Assembly (NCBI RefSeq): GCF_002159975.1
Contig: NZ_NFJR01000002.1
Location: forward strand, 62,001-126,000
Source: Barnesiella sp. An22
GTDB taxonomy: Bacteria > Bacteroidota > Bacteroidia > Bacteroidales > Barnesiellaceae
DNA length: 64,000 bases
Reading direction: 5' to 3'
Shown: in pieces, positions 1-64,000 of the stretch
Position numbering within the stretch: position 1 is the stretch's first letter
How the letters are laid out: the number at the start of each line of letters is the position of its first letter
Notes under the pieces: generated by a model
Told to the model about the DNA's origin: nothing
Seen by the model: only the letters and a program-made list of their open reading frames with translations
Database searches by the model: none
Made by a program: the position numbers and the translations under genes

Positions 1-313
1 TGAGTCCGACTTGACCGATTTCGTGCTCGAGCTTCGCAGCCTGTCTACCCGGCCCAGAGTTTTCCTGTGTACTCCGGCAATTGCATACAGCAATTCGATT
101 GGTGCCGATGACGGGGTGATTACCTCCGAGATTATTCCTGCCATTGAGCGGGTAGCCGAAACTCAAGGTCTCACCGTAATCGATCTGCACACTGCATTGC
201 AAGGACATCAGGACTTATTTCCCGACGGGATTCATCCCGGCATAGAAGGTAACCAGCTAATAGCATCGACCATTTACGATGTATTAGCTCGAGAATATTC
301 TTTAAACAATTGA
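1..313 (+). CDS. SGNH/GDSL-family hydrolase, C-terminal fragment
   Basis: This is the 3' end of a gene that begins before the window; the frame is open from base 2 and ends at TGA 311-313. About 103 residues are visible. The fragment carries the last block of SGNH hydrolases: DLFPDGIHPG near its end supplies the catalytic Asp and His (DxxH), and it is followed by a helix with GNQLIA as in sialate O-acetylesterases and related lipases/esterases. The nucleophile Ser block lies outside the window, so substrate cannot be told. The next gene starts 11 bases later on the same strand, so the two are probably co-transcribed. Confidence 0.75.
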   Translation, partial: ESDLTDFVLELRSLSTRPRVFLCTPAIAYSNSIGADDGVITSEIIPAIERVAETQGLTVIDLHTALQGHQDLFPDGIHPGIEGNQLIASTIYDVLAREYSLNN

Positions 314-324
314 AAATTAAAATT

Positions 325-1071
325 ATGACCAAAAAATTTATATTCATTTTGCTGAGTGTGTGTCTGTGGGGCAGTGTGTCGGCTCAGACTCAACTTAAAA
401 TCATGTCGTTCAATATTCATGCGGGGTACGATGCCCCGATGGCCGATATTGCGGCCTTTATCAAGGCTCAAGATCCCGATATCGTGGCTTTGCAAGAGGT
501 CGAGTATTATACCAACCGTTCGGGAGCCAATAAGCCGAGAACAATTAACAACAATATCAATATGCTCAATGAACTGGCTGCTCTTACAGGGTATCAGGGC
601 ATGTTCTACGTCACCCTCGAAAGTTGCTACGGAGGAAAATTTGGCAATGCCATTCTGAGCAAGTACAGTTTCGACGAGACCCGTCGTATCATGTTGCCTT
701 GTGCTGCCGGAACCGAACAGCGCTGTGCCGCTATTGCCGATATTACTTTGCCCGATGGAACCGAGGTCTCGATTGTCGACACCCATCTCGACATGTCCAA
801 TCTCGATAACGGCATGGCTCAGATTAAAGAGGTGGCCCGTATCCCCCAAATGGGCAAGTGGTATCTCTTGGCTGGTGATATGAACCGCCGTGTGGGTACG
901 GCCGAGATAAATGAACTGTCGAGCGTGTGGACTCTGGCTTTCAGCGAGGGCTTTGACCATATAGGCTATTATCCGTCGAGTGGCTGGGTAGTCAAGGAAA
1001 CAAAAGTGTTTTCCGACAACACCTTGTCGGACCATTTTCCGATCATGGTCACACTCGAGCTGGCCAAATAA
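325..1071 (+). CDS. Exported endonuclease/exonuclease/phosphatase-family protein
   Basis: The protein is 248 residues from ATG 325. An in-frame TTG at 310 overlaps the previous stop, but the ATG places the signal peptide at the extreme N-terminus (hydrophobic 5-18, cleavage near SVSA-QT), so ATG was preferred. Family motifs are SFNIH near residue 28, LQEVE near 57 (metal-binding Glu), a THLD stretch, GDMNRR and a C-terminal SDHFPI with the catalytic His. This is the DNase I-like fold used by nucleases, inositol-phosphate phosphatases and sphingomyelinases. Export points to an extracytoplasmic phosphodiesterase or phosphatase; the substrate is unknown. Confidence 0.85.
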   Translation: MTKKFIFILLSVCLWGSVSAQTQLKIMSFNIHAGYDAPMADIAAFIKAQDPDIVALQEVEYYTNRSGANKPRTINNNINMLNELAALTGYQGMFYVTLESCYGGKFGNAILSKYSFDETRRIMLPCAAGTEQRCAAIADITLPDGTEVSIVDTHLDMSNLDNGMAQIKEVARIPQMGKWYLLAGDMNRRVGTAEINELSSVWTLAFSEGFDHIGYYPSSGWVVKETKVFSDNTLSDHFPIMVTLELAK

Positions 1072-1158
1072 CAGGAAACCAAAAGAGTATCATATTGTCT
1101 TATTCTCAGTTTAATTTTAATCGTCGTCTAAATTATTTACTATTAAAAACATGGAGTT

Positions 1159-3420
1159 ATGAAACTAAGAAAAATTTACATCGGAGCAGGAATTATATTG
1201 CTTCCCTTATTTTGTGTAGGAGAAGCTATGGCCAAAGATGCCAAGTTTGAAACGGCGGCTTCGTATGGTAGTACGGGGGCCGACGAGCCGTACAGCTCGT
1301 TGACCGATGCCGACGGCAACTATTATATTTCGGGTATTTGCCGCGGAAATGTGGAGTTTACCAACGGTACGATGGTAAAAGGCCGTGGCGGTATGGACGC
1401 TATTCTTGTGAAATATGATGCCGAACTGAATTTCCAGTGGGCTCGAGTAGTCGGTGGTACGAAAGACGATTCGTTTGAGCGCATTGCGGTTACCTCGGGT
1501 GGCGACATTGTGGCCGTGGGCAAAATTGCGGGCGACGTAACTATCGATGGCACCGACCAGACCTGGAGTGCTACTCAGTCGACCGATGCCTGCATTGTAG
1601 TCTATGGTAAAGACGGAACCTATAAAAACTCGGCCGTGATAAAAGGTACGGGAGCTTCTCTGTGTAACTCGGTTGCTACCGACAGCGAAGGCCTTATCTA
1701 CGTGACGGGTTCGACCATAGGACAGACCGATTTCGGAAACGGAAAGAGCGTGACTATTGGTGGAACTGATACCGGCACCTTTTTGGCATGCTACAACAGT
1801 TCGCTGGAATGCCAGTGGGCTATTGCAGGCTTTGGCCCCAAATATTCTTATGGCTGGGACGTGAAACTGGATAAAGACGAGAATATCCTGCTTACCGGCC
1901 GTTTTGGTTCTTCGTTTACCCTCACCGGTACCGATGGGGAGTCTATTACAACCGACATAGGCGGTGAGTCTACCCAGGATACTTATGTGGCCAAACTCTC
2001 TCGCGAGGGTGTGGGACAGTGGATTACCCATGTAAAGAACTCCAACCGTATCGATACTCGCTCAATCGATTCCGACTCTCAAGGGAATGTTTATATCTGG
2101 GGGCACTGCCAATCGGCTGTTACTCCTGAGGGACAACCGGCTCTCGGGTTCAATGGAAATTTCGATTCGTTCCTGATTAAGTATTCACCTGCGGGAGCCT
2201 ATCTGGACGGTATGAACCTGGGTGGAAGCGGTCGCGACGAGGCAAAGGCTCTGTTCATCGACAAGAACGACGATGTGTATGTGGCCGGTAATATAAATGG
2301 CGATGGTTCCAAAGGCGGAACGGCCGTGAACATGAATCCCCGCGGCGAGTCTAAGGAGTATACTTGCAAAGGCCATGATGGCTACTTTGCTAAATATGAC
2401 GGTGAAACTTGGGAACTGGTACAACTTGAAAAGACCATTACTCCCGATAACGCCAACCAGCACGAGGTAGCCTGGTGCGTAACCATGTCGCCCGATTGTG
2501 ATAAAGTATATGTAACGGGGCATCATCGAGACGGTTCTACGGTTTTCGATGGGGTGGACCTCACGCTTCCTTTTGTAGGCGATTATGATGTGTACACGGT
2601 GTTGTATTCCTATGTACTGATGGTGAAGACCAAGACTCTCGAAGCAGGAGTCGTTGGTGAGCGCTATTACAGCAATATCGTTGTCGACAATACCGAAGGT
2701 GCTGTGTCGTTTGAGATTACCGAGGGTGCACTCCCCGATGGACTTTCGTTGAGCGACGACGGGGCTATCTCGGGAACTCCTACTCGGAACGGTTCGTTCA
2801 CGTTTACGCTTCAGGTATCGGACGCTGCATCGTCTATCCAGAAGGAGTACACGCTGGTTATCAAGTCGGGTGAAGGCTGCGATGTGTTTATCGTGACCGA
2901 CCATTGTCCCGATGCCTATATAGGCTATCCCTATTCGCTCCAACTCGAGATAGAGGGCGAGGGTATTACATGTGCGCTTACTGGTGGGGCCTTGCCCGAT
3001 GGCCTTACCTTGTCGCCCGAAGGACTTATTTCGGGAACTCCTTCCGAGTCGAATGAAGAGGGCATTTACAGCTTTACGGTGAAAGCTACCGGTGCGTCGG
3101 GTTGCGACGATGAACTGGAACTGCAAATGATACTTTCCAACGACGATCCCAGTAGCATAGAGGGTATAAGCGCCGATTCATTCCAGTTATATCCCACAGT
3201 GGCTTATGGCGAAATAACCATGAAGGCCAGCTTCGGTAAGAGCGTTCGGGCTCAAGTCAACATTGTGACTCCGTTGGGTACCAGCGTATGGAGCAAGGCA
3301 TTCTATGGCGATGTAATCGACGAGGCTATCTCGACAGTCGATATGCCTGAAGGTGTTTATTATCTGGTATTGTCGACCGACGAAGGTCGATTGACCAAAC
3401 CTTTTATCGTGAAGAAGTAG
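1159..3420 (+). CDS. T9SS-exported protein with SBBP-like propeller repeats and two putative-Ig domains
   Basis: The 753-residue protein begins with a signal peptide (hydrophobic ~8-24, ending near AMA-KD). Residues ~30-480 are repeated units that each have a DxxGNxYxxG-type strand (for example DADGNYYISG, DSEGLIYVTG, DKNDDVYVAG), as in SBBP/beta-propeller proteins. Two putative-Ig modules follow at ~497-555 and ~580-657, each with LPDGLxLS...GxISGTP. The last ~85 residues form a type A T9SS sorting domain (LYPTVAYGEITM ... GVYYLVLSTDEGRLTKPFIVKK-like ending). It is therefore secreted or surface-anchored; no catalytic motif is visible. GGAG precedes the ATG. Confidence 0.8.
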   Translation: MKLRKIYIGAGIILLPLFCVGEAMAKDAKFETAASYGSTGADEPYSSLTDADGNYYISGICRGNVEFTNGTMVKGRGGMDAILVKYDAELNFQWARVVGGTKDDSFERIAVTSGGDIVAVGKIAGDVTIDGTDQTWSATQSTDACIVVYGKDGTYKNSAVIKGTGASLCNSVATDSEGLIYVTGSTIGQTDFGNGKSVTIGGTDTGTFLACYNSSLECQWAIAGFGPKYSYGWDVKLDKDENILLTGRFGSSFTLTGTDGESITTDIGGESTQDTYVAKLSREGVGQWITHVKNSNRIDTRSIDSDSQGNVYIWGHCQSAVTPEGQPALGFNGNFDSFLIKYSPAGAYLDGMNLGGSGRDEAKALFIDKNDDVYVAGNINGDGSKGGTAVNMNPRGESKEYTCKGHDGYFAKYDGETWELVQLEKTITPDNANQHEVAWCVTMSPDCDKVYVTGHHRDGSTVFDGVDLTLPFVGDYDVYTVLYSYVLMVKTKTLEAGVVGERYYSNIVVDNTEGAVSFEITEGALPDGLSLSDDGAISGTPTRNGSFTFTLQVSDAASSIQKEYTLVIKSGEGCDVFIVTDHCPDAYIGYPYSLQLEIEGEGITCALTGGALPDGLTLSPEGLISGTPSESNEEGIYSFTVKATGASGCDDELELQMILSNDDPSSIEGISADSFQLYPTVAYGEITMKASFGKSVRAQVNIVTPLGTSVWSKAFYGDVIDEAISTVDMPEGVYYLVLSTDEGRLTKPFIVKK

Positions 3421-3439
3421 TAGTAATTTGGTTTTCTAA

Positions 3440-3486
3440 CGACGGACCCCGGTATCTTCTTTTAGTCCGGGATATCGGGGCCGTCG
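3440..3486 (+). terminator. Rho-independent terminator candidate
   Basis: An imperfect GC-rich hairpin (CGACGG at 3440 pairs with CCGTCG at 3481, continued by CCCCG/CGGGG and TATC/GATA) follows the T9SS cargo gene by 19 bases and is followed by TTATTTTTG. Confidence 0.6.
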
Positions 3487-3488
3487 CT

Positions 3489-3496
3489 TATTTTTG
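3489..3496 (+). promoter_or_regulatory. -7 promoter element (TATTTTTG)
   Basis: TATTTTTG fits the Bacteroidota TAnnTTTG element, 12 bases before the ATG of the oxidoreductase. No TTTG is present at the expected upstream distance, and the T-rich stretch also serves as terminator tail, so this is tentative. Confidence 0.35.
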
Positions 3497-3508
3497 TAGT
3501 GTTAGAAC

Positions 3509-4930
3509 ATGAAAAGAAGTGAATTTTTAAGGCTGATGGGAGCAACGACTGTTGCTGCCGCTCTATCCGATTTCAAGGCCATATCGCAGACTGTAGAGTC
3601 GTTGAATGGCTCGGCCACAGCCGGTTCGGACGATTTGGCCAAACTGCTTGAATCGGATTTGGAGAGCCAGGAAGCCGTGGTCGACAAGCCGGTAACGGCC
3701 ATTGTCATTGGGGCTGGTGCCCGTGGTCGCACGTATGCCAGCTACTCCGAGCATTATCCCAAATCGCTCAAGATTGTGGGTGTTGCCGATATAAATCGGG
3801 AGCGACAGGAGTATATGAAGAATCTGTACCAGATACCCGATGAAAATTGCTTTGACGATTGGAGTGAAGTGTTCAGTCGGCCAAAGTTTGCCGATGCCGT
3901 GATTATCGCAACCCCCGATAACCTGCACTATGCACCGGCTTTGAAAGCGATGGCTGCAGGTTATGATTTGCTATTGGAAAAGCCTGTAGCACAATCGATT
4001 AAAGAGTGTACCGATATTTTGAAGTATGCCAAGCGGTACGACCGCATTGTGGGTATTTGCCATGTGTTGCGGTATGCACCCTATTTTATTGCTCTAAAAA
4101 AGGTGCTCGACTCGGGGAAGATTGGCGATTTGGTGAGCATACAGCATATGGAGTGTATCCGATTCTATCACATGGCTCATTCTTATGTGCGGGGTAACTG
4201 GAAGAGTTCGAAAGATACTACGCCTATTATCATTGCCAAGTCGTGTCATGACATGGATATGATGCGGTGGCTTGTCAACAAGCCCTGCAAGTCGGTTTCG
4301 GCTTATGGCGGGTTGAAGTTGTTTAAGCGGGAGAATGCACCCGAGGGGTCTACCGAACGGTGTCTCGACTGCCCGGTAGAATCGGAATGCCCCTACTCCG
4401 CAAAAAAAATCTATCTGGAACAGCGTCAGTTCCTGTATGTTTTCGATATACCCGACAATGATTGTCACAACCGGAAATACGACAGCCTCATTTTGGAAAA
4501 GTTGAGAACATCGGAGTATGGACAATGCGTCTACCGCTGCAACAACGACCAGTGCGACCATTTCGTAGCTTCTCTCGAGTTCGACGGCAACATAACCGGA
4601 GCCTTCTCGATGGAGGCATTCACGGCAACCGGTGGTCGTCTGACCCGCATTATGGGAACAAAAGGATGGATCGAGGGTGATATGAAGAAGTTTACCGTTA
4701 CCGATTTTCTCACCCGTAAACAACTGGTATGGAATAAGGATATTTCTTCCTTGCCGGGATACGAAGGCCATGCCGGCGGCGATTTCGGTATTGTGAAAGA
4801 CTTTGTGCTGGCCGTAGCCAATCGCGATGCGTCTTATCTAACCAGTACAATCGACCTCTCTATCGAGAGCCATGTCATGGGATTCTTGGCTGAAAAAAGC
4901 CGGGTACTCAAGAAACGGATAGATATGTAA
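3509..4930 (+). CDS. Gfo/Idh/MocA-family oxidoreductase
   Basis: The protein has 473 residues. An N-terminal stretch MKRSEFLRLMGATTVAAAL resembles the Tat-type or lipoprotein-like leader of many Bacteroidota members of this family but lacks the twin arginine. The Rossmann nucleotide-binding motif is VIGAGARGR near residue 66-74. EKPVAQ near 156 carries the family's conserved Lys and Pro. The C-terminal half is the family's substrate domain and contains a cysteine cluster (CLDCPVESECPYS, ~290) and further Cys (YRCNNDQC), as in a subgroup of sugar dehydrogenases. It probably oxidises or reduces a sugar or inositol with NAD(P); the substrate is unknown. It stands alone between two terminators. 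Confidence 0.85.
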   Translation: MKRSEFLRLMGATTVAAALSDFKAISQTVESLNGSATAGSDDLAKLLESDLESQEAVVDKPVTAIVIGAGARGRTYASYSEHYPKSLKIVGVADINRERQEYMKNLYQIPDENCFDDWSEVFSRPKFADAVIIATPDNLHYAPALKAMAAGYDLLLEKPVAQSIKECTDILKYAKRYDRIVGICHVLRYAPYFIALKKVLDSGKIGDLVSIQHMECIRFYHMAHSYVRGNWKSSKDTTPIIIAKSCHDMDMMRWLVNKPCKSVSAYGGLKLFKRENAPEGSTERCLDCPVESECPYSAKKIYLEQRQFLYVFDIPDNDCHNRKYDSLILEKLRTSEYGQCVYRCNNDQCDHFVASLEFDGNITGAFSMEAFTATGGRLTRIMGTKGWIEGDMKKFTVTDFLTRKQLVWNKDISSLPGYEGHAGGDFGIVKDFVLAVANRDASYLTSTIDLSIESHVMGFLAEKSRVLKKRIDM

Positions 4931-5012
4931 CGACAAAACATGTTTTTCTCATACACGTGAAGTAGAGCTCAACCATGAGAATTGAGTTTTCGAAAGATAG
5001 ATAAGTGATACC

Positions 5013-5052
5013 AGGCCGGGAACATTGCGACAATGCTCCCGGCCTATTTTTT
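5013..5052 (+). terminator. Rho-independent terminator
   Basis: AGGCCGGGA at 5013 pairs with TCCCGGCCT, with a second stem CATTG/CAATG closing a CGA loop, and the hairpin is followed by ATTTTTT. It ends the oxidoreductase transcript. Confidence 0.85.
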
Positions 5053-5129
5053 GAGAGCGTATCGAAACGAGGCAAAATAAAAAAGGCGAAACTCTGCGGG
5101 AGCTTCGCCTGATAGATTTTCTGAAGTTG

Positions 5130-5203
5130 TGGTCCCACTTGGGCTTGAACCAAGGACCCCCTGATTATGAGTCAGATGCTCTAACCAACTGAGCTATAGG
5201 ACC
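5130..5203 (-). tRNA. tRNA with anticodon CAT (tRNA-Met or Ile2)
   Basis: The minus strand folds into a 74-nt cloverleaf: acceptor GGTCCTA/TGGGACC with discriminator A, D arm GCTC/GAGC, anticodon stem TCTGA/TCAGG closing loop CTCATAA (anticodon CAT), T stem CTTGG/CCAAG with TTCAAGC. CCA is not encoded. The acceptor lacks the unpaired first base of initiators, so it is elongator Met or the lysidine-modified Ile tRNA; the sequence alone does not decide. Confidence 0.95.
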
Positions 5204-5229
5204 GGCACGGATATTTCCGTAAGCGAGTG

Positions 5230-5261
5230 CAAAGATAGCGGTTTTCATAGAAAGCCACAAA
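5230..5261 (-). promoter_or_regulatory. Promoter of the CAT tRNA
   Basis: On the minus strand TTTG (5258-5261) is followed after exactly 20 bases by TATCTTTG (5230-5237), a perfect match to the Bacteroidota primary sigma consensus, 26 bases before the mature tRNA 5' end. Confidence 0.85.
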
Positions 5262-5452
5262 TATTTTGCCGTTTTTTCTCGAAAATATCGCGACGATAGA
5301 GTCCGGGCAGAGTTCAACGACAGATATTGCGGCTGAGTCGAGGATTGCCGACGGCTGCCTATCGTGCAATCGAAGCGGCCAGGGCCTCCCGGCAACAGGC
5401 CCGGATGTACTAAATTCTCTTTACAAATACCCGATAGCTGCACAAAATTCAC
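5262..5452. other. Intergenic stretch with a possible degenerate repeat unit
   Basis: No gene is seen between the tRNA promoter and the HAD gene. Bases ~5294-5368 start with CGATAG and end with CTATCG, and hold GCCGACGGCTGCCTATC near the right end. This layout resembles the repeat units near xerD (GATAG ... GCCGAGCCG ... CTATC) but is much diverged. Confidence 0.3.
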
Positions 5453-5460
5453 TACTTTTG
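5453..5460 (+). promoter_or_regulatory. -7 promoter element (TACTTTTG)
   Basis: TACTTTTG lies 21 bases before the ATG of the HAD hydrolase and fits TAnnTTTG. The upstream TTTG box is not evident. Confidence 0.5.
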
Positions 5461-5481
5461 CATCACTTAACTTGTAGAGCT

Positions 5482-6117
5482 ATGGAGGCTTCATTGACGG
5501 GTATTCACAATTTGCTTTTCGACTTGGGCGGGGTGATTATCGACCTCGACCAACAGCAGTGCGTCGATGCGCTGGCGGCGCTGGGCGACACGCAGGCGGC
5601 CAACATGCTGGGGCTGTATGGCCAGCAGGGCGAGTTTATGAAACTGGAGGCCGGCGAAATATCGGCGGCCGATTTTCTGGCTTACATGCACCGTCGCATC
5701 GGTCGTGACGGGGTGTCGGACCGCGACATCGTCGATGCCATCAACGCGTTTCTCGTAGGTATCCCCGTCGAGCGTCTGCAGTTGTTGCGCCGGTTGCGCA
5801 GCCACTACCGGGTGATGATGCTGAGTAACACCAATCCCATCATGTTCGATACGAAGATTGCCGACTGTTTTGCCCAGGAGGGGCTGACGGTGGAGGATTA
5901 TTTCGACGACATCTACCTCTCTTACCGGCTGAAAGCTTGCAAACCGAATGCCGAGATTTTCGAGAAGGTGATTGCCTCGTCGCACATCGTACCGCAGGAG
6001 ACGCTCTTCTTCGACGACTCGCAAAAGAACCTCGATGCCGCCGCGGCTCTCGGATTCAAGACTCATCTCGTAACGCCCGACTGCGGCATTATCGACTTTT
6101 TCAACTCTCGCCCATGA
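5482..6117 (+). CDS. HAD-superfamily (subfamily IA) hydrolase
   Basis: The 211-residue protein starts at ATG 5482, directly after a -7 element. Motif I is FDLGGVIIDLD (nucleophile Asp; the second acidic position is Gly, as in the YihX/epoxide-hydrolase-N group), motif II is LSNTN, motif III uses the Lys in KACKPN, and motif IV is FFDDS. A helical cap lies between motifs I and II. It is probably a small-molecule phosphatase of the YihX type. Its TGA overlaps the ATG of ribF (ATGA), so the two are translationally coupled; a role in removing phosphate in flavin synthesis is possible but is only an inference from the position. Confidence 0.85.
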   Translation: MEASLTGIHNLLFDLGGVIIDLDQQQCVDALAALGDTQAANMLGLYGQQGEFMKLEAGEISAADFLAYMHRRIGRDGVSDRDIVDAINAFLVGIPVERLQLLRRLRSHYRVMMLSNTNPIMFDTKIADCFAQEGLTVEDYFDDIYLSYRLKACKPNAEIFEKVIASSHIVPQETLFFDDSQKNLDAAAALGFKTHLVTPDCGIIDFFNSRP

Positions 6118-7037
6118 CCACCCGACCGACCGACATAGCTCCGAACCAACCGCTGTTTGCTACGCTGGGCGTATTCGACGGTGTGCACCGCGGCCACCGG
6201 GCCGTGATTGCCCGGGTCGAGGCCGAAGCGGCTGCACGTCGACTGGCATCGGCCGTGATTTCGTTTCGCACGCACCCGCAACAGGTGTTGCACCCCGAGG
6301 TGCCGTTTCGCCTGCTCACTTCGCCCGACGAACGCGAGGCGTTGCTGCGGCAAACGGGTGTCGACCGCGTGATTTTTCTCGACTTTACCCGCGAGATGTC
6401 CATGCTCTCGGCCTTCGACTTCCTTCGGGTGCTGTCGTCGCAGTACCGGGTCAAGGGGCTGATTATCGGCTACGACCATCGATTCGGTCACAATCGGGCC
6501 GAGGGATTCGACGACTATGTGAAATATGGCAAGGAGCTGGGGATGGAGATTCTACACGCCGAGGAGCTGGTGACCGACGCCGGGCCGGTGAGCTCGTCGA
6601 TCATTCGCAAGCTGCTGTTGCAGGGCGACCTGGCCACAGCCAACCACCTGCTGTCATACCCCTATACGCTTCACGGGCATGTGGTGAACGGTTTTCATGT
6701 GGGGCGCGAGCTGGGATTCCCCACGGCCAATATCGACATCGACTACCCCGATAAGCTGATTCCGGCAAACGGGGTATATGCCGTGCGGATTGTACGGGCC
6801 GACGGACATCGCTACGGCGGCATGCTCAACATCGGCAACCGCCCTACCCTGAACCGCCCCAACGACTACTGTATCGAGGCCAATATCTTCGACTTCGCAG
6901 GCAATCTCTATGGCGAGGCTTTAGCGGTGGAGCTGGTGCAGTATATACGCCCCGAACAGACGTTTGCCCACATCGAGGCACTGCAGGCCCAACTGGTAGC
7001 CGACGAGGCCGCCATCCGCAAAATTCTGGCCGAATAG
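6114..7037 (+). CDS. ribF: Bifunctional riboflavin kinase / FAD synthetase
   Basis: RibF phosphorylates riboflavin to FMN and adenylylates FMN to FAD in the cytoplasm. The 307-residue protein has the N-terminal FAD synthetase domain (LGVFDGVHRGH, the HxGH-like nucleotidyl-transfer motif, ~19-29, and SSSIIRKLLLQGD near 160) and the C-terminal riboflavin kinase domain (GRELGFPTANI ~198-208 and NIGNRPT ~240). The longer upstream frame reads back into the HAD gene and lacks conserved sequence, so the ATG overlapping the preceding stop was chosen. It is the last gene of its transcript and converges with the methyltransferase gene 6 bases away. Confidence 0.95.
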   Translation: MTTRPTDIAPNQPLFATLGVFDGVHRGHRAVIARVEAEAAARRLASAVISFRTHPQQVLHPEVPFRLLTSPDEREALLRQTGVDRVIFLDFTREMSMLSAFDFLRVLSSQYRVKGLIIGYDHRFGHNRAEGFDDYVKYGKELGMEILHAEELVTDAGPVSSSIIRKLLLQGDLATANHLLSYPYTLHGHVVNGFHVGRELGFPTANIDIDYPDKLIPANGVYAVRIVRADGHRYGGMLNIGNRPTLNRPNDYCIEANIFDFAGNLYGEALAVELVQYIRPEQTFAHIEALQAQLVADEAAIRKILAE

Positions 7038-7043
7038 GCCCCC

Positions 7044-7769
7044 TTACAACGATACCTGATAATCCTGTTTGTTCAGTTTGGGATTGCAGCAGACAAACCC
7101 CACATTTTTCATGTCGACCGTCACGCGCACCCGCTCGTCCTTGAGGAGCGACTCCCACCACTCTTTCACCGCACTATTCCGGCGAATGCCGTCGATTATC
7201 AATATCGAAGGCTTGTCGAGCGCCGGGTCGAGCAACCGGGGCAACGCCCGATACTGAGCCTTGGGCAGACGATTGACCACGATATAGAAACCCTCGTGCT
7301 CACCGGCCAGATAATCGGGGAGTGCAATGGCATGAGGTTCCCGCACAAATTCGGCCTGCTCGCCGGCCTCGGCAAAGAGCTGTTCGGCAAAACTGCCAAT
7401 CTCGGCATTCGGCTCGACTATCGTCAGACGTGCCGAACGCTCGGCCAGCCGCAAATAGAGCGACGAGATGCCCCACGAAGAGCCTATCTCGAGAATGTCG
7501 TCGGGCCGGAAGAAGTTGGTCAGCCGAAAAAAGAGACGCCCCCGGCTCTTGGAGATGAGCCGTCGCTGCCGTTTCTGCCGCCGCTGAAGGGCATCAATGA
7601 CACGAGCACGAGCTATTGCCTCTACATCGTCGTAGGCATAATAACGGGCCTTCTCGCGTATCACCTTCGTGATGAGACGAAAGGCAAAGGGCGAGTGGAT
7701 ACCGAAGCCCCAGGCTTGACGCATGCGGCTCATCGGCGAGGTATACTCCTTCCAGAACTTCTTCTGCAT
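7044..7769 (-). CDS. Class I SAM-dependent methyltransferase
   Basis: The 241-residue protein contains a methyltransferase glycine loop at ILEIGSSWGISSLYLRLA (~100-117), followed by an acidic residue ending the second strand (TIVEPN), and a later FYIVVN/ILIIDGIRR region matching motifs IV-V. The basic N-terminal ~80 residues carry HSPFAF, seen in a Bacteroidota family of unassigned methyltransferases. The substrate is not evident. It lies 12 bases after the yfhO-type gene on the same strand and probably shares its promoter. Confidence 0.75.
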   Translation of the reverse strand: MQKKFWKEYTSPMSRMRQAWGFGIHSPFAFRLITKVIREKARYYAYDDVEAIARARVIDALQRRQKRQRRLISKSRGRLFFRLTNFFRPDDILEIGSSWGISSLYLRLAERSARLTIVEPNAEIGSFAEQLFAEAGEQAEFVREPHAIALPDYLAGEHEGFYIVVNRLPKAQYRALPRLLDPALDKPSILIIDGIRRNSAVKEWWESLLKDERVRVTVDMKNVGFVCCNPKLNKQDYQVSL

Positions 7770-7781
7770 AGACTACGGCTT

Positions 7782-10232
7782 TTAGGCTTGCGGGACCGAT
7801 TTACGACGACGCCAATAGACTACCCCCGTGCCCACAAAGCCGGCCAGGATGAGGAAGAGCGACACATAGGCAATGGCTTCGGTCGTATGTACCGAGGGCG
7901 GGTCGAACCGGAATATCACTTCGTGTTCGCCGGCCGGCAGATTGACAGCCCGCAACACGTAGTTTACACGCACCATATCGATGGGTTTCCCGTCGACAGT
8001 CACCTGCCAGCCCCAAGGGAAATAAATCTCGGAGAAGACCGCTAAACCGCCTTGTTGCGAACGGTAGCGATAGGTGAGCTCGTCGGGCTTGTAGGCAGTC
8101 TCGTAGATGGTGTCGCCGGCTGCGGGGGGAACCACCTTGTCGCCAATCTCCCGGGCAAAGCGGCGATCGGCCACTGCCGTGTGCGACGGGTCGAAGTCGG
8201 TAATGGCTGCCATCTCGGCATCGGCATTGTCGACCCACTCGACCTCCGATACAAACCAGGCGTTGCCCAGCGCTCCGGGGTTGCGCACGACGGTCTCGCG
8301 CCCATCCTCGAGCGGCTGTATGATGTAGCGGGTATTGAGCATGTTCAGTACCACCATGTTGCCATTGACGAGCTGACGGTCTATCAGGTCTTGATAGCGG
8401 CGCAATTTGGCGGCGTGGTAGCCGCCGACCGACTTGTGGTAATACGACGTGCGGGGCTCGTTGAAACTGGCTGCCAGCGTCTCGCCGGCCGCCGCATTGA
8501 GCACCCGGTAGTTCATGTCCTTGTCTTGCAGGATATAGCGGTCGGCATCGGTCATGGGGAAGGGATTGGTCTTGCGGGCCGGTGTCACGAAGTTGTCGCT
8601 GTTGAGATAGCGCTTGTTGACCGGATACATATCGCCTACCAGAATCACCGCCAGGGCCACCATGGCCACGGTAGCACTCACCTTCTTCCGATTGAGCAGC
8701 CACAGCACGGCAAAGCCCAGCACCACGATGATGAACGATCGCCAGGCATCGGCCGTGAAGATAGCCTTGCGGGCTTCGGCCACACCGGCAAAGAGTTCGG
8801 CATAACCGGGTTGACCGGCGGCTTCGCGCTCATAGTCTTTCAAGAAGGTATCGAAGAGGCCAGGGGCCAGAGCCGCCAGCAGAGCGATACCGGCCACAAT
8901 GCCGCCGCTCAGGTAGAACCACCGTTTCTCACGCGAGAGTATCGACGGGTCGTCGAATATCTTTTTCAGCGCCAGCACGGCCAGCAGCGGCATGCAGAAC
9001 TCGGCCACCACCAGGATGCTCGACACCGTACGGAATCGGTTGTACATGGGGAAGTAATCGATAAACCAGTCGGTGAGCCACATCATGTTCTTACCCCACG
9101 AGAGCATGACGGTCAGAATCGTCACCACCAGCAAGGCCCACTTGAGCGGCGTGCGCACGATGAAGCAACCCAGCACGAAGAGGAAGAAGATGAGGGCACC
9201 CACATAGACCGGTCCCGAGGTAAAGGGCTGGTCGCCCCAGTAACGATCGAGTTGCGACAGGTAGGGACGAATCTCGGGATTGGCCGCCTTCACCGCCCGC
9301 TCGCTCTCAGAGAGCGGACCGCTGGCACCACCCTTGCTGTCGGGAATCAGGAGGGTGAGAGTCTCCATCTTGCCGTAGCTCCACTGGGTGATATACTCTT
9401 TGTCCAGACCGCTTCCGGCCGGTTTGGCCACCTTGTCGCCATCGGGCGAAGAGAGCTCGGTATGGCCTCCACGCATCGACTCTTTGGAATATTTGTAGGT
9501 GTGATACAGATTCGAAGCATTGGCACCCACGGCCAGCACGGCAGCTACCAGCAACACGCCGGTGGCCTTGAAAAAGCGCGGCATGGTGTGCGAGCGGTAG
9601 TGCTCCACGCCATAGGCAACGACTACGGCACAGATGACAAAGAGGAAGTAGTAGGACATCTGCACGTGGTTCGACATGATTTGCAACGCGCCGAAGAGTG
9701 CCGCCAGGGCTCCACCCAACAGATAGCGCCCCCGATAGGCCAGAATGATGCCGGCAATCGTAGGGGGAATGTAGGCGAGCGTGATGAACTTCCAGATATG
9801 GCCCGCCGCAATAATGATAAAGAAGTAGGACGAAAAGGCATAAGCCACCGCACCGAAGGCCGCCAGATACCACCGCACGTTGAGCGTGAGCAGCAGAATA
9901 TAGAAGCCCAGCATCATGATGAAGACCAGCGACACGGGCGATACCAGCCACAGGTTATAGACGTGCTGCAACCCCTTCAGCGGAGCGTTGCTCGAGTAGG
10001 TGGGTGCAATCTGGAAGGTAGGCATACCCGAGAATACCGAGCCGGTCCAGCGAGGCATTTCGCCCGTTTGCTCGGCGTAGGTCTTGGCTTCGTGGCCTAT
10101 GGCCAACCCCTGCTGGGTATCGTGTTGGAACAGAATCTTGCCTTCGACAACGTCGGGCGAGAAATAGATAAACGACAAGACGACAAACAACAGGACCGGC
10201 AAGAGGGCCCAAAGGTTCTTATGACTTTTCAT
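7782..10232 (-). CDS. YfhO-family multi-spanning membrane protein
   Basis: The protein has 816 residues starting at MKSHKNLW; an upstream in-frame ATG at 10286 was rejected because the -7 promoter element lies between the two. About a dozen hydrophobic segments fill the first ~560 residues, with an extracytoplasmic loop after TM1 (FSPDVVEGKILFQHD) and motifs such as GEMPRWTGSVFSGMP that are typical of YfhO proteins. The C-terminal ~230 residues form the soluble part (NYRVLNAAAGE, SYYHKSVGGYHAAKLRRYQ) before a final TM. YfhO proteins belong to the GT-C-like class and have been linked to glycosylation of lipoteichoic acid in Firmicutes; the role in Bacteroidota is unknown. Confidence 0.85.
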   Translation of the reverse strand: MKSHKNLWALLPVLLFVVLSFIYFSPDVVEGKILFQHDTQQGLAIGHEAKTYAEQTGEMPRWTGSVFSGMPTFQIAPTYSSNAPLKGLQHVYNLWLVSPVSLVFIMMLGFYILLLTLNVRWYLAAFGAVAYAFSSYFFIIIAAGHIWKFITLAYIPPTIAGIILAYRGRYLLGGALAALFGALQIMSNHVQMSYYFLFVICAVVVAYGVEHYRSHTMPRFFKATGVLLVAAVLAVGANASNLYHTYKYSKESMRGGHTELSSPDGDKVAKPAGSGLDKEYITQWSYGKMETLTLLIPDSKGGASGPLSESERAVKAANPEIRPYLSQLDRYWGDQPFTSGPVYVGALIFFLFVLGCFIVRTPLKWALLVVTILTVMLSWGKNMMWLTDWFIDYFPMYNRFRTVSSILVVAEFCMPLLAVLALKKIFDDPSILSREKRWFYLSGGIVAGIALLAALAPGLFDTFLKDYEREAAGQPGYAELFAGVAEARKAIFTADAWRSFIIVVLGFAVLWLLNRKKVSATVAMVALAVILVGDMYPVNKRYLNSDNFVTPARKTNPFPMTDADRYILQDKDMNYRVLNAAAGETLAASFNEPRTSYYHKSVGGYHAAKLRRYQDLIDRQLVNGNMVVLNMLNTRYIIQPLEDGRETVVRNPGALGNAWFVSEVEWVDNADAEMAAITDFDPSHTAVADRRFAREIGDKVVPPAAGDTIYETAYKPDELTYRYRSQQGGLAVFSEIYFPWGWQVTVDGKPIDMVRVNYVLRAVNLPAGEHEVIFRFDPPSVHTTEAIAYVSLFLILAGFVGTGVVYWRRRKSVPQA

Positions 10233-10256
10233 TGTTACGAATCTGTATTTTTTTTG

Positions 10257-10264
10257 CAAATGTA
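10257..10264 (-). promoter_or_regulatory. -7 promoter element (TACATTTG)
   Basis: The minus strand reads TACATTTG 24 bases before the yfhO-type ATG, fitting TAnnTTTG; no TTTG is found at the ideal distance upstream. Confidence 0.5.
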
Positions 10265-10344
10265 CAAGTTTAACCGTAATTATCACGCTCCCAGGCGAAC
10301 AAACTGAAACAAAAACCCTCTTTCAGGCAACTTTGCCTTTCGGA

Positions 10345-10386
10345 GAAAAAATAGGGCCGGGGTTGCACATGCAACCTCGGCCCTAT
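10345..10386 (-). terminator. Rho-independent terminator of the TPR lipoprotein gene
   Basis: ATAGGGCCG at 10351 pairs with CGGCCCTAT ending at 10386, extended by GGTTGCA/TGCAACC. On the minus strand the hairpin is followed by TTTTTTC, so it stops the minus-strand transcript. Confidence 0.85.
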
Positions 10387-10408
10387 GATGGTCTATTTAT
10401 CTGCTAAC

Positions 10409-12091
10409 TTATTTTACAAGCGAAGTGATGTCGAATTTGGCAAATTCAAGATCGGTAGCAGCTTGTTGAGCTTTTGCAGAATCCATGCTGATAGCTTTCT
10501 TCAGGTTCGAAACAACCATTTGTTCGTTGTTGGTACGAGCACCCAGAACGGCCATCAGGTAGTAAGTATTGGCATTGGGAGTTTCAACACCGGCCAACGT
10601 AGCTTTAGCCTTGCTGTAATCTTTTACCAAGATTTGAGCCAGAGCGGCGTTGTTCGATTTAACATCGCCAAATGCTTTTACGGCTGCGTTGTAGTCGCCT
10701 TTCTTCATGTAGAATACACCCAGAGCTTCGTTGAGTTCCTCAACACCGGCCGATTTGCCAAAGGCTTGTTCGGCGGCAGCGTAATCGCTGTTCGAGAGAG
10801 CGATCAAACCTTGGTTCATAGCCACCTCGGGAGTATTGGGAGCGATGCGGGCAGCCTTGTCGAAGTTAGCTTTGGCAGCAGCGAGGTCGCCTTCTTCGTA
10901 TTGAACCATACCCAAGTTGTTGTAACCACGGTAGTCGTTCGGATAGATTTCAATCACTTTCGTATAGATGGCAGCTTTCTCTTTGTTGGTCTTAACCAGC
11001 GTAGCAGCGTAGAGCAGTTCGTCAACCGAGAGGGCTTTAGCATCTTCTTGAGCCAGTTTCGAGATTTCCTCGTCCGATTTACCGATTACGTTCACCGAAG
11101 CCGTGATTCTCGAATAACGCAGTTGCGGGAGGATCTCCTCGGCCAATACTTTGAATACCGACGACATGTTCTTGATTTCACGTTCGCGTTGTTCGGGGTC
11201 GGAGTACATCGAAAGTACGTTCAGGATGAGCTCTTTGTCTTGGATGTTCGATTTCGAAACCAGTTCTTGGAAACCTTCCCAGTCTTGAGCCGTAAATTCG
11301 GCAGTCATGTCGGCTTCAACTTTGTCTTTCTTCAAGCTCTTCTTCATGTAGTTAACCGTATTCTTCTCACGGTTCTCGGCCAGCGTGGTATTCAGTTTCA
11401 CACCACCATCAGGCGAAGCGTAAGACGAAATGTTGATGTTGGTCAACTCTTTGTTGGGAGCCTCGGCAGCAGCGTTGATTTCGTTGTGGAGAGCTTTCAT
11501 CTCTTCCGATTTCAGTTGCTCGGCACGCAGGTTGGCCTGTTGGATGAGGAACATGATGTCGGCCGAGTAGGTCTCTTTGATAATACGTTGGAACTTGTCG
11601 GGCGTGATAGCGGGGTTCACCTCTTGAGCGTTGGCGATTTCGGCCGTAGAAACGACACCCTCGGCAACCGTTACACGAGGCAATTCATACGTTTTGTTAC
11701 CTCTTTGAACTTTGAAAGCCAGTTGCAGTTCCGATTTACGCATCTCGGGAATGTATTTGAAGTTTACAGGCATGGAAACAACACCACCCATTTTGTACGA
11801 AATGGCTTGGTCGTTACCTTCTACCTTTTCCCCTTGATAAACAAACGGAGTACCGGCAGTTTCACCCTCGGCGTAAACCAGGTAGGGAGTTACTGTAACT
11901 ACCGATTTCTTATCGAAATACTTTTCAGGGAAAGTTCCCGTAATGGTTGCAGGAACCTGGCCACCTACTACTTCAAGAGGAGAAGGGGTCACCGTAAAAT
12001 AATCGGCCGATAACGGCTTCATGTCTTTGTTACACCCTACAAATGCCAATGTCATGAGAAGCATTAGGGGAAGATAGATTTTCTTAATCAT
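10409..12091 (-). CDS. TPR-repeat lipoprotein with OmpA-like central region
   Basis: The 560-residue protein has a lipoprotein signal (hydrophobic 7-18, lipobox AFVGC with Cys 20). Residues ~24-170 form a beta-rich N-terminal part. Residues ~200-340 include ISSYASPDGG...NTTLAENREKN and a later SRITASVNVIGKS, the pattern of an OmpA-like peptidoglycan-interacting fold. The C-terminal ~200 residues are TPR motifs (YRGYNNLGMVQYEEGDLAAAKANFDKA and repeats). Such lipoproteins are common in Bacteroidales outer membranes, and an envelope structural role is likely. It has its own promoter and terminator; codon use (lysine- and glutamine-rich, AT-leaning third bases) suggests high expression. Confidence 0.75.
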   Translation of the reverse strand: MIKKIYLPLMLLMTLAFVGCNKDMKPLSADYFTVTPSPLEVVGGQVPATITGTFPEKYFDKKSVVTVTPYLVYAEGETAGTPFVYQGEKVEGNDQAISYKMGGVVSMPVNFKYIPEMRKSELQLAFKVQRGNKTYELPRVTVAEGVVSTAEIANAQEVNPAITPDKFQRIIKETYSADIMFLIQQANLRAEQLKSEEMKALHNEINAAAEAPNKELTNINISSYASPDGGVKLNTTLAENREKNTVNYMKKSLKKDKVEADMTAEFTAQDWEGFQELVSKSNIQDKELILNVLSMYSDPEQREREIKNMSSVFKVLAEEILPQLRYSRITASVNVIGKSDEEISKLAQEDAKALSVDELLYAATLVKTNKEKAAIYTKVIEIYPNDYRGYNNLGMVQYEEGDLAAAKANFDKAARIAPNTPEVAMNQGLIALSNSDYAAAEQAFGKSAGVEELNEALGVFYMKKGDYNAAVKAFGDVKSNNAALAQILVKDYSKAKATLAGVETPNANTYYLMAVLGARTNNEQMVVSNLKKAISMDSAKAQQAATDLEFAKFDITSLVK

Positions 12092-12187
12092 AATAATAAT
12101 TGTTTGGTTACACTTATTTTTGAAATATTTCCTTTCCTATTTTGAAGAACAGAATTAGTGCATTTCATATTTAAAGGCAAAAATAAA

Positions 12188-12221
12188 CAAAAATAGAACA
12201 CTCTCACTATTTTTATACAAA
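12188..12221 (-). promoter_or_regulatory. Promoter of the TPR lipoprotein gene
   Basis: On the minus strand TTTG (12218-12221) is followed after 22 bases by TATTTTTG (12188-12195). A second TATTTTTG lies ten bases further on (12178-12185). Spacing to the first is slightly longer than the usual 19-21. Confidence 0.55.
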
Positions 12222-12230
12222 TTTTTTTCT

Positions 12231-13157
12231 CTAACCCCCTTTATTGGGGGCTTTCCGCTGGTTTCGGGGATGATATTGCAAGATTTCCTGCCGCAGGAAC
12301 TGCCTGTCGAGGTGGGTATATATCTCGGTGGTGGTGATGCTCTCGTGCCCCAACATCTGTTGAATGGCCCGCAGGTTGGCCCCCCCCTCGAGCAGGTGGG
12401 TGGCAAAGGTATGACGCAGCGTGTGGGGGCTCACCTGCTTGCGAATGCCACACCGCTCGCAGGCCCGTTTCACAATATAGTAGACCATCACCCGGGTAAG
12501 CTTCGCCCCCCGCCGGTTCAAAAACAGAATATCCTCGCTGCCCCGCTTGATGTCGAGCTCCCGCCGGTCTTCCAGATAGAGGTTTATCTCGCGTATCGCG
12601 TTCTGCGAGATGGGAACGAGGCGACGCTTCTCGCCCTTGCCCTCGACAATGATATAACCGTCGGTCAAATAGAGGTCGGAGATACGCAGCCCCACCAGCT
12701 CCGACACCCGCAACCCGCAACCATAGAGGGTCTCGATGATGGCTCGGTTGCGACGGTCCTCGGGTTGCGACAGGTCGAACGACTCGACCATACGGTCTAC
12801 CTCATCGACCGTGAGCACATCGGGCAACTTCACCCCCAGCTTCGGACTCTCGATCAACTCCGAAGGGTCGTTCTCGATGAGCTTCTCCAACTTCAGGAAA
12901 CCGAAAAACGACTTGATTCCCGAGATGATGCGAGCCTGCGACCGGGCTCCGATGCCCAGGTCTTGCAACGTGCATACAAACCGGTGCAGGTCGTCGCCGG
13001 TAACCTGACTCCAATCGAGATTCTCGGTCTGAATAAAATCCACAAGCTTCTCGACATCGCATTGATAGCCCTCTACCGTATTGGTGGAAAGCCCTCGTTC
13101 CAACTTCAAATAGCGCCCAAAACGCTTCAACAAATTATCTGCATCGACTTTTGGCAT
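12231..13157 (-). CDS. xerD: Tyrosine recombinase XerD-type
   Basis: XerD with XerC resolves chromosome dimers at dif. The 308-residue protein has the N-terminal SAM-like core-binding domain (~1-100) and the catalytic domain with all expected residues: Arg150 (GCGLRVSE), Lys174 (EGKGEKRR), His245 and Arg248 (HTLRHT), His271 (LGHESI) and Tyr280 (TTEIYTH). Length and ungapped spacing fit a housekeeping Xer protein rather than a mobile-element integrase. The start is the only ATG near the family N-terminus. Its promoter lies in the first unit of the repeat array immediately upstream. Whether it is XerC or XerD in function cannot be settled without the second paralogue. Confidence 0.9.
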   Translation of the reverse strand: MPKVDADNLLKRFGRYLKLERGLSTNTVEGYQCDVEKLVDFIQTENLDWSQVTGDDLHRFVCTLQDLGIGARSQARIISGIKSFFGFLKLEKLIENDPSELIESPKLGVKLPDVLTVDEVDRMVESFDLSQPEDRRNRAIIETLYGCGLRVSELVGLRISDLYLTDGYIIVEGKGEKRRLVPISQNAIREINLYLEDRRELDIKRGSEDILFLNRRGAKLTRVMVYYIVKRACERCGIRKQVSPHTLRHTFATHLLEGGANLRAIQQMLGHESITTTEIYTHLDRQFLRQEILQYHPRNQRKAPNKGG

Positions 13158-13239
13158 ACTCTTTTTATCCGATATATCATTTTTTTCCGTAATTTTGCCT
13201 TATCTTAGGGAGAATATCCCGGAGCATCGGCTTTCAGGG

Positions 13240-13271
13240 CAAAGATAGTGAAAGGCGAGTGCAGAGACAAA
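13240..13271 (-). promoter_or_regulatory. xerD promoter inside repeat unit 1
   Basis: On the minus strand TTTG (13268-13271), 20 bases, then TATCTTTG (13240-13247): a perfect consensus promoter about 80 bases before the xerD ATG. In the two units further upstream the same positions have lost the consensus (TATCTTTA and TATCTTTT). Confidence 0.8.
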
Positions 13272-13476
13272 CCGAAACCCAGTTTCGTGTTTGGGTTATG
13301 CCGAGCCGACTCCTATCTTCTGTAAAGATAGTGAAAGGCGAGTGCAGAAAAATCAAACTCGTTTGAGATTTTTTGCCGAGCCGCATCCTGTCTTATCTAA
13401 AAGATAGCGAAAGGCGAGTGCAGAGACAACTGAAAACAAAACTTTCAAATTGGACTATGCCGAGCCGTATCCTATC
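13240..13476. repeat. Tandem array of three promoter-bearing palindromic units
   Basis: Three non-identical units lie head to tail at 13240-13320, 13324-13395 and 13399-13476. Each starts with AAGATAGyGAAAGGCGAGTG, then CAGA, a variable middle with its own inverted repeat (AACCCA/TGGGTT in unit 1, AATC-AAAC/GTTT-GATT in unit 2), then TGCCGAGCCG and CCT(A/G)TC. The outer ends GATAG and CTATC can pair. A fourth copy lies at 53587-53670 in the opposite orientation. The array fills most of the 395-bp gap between the divergent xerD and aroQ genes, which holds no other gene. Confidence 0.85.
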
Positions 13477-13552
13477 GCATCGAATCTAAATAGACAAAAA
13501 GGCCGGAGGGACAATCGGCAGAGAGACTCTCCGTACAAAAAAGATTGTTATT

Positions 13553-13978
13553 ATGGATATACTCATTATCAACGGGCCCAACCTCAACTTGTTGGGCAAA
13601 CGGGAAAAGAGCATTTACGGGGAAAAAAGTTTCGACGACTTTCTCGGCGAGTTGCAACAGCGCTATGCCGACCACCGCATCGGCTATTTCCAGTCCAATA
13701 TCGAGGGCGAACTCATCGACAAGATTCAAGAGGCGGGGTTCTCTTGCGACGGCATCGTGCTCAATGCCGGAGCCTACACCCACACCTCCATCGCCTTGAG
13801 CGATGCCATACGTGCCGTACCGACCCCCGTGGTCGAGGTACACATCTCCAATATCCACGCCCGCGAGGAGTACCGCCACAAATCCATGATAGCGGCAGCC
13901 GTTGCCGGCTCGATTATCGGGTTCGGACTCGACTCGTACCGACTTGCCATCGAGGCTTTGATTGAAAAAAAACGATAA
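13553..13978 (+). CDS. aroQ: Type II 3-dehydroquinate dehydratase
   Basis: AroQ dehydrates 3-dehydroquinate to 3-dehydroshikimate, step three of the shikimate pathway. The 141-residue protein, of normal family length, begins with IINGPNLNLLGKRE, includes the catalytic Tyr22 (SIYG), LNAGAYTHTS (~75-84, substrate-binding) and VEVHISNIHAREEYR (~93-107, catalytic His region). The in-frame ATG at 13553 starts exactly at the family N-terminus. It leads a five-gene plus-strand series; the next gene, pyk, starts 13 bases later. Confidence 0.97.
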   Translation: MDILIINGPNLNLLGKREKSIYGEKSFDDFLGELQQRYADHRIGYFQSNIEGELIDKIQEAGFSCDGIVLNAGAYTHTSIALSDAIRAVPTPVVEVHISNIHAREEYRHKSMIAAAVAGSIIGFGLDSYRLAIEALIEKKR

Positions 13979-13991
13979 ACCCCTTTCACCT

Positions 13992-15458
13992 ATGTCCAAA
14001 TACACGAAAATAGTAGCGACCATATCCGACTCGCGCTGCGATGTCGACTTCATCAAACAACTCTACGACAACGGCATGAATGTCGTTCGTATGAACTCGG
14101 CCCACCTGCAGGAAGAGGGATTCCGCAAAATCATCGACAACGTGCGCGCCGTCTCCAACAAAATAGCCATCCTGATGGATACCAAGGGCCCCGAGGTGCG
14201 CACCACCGCACTGGCCGACGGTAACAATCTGTCGTTTGTCACGGGCGACTTCGTGCGCATTACCGGCCGCGAGGGGACCCTCACCGGCCACGGATACATC
14301 GGGGTAAGCTACCCCAACTTTGCCCAAGACCTGGAGGTGGGCAGCCACATCCTCATCGACGACGGCGAACTCGAGTTCATCGTACGCGGCAAAGAGAACG
14401 ACGAACTGCTGTGCGAGTCGCTCAACAACGGCGAACTGGGAGCCCGCAAGAGTGTCAACGTGCCGGGCGTGCGCATCAACCTCCCCTCGCTCACCGAGCG
14501 CGACATCCGCAACATCCGCTATGCCATCAAGCAGGAAATCGACTTCATTGCCCACTCGTTCGTGCGCAGCAAACAGGATGTGCTCGACATTCAGGCCATT
14601 CTCGACGAGTATAAGAGCCCGATCAAGATTATCGCCAAAATCGAAAACCAAGAGGGTGTGGACAACATCGACGAGATACTCGAGGCCGCATACGGCGTGA
14701 TGGTAGCCCGCGGCGACTTGGGTATCGAGGTACCCCAGGAGAAGATTCCCGGCATCCAGGCCCGCCTCATCAAGAAGTGCATCCAGGCCAAAAAGCCGGT
14801 TATCGTCGCCACCCAGATGCTCCACTCGATGATCAAGAACCCCCGGCCCACCCGTGCCGAGGTAACTGACATAGCCAACGCCATCTACCAGCACACCGAC
14901 GCCCTCATGCTCAGCGGCGAGACGGCCTACGGCAAATATCCCGTCGAGGCGGTAGCCACCATGGCCCGCGTAGCCGAGGAGGCCGAAAACAACAAGCTCA
15001 CCGAGAGCAACATCCGGGTCATTTCGTCGGCCGACGAACCCGACGTCACCTCGTTCCTGGCCAAACAGGCGGTAAAGACCTTCAACAAACTGGGTACAAA
15101 GGCCATCATCACCGACAGCTATACGGGCCGCACCGCCCGCTATGTGGCTGCCTACCGGGGACGCTACCCGGTGCTGGCTCTCTGCTACTACGAGCGCACC
15201 ATACGGTTGCTGGCTCTCTCTTACGGCGTATTCCCCCTCTATCAGGAGCGCACCCGCACCTCGCGCGAATACCTGTTCAACGGTCTGAACCACCTCATGG
15301 AGCTGCACCTCATCGACCGCGACGACCTCATTGCCTATCTGGGCGGAGGATTCGGCGAAGGAAAAGGCACCACATTCCTCGAGATAAACCGGATAAGCGA
15401 AGTGCTCGACAACTTCAACCACTATACCTTGCCCAATATCGAAGACGCCGAAGCATGA
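13992..15458 (+). CDS. pyk: Pyruvate kinase
   Basis: Pyruvate kinase transfers phosphate from phosphoenolpyruvate to ADP, the last step of glycolysis. The 488-residue protein starts at MSKYTKIVATISD; earlier in-frame codons come from the aroQ end. Key blocks are NGMNVVRMNSAH (~26-37), MDTKGPEVRT (~61-70), KIENQEGVDNI (~216-226), VARGDLGIEVP (~238-248, metal and substrate binding) and ATQMLHSMIKNPRPTRAEVTD (~276 onward). The C-terminal regulatory domain (~345-488) is present. Its TGA overlaps the ATG of the following methyltransferase. Confidence 0.97.
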   Translation: MSKYTKIVATISDSRCDVDFIKQLYDNGMNVVRMNSAHLQEEGFRKIIDNVRAVSNKIAILMDTKGPEVRTTALADGNNLSFVTGDFVRITGREGTLTGHGYIGVSYPNFAQDLEVGSHILIDDGELEFIVRGKENDELLCESLNNGELGARKSVNVPGVRINLPSLTERDIRNIRYAIKQEIDFIAHSFVRSKQDVLDIQAILDEYKSPIKIIAKIENQEGVDNIDEILEAAYGVMVARGDLGIEVPQEKIPGIQARLIKKCIQAKKPVIVATQMLHSMIKNPRPTRAEVTDIANAIYQHTDALMLSGETAYGKYPVEAVATMARVAEEAENNKLTESNIRVISSADEPDVTSFLAKQAVKTFNKLGTKAIITDSYTGRTARYVAAYRGRYPVLALCYYERTIRLLALSYGVFPLYQERTRTSREYLFNGLNHLMELHLIDRDDLIAYLGGGFGEGKGTTFLEINRISEVLDNFNHYTLPNIEDAEA

Positions 15459-16090
15459 CCCGCGAACTGGAAGAGTACATATTGACCCACATCGACCCCG
15501 AGGACGAACTGCTTGCCGCGCTCGACCGGAATACGCACCTGTATCACCTGCGGCCCCGCATGGTGTCGGGCCACCTGCAAGGGCGCATTCTCAAGATGTT
15601 CTGTCGCATGATGCGGCCGCACCGCATCCTCGAGCTGGGCACCTTCACCGGCTACTCGGCCCTCTGCCTGGCCGAGGGGTTGTGCGAAGGGGGCGAAGTG
15701 CATACCATCGAAATCGACGACGAAATCGAAGACTTCACCCGCAGCTACTTCGACCGCTCGCCCGTAGGCGACCGCATCAAACTGTACATAGGCGACGCCT
15801 GCGAGATTGTCCCCTCCCTTGCCGACACCTACGACCTCGTGTTTATCGACGCCAACAAGCGCGACTATCTGAAGTATTACGAGCTGGTGTTGCCCAAGGT
15901 GCGGCCGGGGGGTATCATCCTGGCCGACAATACCCTGTGGGACGGCAAGGTGGTGACCGACCCGCACAGCCGCGACGCCCAAACGGTGGGCATCGAACGC
16001 TTCAACGACTTCGTCGCCACCGACAACCGGGTAGAGAAGGTGATTCTGCCCCTGCGCGACGGGCTCACCATTTTGTGGAAAAAACCGTAA
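15455..16090 (+). CDS. O-methyltransferase, COMT-like family
   Basis: The 211-residue protein belongs to the O-methyltransferase family 3 (catechol/caffeoyl-CoA type). It has ILELGTFTGYSALCLAEGL (~50-68, SAM loop), HTIEIDDE (~84-91), FIDANKRDY (~130-138, metal-binding Asp and Asn/Lys) and ILADNTLWDGKV (~153-164). These residues fit a divalent-metal-dependent enzyme acting on a catechol-like or hydroxylated nucleotide substrate; TrmR-type tRNA hydroxyuridine methyltransferases share the same fold and are an alternative. It overlaps pyk by four bases. Confidence 0.85.
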   Translation: MTRELEEYILTHIDPEDELLAALDRNTHLYHLRPRMVSGHLQGRILKMFCRMMRPHRILELGTFTGYSALCLAEGLCEGGEVHTIEIDDEIEDFTRSYFDRSPVGDRIKLYIGDACEIVPSLADTYDLVFIDANKRDYLKYYELVLPKVRPGGIILADNTLWDGKVVTDPHSRDAQTVGIERFNDFVATDNRVEKVILPLRDGLTILWKKP

Positions 16091-16145
16091 TGCCACACAA
16101 TCTTTACCCACTCAACTTGGTTATATCTAAAAAAAGGAGCTATAT

Positions 16146-16481
16146 ATGGAAACAACACGACAGAACAAAATAAGCCGCCTGCTGCAGAAGGAGCTGAGCG
16201 ACATTTTTCTGGGCGAAACCCGCAAGACCCACGGCATCATCATCTCGGTGAGCGTGGTACGCGTCAGCCCCGACCTGAGTACGGCCAAAGCCTACCTGAG
16301 CATCTTCCCGCCCGAAAAGAGCGCCGAAATGATTGCCAACATCAACGCCAACGCCAAGACCATACGCTACGAACTGTCACAGCGCGTGCGCTTCCAGTTG
16401 CGAAAGACGCCCGAACTCTCGTTCTTCCTCGACGACTCGCTCGACTACATCGAGAATATCGACTCGCTGTTGAAAAAATAG
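16146..16481 (+). CDS. rbfA: 30S ribosome-binding factor A
   Basis: RbfA binds the 30S subunit and helps mature 16S rRNA, notably in the cold. The 111-residue protein, of usual length, has the KH-like fold with RISRLLQKELSDIF-type N-terminus, VSVVRVSPDLSTAKAYLSIFP (~36-56) and RFQLRKTPELSFFLDDS (~83-99), the family signature. The ATG at 16146 sits after AAAAAGGAGC (GGAG at a good distance). It is followed 9 bases later by the permease gene, an arrangement also suggestive of co-transcription. Confidence 0.95.
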   Translation: METTRQNKISRLLQKELSDIFLGETRKTHGIIISVSVVRVSPDLSTAKAYLSIFPPEKSAEMIANINANAKTIRYELSQRVRFQLRKTPELSFFLDDSLDYIENIDSLLKK

Positions 16482-16490
16482 CGTATACCG

Positions 16491-17732
16491 ATGAGTCGGC
16501 TCTCCCGCAAAATTGCCTGGCGCTACCTTTTCTCCAAGAAGTCGCACAGCGCCATCAATGCCATATCGATCGTATCGGTGTGCGGGGTGGCCATTACCAC
16601 GCTGGCACTCATCTGCACCCTGTCGGTCTACAACGGATTCACGCAGCTGATCGGGTCGCTCTATTCGCAGATAGACCCGCAAATCAAGATTACCCCGCGT
16701 GAGGGGAAAACGCTCGATACCGAGGCTCCCGAGCTGAAACAGATAGCTTCGTGGCCCGAGGTGACCATCGTCTCGCCCGTCATCGAGGAGAGTGCCCTGT
16801 GCCAATACAAGGACCGCCAGCAACCGGTGCTGGTAAAAGGGGTTCCCGACAACTATACCCAACTGTCGCACATCGAGGAGCTTATCACCAGCGGCACCTT
16901 CATGCTCAACGACGGGCGAGTCGACTATGTATCGCTGGGCATAGGCATTGCCGCCCAACTGGGTATCGCCACCAACACCCCCTACCCCGTAGAGCTCTAT
17001 GCTCCCAACCGGCTGGGACGGGTCAATCTGGCCAACCCGGCACAATCGTTCAACAGCAGGCGTTTCTTCGTGGCCGGCGTCTTCTGCTCCAACCAGGCCA
17101 TCTACGACGACCAACTGGTGATTCTGCCCCTGGCCACCGCCCGCGAGATGTTCAGCTACACCACCGAGGCAACCGCCATCGAGCTGCGCCTCGCTCCCGA
17201 CTACACCGAGCATGCCGTGGCCCAGAAGCTGAAAGAGACTTTGGGCGACTCGTACCGCGTGGCTACCCACATCGAGCAGAACGACTGGTACAAGTGGGTA
17301 CAGATTGAGAAGTGGATTACCTTCCTCATCCTCTCGTTTATCCTGATGATTGCCACCTTCAATGTGATAGGCGCCCTCTCGATGCTCATCATCGACAAGA
17401 AACGCGACATCGACACCCTGCAAAAACTGGGAGCCGACGACCGACTCATCTCGCGCATATTCCTGGCCGAGGGGTGGCTCATCTCGGCCATCGGGGCCGG
17501 TTCGGGCCTCATTCTGGGGGTGATACTCTGCTACCTGCAACAGGAGTACGGATTGCTGAAGCTGGGCAGCACCGAGGGTATGTTCATCACCGACGCCTAC
17601 CCCGTACGGCTCGAACTGTTCGACACGCTGGCCGTCACCGCCATCGTCCTCATCCTGGGCTTCGTTACCGCCTGGTATCCTGCCAAGTTTCTGCGCAAGC
17701 GCCTGCTCGCCGAGAAATCAAATAGAGAGTAA
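16491..17732 (+). CDS. LolC/LolE-like ABC transporter permease
   Basis: The 413-residue inner-membrane protein has the LolCE/MacB layout: TM1 at ~20-45 (NAISIVSVCGVAITTLALIC), a ~230-residue extracytoplasmic domain, then three TMs at ~275-300, ~320-345 and ~375-400 (FtsX domain). The N-terminal IAWRYLFSKKSHSAINAISI pattern is typical of LolC/E. In lipoprotein release LolCE works with ATPase LolD; no ATPase gene is adjacent here. It is the last gene of the aroQ series, followed by a convergent HIT gene. Confidence 0.8.
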   Translation: MSRLSRKIAWRYLFSKKSHSAINAISIVSVCGVAITTLALICTLSVYNGFTQLIGSLYSQIDPQIKITPREGKTLDTEAPELKQIASWPEVTIVSPVIEESALCQYKDRQQPVLVKGVPDNYTQLSHIEELITSGTFMLNDGRVDYVSLGIGIAAQLGIATNTPYPVELYAPNRLGRVNLANPAQSFNSRRFFVAGVFCSNQAIYDDQLVILPLATAREMFSYTTEATAIELRLAPDYTEHAVAQKLKETLGDSYRVATHIEQNDWYKWVQIEKWITFLILSFILMIATFNVIGALSMLIIDKKRDIDTLQKLGADDRLISRIFLAEGWLISAIGAGSGLILGVILCYLQQEYGLLKLGSTEGMFITDAYPVRLELFDTLAVTAIVLILGFVTAWYPAKFLRKRLLAEKSNRE

Positions 17733-17796
17733 CCTCTGGCACGCATACCTACCTCTTTAATATATACTATCCTTATCCCATGCCAACATACCAACA

Positions 17797-17826
17797 GGGC
17801 GGCCCAAAACTGTTTTTGAGCCGCCC
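17797..17826. terminator. Bidirectional hairpin between convergent genes
   Basis: GGGCGGC at 17797 pairs with GCCGCCC ending at 17826 with CAAAA/TTTTG below the loop. It lies between the permease and HIT gene ends; no long T tract follows on either strand, so strength is uncertain. Confidence 0.5.
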
Positions 17827-17852
17827 CGTCGTTATCTTGGACTATCTCCACA

Positions 17853-18248
17853 TCACTTCATTTCGCGAGCAATCGCATCGGCAATAGACTGCATTTCGGC
17901 AGCGTCGAGCGACAGCTTGTCGCGGAAGAAATTCATATCGGACTCGTGGTTGATAGGCACCAGATGAATGTGCGTATGAGGCACTTCGAGACCCATCACG
18001 GCCACACCTACCCGTTTACAGGGCACGGCCTTCTCGATAGCCCGGGCCACCCGTTTGGCGAAGCGGGTGAGACCTACATAAGCCTCGTCGTCGAGATCGA
18101 AGATATAGTCGACCTCCTTTTTCGGAATCACCAGCGTATGCCCTTTGGCTACGGGATTGATGTCGAGGAATGCAAAATAATTCTCGTCCTCGGCTACTTT
18201 GTAGCACGGAATTTCACCGGCTACAATACGACTGAAAATGGTTGCCAT
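17853..18248 (-). CDS. HIT-family (histidine triad) nucleotide-binding protein
   Basis: The 131-residue protein has the HIT motif HTHIHLVP (~97-104, active-site His), preceded by the usual IFSRIVAGEIPCYKV start (residues 4-18), FLDINPVAKGHTLVIPKKE (~27-45). It probably hydrolyses AMP-linked phosphoramidates or related nucleotide conjugates as HinT proteins do. The frame stays open upstream to 18404, but the ATG at 18248 matches the family N-terminus. Monocistronic, with a -7 element at 18360-18367. Confidence 0.93.
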   Translation of the reverse strand: MATIFSRIVAGEIPCYKVAEDENYFAFLDINPVAKGHTLVIPKKEVDYIFDLDDEAYVGLTRFAKRVARAIEKAVPCKRVGVAVMGLEVPHTHIHLVPINHESDMNFFRDKLSLDAAEMQSIADAIAREMK

Positions 18249-18359
18249 GGTTTCTTGTTTTTTAGTTTTTACAATAGATGGCGAAAGCAGGAGCAGAGGT
18301 CGATGGGAAACGCCGTCTCCCATTGACCAAGACTGGCCACCACCGGTTTTCACCATATG

Positions 18360-18367
18360 CAAAGTTA
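18360..18367 (-). promoter_or_regulatory. -7 promoter element (TAACTTTG)
   Basis: The minus strand reads TAACTTTG, a TAnnTTTG match, about 110 bases before the HIT gene ATG and just after the greA terminator. Confidence 0.45.
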
Positions 18368-18379
18368 GCGAAAAGAAAT

Positions 18380-18429
18380 AAAAAAGCGTTCTCCCGCTCT
18401 GCAAACTATAGGAGAGAACGGGAGAACGC
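18380..18429 (-). terminator. Rho-independent terminator of greA
   Basis: GCGTTCTCCCG (18386-18396) pairs with CGGGAGAACGC (18419-18429), with CTCT/AGAG inside. The minus strand continues with TTTTTT, so it terminates the greA transcript. Confidence 0.85.
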
Positions 18430-18477
18430 CTGTGACAAAAAAGCCGATATGCAACGTGTGCACACCGGCTTATGCGA

Positions 18478-18948
18478 TTAAATGGAAATATCTACAATCT
18501 CGAACGACATCAGGCCCGAGGGAACCTGAATCTCGACAATGTCGCCTACCTGCTTGCCCAGCAGACCTTTGGCAATGGGGGTCGTGGCCGAAATCTTGCC
18601 TTCGCGCAGGTTGGCCTCCGACTCCGACACGATGGTATATTTCATTACCGCGCCATTCTTGACATTCTTGATAGTTACGGTGTTCAAGATTTGCACCGTG
18701 TGGGTGTTCAACTTGCTCTCGTCGATGAAACGGGCGTTGGCCACGAGATCTTTCAACTGCGAGATTTTCATTTCGAGCATGCCCTGTGCCTCTTTGGCAG
18801 CATCATACTCGGCATTTTCCGAGAGGTCACCTTTGTCGCGAGCTTCGCCAATCGCACGAGAGATTTCGGGACGCTTCACATTTTCGAGATAAGCTATCTC
18901 TTCCATCAGTTTTTTGTAACCTTCTTCGGTCATGTACGTAATAGCCAT
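18478..18948 (-). CDS. greA: Transcription elongation factor GreA
   Basis: GreA rescues backtracked RNA polymerase by stimulating transcript cleavage. The 156-residue protein has the N-terminal coiled coil (~8-76) whose tip carries ARDKGDLSENAEYDAAKE (the catalytic acidic residues, ~36-53) and the C-terminal FKBP-like domain ending GLLGKQVGDIVEIQVPSG (~126-143). AGGAGT lies upstream of the ATG. It has its own terminator. Confidence 0.97.
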   Translation of the reverse strand: MAITYMTEEGYKKLMEEIAYLENVKRPEISRAIGEARDKGDLSENAEYDAAKEAQGMLEMKISQLKDLVANARFIDESKLNTHTVQILNTVTIKNVKNGAVMKYTIVSESEANLREGKISATTPIAKGLLGKQVGDIVEIQVPSGLMSFEIVDISI

Positions 18949-18994
18949 AATTTTACTCCTATAGTGTTTATAAATTATTATTCCATATTAAACA

Positions 18995-19030
18995 AAAAAG
19001 AAATCCCGCCGTTAGCCGGGACTCCTTTTT
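18995..19030 (-). terminator. Possible terminator of the TlpA-like gene
   Basis: A short hairpin (TCCCG/CGGGA, loop of eight) is flanked by AAAAAAG on the left and CCTTTTT on the right, so either strand could give a T tract. The stem is weak. Confidence 0.4.
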
Positions 19031-19117
19031 GTGCTTTCACTGTGACAAAGATACGCCCTTTTTTTAATCTTCCAAAAAAAAACGCCGAGAATCGTCAAAA
19101 GTTTACTTGTCGGCTCA

Positions 19118-20281
19118 TTAGAGACGCGATTGTATAGCAGCCTCGATTTCACCCACTTTCTCGATGCGTTTCACAATGCCGTCGTTCTTGTCGATGACGA
19201 AACAGGTAGGCAAGTTCTTCACATTATAGATAGCGGCGTTGCGCGAATAGACACTCTGCGGATCGCGCACGCACACCCACGGCAGATTGTCGGCAGCTAC
19301 CTTCCACGACTGTTCGTCGGCATCGAGCGAAACCTGATAGATCTGGAGACCGCGGCTCCTGTATTTCTTGTAGAGTTCGGCCAGCTTCATATTGTAAGCC
19401 GGGGAATAATCGGTCTGGTAAGCGGTGAAACTGAGAAGCACCACCTTATTGGCTTCCATCTGCTCGCCCAAGGTCTGCTTGCGACCCAACTGGTCATACA
19501 GTTCCACGTCGATATACGAGGTAGTCTCTGCCTCGATATTGGCCTCGTTACTCTGGCGGGCAGCTCGCTCGGCAGCGATGGCTTCCAGTGTCATCTGCTT
19601 CAACTGCTTGGCGCGGGGCGACTCGGGATAGTGCATATCGAAACTCGTAGCCACGGCGGCAATCAACTTGCGGTCTTCGGCATTGTAAGGGTCGAATACC
19701 CGACTGCCGTTAATCTCCTGGAACACGATATAATAAGCGGCGGCCGATGCCGGATTCTCCAGCACCAGGTTGAGCATCTTCTCCTTGTACTCGGCCAAAG
19801 CCTGAATAGCTTGTGCCCGCAAGGTATCGACCTGGATGCTGTTGGCCGATACAGCTTTGTTGAGTTCATTGATGCGACGTTTCAACTTACCGCTCTCGTC
19901 GGTCACGATGCGCATCTTGGTACACTCGTCCGAACCGGTCAGTTCGTAGCCGTCGGCAAAATCGGTAGCCCGGGCCGAGAACGACAGCGTCTCGGTAGAG
20001 TCGACGGCAAAATGAACCAGAGCCCCATTCAACCGCAGCTGATAAAACTCGGGATATTGCGGTGCCTCTTGTTTGAATTTGAAAGCGCCCTTGTCGTCGA
20101 GAGTCACCGAGTCGAGCGCCACAGGCTGTCCCGTAGCCAGCGATTCGAGGTAAAGCATTTGTCCGTGAGCACCCGTCACGTCGCCTTCGATGGTAAACTG
20201 CCGCTTGCTACACGAGGTAACAGCCACGGCTATCGCACATAAAAATATCCACTTTCTCATTGTTTCAGATTTTAAGTTCAT
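19118..20281 (-). CDS. TlpA-like lipoprotein with DUF4369-type N-terminal domain, CXXC missing
   Basis: The protein has 387 residues from ATG 20281, which GGGGAG precedes; ATG 20260 (MRKWIFLC) is an alternative that gives a more compact signal. The lipobox is AVTSC. Residues ~28-130 resemble the DUF4369 domain that precedes thioredoxin domains in many Bacteroidota proteins (FTIEGDVTGAHGQMLYLESL). A helical middle is followed by a thioredoxin fold at ~250-387 (VVLLSFTA..., NLPTCFVIDKNDGIV with the cis-Pro). The position where CXXC should stand reads AYQTD, so it cannot be a classical thiol oxidoreductase. It is probably anchored in the periplasm. Confidence 0.8.
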   Translation of the reverse strand: MNLKSETMRKWIFLCAIAVAVTSCSKRQFTIEGDVTGAHGQMLYLESLATGQPVALDSVTLDDKGAFKFKQEAPQYPEFYQLRLNGALVHFAVDSTETLSFSARATDFADGYELTGSDECTKMRIVTDESGKLKRRINELNKAVSANSIQVDTLRAQAIQALAEYKEKMLNLVLENPASAAAYYIVFQEINGSRVFDPYNAEDRKLIAAVATSFDMHYPESPRAKQLKQMTLEAIAAERAARQSNEANIEAETTSYIDVELYDQLGRKQTLGEQMEANKVVLLSFTAYQTDYSPAYNMKLAELYKKYRSRGLQIYQVSLDADEQSWKVAADNLPWVCVRDPQSVYSRNAAIYNVKNLPTCFVIDKNDGIVKRIEKVGEIEAAIQSRL

Positions 20282-20310
20282 GGCCATCTCCCCTTGGAGA
20301 AAACCAGTTA

Positions 20311-20341
20311 CAAAGATATGTTTTTTTTCACACATTCCAAT
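20311..20341 (-). promoter_or_regulatory. Promoter of the TlpA-like gene
   Basis: On the minus strand ATTG (20338-20341), 19 bases, then TATCTTTG (20311-20318). The -7 box is perfect and the upstream box has one mismatch. Confidence 0.65.
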
Positions 20342-20480
20342 GCCTCGGTGCCTCTGTACCAAAAGCAAAATGAAAGAATGCCCCCGCAAAAAACCGCACT
20401 ATCTGTTCGCCAAACTACTTTTATAGGCGATATTTTTTCATTTTTATTTCATAATCATAGTTTTGCATTCAAACTTTCAT

Positions 20481-20488
20481 TATCTTTG
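20481..20488 (+). promoter_or_regulatory. -7 promoter element of pnp (TATCTTTG)
   Basis: TATCTTTG lies 40 bases before the pnp ATG. A TTTG occurs upstream but only 15 bases away, so the -33 box is not convincing. Confidence 0.5.
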
Positions 20489-20528
20489 CGTGATTTTGAG
20501 AAGAAAAAAATACAGAAAAATCGATTTT

Positions 20529-22694
20529 ATGATTAAACAAGTTATTAAGAAGACCATCGATTTGGGTGATGGAAGGACCATCACCATCGAAACCGGCAAG
20601 CTCGCCAAGCAAGCCGATGGGGCCGTAGAAGTACGCATGGGCAACACCATGCTGTTGGCCACGGTATGTTCGGCACAAGAAGCCGGTGAAGGCGTGGATT
20701 TCATGCCTTTGCAAGTAGAATACAAAGAGCGTTATTCAGCTTTCGGCCGTTTCCCCGGAGGTTTTACCAAACGTGAGGGCCGAGCTTCAGACTACGAGAT
20801 ACTCACCGCCCGCCTGGTAGACCGCGTACTGCGTCCGTTGTTCCCCGACAACTATCACGCCGACACCTTCGTGAACATCATGCTGTTCTCGACCGATGGC
20901 GTAGACATGCCCGATGCCCTGGCCGGTCTGGCCGCATCGGCTGCCCTGGCCGTGTCGGATATTCCCTTCAACGGTCCTATTTCGGAAGTACGGGTTGCCC
21001 GCATCGACGGTAAATTCAGAATAAATCCTACCTTCAGCGAACTCGAAAGAGCCGACATGGATTTGATGGTAGGTGCCACTTATGAAAACATCATGATGGT
21101 CGAAGGCGAAATGGACGAAGTTTCGGAGGCCGACCTGCTCGAAGCCCTCAAAGCCGCCCATGAAGCCATCAAGGTTCACTGCCTCGTACAGAAAGAGTTG
21201 GCCGAGGCCGTAGGTTCGACCGTAAAACGCGAATATTGCCACGAAACCAACGACGAAGATCTGCGCAAAGACGTGTGGGCAAAATGCTACGACAAGGCTT
21301 ACGCCATTGCCCGCTCGGGTAATGCCGACAAGCACGCCCGCCAAAACGCCTTCGACGCTATCGTCGACGACTATCTGGCCGGTCTGAGCGAAGAAGAGCT
21401 CGCCGAAAAGGAACCGCTCGTACGCCGCTACTACCACGATGTAGAGAAAGAGGCCGTACGTCGCTGCATTCTCGACGAAGGCATCCGTCTCGACGGCCGT
21501 ACCACCACGCAGATTCGCCCCATCTGGTGCGAAGTAGACTACCTGCCGGGTCCTCACGGATCGGCCGTGTTCACCCGTGGTGAGACACAGGCCCTGGCCA
21601 CCGTTACCCTCGGTACCAAACTCGACGAGAAGATTCTCGACGACGTGCTCAACCAGGGTCGCGACCGCTTCCTGCTCCACTACAACTTCCCCCCCTTCTC
21701 GACCGGCGAAGCTAAAGCCCAACGCGGCGTAGGCCGTCGTGAAATCGGTCATGGCAACCTGGCCAACCGCGCCCTCAAACGCATGATTCCGAAGGATTAC
21801 CCCTATGTAATCCGTGTCGTATCGGATATTCTCGAGTCGAACGGCTCGTCGTCGATGGCTACCGTTTGTGCCGGTACGCTGGCCCTGATGGATGCCGGTG
21901 TACAAATCAAGAAACCGGTTTCGGGTATCGCCATGGGCTTGATTACCGACAAAGACAATGTGAAATATGCCATCCTCTCCGATATTCTCGGTGACGAGGA
22001 CCACCTCGGCGACATGGACTTCAAGGTGACCGGTACCCGCGACGGTATCACCGCCACCCAGATGGACATCAAGTGCGACGGTCTCTCCTACGAAGTTCTC
22101 GAGAAAGCCCTGAATCAGGCTCGCGAGGGTCGTATGCACATCCTCAACATCATCACCGACACCATCGCCGAACCGCGTGCCGACCTCAAGCCGCATGCGC
22201 CTCGTCTCGAGACGATGATTATCCCCAAAGAGATGATCGGTGCCGTAATCGGCCCGGGCGGGAAAATCATCCAAAGCATTCAGGAAGCCAGCGGTGCCAT
22301 CGTTACCATCGACGAAATCGACAACGAGGGCCACATCGAAATCTCGGCAGCCAACCTCGAGTCGATTCAGGATGCCAAACGCCGCATCAAAGCCATCACG
22401 GCTCAACCCGAAGAGGGCGAAACCTATACCGGTGTAGTGAAATCGATTCTGCCCTTCGGTGCATTCGTAGAGATTCTCCCCGGCAAAGATGGTCTGCTCC
22501 ACATCTCGGAAATCAGCTGGGACCGTCTCGAGACGATGGAGACCTCGGGTATCCACGAAGGCGACGAAGTAACGGTGAAACTCATCGAAATCGACAAGAA
22601 GACCGGCAAATACCGTCTCTCGATGAAAGCTCTGTTGCCCCGTCCCGAAAGAGCCCCGCGCAACGACCGTCACCGCGACAACAAGAAACAGTAA
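20529..22694 (+). CDS. pnp: Polynucleotide phosphorylase
   Basis: PNPase degrades RNA 3' to 5' by phosphorolysis and takes part in mRNA turnover. The 721-residue protein has two RNase PH domains (~10-230 and ~310-545; FxxRExRxSDYE-like [12 protein letters not shown] ~80, and [22 protein letters not shown] ~438-459 in the active site), a KH domain ([16 protein letters not shown] ~570-585) and an S1 domain (~617-690; [24 protein letters not shown]). The longer frame to 20463 lies over the promoter, so ATG 20529 was chosen. It is followed by a strong terminator. Confidence 0.97.
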
Positions 22695-22718
22695 CAGATT
22701 CTATCTGTTCCGCCATAC

Positions 22719-22755
22719 GAGCCGTATATCATCCCGATATACGGCTCTTTTTTTT
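22719..22755 (+). terminator. Rho-independent terminator of pnp
   Basis: GAGCCGTATATC pairs perfectly with GATATACGGCTC around a five-base loop and is followed by eight T. Confidence 0.95.
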
Positions 22756-22855
22756 CGCCTACCTCAAACAGATATTGCGCGGGGTTAAAAATTCTCATTT
22801 TTTTACTTATTTAGCGTAAAAATCGTTACCTTCGTTTGCAAATGATTCTCGGCCT

Positions 22856-24325
22856 ATGGCAGCACTGAAACAGCAGCTACAACAGAAGCTGCAACAAAAG
22901 CTCTCACCCCAGCAGATACAGCTCATCCGGCTCCTCGAACTTACCGAAGTGGAGTTTGAAGAGCGCGTGCAACAAGAGCTGGTCGACAACCCCGCCCTGG
23001 AAGAGGGCCGGGAAGAAAGCCTCGACAGCCTGAACGACTACAACCCCAACGCCGACGAAGACGGGAATCCCACCGAATCGGCCGAAGAGCTCTCGCTGGG
23101 CGACTACCGCACCGAAGACGACATCCCCGACTACCGGCTCGAGGCCGACAACTTCTCGAAAGACGACAAGAAAGAGGATATTCCCTTTGTCTCGGCTTCG
23201 TCGTTCCACGACTACCTCGAGAGCCAGTTGGGCGAACAGCCGCTCGACGACACCTCGTATCAGATTGCCCAATATATCATCGGCAACATCGACGACAACG
23301 GCTATCTGCAGCGCCCCATCCAGGCCATCACCGACGACCTCATCTTTCAGGTGGGGCTCGACGTACCGGTGAGTCAGGTCGAGGATATTCTGCAAATGAT
23401 TCAGGAGTTCGAACCGGCCGGCGTGGGGGCCTCGAACCTGCGCGAATGCCTGCTGCTGCAGCTCGAGCGTCACGAGGGTACACCCGCCAACCTGCTGGCC
23501 TACAAAATCGTGGACCAGATGTTCGACGAGTTTTCCAAGAAGCACTACGACAAAATCATGCGCCAGTGCAACGTGAGCGAAGAGGAGCTGAAACAGGCCA
23601 TTCACGAAATCACCCTGCTCAATCCCAAGCCGGGCAGTGCCTGGAACAACAGCTACTCGGGCAACTCGGAGCACCACATCATCCCCGACTTCTACGTCGA
23701 GGCTCAGGATGGCGAGCTCACCATCAGCCTCAACAACAGCAATATACCCGAGCTGCACGTAAGCCGCGACTATCAGGACATGCTGGAAGACTACTCGTCG
23801 AACAAACAGAACCAGACCCGCGACAAACGCGATGCCCTCTTGTTTGTCAAGCAGAAACTCGACGCGGCCCAGTGGTTTGTCAACGCCGTGAAGCAACGGC
23901 AAGAGACGCTGCTCAAGACCATCACGGTCATCGTCGAGCTGCAAAAGGAGTTTTTCCTCACCGGCGACGAGCGTACCCTCAAGCCGATGATTCTGAAAGA
24001 TGTGGCCGAGCGTACCGGCTACGACATCTCTACCATCTCGCGGGCCAGCAACAGCAAGTATGTGCAAACAAATTTCGGTATTTATCCGTTAAAATATTTC
24101 TTCTCCGAGGCCATGCAGAACGATGCCGGCGAAGAGGTCTCGACCCGCGAAATCAAACGGCTGCTGCAAGAGCTGGTCGACCACGAAGACAAGCGCAAGC
24201 CGCTCTCCGACGACAAGCTGTGCGAGATGCTGCAACAGAAGGGATACCCCATAGCACGACGTACCATCGCCAAGTATCGCGAGCAGCTCTCCATCCCCGT
24301 GGCCCGGTTGCGCAAAGAGATTTGA
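22856..24325 (+). CDS. rpoN: RNA polymerase sigma-54 factor
   Basis: RpoN directs RNA polymerase to -24/-12 promoters that need AAA+ activators. The 489-residue protein has the Gln/Leu-rich region I (LKQQLQQKLQQKLSPQQIQLIRLLEL, residues 3-28), an acidic linker (~45-110), the core-binding domain, a helix-turn-helix region (~375-400, TLKPMILKDVAERTGYDISTISR) and the RpoN box ARRTIAKYREQLSI near residue 465. No enhancer-binding activator is in this window. It heads a run of five plus-strand genes with gaps of 17-28 bases. Confidence 0.97.
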   Translation: MAALKQQLQQKLQQKLSPQQIQLIRLLELTEVEFEERVQQELVDNPALEEGREESLDSLNDYNPNADEDGNPTESAEELSLGDYRTEDDIPDYRLEADNFSKDDKKEDIPFVSASSFHDYLESQLGEQPLDDTSYQIAQYIIGNIDDNGYLQRPIQAITDDLIFQVGLDVPVSQVEDILQMIQEFEPAGVGASNLRECLLLQLERHEGTPANLLAYKIVDQMFDEFSKKHYDKIMRQCNVSEEELKQAIHEITLLNPKPGSAWNNSYSGNSEHHIIPDFYVEAQDGELTISLNNSNIPELHVSRDYQDMLEDYSSNKQNQTRDKRDALLFVKQKLDAAQWFVNAVKQRQETLLKTITVIVELQKEFFLTGDERTLKPMILKDVAERTGYDISTISRASNSKYVQTNFGIYPLKYFFSEAMQNDAGEEVSTREIKRLLQELVDHEDKRKPLSDDKLCEMLQQKGYPIARRTIAKYREQLSIPVARLRKEI

Positions 24326-24350
24326 ACGACTAAAAAAAACATAACGACTT

Positions 24351-24965
24351 ATGAACAAACTGGCAACCCTACTGTCGACCGTGTTTCATCCGCTGCTCAT
24401 GCCTACCTACGGCATCGCCATCGCGCTCTACACGTCGTACATGCGCATCTTCGGCGACCGCCTGCTGGGCATCGTCATCGTGGGGGTGTTGCTCACGACC
24501 TGCATACTCCCCTCGCTGGGCATCTATATTCTCTACAAACTGGGGCACATCAGCGACTTCAGGCTGCACGAACGCACCGAGCGTACCATCCCCTACCTCA
24601 TCAACTTCGCCTGCTACGTAGCCTGCTACCTCTATCTCTACCGATTCGGGATACCCAGCTGGATTATCGCCTTCATCGCGGGTGCCATCGTCGCGCTCAT
24701 CATCTCGCTCTTCATCAACCGGTACTGGAAGATAAGCGCCCACATGGTGGCAGCCGGCTCCATGGTGACGCTGGTCTTTCTGATGAGTTTCTACGGCCTC
24801 ATGCTCACCCCCTATATCCTGCCGCTGCAGATTGCCTCCGTGCTGCTGGCCGGTGCCATAGGCTCGTCGCGCATCCTGCTCAAACGCCACACGCTGGGAC
24901 AGGTAGGCGCCGGATTTGCCCTGGGGATACTCTGCTGCGGGTCGATGTTCTTTATTTTTGCATAA
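24351..24965 (+). CDS. PAP2-superfamily-like membrane protein
   Basis: The 204-residue protein has about six hydrophobic segments. Its C-terminal half resembles the PAP2 phosphatase core with altered motifs: ISAHMVAAGSM (~122-132) stands where PSGH would be, and SSRILLKRHTLGQVGAGFALG (~171-191) matches the SRxxxxxHxxxQ/DxxxG block. The canonical first motif KxxxxxxRP is replaced by LHERTERTIPYLI. Catalytic activity on lipid phosphates is therefore uncertain. It lies between rpoN and purE in a probable operon. Confidence 0.65.
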   Translation: MNKLATLLSTVFHPLLMPTYGIAIALYTSYMRIFGDRLLGIVIVGVLLTTCILPSLGIYILYKLGHISDFRLHERTERTIPYLINFACYVACYLYLYRFGIPSWIIAFIAGAIVALIISLFINRYWKISAHMVAAGSMVTLVFLMSFYGLMLTPYILPLQIASVLLAGAIGSSRILLKRHTLGQVGAGFALGILCCGSMFFIFA

Positions 24966-24987
24966 CCGATAAGTAATATATACCATT

Positions 24988-25494
24988 ATGAAACCTGTTG
25001 TAAGTATAATCATGGGGAGCACCTCCGACCTCCCCGTCATGGAGAAAGCCGCCAAGCTGCTCGACGAGTGCGAAATCCCCTTCGAGATGCTGGCCCTCTC
25101 GGCACACCGCACCCCGGCTCAGGTCGAGGAGTTTGCCAAAGGAGCCAAAGCCCGCGGCATCAAAGTCATTATCGCTGCGGCCGGCATGGCTGCACACCTG
25201 CCCGGCGTCATCGCCTCGATGACCCCGCTGCCCGTCATCGGTGTGCCCATCAAATCGGGCATGGAGGGTCTCGACGCCCTGCTGGCCATCGTGCAGATGC
25301 CCCCGGGAATCCCCGTAGCTACCGTAGGTATCAACGCCTCGCTCAATGCCGCTATCCTGGCTACCCAGATGCTGGCCCTGGGCGATGCCGCCATTGCCGA
25401 AAAGGTGGAGCGATATAAAGCCGGACTCACCCAGAAAATCGTTGCCGCCAATGAGGCGCTGGCCGAAGTCAAATACAAATTCAAAACCAACTAA
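24988..25494 (+). CDS. purE: 5-(carboxyamino)imidazole ribonucleotide mutase
   Basis: PurE (class I) rearranges N5-CAIR to CAIR in purine synthesis. The 168-residue protein has IIMGSTSDLPVM (~7-18, phosphate-binding), LSAHRTP (~36-42, with the catalytic His), AAAGMAAHLPGV (~63-74) and GVPI...GLDALLAIVQMPPGIPVATVGI. Length is normal for class I. purK is not nearby. It is 27 bases before ispG. Confidence 0.97.
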   Translation: MKPVVSIIMGSTSDLPVMEKAAKLLDECEIPFEMLALSAHRTPAQVEEFAKGAKARGIKVIIAAAGMAAHLPGVIASMTPLPVIGVPIKSGMEGLDALLAIVQMPPGIPVATVGINASLNAAILATQMLALGDAAIAEKVERYKAGLTQKIVAANEALAEVKYKFKTN

Positions 25495-25521
25495 TCGCTA
25501 TCCACGCCGTTCTCTTTTATC

Positions 25522-27333
25522 ATGGACTATTACAACTACCGTCGCCGGGAAAGCAGCGTCGTACAGATAGGTGACACGCCTCTCGGAGGGTCGTACCCGA
25601 TACGCATACAGTCGATGACCAACACCTCTACGCTCGACACCCCGGGCAGCGTAGAGCAGTGTATCCGCATTATCGAGGCCGGGGCCGACTATGTGAGACT
25701 TACCGCCCAGGGGGTGCGCGAGGCCGAAAACCTGGCCAATATCGAGAAAGAGCTTCATGAGCGGGGATACCACACCCCGCTGGTGGCCGACATCCACTTC
25801 AACCCCAAGGCGGCCGACGCAGCGGCCTGCACCGTCGAAAAGGTGCGTATCAACCCCGGTAACTTCGTCGACAGCGCCCGCACCTTCAAGCAGATAGACT
25901 ACACCGACGAGGAGTATGCCGCCGAACTGAAACGCCTGCGGGAGCGGTTTGTCGCCTTCCTCGACATCTGCAAGGAGCACCACACGGCCATCCGGCTGGG
26001 AGTGAACCACGGTTCTCTCTCCGACCGCATCATGAGCCGCTACGGCGATACGCCGGCGGGCATGGTCGAGTCGTGCATGGAGTTCCTGCGCATCTGCCGC
26101 GACGAACATTTCGACAACGTAGCCATCTCGATCAAGGCCTCCAACACGGTGGTGATGGTAGCCACCGTGCGGCTGCTCATCCAGACGATGGATGCCGAGG
26201 GCATGCACTACCCGCTGCACCTGGGGGTAACCGAAGCCGGCGATGGAGAGGACGGACGGATAAAGTCGGCCGTGGGTATAGGCACCCTGCTGGCCGACGG
26301 TATAGGCGACACCATACGGGTTTCGCTGAGCGAAGCACCCGAGGCCGAGGTGCCGGTGGCCCGCAAGCTGGTCGACTACATCACCGCCCGGGCCGGCCAT
26401 ACACCCATTGAGGCTCCCCACCTCTCGCTCGAGCAGTTGGCCGCCCGCCCCAAAGAGCACATCGAGGGGATTGGCGCCGGCGAACAGCCGGTGGTCCTGG
26501 CCGAGGGGAAACCCGGCAAGGGAGCCAAAGCCGACTTCTACTACACCCGCGACCAGGCGGCCGGGGGTGCGGTGCGTTCGATTGTCGACTATCCCCTCTA
26601 CCGGGGCGAGACTCACACCTACCCGCTCTTCCGGGCAACCGACTGGCAAGCCCTGACCTCGTGCCAGGCTCCGCTGCGGTTCCTGCAGGCCGACACGACC
26701 GAACTGACCGAGCCGCTGCTCAACCGGTTGGCCGGCGAGAAGGGGGTGGTACTCATCGTCACCTCGCACCACATCAACCCTGTGGGCGACACGCGTGCTG
26801 CCTTGGCTCGGCTGACCGCAGCCGGCTGCACCTGCCCCGTGATACTGAAGCGAGACTATCGCGAGAACAACCCCGAGGAGCTGCAAGTGAAGGCCGGAGC
26901 CGATTTCGGCCCCTTCCTGCTCGACAGCCTCATCGACGGTGTCTACCTCTGCAACGAGGGAGAAATAGCAGCACAGAGCCTCACAGACTACATGTTCACC
27001 ATTTTGCAGGCCGCCCGCAAGCGGTTCAGCAAGACCGAATACATCTCGTGCCCCAGTTGCGGACGCACCATGTTCAACCTGCAAACGACTCTGGCCCGGG
27101 TCAAAGCGGCCACCTCGCATCTGACCGGACTCAAAATAGGTGTCATGGGCTGTATCGTAAACGGTCCCGGCGAGATGGCTGATGCCGACTACGGCTACGT
27201 GGGTGCCGGACGCAACCGGGTGAGCCTCTACAAAGGCAAGAGCTGTATCGAAAAGAACATACCCGAGGAGCAGGCTATCGAAAAGCTCATCGCCCTCATC
27301 AAAGCCAACGGCGACTGGTGCGACCCCGCTTGA
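25522..27333 (+). CDS. ispG: 4-hydroxy-3-methylbut-2-enyl diphosphate synthase, long form
   Basis: IspG (GcpE) converts MEcPP to HMBPP in the non-mevalonate isoprenoid pathway using a [4Fe-4S] cluster. At 603 residues it is the long form with an insertion between the TIM barrel (~1-290) and the cluster-binding domain (~495-603), as known from plants, Chlamydiae and Bacteroidota. Cluster ligands are in YISCPSCGR (~509-517) and MGCIVNGPGE (~543-552, including the catalytic Glu). SMTNTSTLDT near residue 30 is the usual substrate-binding start. Confidence 0.97.
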   Translation: MDYYNYRRRESSVVQIGDTPLGGSYPIRIQSMTNTSTLDTPGSVEQCIRIIEAGADYVRLTAQGVREAENLANIEKELHERGYHTPLVADIHFNPKAADAAACTVEKVRINPGNFVDSARTFKQIDYTDEEYAAELKRLRERFVAFLDICKEHHTAIRLGVNHGSLSDRIMSRYGDTPAGMVESCMEFLRICRDEHFDNVAISIKASNTVVMVATVRLLIQTMDAEGMHYPLHLGVTEAGDGEDGRIKSAVGIGTLLADGIGDTIRVSLSEAPEAEVPVARKLVDYITARAGHTPIEAPHLSLEQLAARPKEHIEGIGAGEQPVVLAEGKPGKGAKADFYYTRDQAAGGAVRSIVDYPLYRGETHTYPLFRATDWQALTSCQAPLRFLQADTTELTEPLLNRLAGEKGVVLIVTSHHINPVGDTRAALARLTAAGCTCPVILKRDYRENNPEELQVKAGADFGPFLLDSLIDGVYLCNEGEIAAQSLTDYMFTILQAARKRFSKTEYISCPSCGRTMFNLQTTLARVKAATSHLTGLKIGVMGCIVNGPGEMADADYGYVGAGRNRVSLYKGKSCIEKNIPEEQAIEKLIALIKANGDWCDPA

Positions 27334-27350
27334 GATTTCTGACCTGAACA

Positions 27351-28724
27351 ATGAACGACAGCAAGAACAATATTCGCGCCGAACTGGCCACGCTCCCCGT
27401 GGGCAAACTGCTTTGGCGGTACTCGGTACCGGCCATCGTGGGGACGATGGTCATGTCGCTCTACAACGTAATCGACCGCATCTTTATCGGGCAAGGTGTG
27501 GGCCCCGACGCCATATCGGGGCTGGCCCTCACCTTCCCCATCATGTCGATTTCGGGAGCCATCGGCATGCTGGTCGGACAGGGTGCGGCGGCCCGCATCT
27601 CGATTGTGATGGGACAGGACGACAAGGAGAAGGCCGAGAAGATTCTGGCCAACAGCCTCATCCTCTCCGTCACCTTCGCCCTCTGCTACCTCTCGCTCTT
27701 CGTCATCTTCATGGACGACATTCTGCGCAGCTTCGGCGGCAGCGACCGCACCATACCCTATGCCCGCGAGTTCCTGCTCTACATCATGCCCGGCATGCTC
27801 TGCACCAACCTGTGCTACAGCTTCAACAACATGATGCGGGCCTCGGGCTATCCCGGCAAGGCCATGTACACGATGCTCATCGGCGCCTTCTCCAACCTCG
27901 TTCTCGCCCCCATCTTCATCTTCGGCCTCAAGCTGGGCATCAAGGGGGCGGCCATCGCTACCGACATAGCCATGGCCATCTCGGCGGTTTTCGTGATGGC
28001 ACACTTCTGCAACACCCGCAGCAACGTGCGGTTCCACCGCCGGTACTTCAAGCTCGAGTGGGCCATCCTCATCAACATCGTCTCCATAGGCATGTCGCCC
28101 TTCCTGGTCAATATCGCCAGCAGCGTAATCAACGCCATCATCAATACCTCGCTCTACCGCTACGGAGGCGACGAGGCCATTGGTGCCTTCGGCATCTTCA
28201 ACAGCTACGCCACCCTGGTGGTGATGCTCATCGTGGGGCTGTGCCAGGGCATGCAGCCCGTCGTGGGCTACAACTACGGAGCCGGCAACTACGACCGCAT
28301 GAAACGGGCCTTCAAGATTACCTGTGTCGTGGCCACCCTCTGCGCCACGGTGGGGTGGATAGGTTCCACCTTCTTCCCCTACTACATCATACGGGCCTTT
28401 ACCACTGACGAACATCTTATCGACGTGGCTATACACGGCATGCGCATCGCCATGGGCGTCTTCCCCATCGTGGGCATCCAGATGGTCGCCACCAACCTGT
28501 TCCAGTCGCTGGGCATGGCCTCGAAGGCCATCTTCATGAGTCTTACGCGGCAGGTCATCTTTCTCATACCGCTGCTGCTCATCTTCCCCCGCCTGTTCGA
28601 ACTGAACGGCGTGTGGGGCGCCATGCCGGTATCCGACACGATTGCCACCCTCGTCACCCTGCTGATGCTCTGGCAAACCAACCGGAAACTGGGGCAAAAC
28701 AATCGGGTAACGCCCGCCGCTTGA
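27351..28724 (+). CDS. MATE-family efflux transporter
   Basis: The 457-residue protein has about twelve transmembrane segments in two similar halves. The first TM region has the MATE pattern VPAIVGTMVMSLYNVIDRIFIG (~26-47) and the middle has GLCQGMQPVVGYNYGAGNYDRMKRA (~300-324), typical of the MepA/DinF group of Na+ or H+ driven drug exporters. Its substrate is unknown. It is the last gene of the rpoN-purE-ispG series and is followed by a strong hairpin. Confidence 0.93.
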   Translation: MNDSKNNIRAELATLPVGKLLWRYSVPAIVGTMVMSLYNVIDRIFIGQGVGPDAISGLALTFPIMSISGAIGMLVGQGAAARISIVMGQDDKEKAEKILANSLILSVTFALCYLSLFVIFMDDILRSFGGSDRTIPYAREFLLYIMPGMLCTNLCYSFNNMMRASGYPGKAMYTMLIGAFSNLVLAPIFIFGLKLGIKGAAIATDIAMAISAVFVMAHFCNTRSNVRFHRRYFKLEWAILINIVSIGMSPFLVNIASSVINAIINTSLYRYGGDEAIGAFGIFNSYATLVVMLIVGLCQGMQPVVGYNYGAGNYDRMKRAFKITCVVATLCATVGWIGSTFFPYYIIRAFTTDEHLIDVAIHGMRIAMGVFPIVGIQMVATNLFQSLGMASKAIFMSLTRQVIFLIPLLLIFPRLFELNGVWGAMPVSDTIATLVTLLMLWQTNRKLGQNNRVTPAA

Positions 28725-28776
28725 GAAAATACGGCATGCTTCCCCCATGGATTATTATCCAACCCGCTGATAACAA

Positions 28777-28818
28777 ACGAGGATGGCCCCGCGCTACATG
28801 CGTCGAAGCCATCCTCGT
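28777..28818. terminator. Bidirectional terminator
   Basis: ACGAGGATGGC pairs with GCCATCCTCGT ending at 28818, followed by CTTTAT. It lies between the convergent MATE and Lrp-type genes. Confidence 0.75.
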
Positions 28819-28863
28819 CTTTATACGTCGAGTCTGCACAGCGTGTCCCGTGCAAATCGTTGC

Positions 28864-29325
28864 TTACTCCTTCATCACCGGAATTTCGCGGTTCATGCTC
28901 TGCTCGAGCGAGATAAGCGTCTCGGTCGAAACTACCCCCTTGATGTGCTGAATCTTGTCGTTCAAGAGCTCCATCAGATGCTCGTTGTCCCGGGCATAGA
29001 GCTTGCACAACATCGTATAGGGACCTGTGGTGAAGTGGCACTCCACTACCTCGGGAATCTTTTCGAGCTCGGGAACTACATCGCGATACATCGACCCCTT
29101 CTCCAACTTCACCCCAATATAGGTACAAGTTCTGAAACCCAGCGACTTGGGGTTCACATGATACCCCGAACCGGTAATCACGTGCATATCGATCATGCGC
29201 TGTATGCGCTGGTGGATAGCCGCACGCGAAACGCCGCACTCGGCGGCTACGTCTTTCGACGGAATGCGAGCATTGCGCATTATAATCTCGAGAATCTGAC
29301 GATCTAGATTATCTATCTTTTCCAT
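28864..29325 (-). CDS. Lrp/AsnC-family transcriptional regulator
   Basis: The 153-residue protein has an N-terminal winged helix-turn-helix (~5-55; DRQILEIIMRNARIPSKDVAAECGVSRAAIHQRIQRM) and a C-terminal RAM/ligand domain (~66-145; VVECHFTTGPYTMLCKLYA). Members sense amino acids or related metabolites. It is transcribed away from the TetR-exporter operon, so the 296-bp gap between them holds divergent promoters; a regulatory link between the two is possible but not shown. Confidence 0.92.
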   Translation of the reverse strand: MEKIDNLDRQILEIIMRNARIPSKDVAAECGVSRAAIHQRIQRMIDMHVITGSGYHVNPKSLGFRTCTYIGVKLEKGSMYRDVVPELEKIPEVVECHFTTGPYTMLCKLYARDNEHLMELLNDKIQHIKGVVSTETLISLEQSMNREIPVMKE

Positions 29326-29355
29326 AAAATTTTATTTACATAAATCATTTTGCGA

Positions 29356-29386
29356 CAAAAATATCACTTCTTTTTGAATATACAAC
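29356..29386 (-). promoter_or_regulatory. Promoter of the Lrp-type gene
   Basis: On the minus strand GTTG (29383-29386), 19 bases, then TATTTTTG (29356-29363), about 30 bases before the ATG. The upstream box has one mismatch. Confidence 0.55.
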
Positions 29387-29556
29387 TATGTTTTAGCTAT
29401 TTTTTTTGACAAAAAGATACTTCCCTTACTAAAAACAGATGGCTTATTGAGCCTTTATAAGATACTTTTTCATAAAAAAATGAAGAATACAGAAGGGCTG
29501 AAACACTTTTCGAAGCGGACTGCCGCCTCCCCGATTGTGTTAAAAATCGATTTTTT

Positions 29557-29588
29557 ATTGTCGATTTTGTCCAGAATAGTTATAATTG
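29557..29588 (+). promoter_or_regulatory. Putative promoter of the TetR-exporter operon
   Basis: ATTG (29557-29560) is followed after 20 bases by TATAATTG (29581-29588), each one base off the Bacteroidota consensus. The 16-bp palindrome starts four bases later. Confidence 0.5.
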
Positions 29589-29591
29589 CAA

Positions 29592-29607
29592 TTAACAGCG
29601 CTGTTAA
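29592..29607 (+). promoter_or_regulatory. Perfect 16-bp palindromic operator for the TetR regulator
   Basis: TTAACAGCGCTGTTAA is an exact palindrome lying 14 bases before the regulator ATG and just after the predicted -7 box, where it would cover the transcription start. TetR dimers bind palindromes of this size, so autorepression of the whole operon is the natural reading. Confidence 0.7.
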
Positions 29608-29621
29608 ATAAAACATGACCT

Positions 29622-30275
29622 ATGTCACAAGCCAAACCCAACACCAAAAGAAAGAATACCGAGGGAGCCGTCATGGCGGCTGCCGAAGAGTTGTTTCTCG
29701 AGAAAGGATACCTGCTGGCCACTACGACCGAGATAGCCCGCCGGGCCGGTGTAACACACGCCATGCTACACTACTATTTCCAAACCAAGGAACAGATTTT
29801 CTTCAAGGTTCTCGACAAAAACCTGCACGAACTGTTTACCTCGGTACGCAATGCCATGTCGGCCGAAACTATTGCATTTTGGCCCAACCTGAAAGGTGGC
29901 GTAATCCGTCTGCTCGAATTCCTCAACCAGCATCGCCAACTGGTCAGTTTCCTGTACGACGTAGCCCGGCACAACCCCGAACTGCTGAACCGTTACCGCG
30001 AAAGCACCATAAGCCTCATTTCGGGACTTGCCGGCCATCACAAGGTCCTGCTCGACAACGAGGTGCGGGCCGGCCGGTGCAACCCCATCACCTTCGAACA
30101 ACTGTTTCTCGACCTCATTTCGCTGAGCTTCTCGACCTACATGTCGGTACCGGTGATGGAACAGGCGGTGGGAATGCCGCGTGACCAGATAGACCAGGCC
30201 CTGAAGAGGCGGCACGACGAGATTATCGCCCTGCTCTACCACCGGCTGTACGGCCGATGTGAGCCCGACCGATAA
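29622..30275 (+). CDS. TetR/AcrR-family transcriptional regulator
   Basis: The 217-residue protein has the TetR DNA-binding domain at ~12-60 (GAVMAAAEELFLEKGYLLATTTEIARRAGVTHAMLHYYFQTKEQIF pattern, including the helix-turn-helix and the YYF.TKE signature) and an all-helical ligand domain after it. It is the first gene of a seven-gene plus-strand operon encoding an exporter, as is usual for TetR proteins that sense the exporter's substrate. The ATG at 29622 was chosen over an out-of-frame ATG at 29615. Confidence 0.93.
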   Translation: MSQAKPNTKRKNTEGAVMAAAEELFLEKGYLLATTTEIARRAGVTHAMLHYYFQTKEQIFFKVLDKNLHELFTSVRNAMSAETIAFWPNLKGGVIRLLEFLNQHRQLVSFLYDVARHNPELLNRYRESTISLISGLAGHHKVLLDNEVRAGRCNPITFEQLFLDLISLSFSTYMSVPVMEQAVGMPRDQIDQALKRRHDEIIALLYHRLYGRCEPDR

Positions 30276-30322
30276 CCGGGAAAGAAGGAATCAAAAACAA
30301 GGAGCATTTTAACGAGAGAGAT

Positions 30323-31576
30323 ATGATGAAAAGATGGGTTTTTCTTATCCTGTGGGCCGGTATCGCCAGTGCGGCCGCCGCTCAAGTGACCCTGAGCGAT
30401 TGTGTGGAAAAGGCCCGCAACAACTACCCGCAGATACAGGAGCTCGGCCTCATCCGTGAAGCCGAGAAATACGATTTGTCCACCGCTAGCCAGAGTTGGC
30501 TGCCGCAACTCACCATCAGCGGCAAAGCCCAATATCAGTCAAAGGTGGTCGAGATGCCGTTCGAGATACCCGAGTTCAAGTTCAACCTGCCTCACGACCA
30601 ATATTCGCTGGTGGGCGAGGTGAGCCAGACCCTCTGGGACGGCGGCACGACGGCCAGCAAAAAGCGGCTGGTGAGCGCCGATGCCCAGATACAGAGCCAA
30701 CAGGTAGAGGTATCGTTGTACAGCATCAGGCAGAAGGTGGAGAATATCTTCCTGGGCATCCTGCTTATCGACAAGCAGATTGCTCAAAACGAGATTGCCA
30801 TCAAGAGCCTCTACCGCAACCGCGAGTCGGTGCTGGCGGGCATCGAGCACGGCGTGTCGTACAAGTCGGACTTGAGCATCGTCGATGTGAACATACTCAA
30901 CTACAAGCAGACCATCTCGTCGCTGAACTCCGACCGCCAGGCCTACGTCGACATGCTCGGGCGGCTCACCGGCGAGGACCTGTCGCAAGCACAGTTCGTA
31001 GAGCCGCCGGTCGACCTGCAAATCGACACTACTACCCTGGCGCGGCCCGAACTGCAACTCTACAAGGCACAGCTGGAGCAGACCCGGGTACAGCGTCAGG
31101 ATTTGCAGACCAACCTCTACCCCAAGTTCAACCTGTCGTTGCAGGGAGGTATCGGGCGCCCGGGATTGAACATCCTGAAAAACGAGTTCGAGCCCTACTA
31201 CGTCGTGGGGGTAAAGATGCAGTGGAACCTGGGGGCCCTCTATTCGCGCAAGAACGACATCCGTAAGATAGCCGCACAGAAAGAGCGCATCGAGCGCGAG
31301 CAGGAGACCTTTGTCTTCAACACGATGCTCGATGTGACCGACCGCCTGAACGAGGTGCGCAAAGCCCGGCAGGTGCTCGAGCAGGACCGCGAAATCATCA
31401 GGCTGCGCGAGGATATTCGCCAAGCCGGCGAGGAGCAGTACAAGCAGGGGGTCATCATGCTCACCGACCTGATGGACATGATTGACGAGGAGTTCAACGC
31501 CCGGGTGGCCGAATCGCTCCACCAGGTGCAGCTCATCATGGCCATCTGCGACCTGAAGACCACTCTGGGACAGTAA
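30323..31576 (+). CDS. TolC-family outer-membrane efflux protein
   Basis: The 417-residue protein has a signal peptide (~1-20, ending SAAAA-QV) and the two-fold repeated helical pattern of outer-membrane efflux proteins, starting TLSDCVEKARNNYPQIQE (~22-39). The long coiled-coil segments (~150-210 and ~330-400) and the WNLGALYSRKNDI stretch (~300) fit a trimeric exit duct. It stands 47 bases after the regulator gene and supplies the outer-membrane part of the exporter. Confidence 0.93.
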   Translation: MMKRWVFLILWAGIASAAAAQVTLSDCVEKARNNYPQIQELGLIREAEKYDLSTASQSWLPQLTISGKAQYQSKVVEMPFEIPEFKFNLPHDQYSLVGEVSQTLWDGGTTASKKRLVSADAQIQSQQVEVSLYSIRQKVENIFLGILLIDKQIAQNEIAIKSLYRNRESVLAGIEHGVSYKSDLSIVDVNILNYKQTISSLNSDRQAYVDMLGRLTGEDLSQAQFVEPPVDLQIDTTTLARPELQLYKAQLEQTRVQRQDLQTNLYPKFNLSLQGGIGRPGLNILKNEFEPYYVVGVKMQWNLGALYSRKNDIRKIAAQKERIEREQETFVFNTMLDVTDRLNEVRKARQVLEQDREIIRLREDIRQAGEEQYKQGVIMLTDLMDMIDEEFNARVAESLHQVQLIMAICDLKTTLGQ

Positions 31577-31605
31577 ACCGATACAGAACATAAACTCAAG
31601 AGACA

Positions 31606-32508
31606 ATGAAAGAGAAAATTTTATACACAGCCCTGGCAACGGCACTTCTCACCCTCGGCAGTTGTGCCGACCACTCGCGCGACTTCGACGCCTGCGGTCA
31701 GATAGAGGCGACCGAGGTGCTGGTTTCGGCCGAGGCCAACGGCCGCATCGTATCCCTGCAACTGACCGAAGGCGACCGGCTCACGGCCGGGCAGACCGTG
31801 GGTGTCATCGACTCGGTACAGACCTACCTGCAGAAGCAGGAGCTCGTGCGCAAGCGGTCGAACGCCCAGACCAAACTGGTAGACATCGACCGGCAACTGG
31901 CCTCGCAACAGGCCCAGCTCGAGAAACTGCAGGCCGACTACAAGCGGTACCAGGCTCTCGAGGCCAGGGATGCCGCTACCCAGAAACAGGTCGACGACCT
32001 CGCCTCGCAGATTGCCGTAACCCGGCGCGAGATGGCGGCCAAGAAACAGACCTACGAGCGCAACAACACGGGCATTCGCGAAGAGCTGGCCCTCTACGAC
32101 GTGCAGATTGCCGAGAAGGAGGACCAGTTGAACAAATGCCGCATCGTGGCCCCTATCGACGGCACGGTGCTGACCAAGTTTGCCGAAGCGGGAGAGCTGG
32201 TGACGTCAGGGAAATCGCTCTTCAAGATGGCCGACCTGAAGCAGGTCTACGTGCGGGCCTACCTCACCACGGCCCAACTGGCCGAGGTGAAGCTGGGCGA
32301 CACCGTGCAGGTGACCATCGAAGACGGTACCGACAAGCCCCGCCAGTACGAAGGCCGGTTGGTATGGATTGCCGACGAGGCCGAGTTTACCCCCAAGAAT
32401 ATCCAGACCCAGGACGAGCGGGCCGATCTGGTCTATGCCGCCAAGGTGTCCCTCGAGAACGACGGCTTCCTCAAACTGGGCATGTATGCGTACGTCCGTT
32501 TCAAATAG
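31606..32508 (+). CDS. HlyD/YbhG-type membrane fusion lipoprotein
   Basis: The 300-residue protein has a lipoprotein signal (lipobox LTLGSC, Cys 20). A biotinyl-lipoyl half-domain (IEATEVLVSAEANGRIVSLQL, ~32-52), a helical hairpin (~75-175, heptad-rich with QAQLEKLQADYKRYQAL) and the second lipoyl half (NKCRIVAPIDGTVLTKFAEAGE, ~175-196) are followed by a beta-barrel. It is the periplasmic adaptor that joins the ABC permeases to the TolC protein, as YbhG does in Escherichia coli. Confidence 0.92.
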   Translation: MKEKILYTALATALLTLGSCADHSRDFDACGQIEATEVLVSAEANGRIVSLQLTEGDRLTAGQTVGVIDSVQTYLQKQELVRKRSNAQTKLVDIDRQLASQQAQLEKLQADYKRYQALEARDAATQKQVDDLASQIAVTRREMAAKKQTYERNNTGIREELALYDVQIAEKEDQLNKCRIVAPIDGTVLTKFAEAGELVTSGKSLFKMADLKQVYVRAYLTTAQLAEVKLGDTVQVTIEDGTDKPRQYEGRLVWIADEAEFTPKNIQTQDERADLVYAAKVSLENDGFLKLGMYAYVRFK

Positions 32509-32520
32509 AGAGGTGCAGCC

Positions 32521-33444
32521 ATGGGAGCCATTGAAGTAGACGAGGTGAGCAAGCGATACGGGACCTGCCAGGCGTTGGAGCGTGTCTCGCTCGACATACG
32601 GGCGGGCGAGATTTACGGCCTTATCGGACCCGACGGGGCCGGCAAGACCTCACTGTTCCGCATACTGGTGACGCTGCTCCTTCCCGACAGCGGCCACGCC
32701 CGCGTCGAGGGGCTCGACGTGGTGAAGGATTTCATGGCCATCAGGCGGCGCATCGGCTACATGCCGGGACGGTTCTCGCTGTACCAGGACCTGACGGTGG
32801 CCGAAAACCTCGACTTCTTCGCCACCATGTTCGGCACCACCGTAGCCGACAACTACGAAAACATCCGGGAGATTTACTCCCAGATCGAACCCTTCCGCGA
32901 CCGGCGGGCCGGGAAACTGTCGGGCGGCATGAAACAGAAGCTGGCCCTCTGCTGCGCCCTGGTGCACCGCCCCACGGTACTCTTTCTCGACGAGCCCACC
33001 ACCGGCGTCGATGCCGTGAGCCGCAAAGAGTTCTGGAACATGCTCTATCGCATCCGCGAGGCCGGCGTCACCATACTGGTATCGACTCCCTACATGGACG
33101 AGGCGTCGCTCTGCGACCGCATATCGCTCATCCAGCAGGGGCACATCATCGAGACCGGCACCCCGGCGGCCATCGTGGCCCAATATCCGCACCGGCTCTT
33201 CGGCGTGTCGGGCCACCCGGCCTATCCGCTGCTGAAGTATCTGCGGCGACGAAACGACCTGCTGCGGTGCTTCTCGTTCGGGTCGGAGCACCACGTGGCC
33301 GTCGCACCCGGCACCATTGCCCCCGACGAGCTGCAGACCCAGATTCGGGCAGCGGGATTCAGCGACGCAACGGTACACGAAATCGAGCCCAACATCGAAG
33401 ATTGTTTCATGGAACTGGCTAAAAAAGAAAGGCAAAAGGCGTGA
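32521..33444 (+). CDS. ABC exporter ATP-binding protein (first of two)
   Basis: The 307-residue ATPase has Walker A GPDGAGKT (36-43), a canonical signature LSGGMKQK (133-140), Walker B VLFLDEP (~153-159), and an H-loop position occupied by Thr-Pro (VSTPYMDEA) instead of the usual His. The C-terminal ~80 residues resemble the tail of DrrA/YbhF-type ATPases. It corresponds to the first half of the fused YbhF/RbbA ATPase. The final TGA overlaps the GTG start of the second ATPase. Confidence 0.92.
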   Translation: MGAIEVDEVSKRYGTCQALERVSLDIRAGEIYGLIGPDGAGKTSLFRILVTLLLPDSGHARVEGLDVVKDFMAIRRRIGYMPGRFSLYQDLTVAENLDFFATMFGTTVADNYENIREIYSQIEPFRDRRAGKLSGGMKQKLALCCALVHRPTVLFLDEPTTGVDAVSRKEFWNMLYRIREAGVTILVSTPYMDEASLCDRISLIQQGHIIETGTPAAIVAQYPHRLFGVSGHPAYPLLKYLRRRNDLLRCFSFGSEHHVAVAPGTIAPDELQTQIRAAGFSDATVHEIEPNIEDCFMELAKKERQKA

Positions 33445-34184
33445 ACGAAAATACCGACATCATCATCGTAGAGCAGTTGACCAAGAAGTTCGGCAACTTC
33501 ACGGCGGTCGACCACATCAGCTTCAGGGTGCACCGGGGCGAAATCTTCGGATTCCTCGGGGCCAACGGAGCTGGCAAGACCACCGCCATGAAGATTCTGT
33601 GCGGCCTGAGCCTCCCCACCTCGGGCGGCGGCACGGTCAACGGGTACGACCTGTGCCGCGAACAGGAGAAAATCAAGCGTCACATCGGCTACATGAGCCA
33701 GAAGTTTTCGCTCTATGCCGACCTGAAGGTGTGGGAAAACATCCGCCTCTTCGGCGGCATTTACGGCTTAAGCGGCAAGCGCATCCGGCAAAAGAGCGAC
33801 GAGATGCTGCGCTACCTGAACATGACCGACCTGAGAGACGAACTGGTGGGCGACCTGCCGCTGGGGTGGAAGCAGAAGCTGGCCTTCAGCATCGCCCTCA
33901 TCCACGAACCGGCCATCGTCTTTCTCGACGAGCCTACCGGCGGTGTCGACCCCGAGACCCGGCGGCTCTTCTGGGACCTCATCTGCGAGACGGCCGAGGC
34001 GGGCACGACGATATTCGTCACCACCCACTACATGGACGAGGCCGAGTATTGCGACCGGGTGTCGATTATGGTCGACGGTGTCATTGCCGACCTCGACACC
34101 CCCGCAGCCCTGAAGCAACGCCATCAGGCGGCCGATATGGACGCGGTATTCCGTAAACTGGCCTACCAAGCCAAAAGAGAGTAA
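33441..34184 (+). CDS. ABC exporter ATP-binding protein (second of two)
   Basis: The 247-residue ATPase starts at GTG 33441, overlapping the preceding stop by four bases. It has Walker A GANGAGKT (40-47), Walker B IVFLDEP (~159-165) and the H-loop His in VTTHYMDEA. The signature motif reads LPLGWKQK (139-146) in place of LSGGQ, a variant known in the second half of YbhF/RbbA-type ATPases. Together the two subunits probably form one heterodimer with unequal ATP sites. Confidence 0.92.
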   Translation: MNENTDIIIVEQLTKKFGNFTAVDHISFRVHRGEIFGFLGANGAGKTTAMKILCGLSLPTSGGGTVNGYDLCREQEKIKRHIGYMSQKFSLYADLKVWENIRLFGGIYGLSGKRIRQKSDEMLRYLNMTDLRDELVGDLPLGWKQKLAFSIALIHEPAIVFLDEPTGGVDPETRRLFWDLICETAEAGTTIFVTTHYMDEAEYCDRVSIMVDGVIADLDTPAALKQRHQAADMDAVFRKLAYQAKRE

Positions 34185-34188
34185 GGCT

Positions 34189-35292
34189 ATGAAAGAGTTT
34201 TTGTCGTTCATCAAGAAAGAGTTCCGCCACATATTCCGCGACCGGCGCACCATCCTCATCGTGCTGGTGATGCCCATCGTGCAGATTATCCTCTTCGGCT
34301 TTGCCGTCAGTACCGAGGTGCACGATGCCCGGGTCGACGTGGTGGGCGACCTGGCCGACCCGTCGGTGAGGCAGACGGTGGCACGCATCGACCAGAACCC
34401 TTATCTGCACGTCACGGCCGTACTGGGGTCGGTAGCCGAGGTGGCCGAGCGGTTCCGGGCCGGGAAGTCGGACGTGGCCGTCTGTTTCGAACGCAACTTC
34501 GACGAGCGGCTGCGCCACTACGACAAGGCATTCATACGGATACTCGGCGACGGGTCCGACCCCAATACGGCCCAAATGATTGTCAATTACGTGAACGGGG
34601 TATTGTCTACCGTGCAAAGCGAGTTGAGTGCGTCAGAGGGCACGCAAACGGCCTCGTTCCCGCACGTGCAATACATGTACAACCCCGCCGTGCGGTCGTC
34701 CTACAACTTCGTGCCGGGTGTCATGGGGCTTATCCTCATGCTGGTCTGCTCGATGATGACCGCCATCTCGATCGTGCGCGAGAAAGAGAGCGGCACCCTG
34801 GAGTTGCTGCTCGTCTCGCCCATCCGCCCCGTGGGAGTCATCGTCAGCAAGGCTATCCCCTACCTGGCGCTGTCGCTCATCAATCTGGTCACCATCCTGC
34901 TGCTCGCCCGCTTCGTGCTGGGCGTACCGTTGCGGGGCAGCCTGTTCCTGCTGGCGGTGATGTCGGTGCTCTTCATTCTTGCATCGCTGGGCATCGGGCT
35001 GCTCATCTCGGTGGTTTCGGCCACCCAAAAGACGGCGCTGCTCATCTCGGGCATGGGACTCACGATGCCCACGATGATCTTCTCGGGCATCATCTTCCCC
35101 TGCGAGAGCATGCCCGTAATTCTGCAATACGTTTCGGATATTATCCCGGCCAAGTGGTACATCATCATGGTCAAGAAGATAATGATCGAGGGGGTGGGTT
35201 TCAGCTACATCTACCCCGAGTTCATCATCCTGCTGGTGATGACGCTGTTTCTGCTGGTCGTGAGTGTAAGGCTATTTAAACGAAGATTATAA
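34189..35292 (+). CDS. ABC-2 type exporter permease (first of two, YhhJ/YbhS-like)
   Basis: The 367-residue protein has TM1 at ~22-40 (TILIVLVMPIVQIILFGFAVS), a ~140-residue extracytoplasmic domain, and five TMs in the C-terminal half, the ABC2_membrane_3 layout. The conserved REKESGTLELLLVSPI (~200-215) is the coupling element of this family. It starts four bases after the second ATPase. Pairing with the next permease gives the two membrane subunits. Confidence 0.92.
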   Translation: MKEFLSFIKKEFRHIFRDRRTILIVLVMPIVQIILFGFAVSTEVHDARVDVVGDLADPSVRQTVARIDQNPYLHVTAVLGSVAEVAERFRAGKSDVAVCFERNFDERLRHYDKAFIRILGDGSDPNTAQMIVNYVNGVLSTVQSELSASEGTQTASFPHVQYMYNPAVRSSYNFVPGVMGLILMLVCSMMTAISIVREKESGTLELLLVSPIRPVGVIVSKAIPYLALSLINLVTILLLARFVLGVPLRGSLFLLAVMSVLFILASLGIGLLISVVSATQKTALLISGMGLTMPTMIFSGIIFPCESMPVILQYVSDIIPAKWYIIMVKKIMIEGVGFSYIYPEFIILLVMTLFLLVVSVRLFKRRL

Positions 35293-35307
35293 TCGGGAGG
35301 TCGTTCT

Positions 35308-36417
35308 ATGGTTCTACTTTATTTGCTGGAGAAAGAGTTCAAGCAGTTTTTCAGGGATCCCGGTCTGCCCAAGATGGCCATCGCCTTCCCGGTGCTGATG
35401 ATGCTGGTATTTCCCTTTGCCGTGAGCATGGAGATACGCAACGTCGACCTGGTGGTGGTCGACAGCAACCGGTCGGTCGCCTCGTCGAAACTGGTAGAGA
35501 GCTGTACCGCATCGGGCTACTTCAACCTGGTGGAAGTGTGCGACGACCCGGCCCGGGCCATGCAGCTGATGGACCGGAACAAAGCCGACGCCATCCTGAC
35601 CATCGAATCGGACTTCGACCGCTGTCTGGAGCGGGGCGAGGCGCTGCCCGTGGGGGTAAAGGTCAATACCATCAACGGCACGAAGGGGAGCATCGGGGCC
35701 GGTTACCTCACCTCGTGCATCCAACGCTACTACGCCGAGAATGCACCGACCCAACCCACTACGGCAGCAGCCGGTCCGCAGCTCGACGTGTCGTCGAAAT
35801 ACTACTTCAACACCTATCTCGACTACAAGAAGTTCATGGTGCCGGCCCTCATCGTCATCGCCATCACCATGCTCACGGGCTTCTTTCCGGCCCTCAATAT
35901 CGTGAGCGAAAAAGAGCGGGGCACCATCGAGCAGATCAACGTCACCCCCGTAAACCGGGGAGCCTTCATCCTCTGCAAACTCATACCCTACTGGCTGGTG
36001 GCCTTCTTCGTGCTCACGGCCTGCCTGCTGATTGCCCGCTGGGTATTCGGCTACACGTGTGCCGGGTCGGTGGGGTTGATGTACTTCTTCACGGCCGGCA
36101 ACATTCTGGTGACGGCCGGCATGGGGCTGCTCATCTCCAACTACAGCGACAATGCCCAGCAGGCCATGTTTGTCACCTGGTTCTTCATGATGGTATTCAT
36201 GCTGGTGAGCGGCATCTTCACCCCCATCGCCTCGATGCCCGGGTGGGCACAGGCCATCACCTACCTGAATCCCATGCGCTACTATGCCGATGCCATGCGC
36301 GGCATCTACATCAAAGGCAGCTCGCTGGCCGATGTCTGGACCGATGCGGCGGGTCTGCTCACCATCGGAGCCGCGATGGTTTCGTGGGCTATCCTGAGCT
36401 ACAAAAAGACTAATTGA
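35308..36417 (+). CDS. ABC-2 type exporter permease (second of two, YbhR-like)
   Basis: The 369-residue protein has the same layout as the preceding permease: TM1 ~22-42, an extracytoplasmic domain to ~175, then five TMs, with SEKERGTIEQINVTPVNR (~197-214) as the coupling element. GGGAGG stands before the ATG. It is the last gene of the exporter operon, followed by a hairpin terminator. Confidence 0.92.
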   Translation: MVLLYLLEKEFKQFFRDPGLPKMAIAFPVLMMLVFPFAVSMEIRNVDLVVVDSNRSVASSKLVESCTASGYFNLVEVCDDPARAMQLMDRNKADAILTIESDFDRCLERGEALPVGVKVNTINGTKGSIGAGYLTSCIQRYYAENAPTQPTTAAAGPQLDVSSKYYFNTYLDYKKFMVPALIVIAITMLTGFFPALNIVSEKERGTIEQINVTPVNRGAFILCKLIPYWLVAFFVLTACLLIARWVFGYTCAGSVGLMYFFTAGNILVTAGMGLLISNYSDNAQQAMFVTWFFMMVFMLVSGIFTPIASMPGWAQAITYLNPMRYYADAMRGIYIKGSSLADVWTDAAGLLTIGAAMVSWAILSYKKTN

Positions 36418-36452
36418 ATCTCAAAACTCACAACGAGGGGATCTACAAAAAA

Positions 36453-36485
36453 AGAAAGAGTTCGGTGCGATACCGAGCTCTTTCT
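36453..36485. terminator. Terminator after the exporter operon
   Basis: AGAAAGAGTTCGGT pairs with ACCGAGCTCTTTCT (one G-T pair) around a five-base loop. The right arm ends in TTTCTCTCTATTT. A-rich sequence on the left could serve the minus strand. Confidence 0.75.
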
Positions 36486-36575
36486 CTCTATTTATGAAAA
36501 TACAATCGTCTGGTTCAATCGCAAGGGTCGAGGCACCTTGTGGCAACCCACTTCCCCTCACGGGAGATTATCCTC

Positions 36576-37448
36576 TTATTTCAGAATATCCAGAACCTCA
36601 ACCTCGAATACGAGAACCGAGTTGGTCGGGATCTTGTCGCCGGCACCACGTACACCGTAGCCCAGTTCGGCGGGGATATAGAGGATGTATTTGCCACCCT
36701 TTTGCATCAGTTGCAGACCTTCGCCGAAACCTTTCACTACACCGGCAGGCGAGAAGGTAGCGCTGGCATTGGCATCGAATTGAGTACCGTCGATCAATGT
36801 ACCTTTGTACGATACTTTGGCACGTTGGTTGGCTTGAAGCGTTTCGCCTTGACCGGCTTTAACTACTTTGTAGAGCAGACCCGATTCGGTCTTTACTACA
36901 CCCTCTTCTTTGGCTTTCTCGGCTAGGAAGGCTTCACCTTTAGCCAGGTTTTCTTTAGCTTCGGGAGACTCGGCCAAACGAGCGAGTTCCTCTTTTTCCT
37001 TAGCCTCGGCAGCAGCTCTGAAGATAGCGTCGAGAACGCCATTGGCCTCCATGTCCGAAATCAACAGCGTGGTATCACCGGCCAAAGCCTTTTCGTAAGC
37101 CTGAATAAAGGTAGGCACATCGATTTCGAGGCCCGTGCCTTGCTTGATGTTTTTCAACATCTCTTTCACATAGAGACCCTGGCTCAAACCCATTTCATAA
37201 GAGCGTTGAGTCGAGTCCGATTTCATGGCAGCGGCAAAGCCTTTCATGAAGTCGCCGGTATCGATACCTTTCAGTTGGTCGTACATACCCGATTTCATGG
37301 CCTCGCCCAGACGGGCACCATTCGAAACACCCAGCGCATAGCTGGCACTATCGGCAGCGTTTTCGAGTTTCACAGCGGCTTTGTTTCCGCAAGACGACAT
37401 TGCCGTAAGACCGGCAAGTGCCACAAAGAATAAAATATTTTTTTTCAT
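36576..37448 (-). CDS. FKBP-type peptidyl-prolyl isomerase, lipoprotein (FkpA-like)
   Basis: The 290-residue protein has a lipobox (TAMSSC, Cys 20), so it faces the periplasm. A helical dimerisation domain (~30-180), as in FkpA/Mip, is followed by a C-terminal FKBP domain (~190-290) with VSYKGTLIDGTQFDAN, FGEGLQLMQKGGKYILYIPAELGYG. It catalyses cis-trans isomerisation of Xaa-Pro bonds and acts as a chaperone for envelope proteins. It is 19 bases downstream of a second FKBP gene on the same strand. Confidence 0.95.
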   Translation of the reverse strand: MKKNILFFVALAGLTAMSSCGNKAAVKLENAADSASYALGVSNGARLGEAMKSGMYDQLKGIDTGDFMKGFAAAMKSDSTQRSYEMGLSQGLYVKEMLKNIKQGTGLEIDVPTFIQAYEKALAGDTTLLISDMEANGVLDAIFRAAAEAKEKEELARLAESPEAKENLAKGEAFLAEKAKEEGVVKTESGLLYKVVKAGQGETLQANQRAKVSYKGTLIDGTQFDANASATFSPAGVVKGFGEGLQLMQKGGKYILYIPAELGYGVRGAGDKIPTNSVLVFEVEVLDILK

Positions 37449-37467
37449 TGTTTATGAGGTAAATAAA

Positions 37468-38052
37468 TTACAATACTTTTATCAGTTCCACTTCGAAGAT
37501 GAGCGTAGCGTTGGCCGGGATGCTGCCCCCTGCGCCCTGTTCGCCATATGCCAAATCGGAGGGTATGTAGAGTTTCCAGCGCGAGCCCTCGGGCATCAGT
37601 TGCAGAGCCTCTACCCAACCGGGTATTACCTGGTTGACCCCGAAGACGGCGGGAGTGCCCCGTTGTACCGAACTGTCGAATACCTGTCCGTCAATCAGCG
37701 TACCGTGATAGTGACACTGCACCTTGTCGGTAGCCTTGGGTTTGCGGCCTGTACCCTCGGCGAGTACCTCGTATTGCAGACCGCTGGGCAAAACCACTAC
37801 CTCGGGACGCTTGGCATTCTCGGCCAGGAAAGCCTCGCCGGCCCGCCGGTTCTCCTCGGCAATCTCGTTTTGCAGGTTGGTGAAATACTCGTTGATAATC
37901 TGTTTGGCCTCTTCGAAACTAATCTCGGGCTTCTCGTGCTTATATACGGCCTCTACGCCTTTGGCAAAGTCCTCTACATTCAGCGACTTGATGCCCGAAC
38001 CCAGGAAATTGTGCCCCATGCTGAGACCCAAAGCATAACTCAGTTTGTCCAT
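37468..38052 (-). CDS. FKBP-type peptidyl-prolyl isomerase, without signal peptide
   Basis: The 194-residue protein starts MDKLSYALGLSMGHNF, similar to the mature part of its neighbour, but has no signal peptide. A short helical part (~1-85) precedes the FKBP domain (~90-194; CHYHGTLIDGQVFDSS, WVEALQLMPEGSRWKLYIPSDLAYG). It is a paralogue of the downstream gene and probably cytoplasmic. The pair is transcribed together from a -7 element at 38077-38084. Confidence 0.93.
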   Translation of the reverse strand: MDKLSYALGLSMGHNFLGSGIKSLNVEDFAKGVEAVYKHEKPEISFEEAKQIINEYFTNLQNEIAEENRRAGEAFLAENAKRPEVVVLPSGLQYEVLAEGTGRKPKATDKVQCHYHGTLIDGQVFDSSVQRGTPAVFGVNQVIPGWVEALQLMPEGSRWKLYIPSDLAYGEQGAGGSIPANATLIFEVELIKVL

Positions 38053-38076
38053 TTTCTATTCTATTGTACAGTTAAG

Positions 38077-38084
38077 CAAACATA
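38077..38084 (-). promoter_or_regulatory. -7 promoter element of the FKBP pair (TATGTTTG)
   Basis: The minus strand reads TATGTTTG, a TAnnTTTG match, 24 bases before the first FKBP ATG; no good TTTG box is found upstream. Confidence 0.45.
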
Positions 38085-38296
38085 AATACAATATTTGCGT
38101 GGCGAAGATAGGGCTTTTATGCTTAATTCGATAAAATCTCCTTAAAAAAAAATATAATTTGGCCCCGAATAGCCCGGTACAGAAGCGTTTTTCAACATAT
38201 TTTATACAAATCGTTTGCACCCGTCGCCCTTTTATGCTAATTTTAGGTGGGTTCTTCCCACACAAAAAGCGATAAACCTTTTTAAGTCTGCATGAT

Positions 38297-38995
38297 ATGA
38301 AAAAGAAACTGGTTGTTCTCACCGGAGCGGGCATGAGCGTAGAGAGCGGGCTCTCTACCTTCCGCGACAGCGGCGGCCTGTGGGACCGCTATCCCGTAGA
38401 AGATGTGGCTACCCCCGAGGGCTGGGAACGGAATCCCGCCCTGGTACAGGGATTCTACAACAAACGGCGCAAAGAGCTGTTGACCGTCGAGCCCAACGCG
38501 GGCCACAAGGGGCTTGCCGAGCTCGAGAAAGAGTACGACGTGACCATCATTACCCAGAATGTCGACAACCTGCACGAGCGGGCCGGCAGCACGCATGTAC
38601 TCCACCTGCACGGCGAGTTGACCAAGGTGCGGTCGGTCAAGGACGAAAGCCGGGTCTACGAACTCACCCCCGACCAGTACGAACTGGCCCCCGATGCCAC
38701 CGACTCGCACGGCGACCGGCTGCGGCCGCACATCGTGTGGTTCGGCGAGGCGGTGCCCATGATCGAGCCGGCCATCCGCATCACCGAAGAGGCCGACATA
38801 TTTGTGGTGATAGGTACCTCGCTCAACGTCTACCCCGCCGCCGGGCTGCTGGCCTATGTACGCCCGCAGGTACCCATCTACCTCATCGACCCCAAAGAGG
38901 TGCGGGTACCGATAAACCGCCCCGTACACGTCATCCAGAAGGGGGCTTCGGAGGGCGTGGCCGAACTGATCGAAGATTTACGACACGAGGCGTGA
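38297..38995 (+). CDS. Sir2-family NAD-dependent deacylase lacking zinc cysteines
   Basis: The 232-residue protein has the sirtuin NAD-binding motifs GAGMSVESGLSTFRD (~10-24), TQNVDNLHERAG (~85-96), catalytic His in HLHGE (~103), HIVWFGEAVP (~145-154) and GTSLNVYPAAG (~175-185). The small zinc module that normally carries four Cys between HLHG and VWFGE is replaced by a segment without Cys, and the whole protein contains none. It probably removes acyl groups from lysines; other Bacteroidota homologues also lack the zinc site. Close to CobB in length. Confidence 0.9.
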   Translation: MKKKLVVLTGAGMSVESGLSTFRDSGGLWDRYPVEDVATPEGWERNPALVQGFYNKRRKELLTVEPNAGHKGLAELEKEYDVTIITQNVDNLHERAGSTHVLHLHGELTKVRSVKDESRVYELTPDQYELAPDATDSHGDRLRPHIVWFGEAVPMIEPAIRITEEADIFVVIGTSLNVYPAAGLLAYVRPQVPIYLIDPKEVRVPINRPVHVIQKGASEGVAELIEDLRHEA

Positions 38996-39019
38996 CCTCG
39001 CTGCTGCTCCCCAATTACA

Positions 39020-39054
39020 CACAGAGCCCGCGGATGTTTTCCGCGGGCTCTGTG
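39020..39054. terminator. Bidirectional terminator hairpin
   Basis: CACAGAGCCCGCGG pairs perfectly with CCGCGGGCTCTGTG around a seven-base loop between the convergent sirtuin and cotransporter genes. No T tract follows, so termination may rely on the stem alone. Confidence 0.65.
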
Positions 39055-39077
39055 CTATACGGCTATCACAAACCGGG

Positions 39078-40901
39078 TCAGGCGTGGCGTACCTCCTGCT
39101 GCTTGATGGCATCGACTACGTTGATGACATAGTCGCCCAGCCGCTCGCACTCCGAAATCATATCCATGTAATAGATACCGGCCTGATATTCGTAATGCTT
39201 GTTGTTGATATTCTCGATGTTCGATTTACGCAATTGATTGCGGAAGTTGTTGATTTCGCACTCCTTGTTGTACGAAATCATAATCTCGCTCATGGGAGGT
39301 TCGTTGCTCGACAAGAGCGCCACCATATTCGACAACGCCTCGGAGTTGAGGCGGAACATGGCGTCGATGTTGCTCACAATCTCGTCGTTGAAGACGATGT
39401 GCGAGTCTTGCTTGCGCTGCAGCGTGCGGGCCAGGTTGTAGCAGCAGTCGCCTATGCTCTCGATTTCGGTCACGATACTGAGCATGCCGTTTACCCGCAT
39501 CTTGCCTTCGAAGCTCAACCGGCCACCCACTACCAGATTCAGGAACCCGGCAATCTCGAGCTCCATGCGGTCGCAAATCTGCTCGTACTTTTCGATGCGG
39601 TTATAGAGTTTCATATAGGCCTCGCTCCCCTCCTTCTCGTGCAAGAGGTCTTTCACCATGCCAAACATGCGTTGCACCCGCTCGGCATAGACGGCAATCT
39701 CCTGATGAGCCTGGGGCAAATTCAACTCCGAGGCCGAGAGCATACCACGCGAAATGAATTTCAACTGGAACTCCTCCTCGTTCTTGTCTTTCACCCGCAC
39801 CAGGTGGGTGACAATCTTCTCGTAGAGCCCTGTAAACCAGATCATGATGGTTACGTTGATGACATTGAAGACCGTGTGGAACATCGACAGGCCGAACGAT
39901 ACCGAGAACTGCATGGCCTCGAAATGGGCCTTTTGCTGTTCAAAGTCGGGCGTATTCAGAGTGCCTCCGTTGTTGAGGGCATTGATGAGCGAAGGGTTGG
40001 TCTGCTCGTTGGCCGAGACGAAAGCCATCAGGTCGTTGGGATTGCCTACCCCCAGCGAGGTGCATATCCACACGATGAAGCGGATGAAGGGATAATAGAG
40101 AATCAACGTCCAAACCGACCCCAGCACGTTGAAGAGCAGGTGCCCCATGGCGGCCCGCTTGGCCGACACGTTGGCACTGATCGAAGCCAGCAGCGGAGTA
40201 ATGGTGGTACCTATGTTACTGCCCAGAATCAGGGCGGCGGCGATGTCGAAGGTAATCCATCCCTTGCTGCACATGATGAGCGAGATGGCCAGCGTGGCAC
40301 TCGAGGCCTGCACAATCATCGTCACAATAGCGCCCACGGCACAGAATATCAGGATAGAGAGGAAACCCATCTGGGTATACGAGGTGAGGAACTCGAATAT
40401 CTCGGGATTGCTTTTCAGGTCGGGGACCGAGTGGTTCAGGTAATCGAGACCCATGAAGAGGAACGAGAAGCCGATGAGAAACTCGCCCCACGACTTGCGG
40501 GTGCTGCTGCCCGAGAAGAGCAACGGAGTGCCTATACCAATCAGAGGCAAGGCAAACAGCGTGATGTTGACTTTGAACCCGAAGATAGAGATAATCCAGG
40601 CCGTAACGGTGGTTCCCACATTGGCACCCATGATGACGGCCATCGACTGCCCCAGAGTCATCAGACCCGCATTGACGAAACTCACCACCATCACCGTCGA
40701 GGCCGACGAGCTCTGTATCAATGCTGTTATCAATATACCGGTAAACATTCCTGAAAACCGATTCTTCGTCATTACAGCCAGGATATTGCGCAGCCTGTCG
40801 CCCGCCACCTTCTGTAACCCCTCACTCATGACCTTCATGCCATACAGGAACAAGCCTACCGACCCGATTAAGGTCAAGAAGTCCAGAAATGTGTACTCCA
40901 T
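39078..40901 (-). CDS. Na/Pi-cotransporter family protein with PhoU-like domain
   Basis: The 607-residue protein has two inverted repeats of the Na/Pi cotransporter domain, each with the QSS motif (ALIQSSSASTVMVVSFVNAG ~60-79; MIVQASSATLAISLIM ~195-210), and about nine TMs up to ~370. Residues ~400-600 are PhoU-like helices. Members import phosphate with sodium, and bacterial ones with PhoU domains have also been linked to phosphate export or cyclic-di-AMP-related control. It has its own -7 element at 40987-40994. Confidence 0.93.
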   Translation of the reverse strand: MEYTFLDFLTLIGSVGLFLYGMKVMSEGLQKVAGDRLRNILAVMTKNRFSGMFTGILITALIQSSSASTVMVVSFVNAGLMTLGQSMAVIMGANVGTTVTAWIISIFGFKVNITLFALPLIGIGTPLLFSGSSTRKSWGEFLIGFSFLFMGLDYLNHSVPDLKSNPEIFEFLTSYTQMGFLSILIFCAVGAIVTMIVQASSATLAISLIMCSKGWITFDIAAALILGSNIGTTITPLLASISANVSAKRAAMGHLLFNVLGSVWTLILYYPFIRFIVWICTSLGVGNPNDLMAFVSANEQTNPSLINALNNGGTLNTPDFEQQKAHFEAMQFSVSFGLSMFHTVFNVINVTIMIWFTGLYEKIVTHLVRVKDKNEEEFQLKFISRGMLSASELNLPQAHQEIAVYAERVQRMFGMVKDLLHEKEGSEAYMKLYNRIEKYEQICDRMELEIAGFLNLVVGGRLSFEGKMRVNGMLSIVTEIESIGDCCYNLARTLQRKQDSHIVFNDEIVSNIDAMFRLNSEALSNMVALLSSNEPPMSEIMISYNKECEINNFRNQLRKSNIENINNKHYEYQAGIYYMDMISECERLGDYVINVVDAIKQQEVRHA

Positions 40902-40986
40902 AAAAGTTTCTTAAATAAGTTGTTTTATTATCCTCTTTGTGGTATATTTAACACTCAATCTTGCATCTGGAAAAAGCATTCGTTTG

Positions 40987-40994
40987 CAAATTTA
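40987..40994 (-). promoter_or_regulatory. -7 promoter element (TAAATTTG)
   Basis: The minus strand reads TAAATTTG, a TAnnTTTG match, about 85 bases before the cotransporter ATG. Confidence 0.4.
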
Positions 40995-41084
40995 TACAAA
41001 TAAAAATAGTTGCCCAGAGGAAAGATTGTTGTTTTACTTTTATTAACGAATTAAAGAAGGCTCTACCCTGAGCTGAAAACTACG

Positions 41085-42758
41085 ATGGAAAGAGAAAAAT
41101 TTGACGTTTTTTGTGTAAACACCGGAAAGACCATTCGCGTAGAAGGCGGTGAATCGCTGCTCGAAATTTACGAAATGGCCAAACCGCAACTGGCTCATCG
41201 TCCGGTATGTGCCTATGTCAACAACAAGACCGAAGAGTTGAGATACCGGGTATACGGCCCCAAGGACATAGAGTTTCTCGACATTACCCACCCCTCGGGC
41301 ATGCGCACCTACGTGCGCTCGCTCTGCTTTGTCATGTACAAGGCCATCCGCGACATCGTGCCCGGCACACGACTGCGCATCGAACACTCCCTTTCGCACG
41401 GGTACTACTGTCTGCTCGACAACCCCGAGGCACTGAAACCCGAAACTATCGCCCGCATCAAGGAGCGCATGGCCCAGATTATCGCAGCCGACATTCCTTT
41501 CGAGAAAATCGAGTGCCACACGGCCGATGCCATCGAGGTATTCCGGGCACAAGGCATGCTCGACAAGGTGGAACTGCTGCAGTCGACCCGCCAGCTCTAC
41601 ACCCAATACCATACCCTCGACGGACTGGCCGACTCGTATTACAGCTGGCTCACCCCCTCGACAGGCTACCTGCAGGGTTTCGACTTGATCAAGTACAACG
41701 GCGGGGTGCTGCTCGTGCCTCCTACCCCTGACGACCCCACCACGCCGGCTCCTATCGAACCGCAAGAGAAGATGTTGAACGCCTTTAAGGAGTACCTCAC
41801 CTTCAATCACATCGTGGGGTTGAGCAACATCGGCGACCTGAACCAAGTGGTCGAGAACCGCCAGGCGACCGACCTCATCAAGGTGGCCGAGGCGCTGCAC
41901 GAGAAGAAAATCAGCAAGATTGCCGACGACATCACCCGCCGATACCACGAGGAGGGCACCCGCATCGTGCTCATCTCGGGGCCCTCGTCATCGGGTAAGA
42001 CCACCTTCTCCAAACGGCTCTCGATACAGTTGATGACCAACCTGCTCAAGCCGGTGGCCATCTCGCTCGACAACTACTTTGTCAACCGCGAGGATACGCC
42101 CCGCGACGAGACGGGCGACTACGACTATGAGTCGCTCTATGCCCTCGACCTCGACCTCTTCAACAAAGACCTCAACCGGCTGTTGCAAGGCGAGACGGTA
42201 CCGATGCCTACCTACAATTTCGAGACCGGCAGCCGCGAATACCGAGGCAACACCCTGAAGCTCGACGAGGGGGCCGTGCTCATTCTCGAAGGCATCCACG
42301 GGCTGAATCCCGACCTGACGCCTCAAATCGAGCCGCACCTGAAGTACCGCATCTACGTCTCGGCCCTCACCACCATCTCAATCGACGACCACAACTGGAT
42401 ACCCACGGCCGACAACCGGCTGCTGCGCCGCATCATCCGCGACTTCAAATACCGCGGTGCCTCGGCCCAAAGCACCATAGCCCGCTGGGGTAGCGTGCGC
42501 CGAGGCGAAGAGAAGTGGATTTTCCCCTACCAGGAGAATGCCGACGCCATGTTCAACTCGTCGCTCCTCTTCGAGCTGGCCGTGATGAAAGATTATGCAC
42601 AGCCCATTCTCAGCGCCGTGCCGCACAACTGCCGCGAATATGCCGAGGCTCACCGTCTGCTCCACTTCCTGGGCTACTTCCAGTCGATCAACCAGCGCGA
42701 GATACCGCCCACCTCGCTTCTGCGCGAGTTCCTCGGCGGCAGCAGCTTCAAATATTGA
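41085..42758 (+). CDS. TGS-domain nucleoside (uridine kinase-like) kinase
   Basis: The 557-residue protein joins a TGS domain (~1-65) and a threonyl-tRNA-synthetase-like second domain (~65-200, LRIEHSLSHGYYCLLD) to a C-terminal P-loop kinase of the phosphoribulokinase/uridine kinase family (~285-480) with Walker A ISGPSSSGKTTFSKR (~290-304), SLDNYFVNRE (~325) and ILEGIHGLNPDL (~395). This fusion is widespread in Bacteroidota and Firmicutes and is annotated as nucleoside kinase. The substrate is probably uridine/cytidine or a related nucleoside. The TGS part may sense nucleotides. Confidence 0.88.
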   Translation: MEREKFDVFCVNTGKTIRVEGGESLLEIYEMAKPQLAHRPVCAYVNNKTEELRYRVYGPKDIEFLDITHPSGMRTYVRSLCFVMYKAIRDIVPGTRLRIEHSLSHGYYCLLDNPEALKPETIARIKERMAQIIAADIPFEKIECHTADAIEVFRAQGMLDKVELLQSTRQLYTQYHTLDGLADSYYSWLTPSTGYLQGFDLIKYNGGVLLVPPTPDDPTTPAPIEPQEKMLNAFKEYLTFNHIVGLSNIGDLNQVVENRQATDLIKVAEALHEKKISKIADDITRRYHEEGTRIVLISGPSSSGKTTFSKRLSIQLMTNLLKPVAISLDNYFVNREDTPRDETGDYDYESLYALDLDLFNKDLNRLLQGETVPMPTYNFETGSREYRGNTLKLDEGAVLILEGIHGLNPDLTPQIEPHLKYRIYVSALTTISIDDHNWIPTADNRLLRRIIRDFKYRGASAQSTIARWGSVRRGEEKWIFPYQENADAMFNSSLLFELAVMKDYAQPILSAVPHNCREYAEAHRLLHFLGYFQSINQREIPPTSLLREFLGGSSFKY

Positions 42759-42783
42759 TACCTGCATTCACCCCATAAACGAC

Positions 42784-42815
42784 CAACGGGACTGCCCTCG
42801 TGAGCAGTCCCGTTG
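42784..42815. terminator. Bidirectional terminator hairpin
   Basis: CAACGGGACTGC pairs perfectly with GCAGTCCCGTTG around an eight-base loop between two convergent genes. Confidence 0.7.
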
Positions 42816-42853
42816 TCGTATCTCTCTGGTCTCCTGGAAAGAAAACTGTCTTC

Positions 42854-43828
42854 TTACTTTTCGCGCTCGATCGTATAGTCGAGTATGGAGATGAGCGCAT
42901 CGACCGTCTCCGAAGGGGGGAATCCCTCGAGCAGAGCCACGGCCTCGTTGCGTATCCGCTTCATGGTCTCGTAGGCATAGTCGATACCACCCTCGCGTTT
43001 GGCATACTCGATGAGCGTGTGCACACTCTCGGCCGAGAGATGCTCCTCGTTCAACAAGGCCCGCATCCGTTCGTTCTCCTCGCCCTTACCCTGTGTAATG
43101 GCATGGATGAGCGGCAGGGTGAGCTTCCCTTCGCGCAGGTCGTTGCCGGTGGGTTTGCCTATCACCTTGTCTTCGAAATAGTCGAATATGTCGTCTTTAA
43201 TCTGGAAACAGAGGCCCAGCTTTTCGCCAAACTGCCCCAACCGCTCTACATCGGCTTCGCAGGCTCCGGCCGCCAAGGCGCCCACCTGCATGCAGGCATA
43301 GAAGAGCGATGCCGTCTTGCGGCGAATTACCTCGAAATAGGCATCCTCGTCAAGGCGATGTTCCCGGGCATTGGAGAGCTGGTCTATCTCCCCGCGAGCC
43401 AGCTCGCGACCCAACACACCCAAACTGGCAATGATGGCCATCTGGTTGGTCCGCACCGAACAGGCCAGGGCACACGACACGAAATAGTCGCCCGTCAGCA
43501 CCGCAATGCGGTTGTCGTACAGATGGTTGATCGTAGGCAGCCCCCGGCGTTTCTGCGACTCGTCTACCACATCGTCGTGTATCAGGCTGGCGTTGTGCAA
43601 CAACTCCAGCGAGGCGGCGGCATCGATTGCTTCGCGTGGTACCGGGCCGAACAGTTTTGCGCACAACAATACCAGAATAGGCCTTATCTGCTTGCCTTTA
43701 CTCTCGAGATAGGTGTTGATTACCTCGTTCATCAAGGGACTGTTCGTGTGCAGTGTCTCGGTAAGGGTCTTATTCAGTAAGTCGAGCTCGTCGGTTATAG
43801 GTTGCCGTATGACCAAAAGTTTATCCAT
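42854..43828 (-). CDS. Polyprenyl (octaprenyl-type) diphosphate synthase
   Basis: The 324-residue trans-isoprenyl diphosphate synthase has the first aspartate-rich motif DDVVDESQKRRG (~85-96) and the second DDIFDY (~213-218), plus GKQIRPIL (~45-52). It condenses isopentenyl diphosphate units into a long chain used for menaquinone side chains. Chain length cannot be read securely from the sequence. Substrates come from the pathway that includes ispG elsewhere in this window. A TATTTTTG element lies at 43846-43853. Confidence 0.92.
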   Translation of the reverse strand: MDKLLVIRQPITDELDLLNKTLTETLHTNSPLMNEVINTYLESKGKQIRPILVLLCAKLFGPVPREAIDAAASLELLHNASLIHDDVVDESQKRRGLPTINHLYDNRIAVLTGDYFVSCALACSVRTNQMAIIASLGVLGRELARGEIDQLSNAREHRLDEDAYFEVIRRKTASLFYACMQVGALAAGACEADVERLGQFGEKLGLCFQIKDDIFDYFEDKVIGKPTGNDLREGKLTLPLIHAITQGKGEENERMRALLNEEHLSAESVHTLIEYAKREGGIDYAYETMKRIRNEAVALLEGFPPSETVDALISILDYTIEREK

Positions 43829-43845
43829 ATCAATTTATTCTGCTG

Positions 43846-43853
43846 CAAAAATA
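43846..43853 (-). promoter_or_regulatory. -7 promoter element (TATTTTTG)
   Basis: The minus strand reads TATTTTTG 17 bases before the polyprenyl synthase ATG, a TAnnTTTG match without a clear upstream box. Confidence 0.45.
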
Positions 43854-43945
43854 GTAATAAAACAAAAGAATCCGTATTTTTATCGTAATTTTACCGCATT
43901 GCAATGACGCTTTTTTAATTCTTATCTACAAACCGCATATCCGAC

Positions 43946-46735
43946 ATGCAAGAGAAAAGACTATTTCTGTTAGACGCCTACGCGCTCATCTACCGCTCTT
44001 ACTACGCATTCATCAAGAACCCCCGAATCAACTCCAAAGGTGTAAACACTTCGGCCATTCTGGGGTTTGTCAATACACTCGAAGAGTTGCTCAAGAAAGA
44101 GAATCCTTCGCACATCGCCGTGGGGTTCGACCCCCAGGGTCCCACCTTCCGTCACGAGGCCTACGAGCAATACAAGGCCCAGCGTGAGGAGACACCCGAG
44201 GTGATACGCTACTCGGTGCCCATCATCAAGCAGATTATCGAGGCCTACAACATCCCCATCATCGAGGTGCCCCGCTTCGAGGCCGACGACGTGATAGGCA
44301 CTCTGGCCAAACTGGCCGAGAAGGAGGATTTCGATACCTACATGATGACCCCCGACAAGGACTACGGACAACTGGTATCGCCCCACATCTTCATGTATCG
44401 CCCCAAGTTCGGCGGCGACTTCGAGATACTGGGCCCCGACGAGATAAAGGCCAAATACGGCATCGACTCGCCCGAGCAGGTCATCGACATTCTGGGCCTC
44501 ATGGGCGACAGTTCCGACAACATACCGGGCTGCCCCGGCGTGGGTGAGAAGACCGCCGTGAAACTCATCGCCGACTTTGGCGGCATCGAGAATCTGCTGG
44601 CCCACACCGACCGGCTGAAGGGGGCCCTCAAGACCAAAATCGAGACCAACCGCGAGCAGATCGAATTCTCCCGATTCCTGGCCACCATCCGCACCGATGT
44701 ACCCTTGACCTTCGACGAAGTGGCCCTGCGCCGCGAACCGGTCAACGGCGAGAAGCTGCGCCCCATCTTCGAAGAGCTGGAGTTCCGCACCCTCACCGAA
44801 CGGGTGCTGGGCAACAAAGCGGCCACGGCCGCCGCGCCCAAACCGGCCCCGCAGCGCTCGCTCTTCGACCAGGCTCCGCAACCTGCCGAAGAGGCTGCCG
44901 ACGAAAAGCCGGCCGAGTCGAAGCTGGCCGACATCCACACCGTACCCCACACCTACCACCTCGTCGATACCGCCGAAAAGATGTGGGACCTCGCCGCCCT
45001 GCTGGCCTGCGCCCCGGCCTTTGCCTTCGACACCGAGACAACCGGAGTCGACCCCATGAGCGTCGAACTGGTAGGACTCTCGTTTGCCCTCAAGGAGCAC
45101 GAAGCCTACTACGTACCCGTGCCCGACGACCAGGAGAAGGCCCGCGAAACGGTGCGCATCTTCAAGTCGGCTCTCGAAAACCCCGCTTCGCTGAAAATCG
45201 GGCAGAATATCAAATACGACTACATCGTGCTGCACAACTACGGGGTCGAGGTCAAAGGCAACCTCTTCGACACCATGGTGGCCCACTACCTGCTGCAACC
45301 CGAACAGTACCACAACATGGACTATCTGGCCAGCATCTATCTGGGTTACAAGACAGTGGAAATCGAAGAACTCATCGGCCCGAAGGGGAAAAAGCAGCTC
45401 TCCATGCGGCAGGTACCCGTCGAGCAGGTCTACCCCTATGCCGCCGAGGATGCCGACGTGACCCTGCAACTGAAAAACCGGCTCGAAAAGGAGCTGGCCA
45501 AAGATAAGATGGAGAAGCTCTTCTACGAGATGGAGATGCCCCTCACCCGAGTGCTCGCCGACATGGAGATTGCCGGTGTCAATGTAGACACGGCCGAACT
45601 GAAAAGCTCGTCCGACCTGCTCACCCGCCGCCTAGGCGAACTCGAACAGGAGATTTACCAGCTGGCCGGTACCACCTTCAACGTGAGTTCGGCCCGACAG
45701 GTGGGCGAGATTCTTTTCGAACGGCTCAAAATCGACGAGAAGGCCAAGAAGACCAAGACCGGACAATACTCCACCACCGAAGAGATACTGGAGAAACTGC
45801 GTTCGCGGCATCCCATCGTGGGCAAGATTCTCGACCAGCGCGGCATCCGCAAGCTGCTGAGCACCTATATCAACGCCCTGCCCGAGCTCATCAATCCCAA
45901 GACGGGGAAGATTCACACCTCGTTCAACCAGACAGTCACCGCCACCGGGCGCCTCAGTTCGAGCAACCCCAACCTGCAGAACATCCCCATACGCGACAAC
46001 GAGGGACGCGAGATTCGCCGCGCCTTCGTGCCCGACCCGGGATGCCTCTTCTTCTCGGCCGACTACTCCCAGATAGAGCTGCGCATCATGGCCCACCTGA
46101 GCGGCGACCCGCACATGATCGGGGCCTTCCGCGAGGGGTCGGACATCCACGCCGCCACGGCTGCCAAAATCTACAAGGTACCTATCGGTGAAGTCACGGC
46201 CGACATGCGCCGGAAGGCCAAGACGGCCAACTTCGGCATCATCTACGGCATCTCGGTATTCGGGCTGGCCGAACGGCTCAACATCTCCCGCAGCGAGGCC
46301 AAAGAGCTAATCGACGGCTATTTCGAGAGCTACCCGCAAATCAAGGAGTACATGAACAAGAGCATCGAGGTGGCCCGCGAAAAGGGTTACGTCGAGACCA
46401 TCTGCGGCCGCAAGCGCATGCTCCCCGACATCCATTCGCACAACAGCGTGGTGCGGGGATATGCCGAACGAAACGCCATCAACGCCCCCATCCAGGGCAG
46501 TGCCGCCGACATCATCAAGATTGCCATGATTCGCATCGCCCGGCGATTCGAAGAGGAGGGGCTGAAGAGCCGCATGATTCTGCAGGTGCACGACGAACTC
46601 AACTTCAACGTCCCGACCGACGAACTCGAACGGGTGCAGGAAATCGTACGCCACGAGATGGAGAACGCCTACCCCTTGCAGGTACCGCTGGTTGCCGACT
46701 ATGGTACCGGCCACAACTGGCTCGAGGCCCATTGA
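43946..46735 (+). CDS. polA: DNA polymerase I
   Basis: PolA fills gaps in repair and removes RNA primers. The 929-residue protein has the 5' nuclease domain (~1-290; FLLDAYALIYRSYYAF, PRFEADDVIGTLA), a 3'-5' exonuclease domain with its acidic residues intact (FDTETTG ~353, NIKYDYIVLHNYG ~415, YAAEDADV ~498), and the polymerase domain (~560-929) with SADYSQIELRIMAHLSG (motif A), RRKAKTANFGIIYGIS (motif B) and LQVHDELNF (motif C). Proofreading is therefore expected. A Pro/Ala-rich linker lies at ~290-325. Confidence 0.98.
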   Translation: MQEKRLFLLDAYALIYRSYYAFIKNPRINSKGVNTSAILGFVNTLEELLKKENPSHIAVGFDPQGPTFRHEAYEQYKAQREETPEVIRYSVPIIKQIIEAYNIPIIEVPRFEADDVIGTLAKLAEKEDFDTYMMTPDKDYGQLVSPHIFMYRPKFGGDFEILGPDEIKAKYGIDSPEQVIDILGLMGDSSDNIPGCPGVGEKTAVKLIADFGGIENLLAHTDRLKGALKTKIETNREQIEFSRFLATIRTDVPLTFDEVALRREPVNGEKLRPIFEELEFRTLTERVLGNKAATAAAPKPAPQRSLFDQAPQPAEEAADEKPAESKLADIHTVPHTYHLVDTAEKMWDLAALLACAPAFAFDTETTGVDPMSVELVGLSFALKEHEAYYVPVPDDQEKARETVRIFKSALENPASLKIGQNIKYDYIVLHNYGVEVKGNLFDTMVAHYLLQPEQYHNMDYLASIYLGYKTVEIEELIGPKGKKQLSMRQVPVEQVYPYAAEDADVTLQLKNRLEKELAKDKMEKLFYEMEMPLTRVLADMEIAGVNVDTAELKSSSDLLTRRLGELEQEIYQLAGTTFNVSSARQVGEILFERLKIDEKAKKTKTGQYSTTEEILEKLRSRHPIVGKILDQRGIRKLLSTYINALPELINPKTGKIHTSFNQTVTATGRLSSSNPNLQNIPIRDNEGREIRRAFVPDPGCLFFSADYSQIELRIMAHLSGDPHMIGAFREGSDIHAATAAKIYKVPIGEVTADMRRKAKTANFGIIYGISVFGLAERLNISRSEAKELIDGYFESYPQIKEYMNKSIEVAREKGYVETICGRKRMLPDIHSHNSVVRGYAERNAINAPIQGSAADIIKIAMIRIARRFEEEGLKSRMILQVHDELNFNVPTDELERVQEIVRHEMENAYPLQVPLVADYGTGHNWLEAH

Positions 46736-46781
46736 CCCCAAAATAACAGCGCGATACGCCTCGTAACGACGAATAATTGTG

Positions 46782-46789
46782 TAACTTTG
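46782..46789 (+). promoter_or_regulatory. -7 promoter element of mfd (TAACTTTG)
   Basis: TAACTTTG lies 25 bases before the mfd ATG in the short gap after polA, suggesting that mfd has its own promoter. Confidence 0.45.
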
Positions 46790-46814
46790 TTTCCCGGTTT
46801 AGTAAACGATAAAC

Positions 46815-49800
46815 ATGGACATTCAAAGTTTTTCTGCACGCTTCAATACGTCGGCGAGGCGTGATGCGTTTTTATCGCTGGTCAAGGACTCCAAGAGAAA
46901 AAACATCTTCATTCAGGGACTCGAAGGCTCGGCCCCGGCTCTGCTCTTCTCCAACTTGCTGGAGAACAAGAAGCCGCACCTCATCATCGCCAACGACCTC
47001 GACGAAGCCGGCTACCTCTACAACGACCTGGTGCAGATCAACGGCAGCGACCGCATCCTGCTCTTCCCCTCGGGCTACAAGCGCGACATCAAGTACGGAC
47101 AGCCCGACCCTCCCTCCGAAATCCTGCGGACCGAGGTGCTCAACCGGCTGAACCAGAAAGGCGACTCCCTGCTGGTAATCACCTATCCCGAGGCTCTTGC
47201 CGAGAAGGTGGTGCCGGTCGATACGCTGTCGGACCAGACGCTCCACATCGACAAAAAGAGCAAGTACGACATCGTGGCTCTGGCCGACAAGCTGCGCGAG
47301 CTGGGATTCAGCGAGGTCGACTATGTGTATGAGCCGGGGCAGTTTGCCGTGCGGGGCAGTATACTCGATGTCTTTTCGTTTACCAACGAGTTGCCCTACC
47401 GTATCGATTTCTTCGGGAAAGAGGTAGAGAGCATCCGCACCTTCGAGGTCGAGACGCAGCTCTCGACCGAACGGCTCGACGAGGTCTACATCGTCTCGAA
47501 TGTCTGCGGGAAGGAGGCTTCAGGCATCTCGATGCTCGATTTCATCGACAAAAACGCCATTCTCGTATGCCACAACCTCTCGTGGGCACTCGACCGGATA
47601 GAGGCCGTCGCCTCGGAGTCGCTCTCGGAGCAGACCCTCATTGCCGAGGAGGGCGACCGCGACGCCATGAAGAAGATTATCGACCCTGCGGCCTTCCGCC
47701 AAAAGGCGCTGTCGTTCCGCCGCATCGACTACGGTACCTCGAGCGAGGCGAAGACTCCCGCCGTCATGCGGTTCGACTGCGCACCGCAAGGGGTCTACCA
47801 CAAGAATTTCGACCTGGTGAGCCAGTCGTTCTCCCAATTCATCGAGAAAAAGTACACCATCTACATCCTCAGCGACAGCGAAAAACAGATCGAACGGCTC
47901 CAGGCCATCTTCGAGGAGCGGGGCGAATCGATTACCTTCACCCCCGTGCTGAAGACGCTGCACGAGGGGTTCGTCGACAACGATCTGAAGATGTGCTGCT
48001 TCACCGACCACCAGATATTCGACCGCTTCCACAAGTATACCCTCAAGAGCGAACATGCCCGCTCGGGCAAACTGGCCCTCTCGCTCAAGGAGCTCAACCA
48101 GATAGAGGTAGGCGACTACATCGTGCACGTCGACCACGGAATCGGCCGCTTCGGCGGACTCATCCGCACCGAAATCAACGGCAAGATGCAGGAGGTTATC
48201 AAGCTCACCTACCAGAACGACGACATTATCTTCGTGAGCATCCACGCCCTGCACAAGCTGGCCAAATACCGGGGGAAAGAGGGAGAGACGCCCCGCGTCA
48301 ACAAGCTGGGCAGCGGCGCCTGGGAGCGCATGAAGGAGAAGACCAAGGGCAAGATGAAAGAGATTGCCCGCGACCTCATCAAGCTCTATGCCGCCCGCAA
48401 GCAGGAGAAGGGCTTCGCCTTTTCGCCCGACTCGTTCCTGCAACAGGAACTCGAGGCCTCGTTTATCTACGAAGATACCCCCGACCAGATAAAATCGACC
48501 GCCGAGGTCAAGGCCGACATGGAGCGCGAACGGCCCATGGACCGGCTCATCTGCGGCGATGTGGGATTCGGCAAAACCGAGATTGCCATACGGGCTGCCT
48601 TCAAGGCCACCTGCGACAACAAGCAGGTGGCGGTGCTCGTGCCTACTACCGTGCTGGCCTTCCAGCACTACCAGACGTTCAAGGAGCGGCTCAAGGAGTT
48701 CCCCGTGCGGGTCGAGTACCTGAGCCGGGCCCGCAAGGCGTCGGAGGTGAAAGCGATACTCAAAGACCTGGCCGACCGCAAAATCGACATCATCATCGGT
48801 ACCCACAAGCTCATCGGGAAAGATGTGAAATTCAACGACCTGGGGCTGCTCATCATCGACGAGGAACAGAAATTCGGCGTAGCCGTCAAGGAGAAACTCA
48901 AACAGATGAAGGTCAACGTCGACACCCTCACCATGTCGGCCACCCCCATTCCCCGCACCCTGCAGTTCTCGCTTATGGGGGCGCGCGACCTCTCGGTCAT
49001 CACCACCCCGCCGGCCAACCGCTACCCCATACAGACCGAGGTGCACGCCTTCAACGACGATATTATCAAGGAGGCCATCAACTTCGAAATGAGCCGCGGC
49101 GGACAGGTGTTCTTCGTCAACAACCGCATCCCGCAACTCTACGAACTCGAGAACACCATACACCGCCTGGTACCCGATGCCCGCGTGGTCATCGGCCATG
49201 GACAGATGCCGCCCGAGAAACTGGAGCAGGCCATCATCGACTTTGTCAACTACGACTACGACGTGCTGCTGGCCACCACCATCATTGAGTCGGGCATCGA
49301 CATGCCCAACACCAACACCATCATCATCAACGATGCCCAGAACTTCGGGTTGAGCGAGCTGCACCAGCTCCGAGGCCGTGTGGGCCGCAGCAACCGCAAG
49401 GCCTTCTGCTACCTGCTCACCCCGCCCCGCCACACCTTCTCGGTCGATGCCCGCCGCCGGTTGCAGGCCATCGAGAGCTTCTCGGAGCTGGGCAGCGGCA
49501 TACACATCGCCATGCAGGACCTCGACATCCGGGGCGCCGGCAACCTGCTGGGGGCCGAACAGAGCGGTTTCATCGCCGATTTGGGGTATGAAACCTACCA
49601 GAAGATTCTGAAAGAGGCGGTCGACGAGTTGAAAAACGACGAGTTCAGCGACCTCTACTACGGTGCCGACTCCGACGCGAAACCCGAAGAGTTTGTCTCG
49701 GAGTGTACCATCGAGTCGGACCTCGAGGTACTCTTCCCGGCCGACTACGTGCCGCAGGAGTCGGAGCGCATCTCGCTCTACCAGGAGCTCGACAACATGG

Positions 49801-50159
49801 AGCGCGAGACCGACATCCGCCAGTTCTGCGAACGGCTCGAAGACCGCTTTGGCCGCATCCCCCACGAGGCCATGGAGCTGATACGCATCGTGCGTCTGCG
49901 GCGGCTCGCCAAGCAGCTGGGTATCGAAAAGGTGGGGCTGAAACAGGGGCAGATGTACCTCTACTTTGTCTCCGACGAACACGTGGCCTACTACCAGTCG
50001 GCTGCCTTCGGCCGCATACTGGCCTACCTGCAGAAGAACCCGCGTCAATGCAAACTGCGCGAGATAAAGGGTCGCCGCTCGCTGGCCATCAAGGACATTA
50101 CTTCGGTGGAATCGGCGGTTGCGGTGCTTGAGGAGGTGCTGCAGACCGATCCGGTTTAG
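46815..50159 (+). CDS. mfd: Transcription-repair coupling factor
   Basis: Mfd removes RNA polymerase stalled at lesions and recruits UvrA. The 1114-residue protein has the UvrB-like N-terminal module (~1-350), the CarD-like RNA polymerase-interacting domain (~430-500; GDYIVHVDHGIGRFGG), and the RecG-like helicase (~520-880) with Walker A GDVGFGKTEIA (~577), DEEQ box (~685), TMSATPIPRTLQ (~708) and the TRG motif region, followed by the TRCF C-terminal domain (~960-1060). Its last 62 bases overlap the end of the convergent MscS gene. Confidence 0.98.
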   Translation: MDIQSFSARFNTSARRDAFLSLVKDSKRKNIFIQGLEGSAPALLFSNLLENKKPHLIIANDLDEAGYLYNDLVQINGSDRILLFPSGYKRDIKYGQPDPPSEILRTEVLNRLNQKGDSLLVITYPEALAEKVVPVDTLSDQTLHIDKKSKYDIVALADKLRELGFSEVDYVYEPGQFAVRGSILDVFSFTNELPYRIDFFGKEVESIRTFEVETQLSTERLDEVYIVSNVCGKEASGISMLDFIDKNAILVCHNLSWALDRIEAVASESLSEQTLIAEEGDRDAMKKIIDPAAFRQKALSFRRIDYGTSSEAKTPAVMRFDCAPQGVYHKNFDLVSQSFSQFIEKKYTIYILSDSEKQIERLQAIFEERGESITFTPVLKTLHEGFVDNDLKMCCFTDHQIFDRFHKYTLKSEHARSGKLALSLKELNQIEVGDYIVHVDHGIGRFGGLIRTEINGKMQEVIKLTYQNDDIIFVSIHALHKLAKYRGKEGETPRVNKLGSGAWERMKEKTKGKMKEIARDLIKLYAARKQEKGFAFSPDSFLQQELEASFIYEDTPDQIKSTAEVKADMERERPMDRLICGDVGFGKTEIAIRAAFKATCDNKQVAVLVPTTVLAFQHYQTFKERLKEFPVRVEYLSRARKASEVKAILKDLADRKIDIIIGTHKLIGKDVKFNDLGLLIIDEEQKFGVAVKEKLKQMKVNVDTLTMSATPIPRTLQFSLMGARDLSVITTPPANRYPIQTEVHAFNDDIIKEAINFEMSRGGQVFFVNNRIPQLYELENTIHRLVPDARVVIGHGQMPPEKLEQAIIDFVNYDYDVLLATTIIESGIDMPNTNTIIINDAQNFGLSELHQLRGRVGRSNRKAFCYLLTPPRHTFSVDARRRLQAIESFSELGSGIHIAMQDLDIRGAGNLLGAEQSGFIADLGYETYQKILKEAVDELKNDEFSDLYYGADSDAKPEEFVSECTIESDLEVLFPADYVPQESERISLYQELDNMERETDIRQFCERLEDRFGRIPHEAMELIRIVRLRRLAKQLGIEKVGLKQGQMYLYFVSDEHVAYYQSAAFGRILAYLQKNPRQCKLREIKGRRSLAIKDITSVESAVAVLEEVLQTDPV

Positions 50160-51501
50160 CCGCCGGCGAACCGGACGCACGCATCGTACCGAAGGGTATC
50201 CCCCACATCTCGTCGGGGTGATGACCGGCCGTAATCAAGGCGGCATTGATGTAGTCGCGACTCGATGGATTCTGGAAGGGATAGAGCCCGAACGTAGGCA
50301 TGATGGCCATGTAGTGTTCGAAAATCTCCGATTGAATCGACTCGTAGCTGACCCAATCGGTATTGGTCGAGAAGCAGTAAAGCTGCAACGGCAGGCCGTT
50401 GTCGGTCGGGTCGAGGGCCCGCACCATCAGAAGCATCTGGCTACCGATAAACTTGTGCTGCTGCAAATAGAGGGTCATATAAGCCCGGAAGAGACCCAGG
50501 TTGGTCTCGATGGTTCCGTTTACCAAACCCTCGCTGTTCTGGGTATTTTCGACGACGCCCCGCTGCTGCTGAGCCTCCTTTTTCTCGATGAAATCGCGCA
50601 AAATCGCCACCTCCTTCATCTTTTCCAGGAACTCGGGCGTACAGAATTTTACCGTGCTGATGTCGATGGTCAACGAGCGCATGATGCGCCGGCCACCCGC
50701 ATCGGTCATGCCCCGCCAGTTCTGCACCTCGCCCGATACGAGCGAATAGGGCGGCAGGGTCACGATTGTATTGTCAAAATTCTGCACCTTCACCGTGTCG
50801 AGCGACACGTCGATGACAATGCCGTTTACACTGCCGCCCGGCACCACAATCCAGTCGCCGTTGCGAATCATGTCGTTTTGCGACAGTTGTACCCCGGCTA
50901 CAAAACCCAAAATGCTATCCTTAAACACCAGCATCAGCACCGCGGCAAAAGCACCCAGTCCCGTAATGAGCGCCATGGGCGACCGCTCGATGAGAATCGA
51001 GACCGACACGATTACCCAGAAACCGGCCAACAGCCCCCGGATAATCTGAATCATCCCCTTCATGGGACGGTTGCGCAGGGTCGTACGGCTCGAATAGATT
51101 TCCCAAAAGACCGACAGTTGCGTATTGAGGGAGAAGACAATCACCCCCAACACATAAATCCAGCAGAGTTTCTCGATAAGTTTCAGGAAGGCCGGCGTGC
51201 CGTGAAAGGCAAACGGCAACAGCGACAGGATGACCAACGGCGGAATGATGTGCGTCAGTCGGGTAAAGAGGTGCGCCTTGACCAGCCCCTTCATCAAACT
51301 GCCGCCCCGATAGCGGGCCACGAGGTGAATCCCGTAAATCACGATGGCCCGCAAGATGCGGCCCACCACAATCGCAATGACAAAGACCAGCAGGCTGTAC
51401 ACAATCTGGTCCCACACCGGCGAAGGCTCGCCGGTGAACCGCTGCAACAAATCCGACACCCAGGCCATGAGCCGGTCGGCTATCTCGTACGCTTTATTCA
51501 T
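50098..51501 (-). CDS. MscS-family mechanosensitive channel (YbdG-like)
   Basis: The 467-residue protein has about five TMs in the first ~190 residues, then the MscS pore-lining helix and beta domain (GAFAAVLMLVFKDSILGFVAGVQLSQNDMIRNGDWIV, ~180-216, and the NGIVIDVSLDTVKVQNFDNT stretch). The long C-terminal part (~270-440) fits the YbdG/YnaI-like large channels. The last ~25 residues are rich in Pro and Ala. It protects the cell from hypo-osmotic shock. The stop at 50098 lies inside the mfd coding region on the other strand. Confidence 0.9.
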   Translation of the reverse strand: MNKAYEIADRLMAWVSDLLQRFTGEPSPVWDQIVYSLLVFVIAIVVGRILRAIVIYGIHLVARYRGGSLMKGLVKAHLFTRLTHIIPPLVILSLLPFAFHGTPAFLKLIEKLCWIYVLGVIVFSLNTQLSVFWEIYSSRTTLRNRPMKGMIQIIRGLLAGFWVIVSVSILIERSPMALITGLGAFAAVLMLVFKDSILGFVAGVQLSQNDMIRNGDWIVVPGGSVNGIVIDVSLDTVKVQNFDNTIVTLPPYSLVSGEVQNWRGMTDAGGRRIMRSLTIDISTVKFCTPEFLEKMKEVAILRDFIEKKEAQQQRGVVENTQNSEGLVNGTIETNLGLFRAYMTLYLQQHKFIGSQMLLMVRALDPTDNGLPLQLYCFSTNTDWVSYESIQSEIFEHYMAIMPTFGLYPFQNPSSRDYINAALITAGHHPDEMWGIPFGTMRASGSPAAKPDRSAAPPQAPQPPIPPK

Positions 51502-51564
51502 CGTTTCCGTTTTTTTCTTCTAAAAACGCCGCACCGGCTCGTAGGGTTCACCCCACCCTCACAC

Positions 51565-51602
51565 AAAAAAAGGAGCTTCTCCCCAAAAACGAGAGAAGCT
51601 CC
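51565..51602 (-). terminator. Rho-independent terminator of the glycosidase gene
   Basis: GGAGCTTCTC (51572-51581) pairs with GAGAAGCTCC (51593-51602), and the minus strand continues with TTTTTTT. Confidence 0.9.
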
Positions 51603-51626
51603 ATCTTCATAAAAAACTAAAAGCAA

Positions 51627-53408
51627 CTACCGAACGACTACTTTGTAGCCATTGACTATGTAGAGCCCGGCAGGAAGGGTAATCTCGGTTGTGCCCCGCT
51701 CGACCTCGGCCTCGCGCACCAGTTGCCCGGTAACGGCATAGACCCGCACGGTCGTCGCCTCGGGAGCCGATACGCACACGACACCTTGCGCCCCATACAC
51801 GGCCAGCGATTCGGCCCGGCCGGTCTGTATGCCCGAAGGGGTCTTCACATAGGGCTCCGACTCGTTGCCGGCGGCATCGATAGCCGTCACCACAAAGTAG
51901 TAGCCCGACTGCGTGCACGACGACACGTCGGCACTCGTCTCCCAGGTAATCTGCTGCAGATAGGTCGACTTTTCATACGTGGCAGGACTGTTGACCACCC
52001 GGCTAGGCACATAATAGAGAGCATATCGTATGGTCTCGTCGGCCCCGGGTGCCTGCCACGAAAGGGTGTTGCCAGAGAGGGTTATATCGGTAATCCGGGG
52101 GAGCGTTTGGGGTGTCTTCCACGACATGAGCGGGGTCAGGGCGGGTTGGGTAAACTTCTCCTCGGCCAGATAGTCGGCCAGACCATAGCTGAAAAACTGG
52201 GTCGTGTTGAAGAAGACATGGCCCGGAGCCCCCAGCAGGTCGGTCGACCGATTCATGTCCACCTCGAAACCGCACTCTTCGGTCCCCTGAGCAGCCGTAG
52301 CGGCTACCGACCGCTCGACCATCGAGAGGTTGTCGTATTCGCTCTCGGTGATGCGAAGCCGTTGCAGGATGCTGCGGCGTTGCGGAGCGCTCTGCGGCAT
52401 GGTCGAGATGCGCATGCTCGAGTAGAAGTGGCGCCCCATCACCTCGGCCACTCCGGCCCACCAGGGCACCAGCGTCTTGTAGCCCCAGGCCCGGGTGTTG
52501 AAGCTGGGCCAGTAGCATTGCGGCGAGATGTAGTCGATGCTCTTGGCCTTCAGCCAGGCCACCCCGTCGCAATAGAGTTGCGAATAGGCGCTCGTGCCGC
52601 CGCTCGTGTTCAGGTAGTCGATGCCGTAGGCGTTGGCCACGCTCTGCGGACCGCCCCAGATACCGAAGGGCCCGATACCGAATTTCACGGTAGGCTTCGT
52701 CGCCTGAATCATACTGTATATGTCGGCCATCAAGGTGTTTACATTCTCGCGACGCCAGTCGCCCACATCCTTGCCGGCCGGTTTGTAGAGGCTCTGCGAA
52801 TAGGCATCTTGGTTGGTAGTTCCCTCGTAGGGATAGAAATAGTCGTCGAAGATAACGCCGTCGACGTTGTAGTGGGTGATAATATCCTCGATGACATCGA
52901 CCAGATAGGCGGTCACTTCGGGATTGCCCGGGTCGAGGATATAGCTCGACGAATACTCGAGCAACCATTCGGGGTGATTCTTGCGGATGGGGTCATCGGC
53001 CCCGTGCATGTTCTTCACGCTCTCGTAACGATAGGGATTGATCCAGGCATGCAGCTCCATGCCCCGCTTGTGTGCCTCGTCGATAGCAAATGCCAGCGGG
53101 TCGTAGCCGGGATCCTTGCCTCGCGTGCCGGTGAGGTATTGCGACCACGGCTCGTAGGCCGACTGATACAGCGCATCGCACATGGGACGCACCTGCATGT
53201 AGACGGCATTCATGCGGGCCGCCTGCATACCGTCGAGTATCTCGACCAGTGCAGCCTGCTGCTGTGCGGCCGTCTGAGTCGATTTGGGCCAGTCGATATT
53301 GCTTACCGAGGCCAGCCACGTAGCCCGTAATTCTCGTTTGGGCGATTCGGCCACGGCCGAGAATAAGAAAACCGTAGCCAACAGGATGAGGAGCAGATGT
53401 TTTTTCAT
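51627..53408 (-). CDS. T9SS-exported family 10-like glycosidase (GHL10)
   Basis: The 593-residue protein starts at MKKHLLLILL (the upstream in-frame ATG at 53465 precedes the signal peptide and was rejected). The signal ends near AVAES. Residues ~25-370 match the GHL10 glycosidase family: RELRATWLASVSNIDWP, MNAVYMQVRPMCDALY, GMELHAWINPYR, DGVIFDDYFYPY and DYISPQCYWP. A fibronectin-type III-like module lies at ~445-530 and a T9SS C-terminal sorting domain at ~535-593. It probably acts outside the cell on a polysaccharide or on peptidoglycan-like glycans. Confidence 0.88.
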   Translation of the reverse strand: MKKHLLLILLATVFLFSAVAESPKRELRATWLASVSNIDWPKSTQTAAQQQAALVEILDGMQAARMNAVYMQVRPMCDALYQSAYEPWSQYLTGTRGKDPGYDPLAFAIDEAHKRGMELHAWINPYRYESVKNMHGADDPIRKNHPEWLLEYSSSYILDPGNPEVTAYLVDVIEDIITHYNVDGVIFDDYFYPYEGTTNQDAYSQSLYKPAGKDVGDWRRENVNTLMADIYSMIQATKPTVKFGIGPFGIWGGPQSVANAYGIDYLNTSGGTSAYSQLYCDGVAWLKAKSIDYISPQCYWPSFNTRAWGYKTLVPWWAGVAEVMGRHFYSSMRISTMPQSAPQRRSILQRLRITESEYDNLSMVERSVAATAAQGTEECGFEVDMNRSTDLLGAPGHVFFNTTQFFSYGLADYLAEEKFTQPALTPLMSWKTPQTLPRITDITLSGNTLSWQAPGADETIRYALYYVPSRVVNSPATYEKSTYLQQITWETSADVSSCTQSGYYFVVTAIDAAGNESEPYVKTPSGIQTGRAESLAVYGAQGVVCVSAPEATTVRVYAVTGQLVREAEVERGTTEITLPAGLYIVNGYKVVVR

Positions 53409-53436
53409 GTTATTTTCAGCAGATTGGTGTGCAGGA

Positions 53437-53444
53437 CAAAAATA
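53437..53444 (-). promoter_or_regulatory. -7 promoter element of the glycosidase gene (TATTTTTG)
   Basis: The minus strand reads TATTTTTG about 28 bases before the glycosidase ATG, with no clear upstream box. Confidence 0.45.
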
Positions 53445-53586
53445 CACCGAAAGCGAGAGATTCATTCACTCTGTTTTGCTAAAATAAAACAAATAACATT
53501 TAAAATACATTTACACACTCTGCTCTGCCATCCCTTCTCCCACACGAGGGAAGAGAGAAATAAGCAAAAGATTCCTTATCTTTGTA

Positions 53587-53670
53587 GAAGATAGGATGCG
53601 ACTCGACATAGCCAAACTTGAAAAACAAGTTTTCCCGTTTGTCTTTGCTCTCGCCTTTCACTATCTTTGC
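53587..53670 (-). repeat. Fourth copy of the promoter-bearing repeat unit
   Basis: The minus strand of this stretch aligns with the units near xerD: AAAGATAGTGAAAGGCGAG at its start, AAAGACAAAC, a perfect inner hairpin AAACTTG/CAAGTTT, then TCGAGTCGCATCCTATCTTC at its end. Just outside the end the sequence ACAAAGATAAGG repeats the start of a further unit before diverging, as at the joints of the xerD array. It lies in the 407-bp gap between the divergent glycosidase and ychF genes. Confidence 0.85.
53638..53669 (+). promoter_or_regulatory. ychF promoter inside the repeat unit
   Basis: TTTG (53638-53641), 20 bases, TATCTTTG (53662-53669): a perfect consensus promoter reading toward ychF. It predicts a leader of about 140 bases. 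A second TATCTTTG (53577-53584) lies just outside the unit without an upstream box. Confidence 0.75.
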
Positions 53671-53815
53671 AGGGCCTGCACAAACAGGAGGCGACAGGTC
53701 GAAAGCCCAGAACCGGGCGTTCACTTTGCTAAGCATTCAAAACCAACTACTTGCAACAGCCGCCACCCGTTGTAGCGATATTTTTTGGGAATATAAAACA
53801 AAACAATACAAGAGC

Positions 53816-54919
53816 ATGAGTTTACAATGTGGTATAGTCGGGCTGCCCAACGTGGGCAAATCGACTCTTTTCAACTGTTTGTCCAATGCCAAAGCGCAAT
53901 CGGCAAACTTTCCGTTCTGCACCATCGAGCCCAATGTGGGAGTGATTACCGTTCCTGACGAGCGGTTGAACAAACTGGCCGAACTGGTTCATCCCCAGCG
54001 CATCGTCCCCACGACGGTCGAGATTGTCGACATCGCCGGCCTGGTGAAAGGGGCCAGTAAAGGTGAGGGTCTGGGTAACAAGTTCCTCGCCAACATTCGC
54101 GAGACCGATGCCATTCTGCACGTGCTCCGCTGCTTCGACGACGACAACATCACACACGTCGACGGCTCGGTAAACCCCGTAAGAGACAAGGAAATTATCG
54201 ACTTTGAGCTGCAACTCAAGGACCTGGAGACCATCGAATCGCGCATTGCCAAGGTACAGAAACAGGCACAGACCGGCGGAGACAAGGCGGCCAAAATCGC
54301 CTACGAAGTGCTGAGCCGCTACAAAGAGGCTCTCGAGCAGGGCAAACCGGCCCGCACGGTCACCTTCGAGACCAAAGACGAGCAGAAGATTGCCCACGAC
54401 CTCTTCCTGCTCACCAACAAGCCGGTAATGTACATCTGCAACGTCGACGACGCCAGCGCCGTATCGGGCAACAAATATGTCGATATGGTACGCGAAGCCG
54501 TCAAGGACGAGCATGCCCAGATACTGATTGTGGCCGCCAAGACCGAATCGGAGATTGCCGAGTTCGAAACCTACGAAGAGCGGCAGATGTTCCTCAACGA
54601 AATCGGCCTCAAGGAGTCGGGCGTATCGCGCCTCATCCGCGCCGCCTACAGCCTGCTCAACCTCGAGACCTACTTCACCGCCGGACCGCAAGAGGTGCGT
54701 GCCTGGACCTACCTGAAGGGGAGCAAGGCTCCGCAGTGTGCCGGCATCATCCACACCGACTTCGAGAAGGGCTTTATCCGCGCCGAAGTCATCAAGTATG
54801 ACGACTACATCACCCTCGGGTCGGAAAACGCCTGCAAAGAGGCTGGAAAGATGTATATCGAAGGCAAGGATTATGTGGTGCAGGACGGCGACATCATGCA
54901 CTTCCGCTTCAACGTGTAA
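53816..54919 (+). CDS. ychF: Redox-regulated ATPase YchF
   Basis: YchF (OLA1 homologue) is an Obg-family P-loop protein that hydrolyses ATP and binds ribosomes. The 367-residue protein starts MSLQCGIVGLPNVGKST, with Walker A GLPNVGKST (8-16), the G3 block DIAGLVKGAS (~70-79), and a C-terminal TGS domain (~283-366). The NVDDAS segment stands where the GTP-specific NKxD would be, which fits ATP preference. The open frame reaches back to 53618 through the repeat unit, but the family start is ATG 53816. Confidence 0.96.
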   Translation: MSLQCGIVGLPNVGKSTLFNCLSNAKAQSANFPFCTIEPNVGVITVPDERLNKLAELVHPQRIVPTTVEIVDIAGLVKGASKGEGLGNKFLANIRETDAILHVLRCFDDDNITHVDGSVNPVRDKEIIDFELQLKDLETIESRIAKVQKQAQTGGDKAAKIAYEVLSRYKEALEQGKPARTVTFETKDEQKIAHDLFLLTNKPVMYICNVDDASAVSGNKYVDMVREAVKDEHAQILIVAAKTESEIAEFETYEERQMFLNEIGLKESGVSRLIRAAYSLLNLETYFTAGPQEVRAWTYLKGSKAPQCAGIIHTDFEKGFIRAEVIKYDDYITLGSENACKEAGKMYIEGKDYVVQDGDIMHFRFNV

Positions 54920-54939
54920 GCTGCGTTGATTATCTACAT

Positions 54940-54980
54940 ACAACAAAGGCGATGAAATTCGATTTCATCGCCTTTGTTGT
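54940..54980. terminator. Bidirectional terminator hairpin
   Basis: A perfect 19-bp stem (ACAACAAAGGCGATGAAAT with its complement) closes a TCG loop between the convergent ychF and protease genes. Confidence 0.75.
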
Positions 54981-55005
54981 ATCCGATGTATAGGTCCGGA
55001 AACTA

Positions 55006-56682
55006 TCAGTGCTTCCCGGTGAGGTTCAAAATCTGGCCATAGCGGGTCTTGTCGTTCACAATCGAGCAGGCCTCGGTCAAATCCTTGTCGTCCTTGATCG
55101 ACTCGATGATTTCGCCCTTCTGGTGGTAATATCGCTTCACGATTTCAATCGAGAGCAACTGGCTTATCTCGTCGCGGAAAGTCTCCAGGTCGCGGTCCAG
55201 GTCGTGATTCAGACTGGCTTCCAGCGCCTCGAACTGCTTCTGGGTCTTCTCATCGAAGTAGCCCTCGAACTTGGCCACCTCCTTCAAGTCAGAGAGGATG
55301 CGTTCGCTCTGCTTGTCGTATTTGAAGTTCTTCGACTTCACGAAGGCCTTAAACTCGTTATAGACCGAGTCGGGCAATACGAACTCCTTGGCGGGGGCAA
55401 TCGTATCGTGACGAGCGGCGTATTGGTTGGCAAAGTCGAAGAAATAGAAATCGCGCATCAGGTAGTAGCCGATGTTGCCCCGACGCTCGACCGAAGTCTC
55501 TACATCGGGCTTGATGCCGCCACCGTCGCGCACAATGCGGCCGTGAGCCGTCTTGAACTCGTGCGTGAGACTGTCGGGGATACGGGCCACGCTGCCGTCG
55601 GGGTTGCGGTGCGAGTAGTCGATAGCCTGGATAAGGCGGCCGCTGGGGATATAGTAGCGGGCAATCGTCACCTTGAGCATGCCATTATAGGGCAATGGAC
55701 GGGTAGACTGTACCAGCCCTTTGCCATACGAACGCGAGCCCACGATTACGGCCCGGTCGAGGTCTTGCAGCGAACCGGCTACAATCTCCGACGACGAGGC
55801 GGTACCGCCATCGATCAGTACGGCCAGCGGTATCTTTTCATCGACCGGCTCTTGGGTGGTCTTGTAGATCTTGTCCATCTTCTTGTTGCGTCCCCGGGTC
55901 GAGAGCACCTCTACCCCTTTGGGAACAAACAGGTTGACAATCTGCACGGCCTGCTCGAGTATACCGCCGCCGTTGCCTCGCAGGTCGAGCACCAGCGAGG
56001 TGATGCCCCGACGCTTCAGCTCTTGCAGAGCCCGTTTCACCTCATCGGCGGCCGAGTCGGTAAAACTGCTCAGGTAGATGTAGCCCACACTGTCGCATAC
56101 CACATCGTAGTAGGGTACGGCGGGCATCTGTATCTTTTTGCGGGTCAGGTCGAAGGAGAGAAGCCCCTCGACACCCGGCCGCTCTACGGTCACCTTCAAC
56201 TTGGTATTGGCCGGACCTTTCAGCCGTTCGCTCACCTTCGAGCTGCTCCAACCGGCCACCGAATCGTTGTTGATCATCACAATCTTGTCGCCCGGGCGCA
56301 GACCGGCCAATTGGGCAGGCATCCCTTCGTAGGGTTCCGATATGTAGACCGCCTTGTCGCGCTCCATAATGAGCGAACCTATGCCGGCATACTCGCCGGT
56401 GGTAGAGAAGAAGAAATCGTCCTTCTCCTTCTCGGGGATATATTCGGTATAGGGGTCGAGCCGGCCCAACATGGCATTCACCCCGTCGCCAATCGCCTTT
56501 TCGGCATTGATGGTATCGACATAAAAGAGGTTCAACTCCTTGAACAGTGCATTGAATATATCGAGATTACGCGAAACTTCGAAATCCCTCCGATCCGATT
56601 TTCCGGCCGGTGCCGCACTCACGCTCCCTGCCACGAGGGTCAGCGCACAGGCGATTCCTAAAACCAAATGTATTTTTCTCAT
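55006..56682 (-). CDS. S41-family C-terminal processing peptidase
   Basis: The 558-residue protein has a signal peptide (~1-24, ending VSAAP). It holds a PDZ domain (~75-165; PYEGMPAQLAGLRPGDKIVMIN) and the tail-specific protease core with the catalytic Ser in GGTASSSEIVAGSL (~295) and Lys in YGKGLVQS (~323). A C-terminal helical region follows. Such CtpA-type enzymes trim or degrade periplasmic proteins at the C-terminus. The start at ATG 56682 was chosen because the longer frame overlaps the upstream kinase gene; 34 bases separate the two genes, so they are co-transcribed. Confidence 0.93.
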   Translation of the reverse strand: MRKIHLVLGIACALTLVAGSVSAAPAGKSDRRDFEVSRNLDIFNALFKELNLFYVDTINAEKAIGDGVNAMLGRLDPYTEYIPEKEKDDFFFSTTGEYAGIGSLIMERDKAVYISEPYEGMPAQLAGLRPGDKIVMINNDSVAGWSSSKVSERLKGPANTKLKVTVERPGVEGLLSFDLTRKKIQMPAVPYYDVVCDSVGYIYLSSFTDSAADEVKRALQELKRRGITSLVLDLRGNGGGILEQAVQIVNLFVPKGVEVLSTRGRNKKMDKIYKTTQEPVDEKIPLAVLIDGGTASSSEIVAGSLQDLDRAVIVGSRSYGKGLVQSTRPLPYNGMLKVTIARYYIPSGRLIQAIDYSHRNPDGSVARIPDSLTHEFKTAHGRIVRDGGGIKPDVETSVERRGNIGYYLMRDFYFFDFANQYAARHDTIAPAKEFVLPDSVYNEFKAFVKSKNFKYDKQSERILSDLKEVAKFEGYFDEKTQKQFEALEASLNHDLDRDLETFRDEISQLLSIEIVKRYYHQKGEIIESIKDDKDLTEACSIVNDKTRYGQILNLTGKH

Positions 56683-56716
56683 CACTCTCTGTTTTGTCTT
56701 AGCTTTACGAAGATAG

Positions 56717-57709
56717 TCAATGCGACCGGTCCCCGGCAATCAAGGCGGCCACTTTTAACTTTATTTCATCCCATATCTCATCGCTCATCTTGGTACCGAT
56801 TACCTTGATGACCCGGCCGGCCAACAACGAACCTATCTCGCCGCAAACATGCAGCGAGCAGTGTTGCGACAGGCCGTAGAGGAAACCCGAAGCATAGAGA
56901 TCGCCGGCCCCGGTAGAATCGATGCGTACCTCGGGCGTAGCCGGTACCTCGACAATGCTATCGCCGCAACCAACGAACGACCCCTGCGCACCGCACTTGA
57001 CCACCGCAATCCTGCAGCAGCGGGCCAGTGTCTCGACAGCTTGCCGCGGCTCCTCGCCCGTATAGGCCATGGCCTCCTCTTCGTTGGCAAAAAGGATGTC
57101 GACATAGTTCTCGACCAAAGTACGGATGATGGCGTAATTCTCTTTCACGACATTGTAGCTCGCCATATCGAACGAGACCTGCAACCCCAGCTCCTTGGCC
57201 AGTTGCACGGCCCGCAGAATGAGGGCTTCGTCCTGTACCAGATAGCCCTCGATGTGAAGCAGGTCGTACCCGGCAAACATCTCGGGGGTAAGCTCGTCGG
57301 CACTCAGCGTAGAGGCGGCACCCAGAAACGTACCGAACGTACGTTCGCCGTCGGGGGTAATCAGGGTCATGGCACACCCCGAAGCCTGGTCACTCTCAAT
57401 CAACGAAGTTTTCACCCCGTTACGCTCCATATCTTCACGGAAGAAACGCCCATAGGCATCGCGCCCAATCTTGCCGATGAAACCACCCGACACACCCATA
57501 CGGGTCACACCCGATACGGCATTGGCAGCCGAGCCACCCGAAGCCAACGTGGTTTCCAGCCCTTCGAAGACCGCCATGATTTTCAACAGACGCTCCTCGT
57601 CAATCAGTTGCATACCCCCTTTCAAAAGGCCCATCTCCTCGAAACACGAGTCGGAATGCAAACGTGCCAGCACATCGGTCAGTGCGTTTCCCAATCCTAC
57701 TATCCTCAT
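56717..57709 (-). CDS. PfkB-family carbohydrate/nucleoside kinase (adenosine kinase-like)
   Basis: The 330-residue protein has the ribokinase-fold N-terminal motif GGSAANAVSG (~57-66) and the PfkB C-terminal signature DSTGAGDLYASGFLYG (~263-278) with the catalytic Asp. The start MRIVGLGNALTDVLA is the adenosine kinase-like form (GNALxD). The upstream in-frame ATG at 57760 overlaps the tRNA promoter region and was rejected. Substrate may be adenosine or a sugar. It is followed by the S41 protease gene. Confidence 0.9.
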   Translation of the reverse strand: MRIVGLGNALTDVLARLHSDSCFEEMGLLKGGMQLIDEERLLKIMAVFEGLETTLASGGSAANAVSGVTRMGVSGGFIGKIGRDAYGRFFREDMERNGVKTSLIESDQASGCAMTLITPDGERTFGTFLGAASTLSADELTPEMFAGYDLLHIEGYLVQDEALILRAVQLAKELGLQVSFDMASYNVVKENYAIIRTLVENYVDILFANEEEAMAYTGEEPRQAVETLARCCRIAVVKCGAQGSFVGCGDSIVEVPATPEVRIDSTGAGDLYASGFLYGLSQHCSLHVCGEIGSLLAGRVIKVIGTKMSDEIWDEIKLKVAALIAGDRSH

Positions 57710-57729
57710 TTGCGGAAAAATTTTTTTTG

Positions 57730-57737
57730 CAAATATA
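57730..57737 (-). promoter_or_regulatory. -7 promoter element of the PfkB kinase gene (TATATTTG)
   Basis: The minus strand reads TATATTTG 20 bases before the ATG. It abuts the upstream box of the divergent tRNA promoter, sharing base 57737. Confidence 0.55.
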
Positions 57738-57768
57738 TTGCATAATTGGAAATAACCCATTACTTTTG
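57737..57768 (+). promoter_or_regulatory. Promoter of the tRNA-Asn pair
   Basis: ATTG (57737-57740), 20 bases, TACTTTTG (57761-57768), 26 bases before the first tRNA. The -7 box is perfect and the upstream box has one mismatch. Confidence 0.7.
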
Positions 57769-57794
57769 CATCGCATTTTTAAGGAATGACATCT

Positions 57795-57868
57795 TCTTCA
57801 GTAGCTCAGTCGGTTAGAGCATCTGACTGTTAATCAGAGGGTCGTTGGTTCAAGTCCAACCTGAAGAG
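57795..57868 (+). tRNA. tRNA-Asn (GTT), copy 1
   Basis: A 74-nt cloverleaf: acceptor TCTTCAG/CTGAAGA with discriminator G, D arm GCTC/GAGC, anticodon loop CTGTTAA (anticodon GTT), T stem GTTGG/CCAAC with TTCAAGT. CC but not CCA follows. Confidence 0.97.
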
Positions 57869-57890
57869 CCAAACATTTTGAAACACCTAT

Positions 57891-57964
57891 TCTTCAGTAG
57901 CTCAGTCGGTTAGAGCATCTGACTGTTAATCAGAGGGTCGTTGGTTCAAGTCCAACCTGAAGAG
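57891..57964 (+). tRNA. tRNA-Asn (GTT), copy 2
   Basis: The 74 bases are identical to copy 1, 22 bases downstream. A terminator hairpin follows 8 bases later, so both are processed from one transcript. Confidence 0.97.
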
Positions 57965-57971
57965 CTTCCGG

Positions 57972-58002
57972 AGAGTTCGTTCACAAGACGAACTCTTTTT
58001 TT
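57972..58002 (+). terminator. Rho-independent terminator of the tRNA-Asn pair
   Basis: AGAGTTCGT pairs with ACGAACTCT around a seven-base loop and is followed by TTTTTT. Confidence 0.9.
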
Positions 58003-58143
58003 CACCCCAAAAACAATGAATTATGGACGATTCAAACCCGCGAGCGAACAATAGTATTCACCTCTCCCTGGAGAGCAAGTAAGGTTTGAAGGTCAAATTT
58101 TGCGGGCTCCTCTTGGGATACAAAACAAGAAAGGAGCAACGCG

Positions 58144-59070
58144 ATGAGAAAATATCTCTTTTGTGAAGCCGGTTTCGTAGAGAAACCCAATTGGCTGCCC
58201 AACTGCTGGGTAAACGTAGAGTGCCCCACGCAAGACGATTTCGATTTCCTGAAAAACGATTTGAAGGTACCCGCCTCGTTTTTACACGACATCGCCGATA
58301 CCGACGAACGGCCGCGTATCGACAACGAAGGCAACTGGCTGTTGACCATCCTGCGTATACCTATTGTCGAACGCAACAGCACCATCTCCTACACCACCGT
58401 GCCCATCGGCATCATCACCAACAACGAGATTCTCGTTTCGGTCTGCTACCGCTCGACCGACATGATTCCCGATTTCATCGAGCATACCCGCCGCAAGGAG
58501 ATTGCGGTGCCCAACAAATACGAGTTCATTCTGCGGCTCATCTACTCGTCGGCCGTGTGGTACCTCAAGTACCTGAAACAGATTTACAACGAGGTGAGCT
58601 CGGCCGAAAAGGAGCTGCAACGGAGCATCCGCAACGAAGACCTGCTGCGACTGATGAACCTGCAGAAGTGCCTCGTCTACTTCAACACCTCGATTCGAGG
58701 CAACGAAATGATGATCAGCAAACTGCCCAAGATTTTCCACGAAAAGGACTACCAGAACCCCGAACTGCTCGACGACGTGATGATCGAGCTGCGGCAGGCC
58801 CACAACATGGTGAATATTTACAGCGACATCCTCACCGGCACGATGGATGCCTTTGCCTCCATCATCTCGAACAACGTGAACACCATCATGAAACGCATGA
58901 CCAGCCTCTCGATTGTGCTCATGGTGCCCACGCTCATCGCCAGCTTCTACGGCATGAACGTCGACATTCACATCGAGCAGATACCGCACGCCTTCTCGCT
59001 GATCGTCTTCTTCTCGATACTGTTGTCGGCCCTGGCATTCATTATCTTCCGGAAAATCAAGTGGTTCTGA
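58144..59070 (+). CDS. CorA-family divalent cation (magnesium) transporter
   Basis: The 308-residue protein has the large N-terminal cytoplasmic funnel domain (~1-245) and two C-terminal TMs. The first TM ends with the YGMNV signature (Gly-Met-Asn, ~279-281), which forms the selectivity filter of CorA channels, and the last TM ends with a basic tail (FRKIKWF). It takes up Mg2+, or Co2+/Ni2+. AAGGAG stands before the ATG. The 141-bp upstream gap after the tRNA terminator shows no clear promoter. Confidence 0.93.
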   Translation: MRKYLFCEAGFVEKPNWLPNCWVNVECPTQDDFDFLKNDLKVPASFLHDIADTDERPRIDNEGNWLLTILRIPIVERNSTISYTTVPIGIITNNEILVSVCYRSTDMIPDFIEHTRRKEIAVPNKYEFILRLIYSSAVWYLKYLKQIYNEVSSAEKELQRSIRNEDLLRLMNLQKCLVYFNTSIRGNEMMISKLPKIFHEKDYQNPELLDDVMIELRQAHNMVNIYSDILTGTMDAFASIISNNVNTIMKRMTSLSIVLMVPTLIASFYGMNVDIHIEQIPHAFSLIVFFSILLSALAFIIFRKIKWF

Positions 59071-59165
59071 CCGGTATTCCCGACGGGTGGACGGTGTAAT
59101 CCCCTCCCCCGTCACCCCCTGTTCAACAACCGTCACCCCGCTGTGACCGATATACCTGCACGACG

Positions 59166-59999
59166 ATGAAAACCCAAACGCTCTACATCACCGACCTGGA
59201 CGGGACTCTGCTCAACGGCAACTCCGTGGTTTCGCCCCGCTCTACCCAGATTATCAACGACCTGCTGCACAAGGGCATGCGATTCACCGTGGCTACGGCC
59301 CGCACGCCGGCTACGGTAGTCCCGTTGCTGCAACAGCTCGACCTCGATATTCCGGCCGTGCTCATGAACGGGGCCGTACTCTACGACATCCGTCGCAAAC
59401 GCTACATCCGGGCCAACGGATTCACCGACAACTCGGCCCTCAACTACATCGACCTGCTCGAGAAGCGCGACCTGGTGCCCTTTGTCTATCGCATCGACAA
59501 CAACAAGCTGCACGTCTTCCACAAACCGCTGTCCAACGAGATGCAGCGCGAATTCAAACGTCAGCGCGAGAATACACCCTACAAGGATTTCGTACCCGTC
59601 GACCGCTACGCCGAGCCGCTGCTCGACCGGCCGCCGCTCTTCATCCTGGTCATCGACCGGTTCGACCGACTCGAGACCGCAGCCGCCGAGATAGGCCGGG
59701 CCGGACAATGCAGCATCTTCTGCTACCGCGACATCGTAGACCCCAGCTACGGCAACCTCGAAATCTACCCGCAGGGGGTCTCCAAGGCATCGACCGCCCA
59801 GCAGATTGTCGACCACCTCAACCCCTGGGAGGTGGTGGCCTTCGGCGACAACCTCAACGACCTGCCCCTCTTCCGCATGGCCGACCGGCGATATGCTCCC
59901 GAGAACGCCATGGACGAGGTGAAACGGCAGGCCACCGCCATCATCCCCGACAACAATCACGACGGCGTGGCCCGTTTCCTCTACGACGACTATCTCTAA
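59166..59999 (+). CDS. Cof-type HAD-IIB family hydrolase
   Basis: The 277-residue protein has motif I YITDLDGTLLNGNS (~6-19; nucleophile Asp in DLDGT), motif II VATARTP (~44-50), a C2 cap domain (~85-195), motif III Lys in PQGVSKAS (~207) and motif IV AFGDNLNDLPLF (~224-235). Members dephosphorylate sugar phosphates or flavin mononucleotide. A hairpin terminator follows. Confidence 0.93.
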   Translation: MKTQTLYITDLDGTLLNGNSVVSPRSTQIINDLLHKGMRFTVATARTPATVVPLLQQLDLDIPAVLMNGAVLYDIRRKRYIRANGFTDNSALNYIDLLEKRDLVPFVYRIDNNKLHVFHKPLSNEMQREFKRQRENTPYKDFVPVDRYAEPLLDRPPLFILVIDRFDRLETAAAEIGRAGQCSIFCYRDIVDPSYGNLEIYPQGVSKASTAQQIVDHLNPWEVVAFGDNLNDLPLFRMADRRYAPENAMDEVKRQATAIIPDNNHDGVARFLYDDYL

Positions 60000-60010
60000 A
60001 CCCGCTCCGT

Positions 60011-60043
60011 TACAGATAAAATACAGATAGTTTACAGATAAAA
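60011..60043 (+). repeat. Three short direct repeats (11-bp period)
   Basis: TACAGATA occurs three times (60011, 60022 and 60033) with a period of 11 bases, in the gap between the HAD gene and its terminator. Confidence 0.7.
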
Positions 60044-60044
60044 C

Positions 60045-60077
60045 ATAAGCCGTAAGAGACTCACTCTCACGGCTTAT
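60045..60077. terminator. Bidirectional terminator hairpin
   Basis: ATAAGCCGT-A-AGAG pairs with CTCT-C-ACGGCTTAT around a five-base loop, between the convergent HAD and EamA genes. Confidence 0.7.
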
Positions 60078-60099
60078 ATGTATATACTCTTTTAAAGTC

Positions 60100-61083
60100 C
60101 TACTTTTGCTTATCCACAGCATCTCCACCGCTGGCAGCCGCCTCTTCACGAACCGCTTTCTCAGCCAGCTCGGCATCGAGTTGAGCCTTCGACTTACTGG
60201 TCGTTACCACATATACGCCCAGGAATACCAGCAGAATGGCAAAGCCCTTCATCACGTCGAAGCTGTCCATGCCCCACCAGATGGCCAGCAACGAGGCCAC
60301 GATAGGCTGCGTGTAGTTGTACATGCTCACAATCGTCGGGCGCAACCGCTTCTGCCCCACCGAAACCAGCATGTACGACAGGAAGGTGGCCCCGAATATG
60401 ACAAAGAACAAGTCGAGGTAAATGGTGCTGTCGAGCTGGGCAAAGGGAATGCGCATCACCTCCGACCCGCCGATAGGCAGACAGCAGATGGTCGCAAACA
60501 GAAACATCCACTTCATCAAGGTAACAGGCGTATAGCGGCTGATAAGCCCCTTGAATGCCACGTAGTAAATGGCGAAGCTCACCTCGGCAATGAGGCAGAA
60601 GAGGTCGCCCATCACCCGGCCGTCCGACAGGCTGCCGCCCGACGCACTGCCGGCGCCATCCAGAATCAGAATCAGAGCCCCCGTGAGACCCATGAATACA
60701 CCGATTACCTTCTTGCCCGTCATCGGCTCCTTCTGAATGAAAGCAGCCAGAATCATCGTAATGATAGGCGTCAGCGAGGCTACCACCGACGCATCGATAG
60801 GCGTCGTATAGGAGAGTCCCACCACAAAAAATCCCTGATTCAGAGTAATTCCAAACAGGGAGGCCGCAAACAGTAACAGTAAATCGCGCTTGGTCACCGA
60901 CTCGCGAGGCATGAACAGGGAGGCTATCCAGAAGAAGGCAGCCGCCCCCACCATACGCATGTTGGTCAACGAAAAAGCCGATATGACACCCGTTAAAAAA
61001 ATCGATTTAGAAATAGGCGACATGATTCCCCACAGGAAGTTCGCCGTAAACATGGCCGAATGGCCCTTCAATTTATCTTTCAT
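60100..61083 (-). CDS. EamA/DMT-family transporter
   Basis: The 327-residue protein has ten transmembrane helices in two EamA repeats (first ~10-150, second ~165-300); the first has NFLWGIMSPISKSIF and the second a similar PIVASLLAIWWG block. The C-terminal ~25 residues are hydrophilic and rich in Ala and Glu. These inner-membrane proteins export or import metabolites such as amino acids; the substrate is unknown. A TACTTTTG element lies at 61102-61109. Confidence 0.92.
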   Translation of the reverse strand: MKDKLKGHSAMFTANFLWGIMSPISKSIFLTGVISAFSLTNMRMVGAAAFFWIASLFMPRESVTKRDLLLLFAASLFGITLNQGFFVVGLSYTTPIDASVVASLTPIITMILAAFIQKEPMTGKKVIGVFMGLTGALILILDGAGSASGGSLSDGRVMGDLFCLIAEVSFAIYYVAFKGLISRYTPVTLMKWMFLFATICCLPIGGSEVMRIPFAQLDSTIYLDLFFVIFGATFLSYMLVSVGQKRLRPTIVSMYNYTQPIVASLLAIWWGMDSFDVMKGFAILLVFLGVYVVTTSKSKAQLDAELAEKAVREEAAASGGDAVDKQK

Positions 61084-61101
61084 TTCCCACTATTTTGGGC
61101 G

Positions 61102-61109
61102 CAAAAGTA
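61102..61109 (-). promoter_or_regulatory. -7 promoter element (TACTTTTG)
   Basis: The minus strand reads TACTTTTG 18 bases before the EamA gene ATG. Confidence 0.5.
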
Positions 61110-61194
61110 CAAAAAGTACAAATTGTTTCGTCACGAAATTCTCCACACGACACATATTTTTTCTCGAGCCACTCCACCATCCGGCCTATCCGAT

Positions 61195-61202
61195 TATCTT
61201 TG
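61195..61202 (+). promoter_or_regulatory. -7 promoter element of the esterase gene (TATCTTTG)
   Basis: TATCTTTG lies 56 bases before the esterase ATG, without a clear TTTG box upstream. Confidence 0.45.
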
Positions 61203-61917
61203 CAGCCGTTAACTTGTGCAGCACCTGCACACGACACATACACGCAAAAACCAGACCCATGAAACTCAACCGGCTCATCACACTCCTGCTTGTTGCTACC
61301 CTCTTCGCCACCGCCTCATACGGCCAAACCCAAACGCCCATCGACATCGCCCTGTGGCCCAACGGCGCCACCGAAAGGAATGCCGACGAGGGAAAACCCT
61401 GCGACGAAAACCAACAGATATTCCAGCCCTCGATACGGGTATTTCTTCCCGAAGGCCGACGCACGGGACGTGCCGTGGTCATCTGCCCCGGAGGGGGCTA
61501 CTACACCCTGGCCTACGGCCACGAAGGCTACGACTATGCCTCCTACTTTACCCACCAGGGCATCGCCCTCGTTGTGCTGAAATACCGCATGCCGCACGGC
61601 AACCACCGGGTACCTCTGGCCGACCTGTGCGAAGCCATGCGCACCGTCAAGGCCCATGCCCGGGAGTGGGGCATCGACCCCGACGACATCGGGGTGATGG
61701 GCTTCTCGGCCGGCGGGCACCTGGCCTCGACCCTGGCCACACACTACCCGCAAGAGCTGAAACCGGCCTTCCAGATACTCTTCTACCCCGTCATCTCCAT
61801 GGATACGACCATCACCCACCGGGGGTCTCGCGACAACCTCATCGGACAGAATCCCGACCCACAACTTGTCGACTGTTACTCCAACGAGCTCCAGGTCGAT
61901 GCCGAGACGCCTCGGGC

Positions 61918-61925
61918 CTTTATCG
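61918..61925 (+). repeat. Target-site duplication, left copy (CTTTATCG)
   Basis: CTTTATCG directly precedes the element and recurs at 63352-63359 directly after it. Eight bases is the usual duplication size for ISL3-family elements. Confidence 0.9.
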
Positions 61926-61947
61926 GGATCAACGTAAAAACCTGAGG
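61926..61947 (+). repeat. Left terminal inverted repeat of the insertion sequence
   Basis: The 22 bases match the right end (63330-63351) perfectly in reverse complement; the core is AACGTAAAAACCTGAGG. Confidence 0.92.
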
Positions 61948-61966
61948 AGTAAACCGTATAAAATCG

Positions 61967-61974
61967 TATCTTTG
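61967..61974 (+). promoter_or_regulatory. Transposase -7 promoter element (TATCTTTG)
   Basis: TATCTTTG lies 23 bases before the first transposase frame, inside the element. Confidence 0.5.
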
Positions 61975-61997
61975 CGAACAATGAATCAGCAACAGAT

Positions 61998-62339
61998 ATG
62001 GAAAGCAACGGCTATCGTCTCCTTCTTCCCGAAGGGACATTGGATTATTTTATCATCTCGGATGTAAAGGAAAGCAATACGGAAATAGTAATATATCTGG
62101 AAGAGAAAAACGAAGTCCCTGAAGAACATTCAAAAATGAAAGTGGAAAGCAAGGGATTTTATGATCCTGTAGTGGTTCAGGACTTTCCGGTTCGTGGCAA
62201 GAAACTTTTCCTGAATATCCGCCGGCGCAGATGGATTGTGAAGGAAGAAGGCCGTTATGTAAGCCGCAACTGGAAGCTGATTGCAGAAGGGAGCCGTATG
62301 ACGCAAGAATTTGCGTCTTTTTTAAAAGAACTATATTGA
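61998..62339 (+). CDS. ISAon1-type transposase N-terminal region protein
   Basis: This 113-residue protein is the separately encoded N-terminal region of ISAon1-type transposases: RLLLPEGTLDYFIISD (~7-22) and a basic C-terminal half (FLNIRRRRWIVKEEGRYVSRNWKLIAEGSRMTQEF pattern), which fits DNA binding. Its TGA overlaps the open frame of the catalytic ORF by 14 bases. It may act alone or as part of a fused product made by frameshifting. Confidence 0.82.
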   Translation: MESNGYRLLLPEGTLDYFIISDVKESNTEIVIYLEEKNEVPEEHSKMKVESKGFYDPVVVQDFPVRGKKLFLNIRRRRWIVKEEGRYVSRNWKLIAEGSRMTQEFASFLKELY

Positions 62340-63318
62340 TACACTTCCGGTAAGCTGCAAGCTTTTGGGATTCCTCTTCGGCGTGGACGGAGATCTTCTG
62401 GAGCGTCAGTACCGCAACCACTTGAGCGGTTACAAGAGCTGGGACCAGCTCCCCCATGCCGAAGAATGGATTCTTTTCGAGAAGAATATCGGTCCGTATG
62501 TGGGAATTGATGAGGTCAACCTTTCACAGGGAGAACTCTACACAATCCTGATAAACAAGGAGAGAAGAGGAGGATTGGGAAGTATCATTGCCATCATAAA
62601 GGGTACCGATGTAAGGATCGTCACATCCGTCCTGCTGAAGCTCTCCAGACGCAGGCGGTTTCAGGTCAGGGAGATAACCCTCGATATGGCTCCGAACATG
62701 GAGCAGACGGCACGAATCTGCTTCCCTGCCGCACGCCGTGTCACAGACCGCTTCCATGTCCAGAAACTGGCTTATGAAGCGGTTCAGGAAATGAGAGTGA
62801 AGGCACGCTGGGAAGCCCTGGATGAGGAATCCATACAGATAGCACATGCCAAAGCTTGCGGGAAAATCTATCATGCTCCGGTATTCGAGAACGGGGATTC
62901 GAGAAAGCAGCTGCTGGCAAGAAGCATCTATCTTCTCTATAAGAAGGAATCTTTATGGACCGAATCACAGCGTGTACGAGCCAAAATCCTCTTCAGAGAA
63001 TATCCCGAGATAAAGAAGGCCTACTATCTTTCCATGAGACTCGGGCTGATATATCACCAGTGCAAGCATAAGGATACCGCATTGACAAGACTTGCCAGAT
63101 GGTATGACGAGGTGGACAAATCGGGCTTCCTGGCTTTTGGCAGAGTGGCAAGATCCATACAGACACATTATCTGGAAATCATTAACTTCTTTGAGAGGCG
63201 TTCCACAAACGCGGCTTCTGAATCCTTCAATGCCAAAATAAAGAGCTTCCGTTCGCAGTTCAGAGGAGTAAAGGATAAAGCGTTCTTCTTGTTCAGACTA
63301 GCTAAAATTTATGCTTAA
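62335..63318 (+). CDS. ISL3-like (ISAon1) DDE transposase
   Basis: The catalytic frame is open from 62326. Family N-termini suggest that the protein begins around IDTLPVSCKL at ATT 62335; TTG 62365 is the first standard start and would give 317 residues. Conserved acidic positions are GIDEVNLS (first Asp), LDMAPNM (second Asp) and AASESFNAKIKSF (Glu), with DRFHVQKLA between them as in ISL3 transposases. It lies in the +1 frame relative to the N-terminal protein. Either frameshifting or translational coupling with a rare start is needed. Confidence 0.85.
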   Translation: MDTLPVSCKLLGFLFGVDGDLLERQYRNHLSGYKSWDQLPHAEEWILFEKNIGPYVGIDEVNLSQGELYTILINKERRGGLGSIIAIIKGTDVRIVTSVLLKLSRRRRFQVREITLDMAPNMEQTARICFPAARRVTDRFHVQKLAYEAVQEMRVKARWEALDEESIQIAHAKACGKIYHAPVFENGDSRKQLLARSIYLLYKKESLWTESQRVRAKILFREYPEIKKAYYLSMRLGLIYHQCKHKDTALTRLARWYDEVDKSGFLAFGRVARSIQTHYLEIINFFERRSTNAASESFNAKIKSFRSQFRGVKDKAFFLFRLAKIYA

Positions 63319-63329
63319 TCTTATAAATC

Positions 63330-63351
63330 CCTCAGGTTTTTACGTTGATCC
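63330..63351 (-). repeat. Right terminal inverted repeat of the insertion sequence
   Basis: The reverse complement of these 22 bases is identical to 61926-61947. Confidence 0.92.
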
Positions 63352-63359
63352 CTTTATCG
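63352..63359 (+). repeat. Target-site duplication, right copy (CTTTATCG)
   Basis: Second copy of the 8-bp target sequence; the esterase frame resumes directly after it. Confidence 0.9.
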
Positions 63360-63608
63360 CCCTCTCCGACGACGACAATGTGGTACCCGTCGAGAACAGC
63401 CTGCGCTACTACACCGCCCTGCACCGTCACCACGTGCCCGTGTCGCTGCACATCTATCCCACCGGCGGCCACGGCTGGGGCTACCAGGAGACGTTCCGAT
63501 TCAAGCATGAGGTGCACAACGCCCTGGCCGACTGGCTGCGGTCGTTCTGAGGGAGGGGAGAATTTTGTCGACTAGGCCATTAGGCCGGAGAAAAAGATAG
63601 AATCCAAC

Positions 63609-63646
63609 AAAGAAAAGAGGCTGCAACCCTGCGGTTACAGCCTCTT
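63609..63646 (-). terminator. Rho-independent terminator of tRNA-Leu
   Basis: AAGAGGCTG (63615-63623) pairs with CAGCCTCTT (63638-63646), extended by AACC/GGTT around a CTGC loop, and the minus strand continues with TTTTCTTT. Confidence 0.85.
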
Positions 63647-63654
63647 CGATCTTG

Positions 63655-63738
63655 TACCCAGAGCCGGGATCGAACCGGCATGGAGGTTAATCCACTGGTG
63701 TTTGAGACCAGCGCGTCTACCGATTCCGCCATCTGGGC
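63655..63738 (-). tRNA. tRNA-Leu (CAA)
   Basis: The minus strand gives an 84-nt class II tRNA: acceptor GCCCAGA/TCTGGGT (first pair G-T) with discriminator A, anticodon stem CTGGT/ACCAG with loop CTCAAAC (anticodon CAA), a long variable arm (TGGATTAACCTCCA region) and T stem GCCGG/CCGGC with TTCGATC. CCA is not encoded. Confidence 0.95.
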
Positions 63739-63751
63739 AGAAAAGACGTGG

Positions 63752-63783
63752 CAAAGGTAAGGATAGATTTTGAATGCGCCAAA
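63752..63783 (-). promoter_or_regulatory. Promoter of tRNA-Leu
   Basis: On the minus strand TTTG (63780-63783), 20 bases, TACCTTTG (63752-63759): a perfect consensus promoter 13 bases before the tRNA 5' end. Confidence 0.85.
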
Positions 63784-63881
63784 TAATCTGTGTTTTTTTT
63801 CAAAAAAAGTTGATTGATACATCTTTCTAATAAAAAATAATTACATTAGCGGAATAATTAACATAAAAAAATGGCTCGCCC

Positions 63882-64000
63882 ATGGAAAATAGATATTGCG
63901 TAATTATGGGAGGCGGCGTGGGAAGCCGCTTTTGGCCGTTCAGCCGAAACAACAGACCGAAACAATTTCTCGATTTCTTCGGAATTGGGCGTTCGTTGCT
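63882..64000 (+). CDS. Mannose-1-phosphate guanylyltransferase, N-terminal part
   Basis: The gene runs off the window end; 39 residues are visible. They start [19 protein letters not shown] and continue with [10 protein letters not shown], the nucleotidyl-transfer signature (GGxGxRxWP ... PKQFL) of GDP-mannose pyrophosphorylases (ManC type). The enzyme makes GDP-mannose from GTP and mannose 1-phosphate for glycan synthesis. An ATG at 63871 is in another frame that stops after ten codons, so ATG 63882 was chosen. Confidence 0.85.

Follow-up and report, generated by a model that had tools for sequence, protein, structure and literature searches.

The window analysed here is a 64,000-nt stretch of the genome of Barnesiella sp. 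An22 (the host genome), in which an array of repeat units lies between xerD (12231..13157, minus strand) and the divergent aroQ beyond it (13553..13978, plus strand), both identified above cut-off by NCBIfam models (TIGR02225 XerD and TIGR01088, respectively). An earlier note on this DNA had described three head-to-tail units upstream of xerD, and they are present at 13240-13478 on the plus strand: unit 1 (13240..13319, long type, 80 nt, covariance-model score 89.8 bits), the outermost, which faces xerD; unit 2 (13323..13394, short type, 72 nt, 70.3 bits); and unit 3 (13399..13478, long type, 80 nt, 85.1 bits), whose distal end has decayed (CCTATCGC). All three have the same orientation and are separated by 3 and 4 nt. 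Exact copies of the arm AAAGGCGAGTGCA number three in the window, all of them within this array; allowing up to two mismatches gives six matches, whereas 100 shuffles average 1.58 and never reach six. The plus strand of each unit folds better than its own shuffles (z of -4.4, -4.6, and -3.1), and folding of the minus strand is weaker (z of -3.7, -1.5, and -1.5). A TTTTGCCnTATCTTAGG-like stretch on the plus strand near the xerD start (about 13180-13215) is similar in most of the nine genomes compared, with or without units.

The left edge of the array coincides with a -7 box, TATCTTTG on the minus strand (13240..13247; CAAAGATA on the plus strand), the proposed insertion target within the putative xerD promoter. 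A -33-like TTTG contributed by unit 1 (13268..13271, minus strand) can be read from the sequence 20 nt off this box. The accessible part of PMC7366714 gives TAnnTTTG, with TTTG near -33, as the -7 consensus of the sigma-ABfr promoter, and unit 1 has both elements; the TTTG-N20-TATCTTTG arrangement that had been called a perfect promoter was confirmed by reading, in the sense of a consensus match only. Facing outward, this putative promoter would serve xerD. On the minus strand of units 2 and 3 the box reads TATCTTTA and TATCTTTT, both without the last G, in agreement with the decay reported previously.

A second family member, a single unit (53588..53669, minus strand, 86.2 bits), lies upstream of ychF (53816..54919, plus strand; NCBIfam TIGR00092 above cut-off, start taken from the homology match), which the outward putative promoter of this copy would serve. 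Its gene-proximal -7 box TATCTTTG (53662..53669, plus strand) is preceded by TTTG at 53638-53641, with a 20-nt spacer. A second box TATCTTTG (53577..53584, plus strand) stands on the distal side of the copy, and the flank beyond it resembles the flank of the single box in relatives that lack the unit.

A repeat family of Barnesiella and other Bacteroidales

A covariance model built from an alignment of 24 host-genome units gave at least 133 matches in the host genome among the best 150 of 1513 candidates, the only ones scored, so that more copies are possible. After removal of two opposite-strand duplicates, 131 units remained in 71 arrays: 37 single, 19 double, 8 triple, 3 of four, and 4 of five units. 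These units span 52-89 nt, mostly 65-90, and are short, non-coding, and present in many copies, as expected of miniature inverted-repeat elements (MITEs), whose size range is 50-1000 bp. All nine Barnesiella genomes carry the family, with at least 43-112 matches each (at most 114 candidates scored per genome), as do 6 of 32 other genomes of the order (1-86 matches); in a wider sample of Bacteroidales, matches were patchy and occurred in 23 of 247 genomes. The search of the genome and its relatives that the earlier note had proposed therefore established a large family. Restriction to two loci without variation between strains, which had been named there as grounds for abandoning mobility, does not hold, with many loci occupied and variation found at the level of species.

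Named genomes among the matches listed in an exact-pattern scan include Barnesiella, Paraprevotella, Leyella, Xylanibacter, Mediterranea, and Prevotella, as well as Bacteroides, Candidatus Tidjanibacter, Muribaculaceae, and others. With unit 1 of the window as query, a single plasmid record was found, from Phocaeicola massiliensis (OY726013.1, 46 kb), in which the unit at 16435-16515 has CAAAGATA on both sides; this plasmid is a possible vehicle between genera. A phage collection queried with another unit returned three records marked UNVERIFIED, all faecal scaffolds that are guessed to be bacterial. One of them (MT836408.1, 9162-9235) holds one unit, flanked on either side by CAAATATA and with the CTATATT arm that matches this box. 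Viral contigs contained no exact match to one unit pattern.

Arrays are regular, with a single orientation in 32 of the 34 multi-unit arrays, spacers of 3 nt (41) or 7 nt (10) in most of 60 cases, and a start-to-start period of 72-90 nt in 57 of 60 neighbouring pairs. For 42 of the 94 units in multi-unit arrays, the nearest relative lies in the same array (1.0 expected by permutation, and at most 6), indicating that local duplication accounts for a large part of array growth. The other 52 units, including all three at xerD, are nearest to a unit outside their own array. Given these mixed relationships, arrays seemingly grow both by duplication and by the arrival of other subfamilies. Unit 2, for instance, has its nearest relative in the array at C1:49138, upstream of what is taken to be uvrA (the names of genes beside arrays other than xerD, aroQ, and ychF, such as uvrA, mdh, and obg, are presumptive). 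Simple local duplication was accordingly rejected as the origin of the xerD array, and with it the plain promoter duplication that had been suggested for this locus. At C12:2285-2680 and C34:110330-110723 in the host genome, short and long units alternate in near-identical repeats, a pattern that duplication of a two-unit block would give. It may be speculated that arrays of two to five units tune expression stepwise.

The frequent kinship of neighbours would also be expected if the units were not mobile at all, being instead regulatory sequences upstream of promoters (e.g., operators) whose copies arose by slippage and were kept alike by gene conversion, the box forming their fixed edge. However, an identical unit core occurs at C1:20471 and C53:183454, on different contigs and before two genes; the xerD units are closest to those of other arrays; and the genes adjoining the arrays look functionally unrelated, judging from N-termini and mostly presumptive names. 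This explanation is taken up again below with the orthologous sites.

Folded structure and the -7 box at array edges

The consensus unit folds into a stem of AAGATAG/CTATCTT followed by GA/TC, GGC/GCC, an internal loop with the potential for tandem G.A pairs, and then GCA/TGC, which encloses a variable hairpin at the centre. Across 23 distinct rows, 95.9% of the cells are paired and double changes occur at 5 of 16 pairs (1.3 in shuffles), and none of 500 shuffles reached any of the five structure measures, statistics that relatedness of the sequences may inflate and for which the structure was derived from the same sequences. A variable centre with its own inverted repeat, described earlier at xerD, proved to be general: in the 86 distinct units that score at least 60 bits, the median z for folding of the inner part is -2.07, and z falls below -1 in 73 of them (plain shuffles). 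In 597 ungapped pairs of equal-length long units, mean identity is 83% in the arms and 68% in the inner part. The plus strand is more stable than the minus strand in 69 of the 86 units as RNA and in 73 as DNA. Since conserved G.A mismatches are atypical for a plain duplex palindrome and the plus strand folds better, one folded strand would seem to be what is recognised; if single-strand folding is relevant, as we infer, the form recognised is probably the plus strand, folded so as to include the G.A mismatches.

Co-varying stems and stronger folding of the plus strand as RNA are also what an RNA element (leader, attenuator, or small RNA) acting post-transcriptionally would display. Such a role is highly improbable: a transcript starting past the outermost box would presumably exclude the outermost unit, and the gene on the far side lies on the plus strand in 40 and on the minus strand in 30 of 70 arrays (crude ORF calls), so that no consistent downstream gene exists there. 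A known Rfam structured RNA was rejected: the window gave no match at the gathering threshold, and 13100-13600 gave none at E up to 5.

At their outer edge, 58 of the 71 host-genome arrays start with CAAAnnTA, which is the -7 box TAnnTTTG of Bacteroidetes in reverse complement, and no common flank was seen before it in these arrays. A second exact box follows 2-9 nt past 24 of the 71 arrays, compared with 0.7% of 2485 background windows, and is located 3 or 7 nt beyond the stem arm in 21 of the 24. In 17 of these 24 arrays, the next 12 nt score no more than 7 against the unit, although by eye at least one of the 17 (C5:51274) still resembles a decayed unit. The remaining 47 arrays either continue into partial units or stop with no box, and the exact second box is assumed to have been lost from them by erosion. 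Of 85 arrays in loci from named species, 78 start with the box (142 of 151 matches, the nine weakest omitted, in 80 of at least 113 stretches; arrays at locus ends skipped); because these loci were fetched by a pattern containing AAAGATAG, only the leading C is an unbiased test.

Box conservation was compared between outermost and inner units for 112 of the 131 units (at least 45 bits and in the main orientation of the array, with the next unit counted as outermost where the outermost one is weak). Outermost units have kept the last G of the box (C on the plus strand) in 60 of 63 cases and inner units in 24 of 49 (p 1.7e-8), while AAAnnTA, which lies mostly within the stem, is kept equally (60 of 63 and 47 of 49). 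On the simplest reading, the outermost box would work as a promoter and the inner boxes would be free to lose their last G. This promoter-like constraint on the outermost box is likewise compatible with immobile regulatory sequences. The -33 TTTG (CAAA 19-21 nt inside the box) does not differ, being found in 45 of 63 outermost and 30 of 49 inner units (p 0.31). On the box side, the adjacent gene is on the expected strand in 48 of 70 arrays and on the other strand in 22, according to longest-ORF guesses that chose an antisense frame at xerD; these strand counts were accordingly set aside as a test.

The two arms change together. Among 62 first units of at least 45 bits, the far arm has A in all nine units with T at the variable box position and in 0 of the 53 others; the remaining pairs are G with C (42), G with T (4), A with T (3), and A with C (4), and the pair is broken in 8 of the 112 units. 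Most TATA units have their closest inner sequences among GATA units, suggesting that both arms have changed together more than once. This covariation is consistent with either a stem under selection or pairing of the arm with its target, which the data do not separate. The arm variants CTATCTT, CTATATT, and CTATTTT mostly match the box variants in which they sit (CAAAGATA, CAAATATA, and CAAAAATA, respectively). It is possible, if rather doubtful, that the repeat is a selfish hairpin guided to the core promoter box by base pairing with its own 3′ arm; were it so, the match of arm and box variants would mean that the element itself encodes its choice of target, which could change as the element drifts.

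Filled and empty orthologous sites

Units are found upstream of xerD in five of nine genomes (three; two; one truncated; one plus a partial; and one) and are missing from four, as assessed by eye. In three of the four unit-less sites, CAAAGATA or CAAAGGTA occupies the place where the array would start, and in the fourth no box could be identified by eye. The xerD proteins of two relatives, G002 and G003, are 79% and 86% identical to that of the host. Upstream of the gene adjoining C1:20471, the compared stretches of the same two genomes (L284 and L285) are identical, for which recent transfer or assembly contamination may be offered as a reading.

At 15 other loci in eight relatives, 116 orthologous upstream regions comprise 40 filled and 76 empty sites. 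A region with a 27-nt match of 20 bits (L293) was counted as empty, weak opposite-strand matches in L299, L345, and L352 were ignored, and L295 was kept as filled with its unit in the opposite orientation, perhaps from the promoter of another gene. Three of the empty sites (L256, L282, and L350) seem by eye to hold decayed copies between two boxes. A box lies within 160 nt of the start codon in 69 of the 76 empty sites; the control counts are 7 of 76 for sequence farther upstream on that strand and 10 of 76 for the opposite strand. Since a box is expected in any promoter, matches of the flanks are the stronger evidence, and they alone tie the box to the insertion point.

With flanks scored best against best, and with the 15 host-genome loci included among 55 filled loci, the distal flank best matches empty sites of its own locus, over those of the 14 other loci, in 17 of the 55, where about 3.7 are expected. 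It does not point to its own locus in the other 38, including uvrA in G002 and ychF in G003, and the margin is 1-5 points only in 11 of the 17. Margins are wide at uvrA (28, 35, and 35 vs. at most 18, 17, and 13 in the host genome, i.e., G000, and in G003 and G006), mdh (43 vs. 16, host genome), and ychF (18 and 18 vs. 11 and 13, in the host genome, whose copy is the one in the window, and in G004). At these clear sites the box is present once when the site is empty and on both sides when it is filled. One of the two flanking boxes may be a duplicated target or a part of the element. The left arm of the unit, which pairs with the right (AAGATAG/CTATCTT), coincides with the box that is also present at empty sites. 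The proximal box is not always that of the host: at obg, five empty sites carry CAAAAATA and the filled sites CAAAGATA. At C12:135204, likewise, all seven empty sites carry CAAAAATA and the host genome CAAAGATA. The single box in empty sites, rather than a dated tree, suggests that units have been gained and not lost.

In the clear cases, units sit at a -7 box that relatives have without any unit and offer a new -33 side, so the promoter would be preserved and not brought; the element thus seems to preserve a promoter rather than to supply one to a promoterless gene. The earlier description of the units as promoter-bearing is borne out in terms of sequence, and by retention of the last G mainly in the outermost unit, but the proposal that they deliver promoters does not stand as worded. 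The suggestion of a mobile miniature repeat, in turn, gains support from presence and absence at orthologous promoters, the identical core on two contigs, and the spread over 71 arrays. Filled and empty orthologous sites, with matching distal flanks at uvrA, mdh, and ychF, are difficult to reconcile with immobile regulatory sequences, and that alternative is considered unlikely.

Proposed mobility and comparison with known systems

Mobility targeted at the box is the preferred explanation: the family is probably a non-autonomous mobile repeat of Bacteroidales whose insertion at a promoter -7 box restores the promoter and regenerates a target for further insertion. A unit would insert in one orientation at the -7 box (TAnnTTTG) of an existing promoter, by means of an enzyme presumably acting in trans. 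The gene-proximal box would stay as the -7 element after insertion, and since most long units offer TTTG 19-21 bp further out, a consensus promoter is proposed to be re-formed at the edge. A second box would be left on the far side; with boxes on both sides, further copies could insert at the same place, giving rise to head-to-tail arrays, to which local duplication would add still more copies. Confidence in any given insertion chemistry is much lower than in the mobile, box-targeted reading. The best guess, a tentative one, is that a folded single strand inserts site-specifically, its 3′ arm (CTATnTT) pairing with the box.

No autonomous relative sharing the unit ends was seen by eye at eight lone unit ends among those listed in the host genome. 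Of these ends, C3:74646 is a copy without most of its left half, C45:232276 and C34:170216 look like right ends that have decayed and have a box-like sequence after them, C11:10853 is a left end alone, and the four other places look unrelated. A high-copy palindromic hairpin with one better-folding strand might also be a REP/BIME-type repeat moved by a RAYT, an IS200/IS605-like Y1 transposase, possibly one that acted in the past and is now lost. The corresponding domain (PF01797) is absent from the host genome and was found in one of nine genomes of the genus and 2 of 12 other carriers, i.e., in 3 of 21 carriers searched, and membership in this class was rejected on that account. The units, moreover, have boxes on both sides and are at least twice as long as REPs (20-40 bp, according to the accessible part of PMC3733652), and this origin, too, is very improbable.

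In the literature searched, neither the arm sequences nor the repeat family was found in print, most subscription papers being outside the reach of the search. Nor did that search turn up a repeat that inserts into the core promoter box and restores the promoter. If true, core-promoter targeting with re-forming would be an unusual way for a genetic parasite to stay harmless in a compact genome; by keeping the box intact, the repeat may be able to spread and do the host no harm. In some gut Bacteroidales, dozens of ordinary genes would then be having their promoters remodelled from one species to the next.

Several known systems share single features with this repeat. The attB core of CTnDOT-type tyrosine recombinases, which is taken to be GTANNTTTGC, resembles TAnnTTTG; that string was not found in the literature searched for this core. 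Integron attC sites are folded single strands in tandem arrays. For the repeat, no cargo gene or dedicated integrase was found. A hairpin finding its target by pairing would be a mobile element that reads promoters and is moved in trans; its mode of action would resemble that of integron attC sites and of guide-paired IS200/IS605 ends, though it would belong to neither. High-copy palindromes and probable single-strand recognition are shared with REP/BIME repeats. In contrast to these, the units are longer, have the box on both sides, and co-occur with a Y1 transposase in few carriers; their consensus (alignment A1) starts with CAAAGATAG, ends with TCTT, and, at about 80 nt, lies outside the REP definition of 20-40 bp with a GTAG or CGTC tag.

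Small promoter-carrying repeats are already known, on the evidence of the accessible parts of PMC10969869 and PMC4596501. As far as the latter text goes, the BrickBuilt and 464/PgRS MITEs of Porphyromonas gingivalis are intergenic, contain tandem repeats, and have promoter activity in E. coli, with repeats of 23 or 41 nt in a longer element that has IS-like terminal repeats, and with 19 BrickBuilt elements. The present repeat has the order (Bacteroidales), the intergenic location, and tandem repetition in common with them, but its period is 72-90 nt and its unit ends differ from the terminal repeats quoted; a promoter-box target is not described for them in that part of PMC4596501. Correia elements of Neisseria, in the portion of PMC10969869 available, are small multi-copy MITEs of 204 bp that carry promoters and mostly lie just upstream of genes. 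The present repeat is likewise small, multi-copy, mostly located upstream of genes, and, by its sequence, putatively promoter-carrying. It differs from Correia elements in that its proposed insertion point is the -7 box itself, in its length of about 80 nt, in its head-to-tail arrays, and in belonging to another phylum with another type of promoter.
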